DNA of 27,396 bases from a virus. Position numbers and translations under genes: made by a program. The stretch spans positions 1 through 27,396 of the IMG/VR virus record IMGVR_UViG_3300048691_000029, one strand, 5' to 3'. Positions 1 through 27,396 of this stretch are shown here, piece by piece. Every line of letters begins with the position of its first letter. The first letter of the stretch is position 1. Under the pieces are notes generated by a model that was given only the letters and a program-made list of their open reading frames with translations, did not search any database and had not been told where the DNA came from.

Positions 1-52
1 TGCTTGGACTGGTTTTATCGTTGCACTTTTTGCTGTGGCGGCGCAAGTATGA
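1..52 (+). CDS. C-terminal end of a membrane protein (partial, runs off left edge)
   Basis: The frame starting at base 2 reads sixteen residues, AWTGFIVALFAVAAQV, and stops with TGA at 50-52. The segment is strongly hydrophobic, as expected for a C-terminal membrane helix. Its stop overlaps the ATG of the next gene in an ATGA (49-52), the same coupling used throughout this genome, which supports it being a real gene end. The family cannot be judged from sixteen residues; a small phage membrane protein such as an exclusion or holin-like protein is possible but unproven. Confidence 0.5.
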   Translation, partial: AWTGFIVALFAVAAQV

Positions 53-435
53 CCGCACCATCACCAGAACAAATAGAAGAGTGGCGCAAAGAAGCGGAAT
101 TTGCTTGGCTTCTTGACCCATCTTCTCAAATCCACGAAGAGTCGTGTTCTGCCTACATCAAAGGCTACCTACGCGCCCGTACCGAGCAAGCCACCGAGAT
201 AACAGAGCTAAAAGATGATTTGCAATTCGTGGAGCGCTGGGCTGTACATCACGGTACAAAGCCACACATGACACCAGAAAATGCATTGTCGGTTATTCAG
301 CATTACCCGCCTATCAGAGCCATAACTAAGAGCTATGTAGACGGCAAAGTTCCCAACACGTTTGACCCGTATGCGCAGATAGCAGCACTCAAAGCGCAGA
401 TTGCAGAACTTATGCCGCTTGTTAATAAAGTATAA
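49..435 (+). CDS. Small hypothetical phage protein, early-region type
   Basis: This gene encodes 128 residues starting at the ATG at 49, chosen because it forms an ATGA overlap with the preceding stop; an in-frame TTG at position 4 would add an unlikely Cys-rich extension. The N-terminus (PSPEQIEEWRKEAEFAWLL) is acidic and helical. It is followed by SAYIKGYLRARTEQA, a pattern often seen in small proteins of phage early regions, and by short coiled-coil segments around residues 55-70 and at the C-terminus. I see no catalytic motif or membrane segment. It heads the left-hand + strand group and lies 88 bases before the HNH endonuclease gene. Function unknown. Confidence 0.7.
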   Translation: MTAPSPEQIEEWRKEAEFAWLLDPSSQIHEESCSAYIKGYLRARTEQATEITELKDDLQFVERWAVHHGTKPHMTPENALSVIQHYPPIRAITKSYVDGKVPNTFDPYAQIAALKAQIAELMPLVNKV

Positions 436-522
436 TCAATGCGTGACTACCTTTAGCGGGGGAAAAGCAGATTGAACCACTGCCTGTCACAACTTTTAAT
501 TGGTTCACATGAAAGGTTCAAC

Positions 523-1038
523 ATGATTACTCAATCCACCCTTAAAAAAAATTTACATTACGCCCCTGAAACTGGGATTTTTACTTGGTTAAAAAATAAA
601 TCACAAAGAGTAAAAATAGGCGCAATTGCAGGGAACTTGCAACAAACTGGGTATGCAAGAATTGAAATTGATGGCATAACCTATAGGTCACATCGTCTTG
701 CTTGGTTATATTGCTACGGGCAAACTCCTGAGTTTTTTATAGACCATATTGATGGCAATAAAAACAACAATAGATTAGAAAATCTCAGAGAGTGCACCAA
801 CTCCGAAAATATGAAGAATCAAGGCGTAAGGGTCACAAATACATCGGGATACAAAGGCGTGTCTTGGCATAAGCGGGATTGCAAATGGGCTGCTTTTGCA
901 AGAATAAACGGAAGGTTAAAACATTTGGGATATTTTGAAACACCCAAAGCCGCGTCAATTGCGTATAACGAATTTGCAAAAATAAATCATGGTGCTTTTT
1001 ATAAAGATACCACCATCACCAAAATATTGAAGGGTTAA
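523..1038 (+). CDS. HNH homing-type endonuclease with C-terminal AP2 domain
   Basis: The product has 171 residues. The centre holds an HNH core, FFIDHIDGNKNNNRLENLRE (about residues 71-90), with the D74-H75 pair as likely metal-site and general-base residues. Residues about 107-160 form an AP2-type DNA-binding domain (SGYKGVSWHKRDCKWAAFAR, then an LGYFETPKAASIAYNEFA helix). The HNH-plus-AP2 combination is typical of free-standing phage homing endonucleases that nick DNA and spread into neighbouring genomes. The ATG at 523 is preceded by AAAGG at good spacing and gives the usual N-terminus; a TTG at 472 would add seventeen residues. It sits between two small hypothetical genes, so it may be a recent insertion. 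Confidence 0.9.
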   Translation: MITQSTLKKNLHYAPETGIFTWLKNKSQRVKIGAIAGNLQQTGYARIEIDGITYRSHRLAWLYCYGQTPEFFIDHIDGNKNNNRLENLRECTNSENMKNQGVRVTNTSGYKGVSWHKRDCKWAAFARINGRLKHLGYFETPKAASIAYNEFAKINHGAFYKDTTITKILKG

Positions 1039-1039
1039 C

Positions 1040-1396
1040 ATGCCAAACATATCAAAAAAAGAAATCAGACAAGCCGTTCATGTTTTGAAAGCCTGCCTAC
1101 ACCACCCCGATGCTGATGATGCAATAGCCATGCTACAAGGGCTACTAGACCAGCCAGAGGGTGAGCCGGTGGCTTATATGAATTCTGATGATTTATGTGC
1201 AGACACCGCTTTTAGATGGGTTAAGTTGGAGGTATTTACAGAACCGCTCTACACCCACCCCACACCATTCACACCCATTACAGCAGCAGATGTGACGCCC
1301 AAAATGATGGTCGAGTGTAACAACAATCTAGCGTCTGACATATCTACCGCCGAGTTCGTCGCCGCTGTCAACGCATACATGGGAGCAAAGAAATGA
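1040..1396 (+). CDS. Small hypothetical phage protein with GEPVAYM and PLYTHP motifs
   Basis: The product has 118 residues. An N-terminal helical part (residues 1-38) is followed by GEPVAYM and, about 25 residues on, EPLYTHP. This PVA[YW]M ... PLYTHP pairing recurs in accessory early proteins of many phages, where it is fused to varied helical segments; its role is unknown. The last third is helical and acidic. The ATG comes one base after the endonuclease stop, with AAGGG inside the end of that gene as a likely ribosome-binding site. The stop overlaps the next ATG in an ATGA at 1393-1396, so the two are probably co-translated. Confidence 0.75.
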   Translation: MPNISKKEIRQAVHVLKACLHHPDADDAIAMLQGLLDQPEGEPVAYMNSDDLCADTAFRWVKLEVFTEPLYTHPTPFTPITAADVTPKMMVECNNNLASDISTAEFVAAVNAYMGAKK

Positions 1397-1770
1397 CCAA
1401 CGCAAATCAATTAGCTTTTAGCTTGGCACAATATGCTGCCTTACATATTGACAACCGTACACCGTCAAGACCGTTTTTGAATGAATGTGCAGAAACACTG
1501 AAAACACAAGCAGCTCAAATCACCCAGCTTCAAGCCGAAGTAGAAGCGCTGCGTAAGGATGCAGAGCGCCTTGATTGGATTATAGAAAACGCCTCAAGTC
1601 GTGGAGGCGGCAACGGTTTCACGCTGCAAGTGTTTGTGCCAGTTGATTGTGAATGTGTAAGAACTGCCATCGACACTGCAATAGCTAAAGACACTCAGCT
1701 AACCGCACTTAGTGAAATGGTCAAACTTAGTGAAGAGTTAGGATTATATGAGCATCCATTATCAAAGTGA
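1393..1770 (+). CDS. Small coiled-coil phage protein with DAERLDWI motif
   Basis: The product has 125 residues. A coiled coil (about residues 33-57, TQAAQITQLQAEVEALRKDA) runs into DAERLDWIIEN, then a Gly-rich turn and VRTAIDTAIAK. This layout is common among small early-region phage proteins of unknown role. The C-terminus, LTALSEMVKLSEELGLYE, closely resembles the C-terminus of the NinG-like protein at the other end of the window (LTALQDMVRMNQEMGLYE), and the similarity extends to the DNA. It is the last + strand gene before the convergent junction and is coupled to the preceding gene by ATGA. Confidence 0.75.
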   Translation: MTNANQLAFSLAQYAALHIDNRTPSRPFLNECAETLKTQAAQITQLQAEVEALRKDAERLDWIIENASSRGGGNGFTLQVFVPVDCECVRTAIDTAIAKDTQLTALSEMVKLSEELGLYEHPLSK

Positions 1771-1773
1771 ATA

Positions 1774-1841
1774 GATAATGAAATGCAAACCAGCTTTTAT
1801 TCTTTGTTTATCAAAGGGTTAGCTGTTTTTCATTATCTTTT
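1774..1841 (+). terminator. Probable terminator of the + strand operon at the convergent junction
   Basis: GATAATGAAA (1774-1783) is perfectly complementary to TTTCATTATC (1828-1837). Inner arms CAGC (1791-1794) and GCTG (1822-1825) can extend the stem, and CTTTG-TTTAT-CAAAG (1802-1816) forms a hairpin at the tip. The outer stem is followed by TTTTGT on the + strand. It lies four bases after the last + strand stop, which fits a transcription terminator, although the stem is AT-rich. Part of the 3' arm can instead pair with AGATAAT at 1846-1852. Confidence 0.5.
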
Positions 1842-1854
1842 GTATAGATAATTA

Positions 1855-1926
1855 ACCCGCCGATTTGAGCATCGACCTTTACAGTCCAGCACTACCAGTT
1901 TCACCAGCGTTCTAGGCTTGGCGGGT
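1855..1926 (-). other. tRNA-like 72-nt fold downstream of the late operon (not a normal tRNA)
   Basis: Read on the minus strand, ACCCGCC at the 5' end (1926-1920) pairs perfectly over seven bases with GGCGGGT (1861-1855), like an acceptor stem closing 72 nt. Inside are GGTGAAACTGGTAG, which resembles a tRNA D-loop, and GGACTGTAAA, which resembles a tRNA-Tyr anticodon region. A CGAT-GCTCAA-AUCG-type hairpin lies directly against the acceptor-like 3' arm, like a short T-arm. There is no standard T-loop sequence, U33 is missing if the anticodon loop is drawn conventionally, and no CCA is encoded. I treat it as a structured RNA candidate or tRNA relic. Confidence 0.35.
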
Positions 1927-1935
1927 GTTATGTGA

Positions 1936-2181
1936 CTATTTTACACTATCTAGCAATGCCCTATGTTTACTCACACATTCATCATGCGTTTTAACATCGA
2001 TTGCACGGCTTTTTAGCCATGCTAGGCGTATGTCCTCGCCCACGGATATTTGAACGTCAGGTAGGGGTTTACAAGGCTCTGCAATAGCCTCGTCAATCTC
2101 TGGTTCAATTGCTATTGTTGAACATGCCGATAAAAGCAGCATCAGCAGTGCAAGCGTTGTTTTTTGGCAATGTTTCAGCAT
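1936..2181 (-). CDS. Rz1-like outer-membrane spanin lipoprotein
   Basis: The product has 81 residues from the ATG at 2181 (an in-frame TTG at 2190 is the alternative). It starts with a lipoprotein signal: charged MLKHCQKTT, a hydrophobic core ALLMLLL, then lipobox LSAC with the lipidated Cys at residue 20. The mature part has CKPLPDV and ends in ECVSKHRALLDSV, matching the usual C..LP ... C..KH..L pattern of Rz1-like o-spanins. The 5' part overlaps the end of the inner-membrane partner gene in another frame (2105-2181), the classic overlapping arrangement. Inferred role: it links with the Rz-like protein across the periplasm to disrupt the outer membrane at lysis. It is the last gene of the late operon. 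Confidence 0.75.
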   Translation of the reverse strand: MLKHCQKTTLALLMLLLSACSTIAIEPEIDEAIAEPCKPLPDVQISVGEDIRLAWLKSRAIDVKTHDECVSKHRALLDSVK

Positions 2182-2410
2182 ATTTTTCAATCGTTTTTAT
2201 TTTATCGATATAGACGGTTTTTTGCTTAGACTTGGCAAGTTCTAATTCTTTAGCCGCTTTTTCGTTGTTAGCTTTTTGCGCCGTCTCTACAGCTTTCATT
2301 TTGTCTAACAATGGTTTTTGATAGTGCGCCTCGATTCTGTCGTTTAATAGCCACAATGCAAGCAAACCGATTAGCCCGATAACCACATACTCGATTAGCT
2401 TGCTAATCAT
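2105..2410 (-). CDS. Rz-like inner-membrane spanin
   Basis: The product has 101 residues. A single N-terminal membrane helix (about residues 5-22, IEYVVIGLIGLLALWLL) is followed by a long charged coiled coil (about 25-85), including KAVETAQKANNEKAAKELELAK. This is the standard form of an inner-membrane i-spanin, with the coiled coil in the periplasm. Its 3' end overlaps the downstream lipoprotein gene, and the ATG overlaps the preceding gene's stop (ATGA, 2407-2410). It is assigned by topology and position rather than by conserved sequence, since spanins diverge strongly. Confidence 0.75.
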   Translation of the reverse strand: MISKLIEYVVIGLIGLLALWLLNDRIEAHYQKPLLDKMKAVETAQKANNEKAAKELELAKSKQKTVYIDKIKTIEKYAETLPKNNACTADAAFIGMFNNSN

Positions 2411-2832
2411 GGCGCGGTGGCGAATGGTGACACTGGCGTGATGCTGACAAGCGCATTGTTAGCCGTGTCAACATCAGCCGCGCCCTTTGTAGCGTTGACA
2501 ATGCCCAGCACGGTACTAAAGTAGCCACCCATAATGCTAGTCGCAGCGGGTACGAGGATTTTAGCCATTTCAATGCTTACATTAGGCTGTGCTTTGTACT
2601 CAGGGATTTTCCCGCTTACATCGCTAGGGTTATAGACACTGATTTGACTAACGCCTTTGAGTTCAATAGTTTGACCTTCTTTTGCGGTCAATTGAAAAAT
2701 AGGCACGGGCTTGTTTTCTTTAATCGCTGCGATTTGCTTGTCATACATTCGCTCGCTGTGCTTCATCTCGGCAGGTGTAATGGCACAACCTGAGAGGATT
2801 GAAAACGCAATCGTTAAAAATAAAACTTTCAT
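2407..2832 (-). CDS. Phage lipoprotein of the lysis region
   Basis: The product has 141 residues. MKVLFLTIAFSILSGC is a lipoprotein signal with lipobox LSGC and the lipidated Cys at residue 16. The mature protein has a helical start (HSERMYDKQIAAIKE), a beta-rich middle (IELKGVSQISVYNPSD) and a Gly/Ala-rich hydrophobic stretch near residues 95-115 that may contact membrane. It lies between a single-pass miniprotein and the Rz-like gene, and its stop overlaps the latter by ATGA. Proteins of this plan occur in lysis regions of many phages, but their role is not established; a cell-envelope function at lysis is an inference. Confidence 0.7.
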   Translation of the reverse strand: MKVLFLTIAFSILSGCAITPAEMKHSERMYDKQIAAIKENKPVPIFQLTAKEGQTIELKGVSQISVYNPSDVSGKIPEYKAQPNVSIEMAKILVPAATSIMGGYFSTVLGIVNATKGAADVDTANNALVSITPVSPFATAP

Positions 2833-2839
2833 ATTTACC

Positions 2840-2998
2840 TTAATTTGTAGGGGAAAGTGGAGGGAGCTTCAAAAGAATGTAAGTGACTGCGAGTAAGACG
2901 GTAACCACGCCCCAAGCTAGTGCAGAGCTTGTAAGAAAGGCGATTGTTTTACCGACAAACTCGCCGTCTTTCCATTCTTGTTTGGTTGGTTCATTCAT
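2840..2998 (-). CDS. 52-residue single-pass membrane protein
   Basis: The ATG at 2998 is chosen because it overlaps the stop of the preceding mini-gene in an ATGA (2995-2998); an upstream in-frame TTG at 3028 is less likely. The product begins with a charged segment (NEPTKQEWKDGEFVGKT) and has one membrane helix, about residues 23-44 (SSALAWGVVTVLLAVTYILL). The basic and acidic residues before the helix suggest a cytoplasmic N-terminus. It lies immediately downstream of the lysozyme and the 37-residue membrane protein. No family is recognised; an accessory holin or antiholin is possible. Confidence 0.6.
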   Translation of the reverse strand: MNEPTKQEWKDGEFVGKTIAFLTSSALAWGVVTVLLAVTYILLKLPPLSPTN

Positions 2999-3108
2999 GC
3001 GCGTAACCCTATTTTGCGCAGTACCCAAGCTAAAGGAGTATCTAGCCAGCCAGCGTTAAAAGCGTGAAGGCTTAGGCCACCGAGTAAAAATCCAATTGCA
3101 AACCACAT
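2995..3108 (-). CDS. 37-residue membrane miniprotein
   Basis: This short gene reads MWFAIGFLLGGLSLHAFNAG and then WLDTPLAWVLRKIGLRA before TGA. A hydrophobic N-terminal helix is followed by an amphipathic, basic C-terminus. Evidence that it is real: the upstream sequence AGAGGTGAAAAT gives one of the better ribosome-binding sites in the cassette, overlapping the lysozyme stop, and its own stop forms an ATGA with the next ATG. It fills the gap between the lysozyme and the 52-residue protein. Function unknown; lysis control is a guess from position. Confidence 0.6.
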   Translation of the reverse strand: MWFAIGFLLGGLSLHAFNAGWLDTPLAWVLRKIGLRA

Positions 3109-3112
3109 ATTT

Positions 3113-3640
3113 TCACCTCTTAAACAAAGCAAATAGAAGTTTTAGAATACGCGCAAATAACGGTTCTGTCAATTGTGGGGTTACAACGGGTTCTAAGTAC
3201 AATGCAGCTTCGCGCGCGCGGCGGTCTGATAGGCCTTTAACTACTCGCAATTCACCCGCTACTCGCGCTTTATTCCACAATAGAAAAGCCTTAGCCGCGC
3301 CTTGAAAGTCGCCCGAATTGTGAGCTTTAAGAACCGATGACTTGGCAAAGCCACCTTCTCCAATGTTGTAAACCAGCGACACCATAGCGTCAAACTGATT
3401 TTGATTAGGCTTCAAAGTGCATAGCCGTTTAACCGCGCTCTCGCGTGGTGCAAGTGCCATTGCAAACATGGCTTGCGATTCCTCACGGGTAATCGTTCGT
3501 TTATTGCGTACATCGTCAGCCGTTACGCCATCAGTCACGCCTACACTGATAGTAGGTACGCCAGCTATGTCAAAATAAGCTGTTAGCCTCTCGCCCTCGT
3601 CGTGAATAATTGCAGCTATGCCGCGCTGTGATGTTTTCAT
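3113..3640 (-). CDS. Endolysin: GH24 lysozyme (muramidase)
   Basis: The product has 175 residues and belongs to the T4/P22-type lysozymes (glycoside hydrolase family 24), which cut the MurNAc-GlcNAc bond of peptidoglycan. The active-site block HDEGERLTAYFDIAGVPTIS gives Glu15, Asp24 and Thr30 at the family spacing (E-8-D-5-T). Further family features are NQFDAMVSLVYNIGEGGFAKS and LRVVKGLSDRRAREAALYL. The usual TIGYG reads TISVG here. There is no N-terminal signal or SAR helix, so release should need a holin, which fits the neighbouring holin-like gene it overlaps by ATGA. The C-terminal tail is hydrophobic and basic (ILKLLFALFKR). Confidence 0.93.
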   Translation of the reverse strand: MKTSQRGIAAIIHDEGERLTAYFDIAGVPTISVGVTDGVTADDVRNKRTITREESQAMFAMALAPRESAVKRLCTLKPNQNQFDAMVSLVYNIGEGGFAKSSVLKAHNSGDFQGAAKAFLLWNKARVAGELRVVKGLSDRRAREAALYLEPVVTPQLTEPLFARILKLLFALFKR

Positions 3641-3855
3641 TTAGGGTCTAATTCTTGTTTAATAAACTTACCAATTACACCCAATAGCGCAACAGTCATC
3701 GTTGAATAAGCCATCCAAGCGCTAACCCATTTAGGTAGTTCATCTATCCACGCTTGAGGAGTAGCCGCCCAAACGCCTTGAATAGCGCCTACAGCAAGCA
3801 AAGCGCCCGTACTGTAGTGCCGCCATACTTCGAGTGTATTGTCTACTAATTTCAT
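3637..3855 (-). CDS. Probable holin (two membrane helices)
   Basis: The product has 72 residues. Two hydrophobic helices are visible, about residues 13-31 (HYSTGALLAVGAIQGVWAA) and 44-64 (VSAWMAYSTMTVALLGVIGKF), joined by a short loop with an acidic residue (WIDELPKW), plus a basic/acidic C-terminus. The N-terminus (KLVDNTLEVWRHYS) and the overall plan match a family of small phage membrane proteins commonly found next to lysozyme genes and treated as class II-like holins. It overlaps the lysozyme start by ATGA. Inferred role: forms the inner-membrane lesion that lets the lysozyme reach the wall. Confidence 0.75.
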   Translation of the reverse strand: MKLVDNTLEVWRHYSTGALLAVGAIQGVWAATPQAWIDELPKWVSAWMAYSTMTVALLGVIGKFIKQELDPK

Positions 3856-4166
3856 TTATCCCCCGTGAGTTTGATTTTTTCTTGAACTTTTGCTTTCAAG
3901 GTCATAATCTCTAGTTGCTGTTCAACTCGTTTTAGTATTTCAAGTAGTTCCGAGCGCGTGATTGAATTAGTTCTAATTGCATTAAGTTCGACCTGCAATG
4001 ATTTAATATCGTCTGTATTGTGTCTAACCGCACCCGTTAAATCGTGCACCGTCATATATAGTGATGTCGCACCACCAATAAATACTAATGACCCCGCTAA
4101 AAATAACGGCATGAAATACTTTTCAGCAAAAAACATAGTCCAACTAATTCCTGCGGGTTTCGTCAT
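3852..4166 (-). CDS. Membrane protein with C-terminal coiled coil, lysis region
   Basis: The product has 104 residues with one membrane helix, about residues 17-40 (YFMPLFLAGSLVFIGGATSL), followed by a long heptad-like region, about 44-100 (HNTDDIKSLQVELNAIR and ELLEILKRVEQQLEIMTL). The form is like XhlA-type or other holin-partner proteins, but sequence similarity is not clear. It is overlapped at both ends by ATGA junctions, with the hydrolase upstream and the holin downstream. A second holin or antiholin is the most likely role by context. Confidence 0.6.
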   Translation of the reverse strand: MTKPAGISWTMFFAEKYFMPLFLAGSLVFIGGATSLYMTVHDLTGAVRHNTDDIKSLQVELNAIRTNSITRSELLEILKRVEQQLEIMTLKAKVQEKIKLTGDK

Positions 4167-4588
4167 TTCACTAACTTTCTGATAACATGGGTTAATATCT
4201 TTTCAGGTGTTACCCTGTACTTTTCCTCTAGTCCAAGCATTAAGGCGGTTAATTCGTGACAATACTCACGTTTTGAGTCTCGAATTTTGAACATTGTAAC
4301 AAAATCTAGCAGGCTACAAAAATCATAACCATGTCCAGCAACTTTAGAATAAGCAAGTAAAGCATCTACTTCTCCACTTGTGCCAAGGTCAAACCATTCG
4401 TAATGACTGGCTGTTTCAGCATCTAAGTCATAATCTCGCACCCCAGCACGGTCACGCCCGTTTTTCAGGGCTACCGCTTCATATAATCTACCGTTTATTT
4501 CAATGGCAGAATGTGAATATTGTGAACATAGAAGTATTCTGACAATCGTGTGATACCAGCTATTGCCACGTTTAAAACCTAGCTTCAT
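4163..4588 (-). CDS. Permuted papain-like hydrolase (YiiX/NlpC-P60 type)
   Basis: The product has 141 residues. The N-terminal half has the catalytic-His block YSHSAIEINGRLYEAVA (His26), and the C-terminal half has GYDFCSLLDF and REYCHELTALML with the candidate nucleophile Cys110. This His-before-Cys order is the circularly permuted arrangement of YiiX/YebB-like amidase-fold cysteine hydrolases. The family usually acts on peptidoglycan peptides or other amide/acyl bonds; the substrate is not determined here. It lies between the tail fibre gene and the lysis genes, overlapping both by 4 nt, so it could be a tail-associated wall hydrolase or a lysis factor. Confidence 0.7.
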   Translation of the reverse strand: MKLGFKRGNSWYHTIVRILLCSQYSHSAIEINGRLYEAVALKNGRDRAGVRDYDLDAETASHYEWFDLGTSGEVDALLAYSKVAGHGYDFCSLLDFVTMFKIRDSKREYCHELTALMLGLEEKYRVTPEKILTHVIRKLVK

Positions 4589-5946
4589 AGACGCGCATTA
4601 AATTCAATGTAGTTTGCCACCCCGTTTGGTATTTGTAAACCAACCCCAGCGCCTGCAGCACCTACCGCCGCATGGGTAACGTCCATCATTACCTGATTTT
4701 TTGAGCTGTAAACAGTTGACGCAGTAGCCGCAGTAATACCACCTGAATAATCAAGCTGTACGCCTGAAAATACAACTGTTGGCTTTGCATACATGGGTAC
4801 TGGAGGATTTATCCAAATACGCGAACCTGTTGTGCTTGATTGACGACCAGAACCCCAGCCAGTTATGCCGTCGATTCCCGTTACCCTTACGTGAAACCGT
4901 TGGCAATTAGCAATATCTTGTTGTGGGCTTACTTGTTCAAACGATGTTGGATTTGTGCCAATTTCAAATTGTAATTTTTGATGATACCCAACTGGTAGAG
5001 ATATAAATATCGTAGGGTCGCCATTATGTGTATATATTAATGGAGATATTCCTGAAGCAGTTGCCCCAATTTGTGCTGTGCCAGAAAACCCAGATAAAAC
5101 TAATTTATCACCAGCACGTAAACTAGACGGAGTTTCCACTGTTTGCAACAATGTCCCAGCCGTAATATTGCAGTCTTGCAACCCTGCTGTTGCTGCGTAA
5201 GTGCAGCCCCCAGCCCCTGCCCTCCAACAGTCATGCCCAAACGCTAGTGCAGCTAATGGGGTAAAATTAATATAGGAATCTTGATTTACAAAAAAACTAG
5301 CATTTTTCAATAAATTTTTTGCAATTCCATTAGGGACACCTAACGAATCTCTAGCTGCTTGCGAGTTAGGCAGCGACGGTTTAGTTGGACTAAGAATTGA
5401 ATAACTTAAAGCTGATAATCCACTATCTAAAGCTAAACTGTCATTTAAAAGCGTTACCGTAGTAAATCCTAATGAAAAGACAGAGCTTAAAACGCGACTG
5501 TACGCCGTGCCGCCTGTGTTTGTTGTTTTTACGCGCATACCTACTGGTAAAGTAAGCGTCTGGTCACCCGTAGCACTAAAAACAGTACCAGATACATACG
5601 ATATTGCAAAGGTAGCAGGCATCCATTCAGGCGTTGATAAAGCTACCTGAGAGGGGTCATTAATGCCTGTAATGTTGTCAAACGTATAAAGTGTAGTTAC
5701 ATCCGTACTGTCTTTAATGATGAATTTATAGGCAACCCCCGCGCTTAAAAAGATAGGGTTAGCCGTAGCGCCTAGACTGTTTAAAATGATTGGGTTAGTC
5801 TGTGCAATAGCACCCGCGCTAGTTGTCCAAGTGCCTGCGGGTGTTGATGTTCCTGCTAAGTAGGTGTAAATCTTTCCACCATTAAGCGGGTTTCCGTTAA
5901 CATCTACAATTTGACTGTTGCCGATAGGGCTTAAATATGCTGGCAT
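4585..5946 (-). CDS. Tail fibre / receptor-binding protein
   Basis: The product has 453 residues. The N-terminus, QIVDVNGNPLNGGKIYTYLA followed by GTSTPAGTW..T and NPIILNSLG, is the conserved virion-attachment domain found at the start of many podovirus tail fibres and spikes; GVAYKFIIKDS follows. The remainder is beta-rich and Gly/Ser/Thr-rich, consistent with a trimeric fibre. The receptor-binding part should be the C-terminal half, from about residue 215 (LLKNASFFVNQDSYINFTP). There is no catalytic spike signature I recognise. AAAGGA lies upstream of the ATG. It follows the ejection genes, the same place as tailspike gp9 in P22. Confidence 0.85.
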   Translation of the reverse strand: MPAYLSPIGNSQIVDVNGNPLNGGKIYTYLAGTSTPAGTWTTSAGAIAQTNPIILNSLGATANPIFLSAGVAYKFIIKDSTDVTTLYTFDNITGINDPSQVALSTPEWMPATFAISYVSGTVFSATGDQTLTLPVGMRVKTTNTGGTAYSRVLSSVFSLGFTTVTLLNDSLALDSGLSALSYSILSPTKPSLPNSQAARDSLGVPNGIAKNLLKNASFFVNQDSYINFTPLAALAFGHDCWRAGAGGCTYAATAGLQDCNITAGTLLQTVETPSSLRAGDKLVLSGFSGTAQIGATASGISPLIYTHNGDPTIFISLPVGYHQKLQFEIGTNPTSFEQVSPQQDIANCQRFHVRVTGIDGITGWGSGRQSSTTGSRIWINPPVPMYAKPTVVFSGVQLDYSGGITAATASTVYSSKNQVMMDVTHAAVGAAGAGVGLQIPNGVANYIEFNARL

Positions 5947-5967
5947 GGTTTTCCTTTAAAATGTCTT

Positions 5968-6063
5968 ATGACCTATATCGAATTTAAAATATACAAAGCT
6001 GTTTTTGTCGTTGCTGTTATTTTTATCATTAGCTTTTGGCAAGGCTTTACTGCGAAGCGATAG
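5968..6063 (+). CDS. Possible 31-residue membrane protein on the opposite strand
   Basis: In the 100-base gap between the tail-fibre and ejection genes, the + strand reads MTYIEFKIYKAVFVVAVIFI and then ISFWQGFTAKR before TAG. It has a charged N-terminus, one clean membrane helix and a basic end, which is like a real small phage membrane protein. Against it: there is no clear ribosome-binding site, it runs against the late operon, and it overlaps the 3' end of the ejection gene by 17 nt. Tentative. Confidence 0.35.
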   Translation: MTYIEFKIYKAVFVVAVIFIISFWQGFTAKR

Positions 6064-7735
6064 CGGGAATAGCCCTCGGTGAATATTGCAACATTTCAGC
6101 TAATCGATTAGCGCGTGGACTGCCTTGTACTAAGCGGTTTTGAACGGCATCAGACAATGATAATTTCCGCGCTAATGGTCTAGCGCCAGCGCTTAACATC
6201 GGTAATAAATTTCCACTAGCTGCGCTTAGTGCGCCAGCCGCGCCCCAATCCAACGGGCTTGTTTGTGGCAAACTGCCCATGCTTTCTAATGGTTGACTAG
6301 CCGTTTTAAATCTATTTGCAAATTCACCGATTTGTTTTAATTCACCAGTTAAAGGCTTGCCTTTTTCCAGCATTGCCCCTATTTTTTTAGCATTAACCGT
6401 TCCAGTTGTTGTATTAAGTGCTTTTTCTACCGTGTAGGTTTTTGCCATTAATGTGCGGGCATCTCTAAACTGGTTCAGTAGAGCAGGGCTGCCAATATCC
6501 TGCAAATGCGTCTCTACAGCATCTTCTAGGGCTTTTGCAGCGCCTTTACTAGCTTTTGCAATGTCAGTATTACCTGTTCTATAAGCATCGTCAGCAGCGC
6601 GGCGTAACTCACGTATTTTTGCAAGTGCAGAACCAGACTCGAATGAAGGCGACCGTAGCGAATCAACCAGCGCAATAACGGGGCTTTCTTTTGCGTTTGG
6701 GAACCCTTTAGCCGCTGCTAGATGCGTCTCCGTTAACTTATCTAAAGCGTCACTGTAAGATTTTGTTGGTGTAATCACCCCTGTTTTTGCAATATCAGCG
6801 CTTGATTCACTGGCTGTGTTGCGAATGCTAGTCAGTAATTCAGGCGTGATTTTTGTTTCAGCAGGCATACCCAAAGCTTTAGATGCTAATGAATTAAAAC
6901 CTTCAGAATTTTTAGCACTTGCATTTTGCGCTGTTGTCAATTTTCCTGAAAAACCCTCCATTAATCTATTTATTAATGTTGGGTTAGCTTGAGATGGGGG
7001 GATAACTAATCCAGCCTCACGCGCTGCATTGATGGCATTTACCATTTCAGGCGTTTGCGTACCCTTGCCAGCCATGCGGCCTAAAGCGTTACCAGTAGCA
7101 CCTGCCACCTTACCAACAAAAGGCAATGCCCCGCCAATACCAGCCCCATAGCCAACATCTTCAGGGCTAACCAAGGCAGTAGATGCACCGCCTACAGTAG
7201 CACCAGCGCCCACTCTTGTAGCCAAGTTGCCACCGCCCGACATGCCGCCACTTCGCAATGCATTAACAACCGTAGGCGCAGCGCCTAGACTCCTAGCACC
7301 CAAAGCGAGTACATTGCCAACGCCAGCAGTACCAGCTATTTCACCGCCTATTTTTCCGCCTTTGTATGCGTATGAATTAGTGTCAGCGCCTAATTCTTGC
7401 AAACCTAAATCCATCTTTGCGCGTTGCTGTGAATCAGCTTTCATATCGGGGAAAATGTTCCCGCCAGCCGCTACTCTAGGAATAAGACGGCTTGGCAGCA
7501 TTTCACCTGCGGTTAGGATTGATTGACCAATATTACCTGCACCACGTACCGCACCCGCTGCTAAGTTCCCCGCACCTTGTTTGATAGATTCCATCATGCT
7601 AGGCTCTGGCTTCGCAGGGGCTACGGGCGCGGATTGCATACCTCGAATAGCGTTTGCAAGTGCTCGAGCATCGTCGGTGTTACCCGCCGCATCAGCTTTT
7701 CTTAGTGCGTCATGTAGTTGGTCAAGTGTTGCCAT
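6047..7735 (-). CDS. DNA ejection (injection) protein, gp16-like
   Basis: The product has 562 residues. The N-terminus (TLDQLHDALRKADAAGNTDD, then ARALANAIRGMQ) is a short helical module seen at the start of many podovirus ejection proteins. Residues about 55-225 are rich in Gly and Ala with hydrophobic patches (GAGNLAAGAVRGAGNIGQS, GGEIAGTAGVGNVLALGA), fitting a protein that inserts into or crosses the host envelope. The rest is helical. By position, last of the ejection genes and before the tail fibre, it corresponds to P22 gp16. Start and upstream stop overlap as TAATG. Inferred role: leaves the virion with the DNA and helps build the trans-envelope conduit. Confidence 0.75.
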   Translation of the reverse strand: MATLDQLHDALRKADAAGNTDDARALANAIRGMQSAPVAPAKPEPSMMESIKQGAGNLAAGAVRGAGNIGQSILTAGEMLPSRLIPRVAAGGNIFPDMKADSQQRAKMDLGLQELGADTNSYAYKGGKIGGEIAGTAGVGNVLALGARSLGAAPTVVNALRSGGMSGGGNLATRVGAGATVGGASTALVSPEDVGYGAGIGGALPFVGKVAGATGNALGRMAGKGTQTPEMVNAINAAREAGLVIPPSQANPTLINRLMEGFSGKLTTAQNASAKNSEGFNSLASKALGMPAETKITPELLTSIRNTASESSADIAKTGVITPTKSYSDALDKLTETHLAAAKGFPNAKESPVIALVDSLRSPSFESGSALAKIRELRRAADDAYRTGNTDIAKASKGAAKALEDAVETHLQDIGSPALLNQFRDARTLMAKTYTVEKALNTTTGTVNAKKIGAMLEKGKPLTGELKQIGEFANRFKTASQPLESMGSLPQTSPLDWGAAGALSAASGNLLPMLSAGARPLARKLSLSDAVQNRLVQGSPRANRLAEMLQYSPRAIPAIASQ

Positions 7736-9003
7736 TATTTGTACTTGTTAAGTAATGCGTCAATGTCAGAAGATTTACCCTTGTCGCCAATCGGCGTAGC
7801 ATTTTGCCCCAAGTCTTGCACAATCATTTCTGGGCGCAGCTTGTAAGCATTTGCTTTTCCAGTGTAGTCTTTGTCAATGGCCTTTTGTCCCGTTTGTGCC
7901 GCGCTATAAATTTGACCAGTAATATTCTTAAAATCAGTCACTTGGCTAGGTGTCAGGACTTTACCCTTCAGTAAGACGTTATGGTAGTTTGCCGCCCTAT
8001 CTAATACGCCAGAGGCGGCAAGTGCCATACCTAACTCGGACTCACGAACTACAGACCCAGGGTCAAGCATCTTCATGAATTTAGTGGCCGCCGCTAGCGT
8101 TGCAGCCGGAGAAGCGGATGCTTTATCCAAGGTGGCATTAATTTGTTTATATGCATCTCCAACTTCCTTAAACCCTTTTGACTGCGCTCGGTAGTCGTCA
8201 CCAAGCTTCATCTCGGTATCTTGGTCGCGCCTCATGCGTGCCGCCTCGACATTAGAAGCGGCTACCGCCCGTGTAGCGCCAGCGTTGGCATAGGATGCCC
8301 CTACGCTTGCACTATTATTTGCGCGTGATGTTGCATTGCTTTCTTGGTTGTTTAACCTTGAAGTAGCATTGTTTGCAGTGTTGTTGTCTACGCTTATTTT
8401 CTCATTCGCTCGGTGTGAGCGTCCCGTTTCATTGGCTATGCTTTGCGCTAATTCAGCAGCTATTTTTTCTTTAATTGACATAGCTTGCATACGTCCAGCG
8501 GCTATTTTTTCAGGTTCGTAAATAGCCGGCATGTTGGTTGCCATATCAGCCAGTAACGGGTCTTTTGCCGCTTGCTGCCGCATAACATCATAACTGTATT
8601 GGTCTTTAACTGGACTCATTAACCTGTCCATGATGTCAAACTTTTGCAAGTAGTTTTCAAGGTCAACTTTGCGAGTTCCAGCCATTTCTTTATTAGTTTT
8701 TGCGCTAGTCTCTGCAATGTCGCTTTGGCTTTTTAAATAACCCTGAGTGTTTTTTACACCTCCCGCGCCGTACATTTGCGCTTGGCCTTGTGCAGATTTT
8801 GGGTCAAAGCCTTGATTTGCTAGCAATTGAGCTAAGGCGTTTTGCTGCCCACGGTCTTCCCGTATGGCATCCATTTTGTATTGATTGTCGTCCACCTCTT
8901 GCTGTGAAGCTCGCATTTTCAGGGCGTTAGCGAAGGCATTTTGAAACGAATTTACGCCGCCGCCTGAGTTAATCAGTGAAGGGTCAAGTTGTACTATTGG
9001 CAT
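7735..9003 (-). CDS. DNA ejection protein, gp20-like
   Basis: The product has 422 residues, mostly helical and rich in Gln, Asn and Ala. An Asn/Ser/Thr-rich low-complexity stretch lies around residues 205-240 (TANNATSRLNNQESNATSRA). The conserved-looking part is FMKMLDPGSVVRESELGMAL (about residues 310-330), a motif I associate with podovirus ejection or internal virion proteins, followed by LLKGKVLTPSQVTDFKNI. It lies between the small Q/N-rich gene and the gp16-like gene, matching P22 gp20. AAGGA lies before the ATG. Confidence 0.72.
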   Translation of the reverse strand: MPIVQLDPSLINSGGGVNSFQNAFANALKMRASQQEVDDNQYKMDAIREDRGQQNALAQLLANQGFDPKSAQGQAQMYGAGGVKNTQGYLKSQSDIAETSAKTNKEMAGTRKVDLENYLQKFDIMDRLMSPVKDQYSYDVMRQQAAKDPLLADMATNMPAIYEPEKIAAGRMQAMSIKEKIAAELAQSIANETGRSHRANEKISVDNNTANNATSRLNNQESNATSRANNSASVGASYANAGATRAVAASNVEAARMRRDQDTEMKLGDDYRAQSKGFKEVGDAYKQINATLDKASASPAATLAAATKFMKMLDPGSVVRESELGMALAASGVLDRAANYHNVLLKGKVLTPSQVTDFKNITGQIYSAAQTGQKAIDKDYTGKANAYKLRPEMIVQDLGQNATPIGDKGKSSDIDALLNKYK

Positions 9004-9012
9004 GTTTTTTCC

Positions 9013-9468
9013 TTAACCGAAATCCTGTGACCAGTCATACGCTGGCTTAGGCTGTTTTTTGATTTTAAACGTTTCCCCGCCTTCGTCTGTGAAGTCGGTG
9101 TAATCATCTTGCGGAGGTGATACCGCATTAATATTCATGGCGTTTGCTGGTGCGTAATCCATTGGCTGTTGCGTTACTTGGTTAACTGCACCACTCATTG
9201 GGTTGTTTGAATAGTTACCTGCTGTGCTGCTTGCTGGGCTGCTTAGTGGTGCGTTTTCTTTTAGATAGCGACTCATCAAAGACACATCGGACATCATTTG
9301 ATTTTGCATGTACGGCTCTGCCATTGGCTGCGATTGATAGCTTGGCTGTTGACCGTATAGGTTTGACGCTAAAACGTTTTGAGCGCCTGTATTTTGTCTG
9401 TTTTGCTCTGTAAATTCAGCTAACCAGTTGCTGTTATACGGATTTCTGGGTTTTGCCATGCTGTACAT
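9013..9468 (-). CDS. Small Gln/Asn-rich protein in the ejection cluster
   Basis: The product has 151 residues, very rich in Gln, Asn, Ser, Pro, Tyr and Met (LYGQQPSYQSQPMAEPYMQN), with an acidic stretch near the C-terminus (DDYTDFTDEGGETFKI). It looks largely disordered and has no recognisable fold. The first ATG (9468) is used because AGGA lies six bases upstream; the second ATG, three codons on, is also possible. By position among the ejection genes it could be the counterpart of P22 gp14 or a chaperone or linker for ejection proteins, but there is no sequence proof. Confidence 0.65.
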   Translation of the reverse strand: MYSMAKPRNPYNSNWLAEFTEQNRQNTGAQNVLASNLYGQQPSYQSQPMAEPYMQNQMMSDVSLMSRYLKENAPLSSPASSTAGNYSNNPMSGAVNQVTQQPMDYAPANAMNINAVSPPQDDYTDFTDEGGETFKIKKQPKPAYDWSQDFG

Positions 9469-9478
9469 TTTTTATCCT

Positions 9479-10420
9479 TTAAAAATCAAGGTAATCGTAA
9501 CCACCAAAGTTTTGCGTAGGGTAAGCCGTTTGTTTGTTATTCTTTTGATAGCTATTCCATGCTCCCGCTAAAGACCCCAGCCCACCGCCTAAAGCATTGC
9601 CAAGTGCATTGTTATACGCAGCGCTAGCATTTGCGCTTGCGTTGTTGTTACTCATTAAATTATTGTAATAGTTGTTAGACGATTGCCCTTGCTGTGCGCT
9701 TAAACCGCTAAGACTATTCATTAAGCTAGTCGGCGCGTTTGATGCTTGTCCTATGACCGTTCCAGCCAACCCAGCAACAGAATTTACAGCGTTTTGTCCC
9801 GCGCCCTGTACGCCCATTAGTCGGTTGTATTCGTTTGTATTTTCAGCGCTAAAGTTTGCCCTGTCGTTAGCGTATCTGTTGTATGAATTACCATATTCAT
9901 TACTTGCATAATCTTGATTAAAACGAGTGAGTGCTTTCATAGCAGCGCCTGATAACAAACTCCCGCTCGCAGCCATTTTGTTATTGACGTTGGCTTGCCC
10001 TTCTCCCATGCGGAACTGATAACCCGGCTCGGCTTCAAAGCTAAAGTCTTTGTAACGGTCATTTAAACCACCAGCTTTGCCCGTTCCAGTCCCACCCAGA
10101 CCCATGCGGTAAGCAAGTTGATTACCCGCAGATTCACCCCGAGTCATTGCCCCTAGATTATCAGTTCGACCACGTTGATACGCCCGTTCTTTATCGGCGC
10201 GATTGCGTTGGTCTAACTCTTCGTCACCCGCCATTTGAGCGTTAAAGAGAGTCCATTTATCCTCTCTATCCGCATCGTATCTGCGCTTTTCCTCCTCCAT
10301 TTGACGTTCTGCTAACGCCGTGTTGGATGCAGATGCGTTCTTTTGCGCCTTTGCTGCTTTTTTTGCAGAGCTTGCGCCCAATGCCGCCGAGCCTATTATT
10401 GCTACCGCTATGAAGCTCAT
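9479..10420 (-). CDS. DNA transfer/ejection protein, gp7-like
   Basis: The product has 313 residues. The N-terminus is short and hydrophobic (FIAVAIIGSAALGASSAKKA), followed by a charged helix. The central motif AEPGYQFRMGEGQANVNNKM, followed by SGSLLSGAAMKALTRFNQDYASNEY, is the hallmark of podovirus DNA-transfer proteins. The C-terminal part is rich in Asn, Gly and Ala (MSNNNASANASAAYNNALGN). GAGGT precedes the ATG, and the start overlaps the cupin gene stop by ATGA. First of three ejection-cluster genes, as gp7 is in P22. Confidence 0.8.
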   Translation of the reverse strand: MSFIAVAIIGSAALGASSAKKAAKAQKNASASNTALAERQMEEEKRRYDADREDKWTLFNAQMAGDEELDQRNRADKERAYQRGRTDNLGAMTRGESAGNQLAYRMGLGGTGTGKAGGLNDRYKDFSFEAEPGYQFRMGEGQANVNNKMAASGSLLSGAAMKALTRFNQDYASNEYGNSYNRYANDRANFSAENTNEYNRLMGVQGAGQNAVNSVAGLAGTVIGQASNAPTSLMNSLSGLSAQQGQSSNNYYNNLMSNNNASANASAAYNNALGNALGGGLGSLAGAWNSYQKNNKQTAYPTQNFGGYDYLDF

Positions 10421-10887
10421 AGTAAGACCTCTTTTTCTTTATTTGCAATTGTCTGTTTATTCATTGGTGCGCCTAGTAGTTCATTGGCTTTTCCAGTAGT
10501 CAGCATTTCAACCAATTTATCTAAGTCGGTTTCAGTTGTTGCATGGTATGTTGTGAAAATTGTTTCCTCTAAAGCTGTAGCGGCTTTTTGTGAAAATGCT
10601 TTAGATTCAAACGTACAAGGTGCAACCCGTTCAAATACGCTTGTGCCAGCGTCAATTAATAAATGTCCTTTTGACATCGTGCATAAATGAGTCGTTTTGT
10701 GAACCATTCCTACCAGCGTTACACCTTTAGGGATTGTTATTTCACGCGCAAAAATGCCATCAGTAAAGTAGTTTTTTGCGGGGCAATCTGCGGGAGGCAA
10801 TCCAATAATAGAATTTATTAGGGCATCTACTTTTTGCTGTCGTGACTTATGTCCAGTCAGTGAAAATGAATAATTTACCAGCTTCAT
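10417..10887 (-). CDS. Cupin-fold phage protein in the tail region
   Basis: The product has 156 residues. The start at 10887 gives an ATGA overlap with the upstream gene. The core, FAREITIPKGVTLVGMVHKT then THLCTMSKGHLLIDAG and FERVAPCTFESKAFS, follows a small RmlC-like cupin beta-barrel (beta strands with the IPKG turn and a HK...H pair). The C-terminus has ETIFTTYHATTETDLDKLVE, also typical of phage cupins. The two His residues could bind metal, but the full metal-binding set is not evident. It lies between the hub gene group and the ejection genes, where P22 has its tail needle. Role in the virion unknown. Confidence 0.7.
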   Translation of the reverse strand: MKLVNYSFSLTGHKSRQQKVDALINSIIGLPPADCPAKNYFTDGIFAREITIPKGVTLVGMVHKTTHLCTMSKGHLLIDAGTSVFERVAPCTFESKAFSQKAATALEETIFTTYHATTETDLDKLVEMLTTGKANELLGAPMNKQTIANKEKEVLL

Positions 10888-11135
10888 ACAATCACCCCAG
10901 CAGCATCGCGCCACACGTTAGGCAAAGCTCTAAACCATATCGGTTTATTCAAAGTTTCATCGTAATAAAACCGTCCCACGTAAAGGCGTGTAGTCGGTCT
11001 TTGTGCTGTTGTTCCACTGGTTACGCCATCAGCAATCAAGTTATGCCAGCGGCTAAAAACATCAGACCACGATAATGTTAATTTACCCATTGAATCAACT
11101 ACGGGCGTATCGCTTGGGTAATCAAATTTACTCAC
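10884..11135 (-). CDS. Small tail-region protein
   Basis: The product has 83 residues. The first half (LTLSWSDVFSRWHNLIADG) is followed by a short beta module, SGTTAQRPTTRLYVGRFYYD and KPIWFRALPNVWRDAAGV. This RPT.LYVG..Y.D..L.KPIW pattern is repeated in many phage tail and fibre-associated proteins, where it forms a small C-terminal domain. It overlaps the 3' end of the gp10-like gene by eight bases and the cupin start by ATGA. It probably belongs to the tail; the exact role is unknown. Confidence 0.7.
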   Translation of the reverse strand: MSKFDYPSDTPVVDSMGKLTLSWSDVFSRWHNLIADGVTSGTTAQRPTTRLYVGRFYYDETLNKPIWFRALPNVWRDAAGVIV

Positions 11136-12522
11136 TTTTTAGCCCCCATGCTTGCGTGAATACGGTTTTTACGGGGTCTGTAATTCTGAACTTGAAAACC
11201 CAATTCCTAGCCCTTCCAATTCTGTTCCACCGCGCGCGGCGGTTGTATTGACCGACTTTACCGAATGACTGCCATACTTCTGGGCCATACGTATGACCAC
11301 CATCACGGCTTACCGACATCATGATTTGCGGGTCTGAGCCTTGCCCCGTTTGGTCACCGACTCCAGCTTCCATTTCAAGCCATAAACTAGCGATATTGGT
11401 ATAGTCTCCACCACCTACGTGACGGCTGATGAATTCTCTAGCTATTGATTCGCCATTGTCCGTATATACACCGTCTTTTAGTTGGTAGATTTTACCATTT
11501 TCATAGTCAGTAACATACTTTCTATCAAACAATTGAGCGTACAAAAGCGCTCTATGCTGGCCACCGCCTGAGCTAAGTTTTGACCATGATTGCGATTGAC
11601 CGTCAAACAACCATGATTCACCAACAGTTGGGAAAGTGATTTGATAGAACGGATGACCGCCCGACATATAAGCAAAGCCTACCGCATCGCTAAACGCTGA
11701 ATAGTTGCCGAATACTGTGTCCATTTCAGGCGTTGAAACTGCTTTAGCCGCACCGCTTTGATGTACGCAAACTTGTATTTGTCCTAGTCGATTCTTACGC
11801 AAGAAAATCAGCGAGTCCATGTATTTACATAGTGACCACCTAGCCGCTAACCCCCATTCAATCGCGCCCGACCCAATACGAGCATAAGGAAAGTCTAACG
11901 CGCCTGAATTACTCCAAGGTTCTATTGTCTTATCGCCCATTAAAAGGAGTAATCCACTATCCGCGATAACGCGAACCAAGCTGTCAGGGCTAGCCTCTGC
12001 GGTTGCAAAGTCTAACGCGCCCCATGTTAATCCATCGTATTGACCTGAAACAAAGAATTGTCCCGTTCCAACTGCATTTACAACAAATCTGCCGTCACTA
12101 AAATCAACGTGATTTGCGGCGGGGAATCCTTCGCTGACTATCTGAGTAAAGACAAGGGTAGAACGGTCAAAAATATAGCCGTATACGCCGTCTACAATGC
12201 ATATTTGAGTGCCGTCATCCGAGATGCTTACTAATCCTTCAGAGGTTAGCAATGTACCTATAGCAGTAAACAATCCATTGTTCAACAGTGCATATAGTTT
12301 GTTTTGATTGACAACGTAAAGAACCCCTGAGACTTCCCATATTCCGCGACACGGAGCAGCGCCAAAATCTGCAAACAGAGTTAATCCGGGTGTCGGGTAC
12401 AGTGTTAGGATGTTCTTTTCAGCATCGTTGTTGACTTCAACGTAAAGGTTAGTACGTATCTGCGCGTCAACATCCAAGGATTTACCTTGATTACCTATGC
12501 CAAAAATAGGAACGGGCATCAT
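11128..12522 (-). CDS. Packaged-DNA stabilization / tail hub protein, P22 gp10-like
   Basis: The product has 464 residues, close to the 472 of P22 gp10. The start (MPVPIFGIGNQGKSLDVDAQ, then RTNLYVEVNNDAEK) and LTLYPTPGLTLFADFG are typical, followed by repeated blade-like beta segments such as VSGVLYVVNQNKLYAL and SISDDGTQICIVDG. The C-terminus (SVSRDGGHTYGPEVWQSFGK, RRARWNRIGRARNWVFKFRI) is also characteristic of this family. In P22, gp10 forms the hexameric hub below the gp4 ring. The start codon touches the gp4-like stop (TAATG). Confidence 0.85.
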   Translation of the reverse strand: MMPVPIFGIGNQGKSLDVDAQIRTNLYVEVNNDAEKNILTLYPTPGLTLFADFGAAPCRGIWEVSGVLYVVNQNKLYALLNNGLFTAIGTLLTSEGLVSISDDGTQICIVDGVYGYIFDRSTLVFTQIVSEGFPAANHVDFSDGRFVVNAVGTGQFFVSGQYDGLTWGALDFATAEASPDSLVRVIADSGLLLLMGDKTIEPWSNSGALDFPYARIGSGAIEWGLAARWSLCKYMDSLIFLRKNRLGQIQVCVHQSGAAKAVSTPEMDTVFGNYSAFSDAVGFAYMSGGHPFYQITFPTVGESWLFDGQSQSWSKLSSGGGQHRALLYAQLFDRKYVTDYENGKIYQLKDGVYTDNGESIAREFISRHVGGGDYTNIASLWLEMEAGVGDQTGQGSDPQIMMSVSRDGGHTYGPEVWQSFGKVGQYNRRARWNRIGRARNWVFKFRITDPVKTVFTQAWGLKSE

Positions 12523-13217
12523 TACCGAAACACCCCCGTGTCGATATTAAATCTGCCCTGAATAGGGTAGTTTGATTCCATGATATGAGGCTGGTAATTC
12601 CTGCGCTTGATTTTCTTTTTCGCACTTGCCGCGCCACGCAAAAGAAGTGGGCTAGCAGGCATGCCAAACTCTAACGCGAGTTCGCACGCTAGATTTTTAG
12701 TAATCGCGTTTTCCTCTGCTGGAGTTAGCGACATTACATCGGTCAAATTCACATACCCCGCAGGCTTGATTGACCATAGATTTAAAGTCATCGCTGCCGT
12801 AGGCTTAGGGTAAACAGTAATCGTACCGTTTGGATAAGTTGGGTTGTACCAAATGGCACAAGGGATACTTGAGCCTAACCCTTTTTGAGTTAAATCGTTA
12901 TAAGCATCGAGAGAAAGAACCGTAATAGGATAACTTACCCCACCTGATTCAAAATAACTTGAGCTATCTATCGTGTCAGGTCTAGCAGTAACGACATCAC
13001 CAGAAGCTCCTATTGTGTAAGAGCCTACGTTAGCCGTTAGCGGAATTGTGTCTAAAACTTTATTGACAATGAGCTGCTCTGTAGCCCATTCATCAAGCAT
13101 TGCATTTAAGGCGGCTAAACCGTCTACCGCCTCATCCGCTGTTGGTGTTTCGCCAATAGAGTACACGCCTATCTGTTTGTAAGCACGTTTAATAATGTCG
13201 ATAACGGTTCGTGACAT
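12522..13217 (-). CDS. Tail accessory factor, P22 gp4-like
   Basis: The product has 231 residues; P22 gp4 is 166, so this version is longer. The helical N-terminus (IIKRAYKQIGVYSIGETPTA followed by LNAMLDEWATEQLIVN) is typical of head-completion adaptor proteins of this type, followed by beta segments (IPLTANVGSYTIG) and a C-terminal helical part with a basic AKKKIKRRNYQ. In P22, gp4 dodecamers bind below the portal and carry a hydrolase-like domain; whether that activity exists here cannot be judged. It directly follows the 55-residue gene (stop and ATG adjacent). Confidence 0.82.
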   Translation of the reverse strand: MSRTVIDIIKRAYKQIGVYSIGETPTADEAVDGLAALNAMLDEWATEQLIVNKVLDTIPLTANVGSYTIGASGDVVTARPDTIDSSSYFESGGVSYPITVLSLDAYNDLTQKGLGSSIPCAIWYNPTYPNGTITVYPKPTAAMTLNLWSIKPAGYVNLTDVMSLTPAEENAITKNLACELALEFGMPASPLLLRGAASAKKKIKRRNYQPHIMESNYPIQGRFNIDTGVFR

Positions 13218-13385
13218 TTATTCAACCTTTGCGGGTCTACCGCGTTTTTTAGGGGCTTCTACATCTTGCAAAGATTCTTCAAACTTAGGCTCATAGCCAG
13301 CGTCTGATAAGGTTTTATGTTCAGATTCGTCATTAGCACAAGCAAAGCCGATGCCATCTTTCAAAATCATATTCAAAGGATACAT
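13218..13385 (-). CDS. 55-residue basic-tailed mini-gene between coat and gp4-like genes
   Basis: The reading frame starts MYPLNMILKDGIGFACANDE and ends EAPKKRGRPAKVE just before the gp4-like ATG. It has a short hydrophobic/beta start, an acidic middle and an AT-hook-like KKRGRPAK end. Small proteins with this plan are often found in this slot between coat and neck genes of related phages. There is no obvious ribosome-binding site; the ATG comes five bases after the T-run of the terminator that follows the coat gene. Function unknown. Confidence 0.6.
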   Translation of the reverse strand: MYPLNMILKDGIGFACANDESEHKTLSDAGYEPKFEESLQDVEAPKKRGRPAKVE

Positions 13386-13389
13386 AAGC

Positions 13390-13414
13390 AAAAAGAGAGG
13401 GCTTTCGCCCCCTC
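13390..13414 (-). terminator. Intrinsic terminator after the coat gene
   Basis: On the minus strand GAGGGGGC-GAAA-GCCCTCTC forms an eight-base-pair stem (one G-T pair) closed by a GAAA tetraloop, followed immediately by TTTTT. It starts seven bases after the coat stop. This is a textbook rho-independent terminator in the middle of the structural operon. Confidence 0.85.
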
Positions 13415-13420
13415 ATTCCT

Positions 13421-14695
13421 TTAGTTGGTACGACGAACGCCAAAGTTAGGCAACACAACAGCACCACCCCAAAGCACGTCAAAACGGCTCAGGAAACGGT
13501 TAGTTGTGATGTCGTAGCCACGCACGAAACGCAAGCTAATACCACCTTCATCAGCAAGGCTGGACTGAGACGCCATATCCATACCGCCCGGTATTTCCTG
13601 CTTAGGCGAAATGAATGTGAATGCATCTTTGTGCCATACCAAGTTATTGGTGTAAGTTGTGTTTGCAGCGCCAGAAGTTACCGTCAAAGCCGCATTGTCA
13701 GCAGGTCGTGCCGTCACGTTTTGATAAGCACCACCAGCAATGATGGCAGGACTAATCACAACAGTCGCATTACCAGCGCCGTCAGACGATGTGTTTGCTG
13801 TCACTACGAACGATTGCAATACACCAGTAGATGCTTTAGTCTCAGGGTTAACCGAGAAAACACCAGCCAATGTAAATGTATCGCCTTGGTTCAAACGTGC
13901 AGCAGCAGCAGCCGTCCAACCATCAGTCACCAACGAAGTAGTGGCTGAGTATGGATTGTCTGTTGCGCCAGCGTTAATCAAACCTTGGTTAGCGCCGTTT
14001 ACCAACGGAGTGCCGCCCAATGGCCCAACTGTGTGGCTTGGCACGTTTTGAGACATAGCAATATCCAAACCTGCGCCAGTTTTGACGATACCCGTCTTGT
14101 ATTGTTCCCCCAACACTTGCGCGTTGTTGAACAAAGACGAAACGCCAGCCACGATAGTCGCGTTAGAACCCGGCTCAATCGCCGCCATACGCATACCATC
14201 TCGCGGTACGCTCATGCGGTCAAGTGGTACGCCAGCTTGCAGCAAATCCGCAAAAGTAGCTGGAGGTGTGCCCGGTGTGCCAACCATTTGATGAAAGCCG
14301 TTTTTCATCAGCGTACCGATGCGAAAGTCCAATAGAGCCGCAATTTTCAAACCAGCAGGCTTGAGATAGCGGTCTTTGAACTCAGTGCTTACCTTGCCGT
14401 TTGACCCGATAGATGTTGTTAAATCTGTGGAGCTTACTGGAAAGTCAACACCAAGCAACGGTTGTAAAGTAACGTCCGTTGCGTTTTCGTTGATGTCTTG
14501 AAACGATGCGGTTTCACCATCGCGGTGCGTAAATTGAACGGGACGACGAGCGGAGATTTTCTGACCGGGCTTGTATTTGCCTGACCATTCTTCGCTGAAA
14601 TCCGTGTTTACATTGCCCAAAAACGCAGAAGTGTTATGAGCGATTCGTAAGACCTCATTTGTAATGATGGTCGAGGTGATATGGTTATTTGCCAT
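13421..14695 (-). CDS. Major capsid (coat) protein, P22 gp5-like
   Basis: The product has 424 residues; P22 coat has 430. It has the family start (ITSTIITNEVLRIAHNTSAF), the E-loop-like segment KYKPGQKISARRPVQFTHRD and the C-terminal GGISLRFVRGYDITTNRFLS plus RFDVLWGGAVVLPNFGVRR. Residues about 260-340 (RLNQGDTFTLAGVFSVNPET, and a Thr/Ser-rich beta region up to YQNVTARP) match the inserted Ig-like I-domain of P22 coat. It has the HK97-type fold by family. The scaffold gene is directly upstream and a terminator directly downstream. Confidence 0.92.
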   Translation of the reverse strand: MANNHITSTIITNEVLRIAHNTSAFLGNVNTDFSEEWSGKYKPGQKISARRPVQFTHRDGETASFQDINENATDVTLQPLLGVDFPVSSTDLTTSIGSNGKVSTEFKDRYLKPAGLKIAALLDFRIGTLMKNGFHQMVGTPGTPPATFADLLQAGVPLDRMSVPRDGMRMAAIEPGSNATIVAGVSSLFNNAQVLGEQYKTGIVKTGAGLDIAMSQNVPSHTVGPLGGTPLVNGANQGLINAGATDNPYSATTSLVTDGWTAAAAARLNQGDTFTLAGVFSVNPETKASTGVLQSFVVTANTSSDGAGNATVVISPAIIAGGAYQNVTARPADNAALTVTSGAANTTYTNNLVWHKDAFTFISPKQEIPGGMDMASQSSLADEGGISLRFVRGYDITTNRFLSRFDVLWGGAVVLPNFGVRRTN

Positions 14696-14723
14696 GATTA
14701 AAAACCTTTATAAAAAGAGAAAA

Positions 14724-15494
14724 TTAACGCCCAAATTCCTGCTTATTAGCCCAAGCGATATACGCTTTGACGTTAGAAGGGTCAGGCATCCCAGATGACT
14801 TACCAGTAGACCCTACGGGACTAATTGGTGCAGGCGCTTTGCTTACGCTAGGCACTTGTTTTTTAGTGAGTTCTCTTTTGAGTTCAACTAATGCTTCGAT
14901 AGCTTTGATAGGCGTTAAGCGTGAGATTTTCGCAGCCTCATCAGGGTTTTTCCCCAAGTGGTACGCAACCTTATGCCCGACTTCATCTTCCATGATGAAC
15001 TCTGTCATCGTCTGATTAATAGACAAGTCCCATTTCATGACCACGTCTTCATAATCAGGGTGCTCTTCAGCAAATTCGTCTACCTTTTGGATAAAACTTT
15101 CTTGCTTAGAGGCAATCCGCGCTCTCTCGCTGTCGCGCCTAACCATTTCTTCCGCCGTTTTTTTAACGTGGTAGTCAAATTTAGCGCTGTCAAACTCACC
15201 GTCTGTGCTAAAAGATTCGCGGTTAGGCTCTACTAATGGTCTTTGCTCGACTTGTCGAGACGAAATCTCACGTTCTACCCGTCTGCGCTCTTTTGCCCTC
15301 ACTTTTTGAGCTACTGCGTCTACTTCCGCTTGCGTGAAAGTTTTTTCCGCTTTTTGCTCTACCTGCTGTTCATCCACATTCCCCTCGGTAGCAGTCACCT
15401 CGGATGTGTTTTGCTCTGTTTGATTTACTACTTCAGATTCAGTAGGTGTGGATACTTCCACTGCTGGAGAACCAGCATCGTTTTCATTTGACAT
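14724..15494 (-). CDS. Scaffolding protein
   Basis: The product has 256 residues; P22 gp8 has 303. It is highly charged and helical. An acidic N-terminus (about residues 1-50) leads to a long basic/acidic coiled coil (FTQAEVDAVAQKVRAKERRR). The segment ESFIQKVDEFAEEHPDYEDV is typical of podovirus scaffolds, as is TEFIMEDEVGHKVAYHLGKN, followed by PDEAAKISRL. The C-terminus (NVKAYIAWANKQEFGR) is a basic helix, as in scaffold ends that bind coat protein. Position directly before the coat gene fits. The ribosome-binding AAAGG lies inside a small GAAA hairpin. Confidence 0.85.
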   Translation of the reverse strand: MSNENDAGSPAVEVSTPTESEVVNQTEQNTSEVTATEGNVDEQQVEQKAEKTFTQAEVDAVAQKVRAKERRRVEREISSRQVEQRPLVEPNRESFSTDGEFDSAKFDYHVKKTAEEMVRRDSERARIASKQESFIQKVDEFAEEHPDYEDVVMKWDLSINQTMTEFIMEDEVGHKVAYHLGKNPDEAAKISRLTPIKAIEALVELKRELTKKQVPSVSKAPAPISPVGSTGKSSGMPDPSNVKAYIAWANKQEFGR

Positions 15495-15518
15495 GGTAAT
15501 ACGCCTTTCGGCTTTTCC

Positions 15519-15557
15519 CCTGTTAGATAGAACAGGTACTATTGTAGCATATGCTAC
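15519..15557. other. Inverted repeats between the repeat-protein and scaffold genes
   Basis: The 62-base gap contains CCTGTT-AGATAG-AACAGG (15519-15536), a perfect six-base stem, and GTAGCATATGCTAC (15544-15557), a perfect fourteen-base palindrome touching the stop of the upstream gene. Closer to the scaffold ATG, GCC-GAAA-GGC (minus strand) forms a third small hairpin. No T-run follows, so these are not simple terminators. RNA processing sites, a protein-binding site, or control of scaffold translation are possible. Confidence 0.45.
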
Positions 15558-16396
15558 TAAATCATCATAGCAATTAATGTTGCAATAGCTTCGTCATCGT
15601 CCTGCGCTTGTTGCCGCATTTCATGAACTAATTCTAAATATATTTGTCGGTGTGTCGATTGGTACGGAATCCCCGCGCTAACCATGTAAGACCGCATTTG
15701 CGATTCACTTGCAATACGTTTTTTAGGCTGTACCGAAATCTCTGCTTTCTTTTCGATTAACTCGACAATATCAGGCTCTACATCATCGTAATGTCTTAGT
15801 TTTCTCGGTTTACTGCGCTTTGTTTCATTAGGGATAAACCCGCCGCCTATAGTCTGCCCGCCCGCTCGGACAATCGAAGCATCTTTACCGCTAAGTACAT
15901 AACTGCCAGAATTAGCAGTTAATGTATACCCACTAGCAATCGGCGTGTAAACAATATTTGCAGCATTGCCAGAGTAAGAATAAGAGCCAGCATTAGATGC
16001 TAGCTTTTTATTCCTATACACATTTGCGGGTAAACCGCTTAGAGCATAAGCACCTGTTGCAGAGGTTAATCTGTGACTATGAAGTACAGCCGCTGCCGAG
16101 CCATTTAATGTATACGCCCCTGTATTAGCTGTGAGCACGTATGCGCCAGCTATTGGGGTATAACTAATAATCGCAGCTACACCAGTTAAGGTATATGCGC
16201 CTGATACTGCGGTTAATTTATAGCTGTGTAATATGCCAGCTGCTACGCCTGTTAAAGCGTAAGCACCAGATACAGCTACTAAGCGCTTAGACCTTAGTAC
16301 ATTAGAAGATTGACCTGATAGCGAATAACTGCCAGCGTCTGCGGTAAGCGTGTAAGCCCCCGCACTCCCACCAGTTAGCGCTAGCAGTAATGACAT
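15557..16396 (-). CDS. Structural-region repeat protein (GAYxLTG repeats)
   Basis: The product has 279 residues. Residues 13-180 consist of repeated beta-type units with ten GAYTLTG-like cores, at residues 13, 22, 44, 66, 84, 93, 115, 137, 155 and 164. These positions show a 71-residue higher-order period. Repeats of this short type occur in other phage proteins near head genes. Residues 181-279 are different: a basic linker (ETKRSKPRKLRHYDD), then helices ending in QAQDDDEAIATLIAMMI. The gene lies between scaffold and the large 496-residue structural gene. Likely a surface-exposed fibre or decoration protein; this is inference from position and repeat character. Confidence 0.65.
   Translation of the reverse strand: MSLLLALTGGSAGAYTLTADAGSYSLSGQSSNVLRSKRLVAVSGAYALTGVAAGILHSYKLTAVSGAYTLTGVAAIISYTPIAGAYVLTANTGAYTLNGSAAAVLHSHRLTSATGAYALSGLPANVYRNKKLASNAGSYSYSGNAANIVYTPIASGYTLTANSGSYVLSGKDASIVRAGGQTIGGGFIPNETKRSKPRKLRHYDDVEPDIVELIEKKAEISVQPKKRIASESQMRSYMVSAGIPYQSTHRQIYLELVHEMRQQAQDDDEAIATLIAMMI
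15857..16360 (-). repeat. Coding repeat array with 71-codon super-period
   Basis: Codons 13-83 (16360-16148), 84-154 (16147-15935) and a partial third unit, 155-180 (15934-15857), align with each other. Each full unit contains cores spaced 9, 22, 22 and 18 residues and ends with YTPIA (residues 79-83 and 150-154). By eye about half of the residues are identical between the first two units. Confidence 0.75.
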
Positions 16397-16401
16397 TTAG
16401 C

Positions 16402-17892
16402 TTATTCCCAACCGTACAGTGGTTGCCATGTAAAGCGAATAGCCTGCGATGCTGTTGCCGTGCCAACCACAAAAGTACCAACGAGCTGCACAAATTCGCC
16501 CGGATTAACAAAGATAGGAGCGTCGCCTGTATCAAAGTTAATAATACCGTTCTTAGGACCTTCGCCAATTTGCATACCAATTAACCAAGTCATAAAGCCT
16601 AGGGCAGTACGTCTCGGCGCTTTGGTTGTCGCTGATTCAGTCGTTGCTAGTGATACCGCTGTATGACCGTAAGCTAGTGAGAATTGAATCGCTGTAGAAG
16701 TAGTTGCTACTGCCGCGCCCGTGTTGACGGCATCTACACGAACACCACGAAGCACCAAGCGACGACCAGCCGCATTGACTGTAGCTACTGGCACTTGATA
16801 GCTGGCAAAAATCAAGTCAGTTACCGCCGTAGCCTGTGCAGTGACTAAACCTTGACCACCCAAGCCAGCGGGTAAGTTAGCTGTTAAAGCTGTGTTTGTT
16901 GGTATGGCTGCTACGGGTGCGGTACTGTTTGGCAGTGTAGCCAAACCGCCCATCGTGCCGCCTGATAGACCTTGATAAGAACCTAGTGTGCGAGAGCCTG
17001 AAACGCTAGGCGTTGACGCGAAGTTAACACCACCTTGACGCACGTTATACGCACCTACAAATGCACTCAGTGCACCAGAAGCCGCACCACCAACAATACG
17101 ATGCTTAAAGAACACTTGACCACCAGCCGCCATACTCATGCGTGGCTGTGCTACTGGCAAAGACAATCGCCCCATAGCCACCGCGCCCGTTCCATCATTA
17201 ACCCAGAACATGGCTTCAACCATTGATTGATAGATGATGAACTGATAGCGTTTATTGTTTGTATACAGCCACGTACCCGTACCGCCTGATAATGGGAAAA
17301 CGCCTGTAGATGTCTCAGTGCCGTTATATGAGCAAATACCTTGCAACCCAGCACTAGACAATCGGAAAAACACACCGTCAGCAGGAGCGATTAATTGTGT
17401 GCCAGCTTGACCAACACCCCATTCAACAAAAGTATTTGTCGCAGGCTGGGCGCTAAATGCGATTTCAGAATCAAGCGATAGCGTAGTCGTTCCTGTGCAC
17501 GGGAAAAACGCATATGTGGATAGCTGTACGCCCGTGGTAATGGTAGTGATAGCAGCCGAGTTAGTCGTGAACTGTCCCGCTGTCCAAGTTGCAGCCATTG
17601 TGGTTGATGCAAAGTTGTGTTTACCTGTGTTTTGCGCCACGTAGTTAAACACTTCTTCATCAAATAGACAGTCCTGAGATACGCGCGCGCGGTAATCAGC
17701 ATCGACCTCCAAAGGACGAAGCAATGGCGCTGCGGTTAAAGCACCGCCGTCAACTTCCCCCATCGCACGGACTGAGCCAATTTGCATCGGGTCAGTGTAT
17801 GCGTCGCTCTCAAGCTCCATTTTCATGCGGCCTTCGGGTGTAACTTGTACGCCGTTGCCTGTGCTGCCTACTATTGTTGTATCTAATGCCAT
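16402..17892 (-). CDS. Large structural protein of the head accessory module
   Basis: The product has 496 residues. The N-terminus (VQVTPEGRMKMELESDAYTD, LRPLEVDADYRARVSQDCLF) looks like a virion-binding part. The middle (about residues 95-290) is beta-rich with TFVEWGVGQAG, YQFIIYQSMVEAMFWVNDGT and similar, suggesting a lectin-like jelly-roll. The C-terminal part has more beta strands (LVLRGVRVDAVNTGAAV, APIFVNPGEFVQLVGTF). No family is recognised with certainty. Gene position between portal and scaffold suggests a capsid decoration or head-fibre protein. AAAGGA precedes the ATG. Confidence 0.7.
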   Translation of the reverse strand: MALDTTIVGSTGNGVQVTPEGRMKMELESDAYTDPMQIGSVRAMGEVDGGALTAAPLLRPLEVDADYRARVSQDCLFDEEVFNYVAQNTGKHNFASTTMAATWTAGQFTTNSAAITTITTGVQLSTYAFFPCTGTTTLSLDSEIAFSAQPATNTFVEWGVGQAGTQLIAPADGVFFRLSSAGLQGICSYNGTETSTGVFPLSGGTGTWLYTNNKRYQFIIYQSMVEAMFWVNDGTGAVAMGRLSLPVAQPRMSMAAGGQVFFKHRIVGGAASGALSAFVGAYNVRQGGVNFASTPSVSGSRTLGSYQGLSGGTMGGLATLPNSTAPVAAIPTNTALTANLPAGLGGQGLVTAQATAVTDLIFASYQVPVATVNAAGRRLVLRGVRVDAVNTGAAVATTSTAIQFSLAYGHTAVSLATTESATTKAPRRTALGFMTWLIGMQIGEGPKNGIINFDTGDAPIFVNPGEFVQLVGTFVVGTATASQAIRFTWQPLYGWE

Positions 17893-17904
17893 GATATTTT
17901 CCTT

Positions 17905-18198
17905 TTAATCTGCCCACACCCAGCGAACTTGAAATTGCCCTTGTAGCTTATCTAAGCATCGGGCGTGAATCGTAAACCCCGTAGCGGCTGTGGGTGTACC
18001 GCACGTCAACCCTACTAATACAGCAAAGTAACGATGGTCATTAGCCGTATGAGTCCCCGCTGTGTCATCTCCCATCACATAAGCCTCAGCCTTTGATGTG
18101 GCAGTGATAGAGCCTTGACCCGTTACCGCTACACTTGCCTCACTAGTGCCGGGGAACGAGCCAAAATCAATCGTTGCTGTGCCTTGACCTGTTGCCAT
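17905..18198 (-). CDS. Small beta-rich structural protein
   Basis: The product has 97 residues, mostly beta. TGQGTATIDFGSFPGTSEAS followed by VAVTGQGSI, and GFTIHARCLDKLQGQFQVRW before VWAD, form a pattern I recognise from small virion-associated proteins of many phages. It starts at a TAATG overlap with the preceding gene, so the pair is probably made together. Likely a decoration or head-fibre base component; exact role unknown. Confidence 0.65.
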   Translation of the reverse strand: MATGQGTATIDFGSFPGTSEASVAVTGQGSITATSKAEAYVMGDDTAGTHTANDHRYFAVLVGLTCGTPTAATGFTIHARCLDKLQGQFQVRWVWAD

Positions 18199-18611
18199 TA
18201 TTGAACCGTATAAACGCCGTTAGTTTGGTCTAGGTCAACCGTTACAGTCTCACCCAGCGCAACAACTTGGCTTGAACCATAGTCCCAATATGAAATGACC
18301 TGCGCTAGTGTGACGTTGTATAAGTGAGCGTATCGGAAAGTAAACCCGCCAACCGTTGCAGTCCAAACCGCTGGGTCAGCTAGAACCAGCTTATAAATAC
18401 CACCTGTTGACGCTGCCGAAGTAACCGTTACCGCATTACCGCCTGCGGTATATCCCCCCGCTGTCGCAAGCTCTGATACAGAGGCGGCATTAGTTGCTGT
18501 CGCCACGTTAGGGGCTGTGTTTGACAAGATGATTGAATAACTGTCAGTGCCAGCATTGCCAGCTTCCATCATCTTCTCGATTGCTAACTCGTATTTTACG
18601 TATGCTGCCAT
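18198..18611 (-). CDS. Small structural protein with YWDYGSS motif
   Basis: The product has 137 residues. A short helical start (YVKYELAIEKMMEAG) is followed by beta strands. The C-terminal block AHLYNVTLAQVISYWDYGSS followed by VVALGETVTVDLDQTNGVYT matches a common phage structural signature (L..YWDYGSS...GET.TVD) in head or neck modules. It follows the portal gene by one base. Its role is not established; the conserved motif and position support a virion protein. Confidence 0.7.
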   Translation of the reverse strand: MAAYVKYELAIEKMMEAGNAGTDSYSIILSNTAPNVATATNAASVSELATAGGYTAGGNAVTVTSAASTGGIYKLVLADPAVWTATVGGFTFRYAHLYNVTLAQVISYWDYGSSQVVALGETVTVDLDQTNGVYTVQ

Positions 18612-18612
18612 G

Positions 18613-20880
18613 TTATTCCTCTATCTTTGTACCAATAAATTTACCGTCTATCTTTTCAATAGCAATCTTTGAAACTTTAGGGGCATTTGATTGTGCAACC
18701 GCTTGGGCTAACTGTTGGTTGCTTACAACAACTGCCTCTAGTAATTGATGTAAAGGGTCTAATTTTACGATAGGTTCGCCAGTTTCAATGTCGATTTCAG
18801 GCTCAGGAACTTCTGTTTTTTCCTGCTCTGGTGCTGTCATATAAGCTATTTTTTGCTTAGTCTCAGCTTCCTTGTTCGCTCTATAGATAGATAGTTCAGC
18901 GTCAACGTCGATTTGTTCGCGCTTGATGGTTGCGTCAATCTCCATCTTTTCACGCGCTAAAACCGCAGCGTTTTCAGCCTCTACTATTTTTGCTTCTGCG
19001 TCACCAGCTTTTGATTTTCTTGTCTGGTCTAGCTCTGTTTCAAGCTGTGTAACTTGGACATCAGCGTTTTCAAGCGCTTGCCCCATTTGCTGCATTTGTT
19101 CTTGCATTTGCTGCATTTGTTGCTGGACTTCAGGCGGGACTTCTGGCTGTCCTTTTTTATCTTGCAGGTTAGGCGGTAGTGTTTTTGCCATACGTTCAGC
19201 AAGCGCATCAGCACCGGGGAAGTCGAACGCTTTAAACACCAAGTCACCAGCAACTTGCATAAGGGCTGGGTTCTTTGCAACCATTTCAGACATGGCAGCC
19301 GCACCCTCTTGACGCTGTGTTTGATAGCTTGAACCCGTTGCGATAGTAACGTCATACTTACCAATGGTCGGGTTAAATATCTTCTCGACATCCCCGTTCG
19401 GTTTTGTGTTTTCCGTGTAAGCCTGTGGGCTAGAAGGGTCTAACTTTGCTTGGTCGTGTGAGCCGTCTAATCCTAAAATTCGGACAATCTGTCCGACATC
19501 CATAATCTTTGGAATCAGGTCAATCAAAATTGTAGCCTCATACCGCAATGCGCGGCTTAGATTGTCAGGGAAATGAAATGTTGCTGTGTCGCCCTGAACC
19601 TTGAGACGTTGAATACCTATGCCACTAGAAGCCTCTGATTTGATGCCAAAGTTAGAGTTCTGTTGACCGCTTGCTGCCCTCATTTGCTCTGTTGCCACTT
19701 GCAGCATTTGCACTTGCGCCGTAGGCATAACGGCTGGCATTTCGCGCTGTGGGCGGTCTAGCTTGTTTCCGCTTTCGTCGTAAGCGTTAAAATGTAGGAT
19801 TGATTTGTTTTCGAGATTCGCCTTATTCCATTCATCCTCAAAACCTTCGATTGCTTCGATAGATCCAACATAAGGGATTTTCGTTTGTAGCGAGATTGTT
19901 TCTACAGCACCTGAAAAGCTGTAATTCAGCATACGAGCTGGGTCTTTGATGTCTCGAACCAGCCCTTTACGGACAATCTCGCCATCTACGTTTAATTCTT
20001 TGCCTGTCACCGCTACGATAGGCAGATATTCACCCAGCCAATCCGTCTCCTCGATTGGTTCATCATGCCCGCCTAACAGTTTGCACCATTTCCACTGTTT
20101 TACTGACGTTGGGCGCTCTTTGATAATTCGCCCTTGAGCTTTTAAAGCATCGTAATCGTCCAGTTTGCTTTTTATTGCAGTCGTTCCGTCGTCCATCATG
20201 CATAAAGTATCATCTTTATACGTGCAATAGAAGTATTCGGCGCGTTTGATTGTCTCTTTATTGTGCCATCCGTGCGTGTCGTCGCCCCATGATTCAGGGT
20301 CAATATCTGGATGCTCGCGCTTGCATTGTTCGATAGATATTTCTTCTTCGACAAATCCCCACATTGCATCGGATTTATCCAAAGCTGTAGCCGCTGGGTC
20401 AATCCTAACCAATCTCGGGTTAGGAACTGGTTTAATCTTTATCGTCTGGTTAAATGATTGCGGAGATTCAAACTCAGTTAAGATACGCCAATAGCCTATT
20501 CCACCATAAATAGAATGTTCTGCCCCTAAGTCGTGAGCATCATCTGCGTTAGATACGTTTTGAATGTTGCGAATCAACCCCGCCATAATCTCAGCAGTCT
20601 TTTTGTCTGAAAAGTTATCGACTGGCAATACTTTAATTTGCGGGCGGCTTTGACGAATGTTGTTGATAATCTGGTTGCAGTGCTGCGCCGTTACGTTTAC
20701 GGTAAGCGTGGGCTTTGCCTGTTTTCTAGAGTTTTGTAGGATTGTGTCTTCCCACTGCCAACCGTTATCAGAATCACCAAGCACGAACTTGGTGTCAGCT
20801 ATAGCCAGCAAGTCGTTAGCCGCAGTCGCTTCGCCTGCTTGCGTGTATCGCTTGCGTGCCTCTGTAACAATATCTGTCAT
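18613..20880 (-). CDS. Portal protein, P22 gp1-like
   Basis: The product has 755 residues; P22 portal has 725. The ATG at 20880 is preferred because it overlaps the terL stop by ATGA and has GGATGG upstream; an ATG at 20892 adds four residues. Family features include KPTLTVNVTAQHCNQIINNI and RQSRPQIKV in the N-terminal third, HSIYGGIGYWRILTEFE, PRLVRIDPAA and DAMWGFVEEEIS. The C-terminus carries a Gln/Met-rich helix (QQQMQQMQEQMQQMGQALEN) and a long charged coiled coil, in the place of the P22 barrel. It forms the dodecameric DNA gate. Confidence 0.92.
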   Translation of the reverse strand: MTDIVTEARKRYTQAGEATAANDLLAIADTKFVLGDSDNGWQWEDTILQNSRKQAKPTLTVNVTAQHCNQIINNIRQSRPQIKVLPVDNFSDKKTAEIMAGLIRNIQNVSNADDAHDLGAEHSIYGGIGYWRILTEFESPQSFNQTIKIKPVPNPRLVRIDPAATALDKSDAMWGFVEEEISIEQCKREHPDIDPESWGDDTHGWHNKETIKRAEYFYCTYKDDTLCMMDDGTTAIKSKLDDYDALKAQGRIIKERPTSVKQWKWCKLLGGHDEPIEETDWLGEYLPIVAVTGKELNVDGEIVRKGLVRDIKDPARMLNYSFSGAVETISLQTKIPYVGSIEAIEGFEDEWNKANLENKSILHFNAYDESGNKLDRPQREMPAVMPTAQVQMLQVATEQMRAASGQQNSNFGIKSEASSGIGIQRLKVQGDTATFHFPDNLSRALRYEATILIDLIPKIMDVGQIVRILGLDGSHDQAKLDPSSPQAYTENTKPNGDVEKIFNPTIGKYDVTIATGSSYQTQRQEGAAAMSEMVAKNPALMQVAGDLVFKAFDFPGADALAERMAKTLPPNLQDKKGQPEVPPEVQQQMQQMQEQMQQMGQALENADVQVTQLETELDQTRKSKAGDAEAKIVEAENAAVLAREKMEIDATIKREQIDVDAELSIYRANKEAETKQKIAYMTAPEQEKTEVPEPEIDIETGEPIVKLDPLHQLLEAVVVSNQQLAQAVAQSNAPKVSKIAIEKIDGKFIGTKIEE

Positions 20881-22130
20881 ACACCCATCCATGAATGAGC
20901 CGCGCCAATATTAGGCCGCAACTCTTTGTTAACTTCTTTTCGTTGTTTTTTAATACGCCTAGCACCTTCACATGCATATCTCAATCCATCTATTAAATGG
21001 TTGTCTTTGTCGCTTAATATCGGTAAAACCTTTGAATCATCCAAAGGGTCGGTTTTGTAACTATACAATGTTAACTCATCAATGACATGAGTGCAACGTG
21101 GATGAACCACAATGTCAAAAGATTTTAAGAATTCTACACCTTCTTCAAGGCTTTTTGCGCCTTTTATTGCACTTCTTATCTTAGGAAAGCCGTTCTTTTG
21201 CATATGGCTTATTGTCTCAGGTCGCGCACTATCTGCGGTTATGGGCCATTTTTCAGACTCGGGCACTGACATAAACAACTCAGGTAGATTGACAATCTCA
21301 CATCCTATTGCGTAAGCCTCATAGTCAACATATAAGCGATTCCCCTCAATATCACACCTTACCAATGTGCTTGGGTCTGTCGCAAATCCCCAGTCAGCGC
21401 CTAGTCTATGAATAGTTCCAGCTGGACGCTCAAATTCTTCAATGCTCCAATTATTAAAAACTCGCGCCTTGCTATTCTTTTGATATTCCCCTAGCCAGAT
21501 GTGCGCGTATTTATCAGGGTCTCTGCGCTTGTCGTATTCAAGCTCGTCTATCAATTCTTGTGGCAGCCAAGGATTATCTTTGTAATTTGCCTTAACGACT
21601 GTTGCGCCTTTTGGCAATGTGTCGCCACGTAAAAGCGCATCTATTGGGTCGGTTGCTTTGCTTGGATTCCAGCTAAACCACAACTCACTATTAGGGGCGC
21701 GAATTGTAGGCCTCAGCAAATCCAAGCTTCGCTGACTTGCACTTTGCGCCTCTTCAAACCACGCCCTATTAAAGTTTTCCAATGACTTTATTGAATCGCT
21801 GGTATGGTCTTGCATACCTTGGAAAATGATTACCCCACCGTGAATGCTTTTAATTTGCTCGTTTTGCACCTCAAAATAAGCGCCAGCATTTAAGTCGCTT
21901 ATTTTCCCCTCTAACAGTTTTTTGACGCTAAATTTAAGGCTTTTCTGTACCTCACGCAAACAAACAGCATCTATCTTTTCCCTGATACTGTCTTCAATCA
22001 GCATTTCAGCAAAAAAATGCGACTTGCCAGAGCCGCGCCCACCCCAAGCGCCCTTATAACGAGCCGGCTGCAATAGCGGCTCAAAGACTTCAGGGGTTTG
22101 TATGCTTAGGACGGACAATGACTCTCTCAA
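20877..22130 (-). CDS. Terminase large subunit (packaging ATPase/nuclease)
   Basis: The product has 417 residues. Walker A is GGRGSGKS (residues 30-37); Walker B plus catalytic Glu is NRAWFEEA (121-128); SWNP follows at about 153-156 in the coupling-motif area. The nuclease domain has GADWGF (Asp246), ADSARPE (Asp300) and HLIDGLRYA (Asp381) as metal-binding acidic residues. It resembles the PBSX/Terminase_3 type. The only possible starts are TTG codons (22130 or 22118); a stop lies just before 22130. It overlaps the terS 3' end by 41 nt. It drives genome packaging at the portal. Confidence 0.93.
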   Translation of the reverse strand: MRESLSVLSIQTPEVFEPLLQPARYKGAWGGRGSGKSHFFAEMLIEDSIREKIDAVCLREVQKSLKFSVKKLLEGKISDLNAGAYFEVQNEQIKSIHGGVIIFQGMQDHTSDSIKSLENFNRAWFEEAQSASQRSLDLLRPTIRAPNSELWFSWNPSKATDPIDALLRGDTLPKGATVVKANYKDNPWLPQELIDELEYDKRRDPDKYAHIWLGEYQKNSKARVFNNWSIEEFERPAGTIHRLGADWGFATDPSTLVRCDIEGNRLYVDYEAYAIGCEIVNLPELFMSVPESEKWPITADSARPETISHMQKNGFPKIRSAIKGAKSLEEGVEFLKSFDIVVHPRCTHVIDELTLYSYKTDPLDDSKVLPILSDKDNHLIDGLRYACEGARRIKKQRKEVNKELRPNIGAAHSWMGV

Positions 22131-22383
22131 TAGTTGTAATCATTTTTAAAGGGTTTTCAGCATCACCCGCTATTGTCATAGGTAGAACTTTACCAATCAA
22201 ACTTAGGAATGCTGTTGCGGTCTTTGGGTCATTTGCCCTTGCTTCTAGGTAATCAACGCCGCCCGATTTATCCAAGGCTTGCAGAATCATGTCTTTAAGC
22301 TGTGCCGTTGTTTTATTTGGCATCCCTTTAGGTCGCCCTGCTTTACCCGCTTTATTCCCGTTTTTAAATTGTGTATCATTCAT
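22090..22383 (-). CDS. Terminase small subunit
   Basis: The product has 97 residues. The N-terminus FKNGNKAGKAGRPKGMPNKT is a basic, flexible DNA-binding-type segment shared by many phage small terminases, followed by QLKDMILQALDKSGGVDYLE and TAFLSLIGKVLPM helices. It is short compared with P22 gp3 (162 residues). AAAGGTG lies seven bases before the ATG. It directly precedes and overlaps terL. Inferred role: recognises the packaging site and regulates the large subunit. Confidence 0.85.
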   Translation of the reverse strand: MNDTQFKNGNKAGKAGRPKGMPNKTTAQLKDMILQALDKSGGVDYLEARANDPKTATAFLSLIGKVLPMTIAGDAENPLKMITTIERVIVRPKHTNP

Positions 22384-22400
22384 ACAACACCTTTCGGCAC

Positions 22401-22415
22401 ACTGGATTAGCCAGT
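22401..22415. promoter_or_regulatory. Short inverted repeat upstream of terS
   Basis: ACTGG-ATTAG-CCAGT is a perfect five-base inverted repeat lying between the terminator and the terS ribosome-binding site. It could be an operator or a short RNA hairpin. No convincing -35/-10 pair is visible beside it. Confidence 0.3.
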
Positions 22416-22421
22416 TCTATG

Positions 22422-22458
22422 TAAAAAAGCCCCGAAGGGCGAAGCAACTGCGAGTTGC
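22422..22458 (-). terminator. Tandem-hairpin intrinsic terminator before the packaging genes
   Basis: On the minus strand GCAACT-CGC-AGTTGC (22458-22444) is a perfect hairpin. It is followed by GCCC-TTCG-GGGC (22440-22429), a stem with a UUCG tetraloop, and then TTTTTT (22428-22423). The second hairpin plus T-run is a textbook rho-independent terminator. It separates the early/middle genes from terS. Confidence 0.85.
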
Positions 22459-22476
22459 AGTGCCATTTTACCACCA

Positions 22477-22704
22477 TTACGGCGCTGTGCAAATACCTTG
22501 AGTCAATGTTTTATTGCCGTCAGATTCAATTATATATCCAGACACCACAAAAGTAACCAAAGCTCCGCTTCTATCTTTATGCCCATCAATTGTGAATTTT
22601 GTCCCAATGCTAAATCCTTTTTCTTTCAAGAATTCATCGACTTGAATAAAGTTAAATGGCTTGCGGAGTTTGGAACTCATAGCTCTTTTTTGCTGCCTAT
22701 TCAT
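22477..22704 (-). CDS. Small hypothetical protein
   Basis: The product has 75 residues, with a basic N-terminus (NRQQKRAMSSKLRK), then FNFIQVDEFLKEKGFSIGTK and beta strands (ALVTFVVSGYIIESDG). It could be a small nucleic-acid-binding or adaptor protein, but no family is recognised. AGGGG lies upstream of the ATG. It is the last gene before the tandem-hairpin terminator. Confidence 0.65.
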   Translation of the reverse strand: MNRQQKRAMSSKLRKPFNFIQVDEFLKEKGFSIGTKFTIDGHKDRSGALVTFVVSGYIIESDGNKTLTQGICTAP

Positions 22705-22716
22705 ACAACCCCTTTT

Positions 22717-23064
22717 TTAACTTGTTTGCCCATATTTGTTGCCGCAATTATCTACCCAAAATGGCGCGATATACACCAATGGCGTGTTGTCTTGGATACA
22801 TGCTGGCACTAGGTTTGGCTCTACTACTGGAATACGGTTAGGCGGTAATTGTGCTGGACTTGGTGAGCATCCTGTAGATTGTGGACATGCTTGAATCGGT
22901 TCAGGGGTTGACGGCTCTACTATTGGCGTAATAACTGGCGGCGTGACAATTGGCTCAGGCGTGGTTGCCGTCACGGTTTCAGGCGGTGCGATAACGGCAT
23001 CAGGCGGGCAATCTCCACATGCTGCGAGTAATGTGGCTAAGATGATTGTGATTAGTGTTTTCAT
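22717..23064 (-). CDS. Proline-rich phage lipoprotein
   Basis: The product has 115 residues. MKTLITIILATLLAAC is a clean lipoprotein signal; Cys16 is followed by Gly-Asp, and an Asp at +2 of the lipobox favours inner-membrane retention in enterobacteria. The mature part is a Pro/Thr/Glu-rich stalk (TPEPIVTPPVITPIVEPSTP), then a Cys-containing globular tail (ACPQSTGC, ACIQ, DNCGNKYG) with enough Cys for disulfides. AAGGGG lies upstream. It is encoded before the packaging genes, not in the lysis cassette, which suggests a role during infection such as surface exclusion (inference). Confidence 0.7.
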   Translation of the reverse strand: MKTLITIILATLLAACGDCPPDAVIAPPETVTATTPEPIVTPPVITPIVEPSTPEPIQACPQSTGCSPSPAQLPPNRIPVVEPNLVPACIQDNTPLVYIAPFWVDNCGNKYGQTS

Positions 23065-23073
23065 GATTTCCCC

Positions 23074-23289
23074 TTAGGCCGCCAAAGCAGCGTTCATTGA
23101 TGTAAAGCCACCCTCAAGGCCGTTATGGGGTACAAAACGATAAAATTTATCAGCTTTTGCATTAGCCAATATATATGCATCGGGCTTGTAATCGCCCGGC
23201 GTTGCTTGAGTTGCCATTACTCGCAAAGACATAAAGCCAACTTTTACCATTTGACCTACTGCCCAAACTTGTTTTGTTTTTGTAATCAT
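23074..23289 (-). CDS. Small hypothetical protein downstream of the operator cluster
   Basis: The product has 71 residues from the ATG at 23289, chosen because AGGAG lies six bases upstream; ATGs at 23292 and 23328 are alternatives, the last giving 84 residues. It is beta-rich with VWAVGQMVKVGFMSLRV, ATPGDYKPDAYILANAK and YRFVPHNGLE. Proteins with this pattern occur in other phage genomes as small hypotheticals. The operator-like motif lies upstream, 37 bases before the 23328 ATG. Function unknown. Confidence 0.65.
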   Translation of the reverse strand: MITKTKQVWAVGQMVKVGFMSLRVMATQATPGDYKPDAYILANAKADKFYRFVPHNGLEGGFTSMNAALAA

Positions 23290-23363
23290 CATTCTCTCCT
23301 GTTGCTGCCTTGCGGTATTGCTTGGCATGGCTCTATTGTCTAACAGTTTTTATTGCTTGCGTA

Positions 23364-23418
23364 CTAGGGTAAACCCTAGGTTTTGCAACTTTAAACCCTA
23401 ATATCGTTTACCCTAGGA
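23364..23418. promoter_or_regulatory. Operator-like cluster of TAGGGTAAACCCTA sites
   Basis: CTAGGG-TAAA-CCCTAG (23364-23379) is a palindrome within TAGGGTAAACCCTAGGTTTT. A half-site AAACCCTA (23393-23400) and an inverted copy GTTTACCCTAGG (23407-23418) follow. The first site is repeated exactly at 26318-26338. The cluster lies in the 149-base gap before the 23074-23289 gene (counting from the start at 23289). Palindromic, clustered and repeated sites are what a repressor or activator would bind. Confidence 0.6.
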
Positions 23419-23438
23419 TTTAATTGCCTTTGCTTTTT

Positions 23439-23759
23439 TCATGTTGCACTTACTTCTATTTTTTTATAAATATCAGGTGCTCTGTGCCTAATTTTGCCGT
23501 TTTTGCGTTGTTTAAAAAACCATCCACCACGTACTTTAACAACTCTATCTCTTTGACCCATTAGTAAGTTGATTGCCCTTGAAAAATATGGCAAATCAGC
23601 ACTCTCCAAGTGTTTAACAGCTTCGCATAGCAGTAACCTGCGCTGCGATCCATTTAGCGTTTCAATAGGCGGAAGTAATTTCTTAGCGGATTCTGTCGCG
23701 TCCCTAAATGCGTTTATAGCCGCTACTGCACTTAATAACTCTTCTTTCGTTTGGTTCAC
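23439..23759 (-). CDS. Small basic hypothetical protein
   Basis: The product has 106 residues with a GTG start overlapping the preceding stop (GTGA, 23756-23759). The N-terminal two thirds are helical (KEELLSAVAAINAFRDATES, RRLLLCEAVKHLESADL). The C-terminus is basic (GGWFFKQRKNGKIRHRAPDI), which could bind nucleic acid. It is coupled to the winged-helix gene, so the two may work together. No family recognised. Confidence 0.65.
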   Translation of the reverse strand: MNQTKEELLSAVAAINAFRDATESAKKLLPPIETLNGSQRRLLLCEAVKHLESADLPYFSRAINLLMGQRDRVVKVRGGWFFKQRKNGKIRHRAPDIYKKIEVSAT

Positions 23760-24052
23760 GCTCTAGCCTCCCAAGGTAATGCTGTGCGCCATACTGTTAA
23801 AGTCGTTTTTGGCACGATGCAAGGCGGCGTATCATCCTCAAATTCATGCCCTTTCATTGTCCTTACGTAAACAATCTGTTCGCCATGCGGTATAGTGAGA
23901 CTATCGCCGTTTTCAGCCAGTCCTTTAGCCTTTAAGACGCGAATACAGCTTGATGCCGTTACACGACTAAATCCTAGCTTGCTTGATATATCTCGCGCTG
24001 TAGCAGGTAGTAAATCTAGTACGTCTTGTGTGTTTTTAGTTAATGTTTTCAT
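23756..24052 (-). CDS. Winged-helix DNA-binding protein
   Basis: The product has 98 residues from the ATG at 24052; an in-frame TTG at 24085 is an alternative. Residues about 10-52 (LDLLPATARDISSKLGFSRV then TASSCIRVLKAKGLAENGDS) form a helix-turn-helix with a following wing, as in MarR/LexA-like winged-helix proteins. The second half is beta-rich and ends in TVWRTALPWEARA. It is a plausible phage transcription regulator and candidate reader of the repeated operator motif nearby; this link is inference. Confidence 0.65.
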   Translation of the reverse strand: MKTLTKNTQDVLDLLPATARDISSKLGFSRVTASSCIRVLKAKGLAENGDSLTIPHGEQIVYVRTMKGHEFEDDTPPCIVPKTTLTVWRTALPWEARA

Positions 24053-24128
24053 TTTCGATACAATTTTTTTGTTAATCTGAAGCAATCATTGGTTATAAAA
24101 GGTTTTGCGCCTTGGAATTGAAATGGCG

Positions 24129-24731
24129 TTATCTTGCGATTTCATACAATCCCATCTCTTGATTCATTCTTACCATGTCTTGCAAAGCGGTTAGGCTTTT
24201 CAATTTTGCTTTGTAAGTGGCTTCAATATCCCTTAAATCGTCTTTTGTGTAGTGGTTTAGCTTATGGTCGCACTCTAGGGCTTCGACCCGTTCTAGCCCG
24301 ATTCTTTTAACCAGTCCAATGCGGTAATTCGCAGCATTGCCTGAAAGTTGTTTATTACAATGTTTGAGTTGTGCATGTACGTTATCTTCATTAAATCTTA
24401 AATTTACTCTAGCTCCTACGCTTAACCAGTGACCCGCATCACATACGCCACCAGTAGCGCCAGAATCCCATGCAATAGGCTTATCACAACAGATGCATAA
24501 CCTTCCATAGTCACGCGCTCGAATGTAAGCATTAAAAGCTTTTTGTGCTTTTTCAACTAATTGCGGCTTTGTTGCTAGTTTCTCCAGCTTTTCCTTAGTC
24601 TCGCGTTTATCCTGCATTACTTTTTTTTGCTTGGCCTTGTCAACAACTGCCATTCCACACTGAATAGAGCATGCTTTTTGAAAAGCGCTGCGTTTAATGT
24701 ACTCAGCTTTACAAATAGAACATTTACTCAT
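24129..24731 (-). CDS. ninG: NinG/Rap family recombination protein
   Basis: The product has 200 residues from the ATG at 24731. The N-terminal zinc-finger-like block CSICKAEYIKR...CSIQC gives Cys4, Cys7, Cys21 and Cys25. A basic helix follows, then AFNAYIRARDYGRLCICC, CDAGHWLSVGARVNLRFNED (residues 97-116) and HCNKQLSGNAANYR, the standard NinG (lambda Rap) core. Lambda Rap is a structure-specific nuclease for branched recombination intermediates. The C-terminus LTALQDMVRMNQEMGLYE resembles that of the 1393-1770 product. The start overlaps the upstream gene by eight bases. Confidence 0.88.
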   Translation of the reverse strand: MSKCSICKAEYIKRSAFQKACSIQCGMAVVDKAKQKKVMQDKRETKEKLEKLATKPQLVEKAQKAFNAYIRARDYGRLCICCDKPIAWDSGATGGVCDAGHWLSVGARVNLRFNEDNVHAQLKHCNKQLSGNAANYRIGLVKRIGLERVEALECDHKLNHYTKDDLRDIEATYKAKLKSLTALQDMVRMNQEMGLYEIAR

Positions 24732-24930
24732 TGTGCACCGGTGTTGGATATTCCAATTGATTGACAAAGCTACGGTCTATCCCGTTTTTATGCATGTCCA
24801 TTGCTAGACCAAGTACCGCTGTACATGCAGCGCCTCGGTCTTCCTCGTTTGCATAATTCTTGACGTTTTCGTCAATTAGCTGCAATACCAGCATGGCGGT
24901 TAAGCGCTCTTTGATTGTAAATTCATTCAT
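24724..24930 (-). CDS. Small helical hypothetical protein
   Basis: The product has 68 residues and is largely helical (IKERLTAMLVLQLIDENVKN, RGAACTAVLGLAMDMHKNGI). No motif or membrane helix of convincing length. It is coupled at both ends, with ATGA at 24927-24930 and an eight-base overlap with ninG. Its place in the nin-like group is the only clue to its role. Confidence 0.65.
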   Translation of the reverse strand: MNEFTIKERLTAMLVLQLIDENVKNYANEEDRGAACTAVLGLAMDMHKNGIDRSFVNQLEYPTPVHNE

Positions 24931-25157
24931 TTTGGTTTACTCACTGAATACCCACATTTACTGCACTTCATACAATCAACCAATACTGGCTGTCGTGGGT
25001 CTGGTGACATCGTTACAACATCGTGCTTACCGAAGTCACCTATTCCACTAGCACGGGTCACGATTGCTTTGCTAGGCTTCATTTCACCGTAGCATTTTTT
25101 GCAGCACTCTCCACACCCTATTGATTGACACATTCCTAGTTCATTGCACTTGGTCAT
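24927..25157 (-). CDS. Cys-rich putative zinc-binding protein
   Basis: The product has 76 residues from the ATG at 25157 (preceded by AAAGGA). Ten Cys: CNELGMCQSIGCGECCKKC near the N-terminus and CMKCSKCGYS near the C-terminus. The paired CxxC spacing suggests one or two zinc ribbons. Similar small zinc proteins occur in nin regions of lambdoid phages. DNA or RNA binding is likely but unproven. The start lies inside the 3' end of the preceding gene (17-base overlap). Confidence 0.65.
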   Translation of the reverse strand: MTKCNELGMCQSIGCGECCKKCYGEMKPSKAIVTRASGIGDFGKHDVVTMSPDPRQPVLVDCMKCSKCGYSVSKPK

Positions 25158-25440
25158 ACCCCAATCCTTTTGCATAGCTTTGTAGATTTATTTTTTTTTC
25201 ATTGCCTAAAAAATGCGCTTTTATGCAGGCTTCCTGCCATTCAAAGATTAGCTTTATTGGTAATTTGTTATCAACATCGTAAACAATATCTGACATGCTG
25301 AAATAGTTGTCACCAAAGCACAGCATCCCCGTTAAATCGTCGTTTGTAGCCCACTCAAACTCTACGCCGTGGGCTTTTTCAAATGCTTTGATGTAACCCA
25401 TGATTGCATCGTCTAACGCTTTTTTTAGTTTTTTACTCAT
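25141..25440 (-). CDS. Small hypothetical protein of the nin-like group
   Basis: The product has 99 residues. The N-terminus is basic and helical (SKKLKKALDDAIMGYIKAFE), followed by an acidic, aromatic middle (FEWATNDDLTGMLCFGDNYF) and a helix near the end. No known motif. ATGA coupling to ninB. The character fits a small soluble early/middle phage protein; function unknown. Confidence 0.65.
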   Translation of the reverse strand: MSKKLKKALDDAIMGYIKAFEKAHGVEFEWATNDDLTGMLCFGDNYFSMSDIVYDVDNKLPIKLIFEWQEACIKAHFLGNEKKINLQSYAKGLGYDQVQ

Positions 25441-25823
25441 AAATTCACCCCTCTCAATACAGCCGTGGCATTTAAAAATTCTAAGTAGTCACTAAACTCT
25501 TTTTTACTCATTTTGCTAGTTCTCATCCCTAAAAATACTAAGCCGCCATCTAGCCCCTGAGCTACTCGGTTTCCCTCTTGTCTAAAAGCTGCGGTTAGGA
25601 TTGTTTTCCAGTCTTCAGGTTCTAGCTTGGTCATTACCCCATTGATTGACCATGCTAGCTGTTCACTGAAGGCTTGTAAAATTACCCATTGCAATGCATT
25701 TGCATCTAATGAGCGTGTAGGCTCTGCAACCGTAACCTTAAAGCCGTCCTGCGCTGACTTAACCGCTTCTATAGCGTTTTGACGTGCTGTAGGGTTGGCC
25801 AGTATGTAAACTTTTTTAGCCAT
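25437..25823 (-). CDS. ninB: NinB family recombination protein
   Basis: The product has 128 residues; lambda NinB (Orf) has 146. Family features: RSLDANALQWVILQAFSEQL, EDWKTILTAAFRQEGNRVAQ, GGLVFLGMRTSKMSKKEFSD and YLEFLNATAVLRGV. Lambda NinB/Orf is a recombination mediator that binds single-stranded DNA and helps load strand-annealing protein. Together with NinG it suggests a lambda-like recombination set. The start overlaps the end of a 50-residue gene by eight bases. Confidence 0.88.
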   Translation of the reverse strand: MAKKVYILANPTARQNAIEAVKSAQDGFKVTVAEPTRSLDANALQWVILQAFSEQLAWSINGVMTKLEPEDWKTILTAAFRQEGNRVAQGLDGGLVFLGMRTSKMSKKEFSDYLEFLNATAVLRGVNL

Positions 25824-25968
25824 GGCTTTTTATAAAAACTGGCACTTCAATCGGATACTCAAAACATGCATCGTAGAACTGGCTTAGTGTCATTGGCTTA
25901 AAGCCTTGAGCTATAAAGCGGCGGCGGTGGTTAAGGTACAAGGTTTGGTAGTAGAGTAAGTTTTTCAT
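25816..25968 (-). CDS. 50-residue mini-gene upstream of ninB
   Basis: The reading frame starts MKNLLYYQTLYLNHRRRFIA and ends IEVPVFIKSHG. It fills an otherwise empty 141-base gap. The ATG overlaps the preceding stop (ATGA, 25965-25968), and the stop overlaps the ninB start region, which strongly supports a real coupled gene. A basic RRR patch lies in an otherwise aromatic sequence. No family recognised. Confidence 0.6.
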   Translation of the reverse strand: MKNLLYYQTLYLNHRRRFIAQGFKPMTLSQFYDACFEYPIEVPVFIKSHG

Positions 25969-26282
25969 GCTGTTTTTGCAATTTGCATTGCCCGTTTTTC
26001 GTCGCGCATTTGGGCTAATTCACGCTTAAATTGTTTTGTGTAATATTGGTTAAAGTTACGCAAGTTTTGAAAAGCAATATCAAATGTAAACTTTGCCGTT
26101 TTAAATTCAACTGTGTTTTTGACCTCATCAGGTGTTAACCCAAATTTGCCCTTAGGGAAAGTTTGTAAATGGCTATCAGCTAAATTGACGACTTCATTCA
26201 ATTTTTTAGAGGCTTCTAAAGCTTGCGTAAATGTCATTTTGCTGAGAATTTTTTGCATTTGAAGTTTCATTATTTGTTTCAT
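25965..26282 (-). CDS. Helical hypothetical protein downstream of the second operator-like site
   Basis: The product has 105 residues, basic and helical throughout (TQALEASKKLNEVVNLADSH, FQNLRNFNQYYTKQFKRELA). The ATG at 26282 is taken; another in-frame ATG lies four codons in. The operator-like motif lies 36 bases upstream of this start, so this gene may be the first of a regulated unit that continues to ninB. No family recognised. Confidence 0.65.
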   Translation of the reverse strand: MKQIMKLQMQKILSKMTFTQALEASKKLNEVVNLADSHLQTFPKGKFGLTPDEVKNTVEFKTAKFTFDIAFQNLRNFNQYYTKQFKRELAQMRDEKRAMQIAKTA

Positions 26283-26316
26283 GCTTTAATTCTCGCAGTT
26301 TATTTTGTTTTGCATA

Positions 26317-26338
26317 TTAGGGTAAACCCTAGGTTTTG
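26317..26338. promoter_or_regulatory. Second operator-like site TAGGGTAAACCCTAGG
   Basis: The 21 bases at 26318-26338 match 23365-23385 exactly. The similarity continues toward the gene start on the minus strand with GCAA and AAACTG at matching places. The site is 36 bases from the ATG at 26282; the other copy is 37 bases from the ATG at 23328. A shared promoter/operator is the simplest reading. Core promoter boxes are not clear. Confidence 0.6.
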
Positions 26339-26344
26339 TTTTAT

Positions 26345-26578
26345 TTAAAATAAGCTATCTTCTTGCTTTTTTTGCATATTTTGTGCAATATTTGCTACCT
26401 GCTTTGCTTTTTTAGCTGCTTTACGTTCAGCGATTAGCACCGATTGCTTAACCAATGGAGCGCCAGCAGTTGCCTCATCAATCACGTAGCGGTGACCTTG
26501 AAACACCATGCCACCATAAAACCTAGCAACACTAAAGTGGCTATCTAGCCAGTTGTATATGCGGTCAGGAACTTTCAC
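26345..26578 (-). CDS. Small hypothetical protein with Lys/Ala-rich tail
   Basis: The product has 77 residues with a GTG start overlapping the preceding stop (GTGA, 26575-26578). The first half has aromatic and charged residues (DRIYNWLDSHFSVARFYGGM, FQGHRYVIDE). The second half is a basic helix (LIAERKAAKKAKQVANIAQN). It ends just before the operator-like site. Function unknown. Confidence 0.6.
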   Translation of the reverse strand: MKVPDRIYNWLDSHFSVARFYGGMVFQGHRYVIDEATAGAPLVKQSVLIAERKAAKKAKQVANIAQNMQKKQEDSLF

Positions 26579-26823
26579 ATCGTTATCCCATATTGAATTG
26601 CATGCTCAATCTCGCTTTTGCTTAGTCCGACTTCACCGATGTCAGGTCTACGGACTTTAAGCGCTTGACCTCCAACATAACCAAAGCGTGCAAGTCTTTC
26701 AGTTGATAATGGTCTAATGTCGCAAATTCTCGTATCGAGTAATTGGCTAAGTCCTTGTCTACTTTCGCTAAGTTGATTATGTGAGTTATAAATCTCCGTT
26801 GGTAAATAGTCAGTTTCATTCAT
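26575..26823 (-). CDS. Small hypothetical protein (reading frame A of two overlapping frames)
   Basis: The product has 82 residues, NETDYLPTEIYNSHNQLSES at the start and GLSKSEIEHAIQYGITM at the end. It has ATGA overlap with the upstream gene and GTGA overlap with the downstream gene, which is how neighbouring genes are joined here, so it is preferred. The C-terminal part looks like a helical phage protein. A second open frame inside it is also plausible, so the call is uncertain. Confidence 0.55.
   Translation of the reverse strand: MNETDYLPTEIYNSHNQLSESRQGLSQLLDTRICDIRPLSTERLARFGYVGGQALKVRRPDIGEVGLSKSEIEHAIQYGITM
26622..26819 (-). CDS. Alternative frame within the preceding gene (frame B)
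   Basis: An ATG at 26819 opens 65 residues, KLTIYQRRFITHIINLAKVD and REFATLDHYQLKDLHALVML, with convincing helical periodicity. By eye its third codon positions are richer in G/C than those of frame A. It lacks the neat junction with the downstream gene. Either this is the real product and frame A is the shadow, or both are translated, or a frameshift joins them. Confidence 0.35.
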   Translation of the reverse strand: MKLTIYQRRFITHIINLAKVDKDLANYSIREFATLDHYQLKDLHALVMLEVKRLKSVDLTSVKSD

Positions 26824-27161
26824 TCTGTGTACTCAATAGTGTGGGTTTGGGCTGGGGTTAGCCATTTAAAATTACCAGCTTCAGCATACATTTCTTTTTC
26901 GCGCTGTTCACCTCTTCCACTATTGCAACACCATACGCAAATAGTTTCATTTACCATATAAACCCTTGTCTGATAAGTAAATGTTTTTACTTCTGGTTTG
27001 ATGCGATAGCTTGACGCACCATATTCAAAAATTTTTGCAATCCTTGTCATGATAGGATACTCAACACAATTACTCCAACCGCCACCAGTAAAACTGCTTT
27101 GCAATGGCCTCCCATCCAAAACAGCTTGAATCAGTTCGCGTAAGTGTTTTTCGTCATTCAT
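26820..27161 (-). CDS. Early-region hypothetical protein
   Basis: The product has 113 residues. HLRELIQAVLDGRPLQSSFT at the start and SSYRIKPEVKTFTYQTRVYM in the middle follow a pattern common to small early proteins of tailed phages (a helix, a Trp/Tyr segment, then YRIKPE and a beta hairpin). VWCCNSGRG contains a Cys pair. GGAG lies upstream of the ATG. Function not known; the stop overlaps the next ATG. Confidence 0.7.
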   Translation of the reverse strand: MNDEKHLRELIQAVLDGRPLQSSFTGGGWSNCVEYPIMTRIAKIFEYGASSYRIKPEVKTFTYQTRVYMVNETICVWCCNSGRGEQREKEMYAEAGNFKWLTPAQTHTIEYTE

Positions 27162-27178
27162 TCGCTACTCCTTAAAAC

Positions 27179-27396
27179 TTATTTTTTAGCCCTGTTAATT
27201 CTCGAATAAGCCACTTCTATCAACATTCGATATTCAATATGTGTTTGGTCATCATGTTCAATTTCTGATTTTGCTAAAAACTCATCAATTGAGCCGATAA
27301 AACACCCTCGAGTTACTGTAAGCGCATCGCCAGACACCCGAGCATCGCCAGACACCCGAGCATCGCCAGACACCCGAGCATTGCCAGACACCCGAG
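27179..27396 (-). CDS. Hexapeptide-repeat protein, C-terminal part (partial, runs off right edge)
   Basis: The frame is open to the right edge, so the start is outside the window; a GTG at 27391 lies inside the repeat and is not the start. The visible N-terminal part is (VSGDAR) hexapeptide repeats, which form a left-handed or similar beta helix. ALTVTRGCFIGSIDEFLAKS and a helical end (IEYRMLIEVAYSRINRAKK) follow. The repeat-then-TRGCF.G..DEF plan is common in phage proteins of unknown role. The segment normally between repeats and RGCF seems shortened here. Confidence 0.7.
   Translation of the reverse strand, partial: RVSGNARVSGDARVSGDARVSGDALTVTRGCFIGSIDEFLAKSEIEHDDQTHIEYRMLIEVAYSRINRAKK
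27324..27395 (-). repeat. Four tandem 18-bp repeats inside the hexapeptide-repeat gene
   Basis: Units begin at 27324, 27342, 27360 and 27378. Three are identical (GCATCGCCAGACACCCGA on the + strand) and the fourth differs by one base (ATT for ATC). Each unit encodes one six-residue repeat. The window ends inside the array. Confidence 0.9.

Follow-up and report, generated by a model that had tools for sequence, protein, structure and literature searches.

The window, by which we mean the whole virus record of 27,396 bases analysed here, carries on its minus strand a P22-like head module with genes for the portal, p137, p97, p496, a repeat protein, scaffold, coat, adaptor and a gp10-like protein, including clear homologs of the P22 portal, scaffold and coat (PF16510, 3e-155; PF11651, 5e-40; phrog_8865, 1e-31). 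Beside this module, the window also encodes lambda-type NinG and NinB and a phage lysozyme (positions 24129–24767, 25437–25823 and 3113–3640). The repeat protein gene (15557–16396, 279 aa) is the last member of a cassette formed by p97 (17905–18198, 97 aa), which is its most conserved member, p496 (16402–17892, 496 aa) and then the repeat gene, whose position after p496 we call the slot; these genes, with p137 and all the parts described below, lie on the minus strand. Neither p97 nor p496 had a match in PHROG, those of the window had none among 50,697 phage records (E-value 1e-3), and the 279-aa repeat protein did not match any sequence in Pfam, PHROG, NCBIfam or PDB. Just ahead of p97 lies p137 (18198–18611), corresponding to the C-terminal domain of a virion structural protein family (phrog_24741, 3e-11); among the relatives this place is usually occupied by a gene of 125–155 aa from one of several unrelated families, such as the p137 type (45/141 loci), a "STTLRNAxLDAITTAVG" type and others.

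The AF2 model of p496 (overall pLDDT 72.7; mostly 80–93 for residues 70–290), Foldseek comparisons and a 34-member alignment point to an L-type-lectin/ConA-like fold at residues ~70–300, followed by a second beta domain. The best matches in PDB were ERGIC-53 and legume lectins, with E-values down to 3e-8 and probability 1.00, and on this model p496 is predicted to contain a ConA-like beta-sandwich. The likeness to L-type lectins is in the fold, at about 10% sequence identity, and concerns the partner gene p496, not the repeat protein; sugar binding by p496 is putative. Against BFVD, the p496 model matched, over most of its length, uncharacterised proteins of haloarchaeal tailed viruses (HGTV-1, HHTV-1, HHTV-2 and HFTV1). 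The sequence TGGGA is found no more than 25 nt ahead of the slot start in 42/61 loci, mostly within the p496 C-terminal GWE codons, which in the window lie just ahead of the slot gene (16397–16420); it could be a ribosome-binding site providing translational coupling with p496.

Anatomy of the repeat protein and its 71-residue period

The repeat protein consists of an N-terminal peptide, MSLLLALTGG (16367–16396), an array of seven units at residues 13–177 (15866–16360), and a helical C-terminal domain at residues 178–279 (15560–15865), ending in an acidic-then-hydrophobic tail, AQDDDEAIATLIAMMI (15560–15607). The first-pass annotation had listed ten GAYxLTG-like cores at residues 13, 22, 44, 66, 84, 93, 115, 137, 155 and 164, as well as the motif YTPIA at residues 79 and 150, 71 residues apart, and we located all of them there, the core at residue 155 being the variant SGYTLTA. 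A self-comparison of residues 1–180, with composition-preserving shuffles as background for the z scores, likewise returned the off-diagonal at 71 residues anticipated in that annotation as the strongest of all (46/109 identical, z = 12.0), followed by those at shifts of 22 (z = 7.5), 49 (that is, 71 – 22; z = 6.5), 9 (z = 5.5) and 93 (71 + 22; z = 5.3). The 71-residue periodicity of the protein is thus far beyond chance.

The units start at residues 22, 44, 66, 93, 115, 137 and 164 and have lengths, in order, of 22, 22, 27, 22, 22, 27 and 22 residues, so that the region is modular, as had been suggested, and built from 22-residue units plus insertions. In the 27-residue units, an ordinary unit is extended by YTPIA, placed ahead of its second strand (GAYTLTGVAAIIS-YTPIA-GAYVLTANT, compared with GAYALTGVAAGILHSYKLTAVS in a unit lacking the insertion); the two insertions, or joints, occupy residues 79–83 (16148–16162) and 150–154 (15935–15949). 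Cores 84 and 155 each correspond to the second strand of a YTPIA-bearing unit and are not units themselves, and core 13 is this same strand, which opens the array without being a unit. The 71-residue period is therefore a YTPIA-type insertion of five residues on every third 22-residue unit (22 + 22 + 27 = 3 × 22 + 5).

A true 71-residue super-repeat, with the whole four-core block and not single short repeats duplicated in tandem as the array grew, had been proposed instead. The strength of the diagonal at shift 71 and the recurrence of YTPIA at that distance would agree with such growth, but the similarity among units ignores the block: pairing units at shift 71 gives no greater similarity than pairing them otherwise (permutation p = 0.11), and the most similar pair, 44–93, is spaced by 49 residues. 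Codons also appear randomised, because the 46 identical positions at shift 71 use the same codon at only 15 of them, versus 19 predicted from codon usage, indicating that any duplication would be too old to have left a trace in the DNA. Additionally, in relatives the insertion, seen as a longer step of 25–30 residues, follows 2 to 8 units or is absent; for instance, the arrays are laid out as 22x6,26,22x5 in L004, 22x8,25,22x4 in L015, 22x3,29 in L053 and 22x8 in L014. Since the spacing of insertions is variable in relatives, 71 is a local value and no family unit, whereas the 22-residue unit is the constant part. We consider duplication of the four-core block improbable and, on the permutation and codon tests, reject it as the origin of the array, leaving a small probability for an old block duplication.

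The AF2 model of the slot protein was weak (mean pLDDT 61, pTM 0.46). It places around three short strands per 22 residues in the array (pLDDT about 60–69) and helices at residues 231–240 and 245–278 of the C-terminal domain. From the beta fibre or decoration initially envisaged, this model retains a beta fold, predicted at low confidence. Foldseek comparisons of the model with PDB found no significant fold, all the matches, which included beta-helices, having E > 1; likewise, no Pfam match at E up to 1 indicated Ig-like or BACON domains in the repeats, and the 22-aa unit is much shorter than an Ig domain.

The slot protein family in other phages

Scans of IMG/VR with the 97-aa p97 retrieved 72 and then 340 relatives, of which 80 were kept. 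The genes for p97, for p496 with its predicted lectin fold and for the slot protein are found together in many different phages, including P22-like, siphovirus-like and 94–206 kb phage contigs (the latter being L051, L061 and L062). Only one match of p97, a weak one, came from a MAG of Verrucomicrobia (L087), which we considered too little to propose these bacteria as host.

An ORF was called after p97 and p496 in 69 distinct cases, and 61/69 start with [M/V/L][S/A]LLL, mostly MSLLLAL(T). These 61 slot proteins were picked from the 69 ORFs by their [MVL][SA]LLL start, and the presence of LLL in 61/61 is partly due to selection; outside the selected positions, A6 occurs in 52/61 and L7 in 55/61. 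Codons of the MSLLLALT start vary freely, by which we rejected a constraint at the DNA level, and from these comparisons the peptide appears to be conserved at the protein level only. Beyond it the proteins are highly variable, with total lengths of 107–646 aa and up to about 20 units, some lacking repeats altogether, bearing out the earlier expectation that length differs between relatives. Significant internal repeats were found in 49/61 and none in 12/61. The fundamental period was of 20–24 residues in 45/49 repeat-bearing slot proteins, versus 5/23 other repeat-bearing ORFs from the same loci (p = 4e-9), a control from which we left out 5/28 hits that were slot genes with other starts. Profile comparisons with the unit of the window showed clear similarity only for some arrays of the GAYxLTG type; most others scored no better than column-permuted controls, and we do not claim homology of the repeats behind all arrays. 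Together, these results indicate that the period is kept where similarity in sequence is no longer detectable.

Slot proteins thus have three parts. The conserved MSLLLAL(T) is followed by a middle that varies widely and in most cases consists of ~22-residue repeats, and then by a C-terminal domain that often carries an acidic-hydrophobic tail. This tail is present in 33/59 complete slot proteins and lacking in 26/59 (odds ratio 22, p = 2e-24 versus other ORFs). Using the C-terminal domain of the window as query, we found no confirmed relative in viral contigs by that search; BLASTP identified a domain common to the window protein, L027 and L136, and in L027, whose domain is related to that of the window, the array is shorter. 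A literature search with the repeat and N-peptide strings gave no match. Judging from these comparisons, the repeat protein is a member of a large phage family with a fixed front tip, an often similar tail end and a swapped middle of ~22-residue repeats, which moves together with its sugar-binding-like partner among unrelated uncultured phages. Conserved N-terminal peptide, swappable C-terminal domain and mobility of the cassette were all absent from the first-pass annotation.

The array is also found joined to a lectin-like domain in a single chain. The protein of L010 (4287–5351) starts with a Laminin_G_3 (ConA-like) domain (E-value 8e-20), followed by GAYxLTG repeats that include a YVP joint, and this fusion is, by its sequence, an independent link of the array to such a domain. 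In turn, the P22-like record of L012, with portal and coat homologs, encodes a protein (4380–5717) composed of an unrelated N-terminal domain, YTLTADT-type repeats and the tail DDEAAAILLLAA; counterparts of its N-terminal part occur in Sinorhizobium phages phiM12, phiM7, phiM19 and phiN3. L012 differs from the window in having no p97 or p496 match nearby and no MSLLLALT start; this protein is contained in phrog_38872 / phrog_27712 (unknown function), neither of which matches the window protein.

Exchange of the cassette between phages

Loci L002 and L003 share with the window 2.76 kb at 87.6% identity, a segment that opens with the start of p137 and closes where the array ends (15878–18611 in the window), and no other DNA similarity. 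In turn, L003 is 92.4% identical to L020 before the cassette, 70% across p97, p496 and the first slot codons, and 90.5% from the slot C-terminal domain onward. These three-way identities indicate that L003 is a phage of the L020 type that carries a cassette of the window type. In the base-level alignment, the left joint is at the start codon of p137 and the right joint inside the slot gene, at about residues 173–176 (15869–15880), where similarity of the window to L003 ends and L003 then follows L020; this is the border between the array and the C-terminal domain. L002 and L003 are separate assemblies, 99.9% identical over 6.66 kb that include both joints, which argues against misassembly. This is the one case of three-way exchange resolved to the base. 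In two other comparisons (window with L024, and L018 with L019), DNA similarity stops 30–40 bases into the slot gene, just past the MSLLLALT codons. The p496 proteins of the window (16402–17892) and L003 (3043–4530) hardly differ over about their first 310 residues, after which divergence is clearly higher.

The C-terminal domain appears to go with the phage backbone: slot proteins with a related C-terminal domain had homologous portals in 13/14 pairs, versus 90/581, although the former pairs were also higher in p496 similarity, and the association may reflect simple linkage outside the exchanged segment as well as fit. Together, the sequence comparisons show that the cassette has been exchanged between phages, the front part of the slot protein going with the lectin gene and its C-terminal domain with the portal and head genes of the host phage, and that variation of the slot gene consists in the exchange of whole segments.

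Phage genomes are mosaics, and the three parts could simply reflect ordinary mosaicism, with joints wherever they are harmless and the repeats acting as a passive spacer or decoration with no role in exchange. That a single three-way case is resolved, and that the association of C-terminal domain and portal is possibly plain linkage, would be compatible with this. Nevertheless, we find it rather unlikely: the joint coincides with the border between array and C-terminal domain, the DNA similarity in the two other comparisons ends just past the N-peptide codons, and both the N-peptide and the ~22-residue period persist although the sequence does not.

A proposed adhesion arm and its comparison with known systems

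We propose that the slot protein serves a cassette for adhesion at the virion surface as its exchangeable arm, linking an exchangeable lectin to a phage-specific structure, a reading that we regard as evenly poised. The N-peptide would dock on the p97/p496 assembly, and the C-terminal helix and tail on a virion protein specific of the backbone. Between them, the array would be a beta-solenoid spacer with one turn of ~22 residues per unit and the insertions as side loops, determining how far the lectin head reaches and what surface it exposes, and swapping of the middle and C-terminal domain would fit one lectin cassette to different virions. This proposal is supported by the conservation of the cassette with the slot gene next in line; by the maintenance of the N-peptide as protein and of the 20–24-residue period, together with the three-way exchange joints; by the homologous portals of slot proteins with related C-terminal domains; and by the predicted lectin fold of p496, the fusion in L010 and the match of p137 to a virion structural family. 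It is weakened by the weak model of the array, with no significant fold match, by the 26/59 complete slot proteins that lack the tail, and by a C-terminal domain and portal association explicable by linkage, with one exchange resolved to the base.

We infer a virion location from gene position and p137. Conversely, the high sequence variability of the slot protein might suggest an intracellular or secreted product of a passenger gene, not part of the virion. We consider this very unlikely, given that structural genes and a partner with a predicted lectin fold are its constant neighbours, and given the array/ConA-like fusion of L010 and the virion structural family represented next door by p137.

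The position of the cassette varies among phages, being found in the head module, behind a tail fiber gene or near a tail-tube gene. The large ORFs upstream of it form 12 unrelated clusters, with 24/35 loci in the P22-like one. In the siphovirus-like L034 (855–9455) and L035, the cassette follows a homolog of the central tail fiber J of 1639 aa at a distance of three small genes, and in L050 a tail-tube gene is downstream. The position in L034 also supports an adhesive arm; judging from these three loci, the slot protein could alternatively be a tail fibre or an adhesin of the tail tip, not a head-linked arm. This alternative is somewhat doubtful, because the window and 23 other loci have the cassette adjoining a P22-like portal gene, at a large distance from the tail genes, and head or packaging contexts are also seen in L028 (terminase and head genes) and L121 (portal and protease). 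As gene position differs among phages, the proposed arm may sit on head or tail.

More broadly, and tentatively, these loci might represent an undescribed mobile virion adhesion cassette, common to phages of different architecture, whose slot protein preserves a fixed ~22-residue turn under complete replacement of the sequence, and whose fixed end pieces act as plug and socket to refit one lectin head to different virions. The cassette is unnamed and widespread, with at least 340 places in IMG/VR and two genes absent from PHROG, and seems to carry surface functions between unrelated phages. The plug-and-socket model of exchange of adhesive parts is directly testable, and the arrays offer structural work a natural set of repeats of fixed length and variable sequence.

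Several known systems resemble parts of this arrangement. The capsid turret of HFTV1 is made by two genes, with a putative carbohydrate-binding head, and has been proposed for head-first attachment (PMC12494034). Its head has galactose-binding-like and deacetylase-like domains, unlike p496, and serves as analogy only; the identity of the HFTV1 protein matched by p496 in BFVD as a turret protein was not established. The BACON tandem-repeat proteins of crAss-like phages form arrays of variable number near structural genes and have been transferred horizontally between otherwise dissimilar phages (PMC6949934). They resemble slot arrays in repeat number variation and horizontal spread, but differ in domain family and size, and the parts of that report available to us describe no invariant N-peptide or joint of exchange inside the gene, as seen here (PMC6949934). 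The slot protein was not assigned to the BACON or Hoc families, and no sequence match in Pfam, PHROG, NCBIfam or PDB revealed in it the Hoc C-terminal capsid-binding domain. Nevertheless, T4 Hoc is the nearest working analogue: Hoc and its relatives combine a conserved terminal anchor with variable beta domains in a proposed environment-facing fibre (PMC10385173). Its string of variable beta domains resembles the layout of the slot protein, in which a terminal anchoring role is putative. Hoc domains are Ig-like and of ~90 residues, as against units of ~22 residues, and the slot protein differs further in its conserved N-peptide, in a C-terminal domain that is itself exchanged with the backbone, and in its separate partner gene with a predicted lectin fold.
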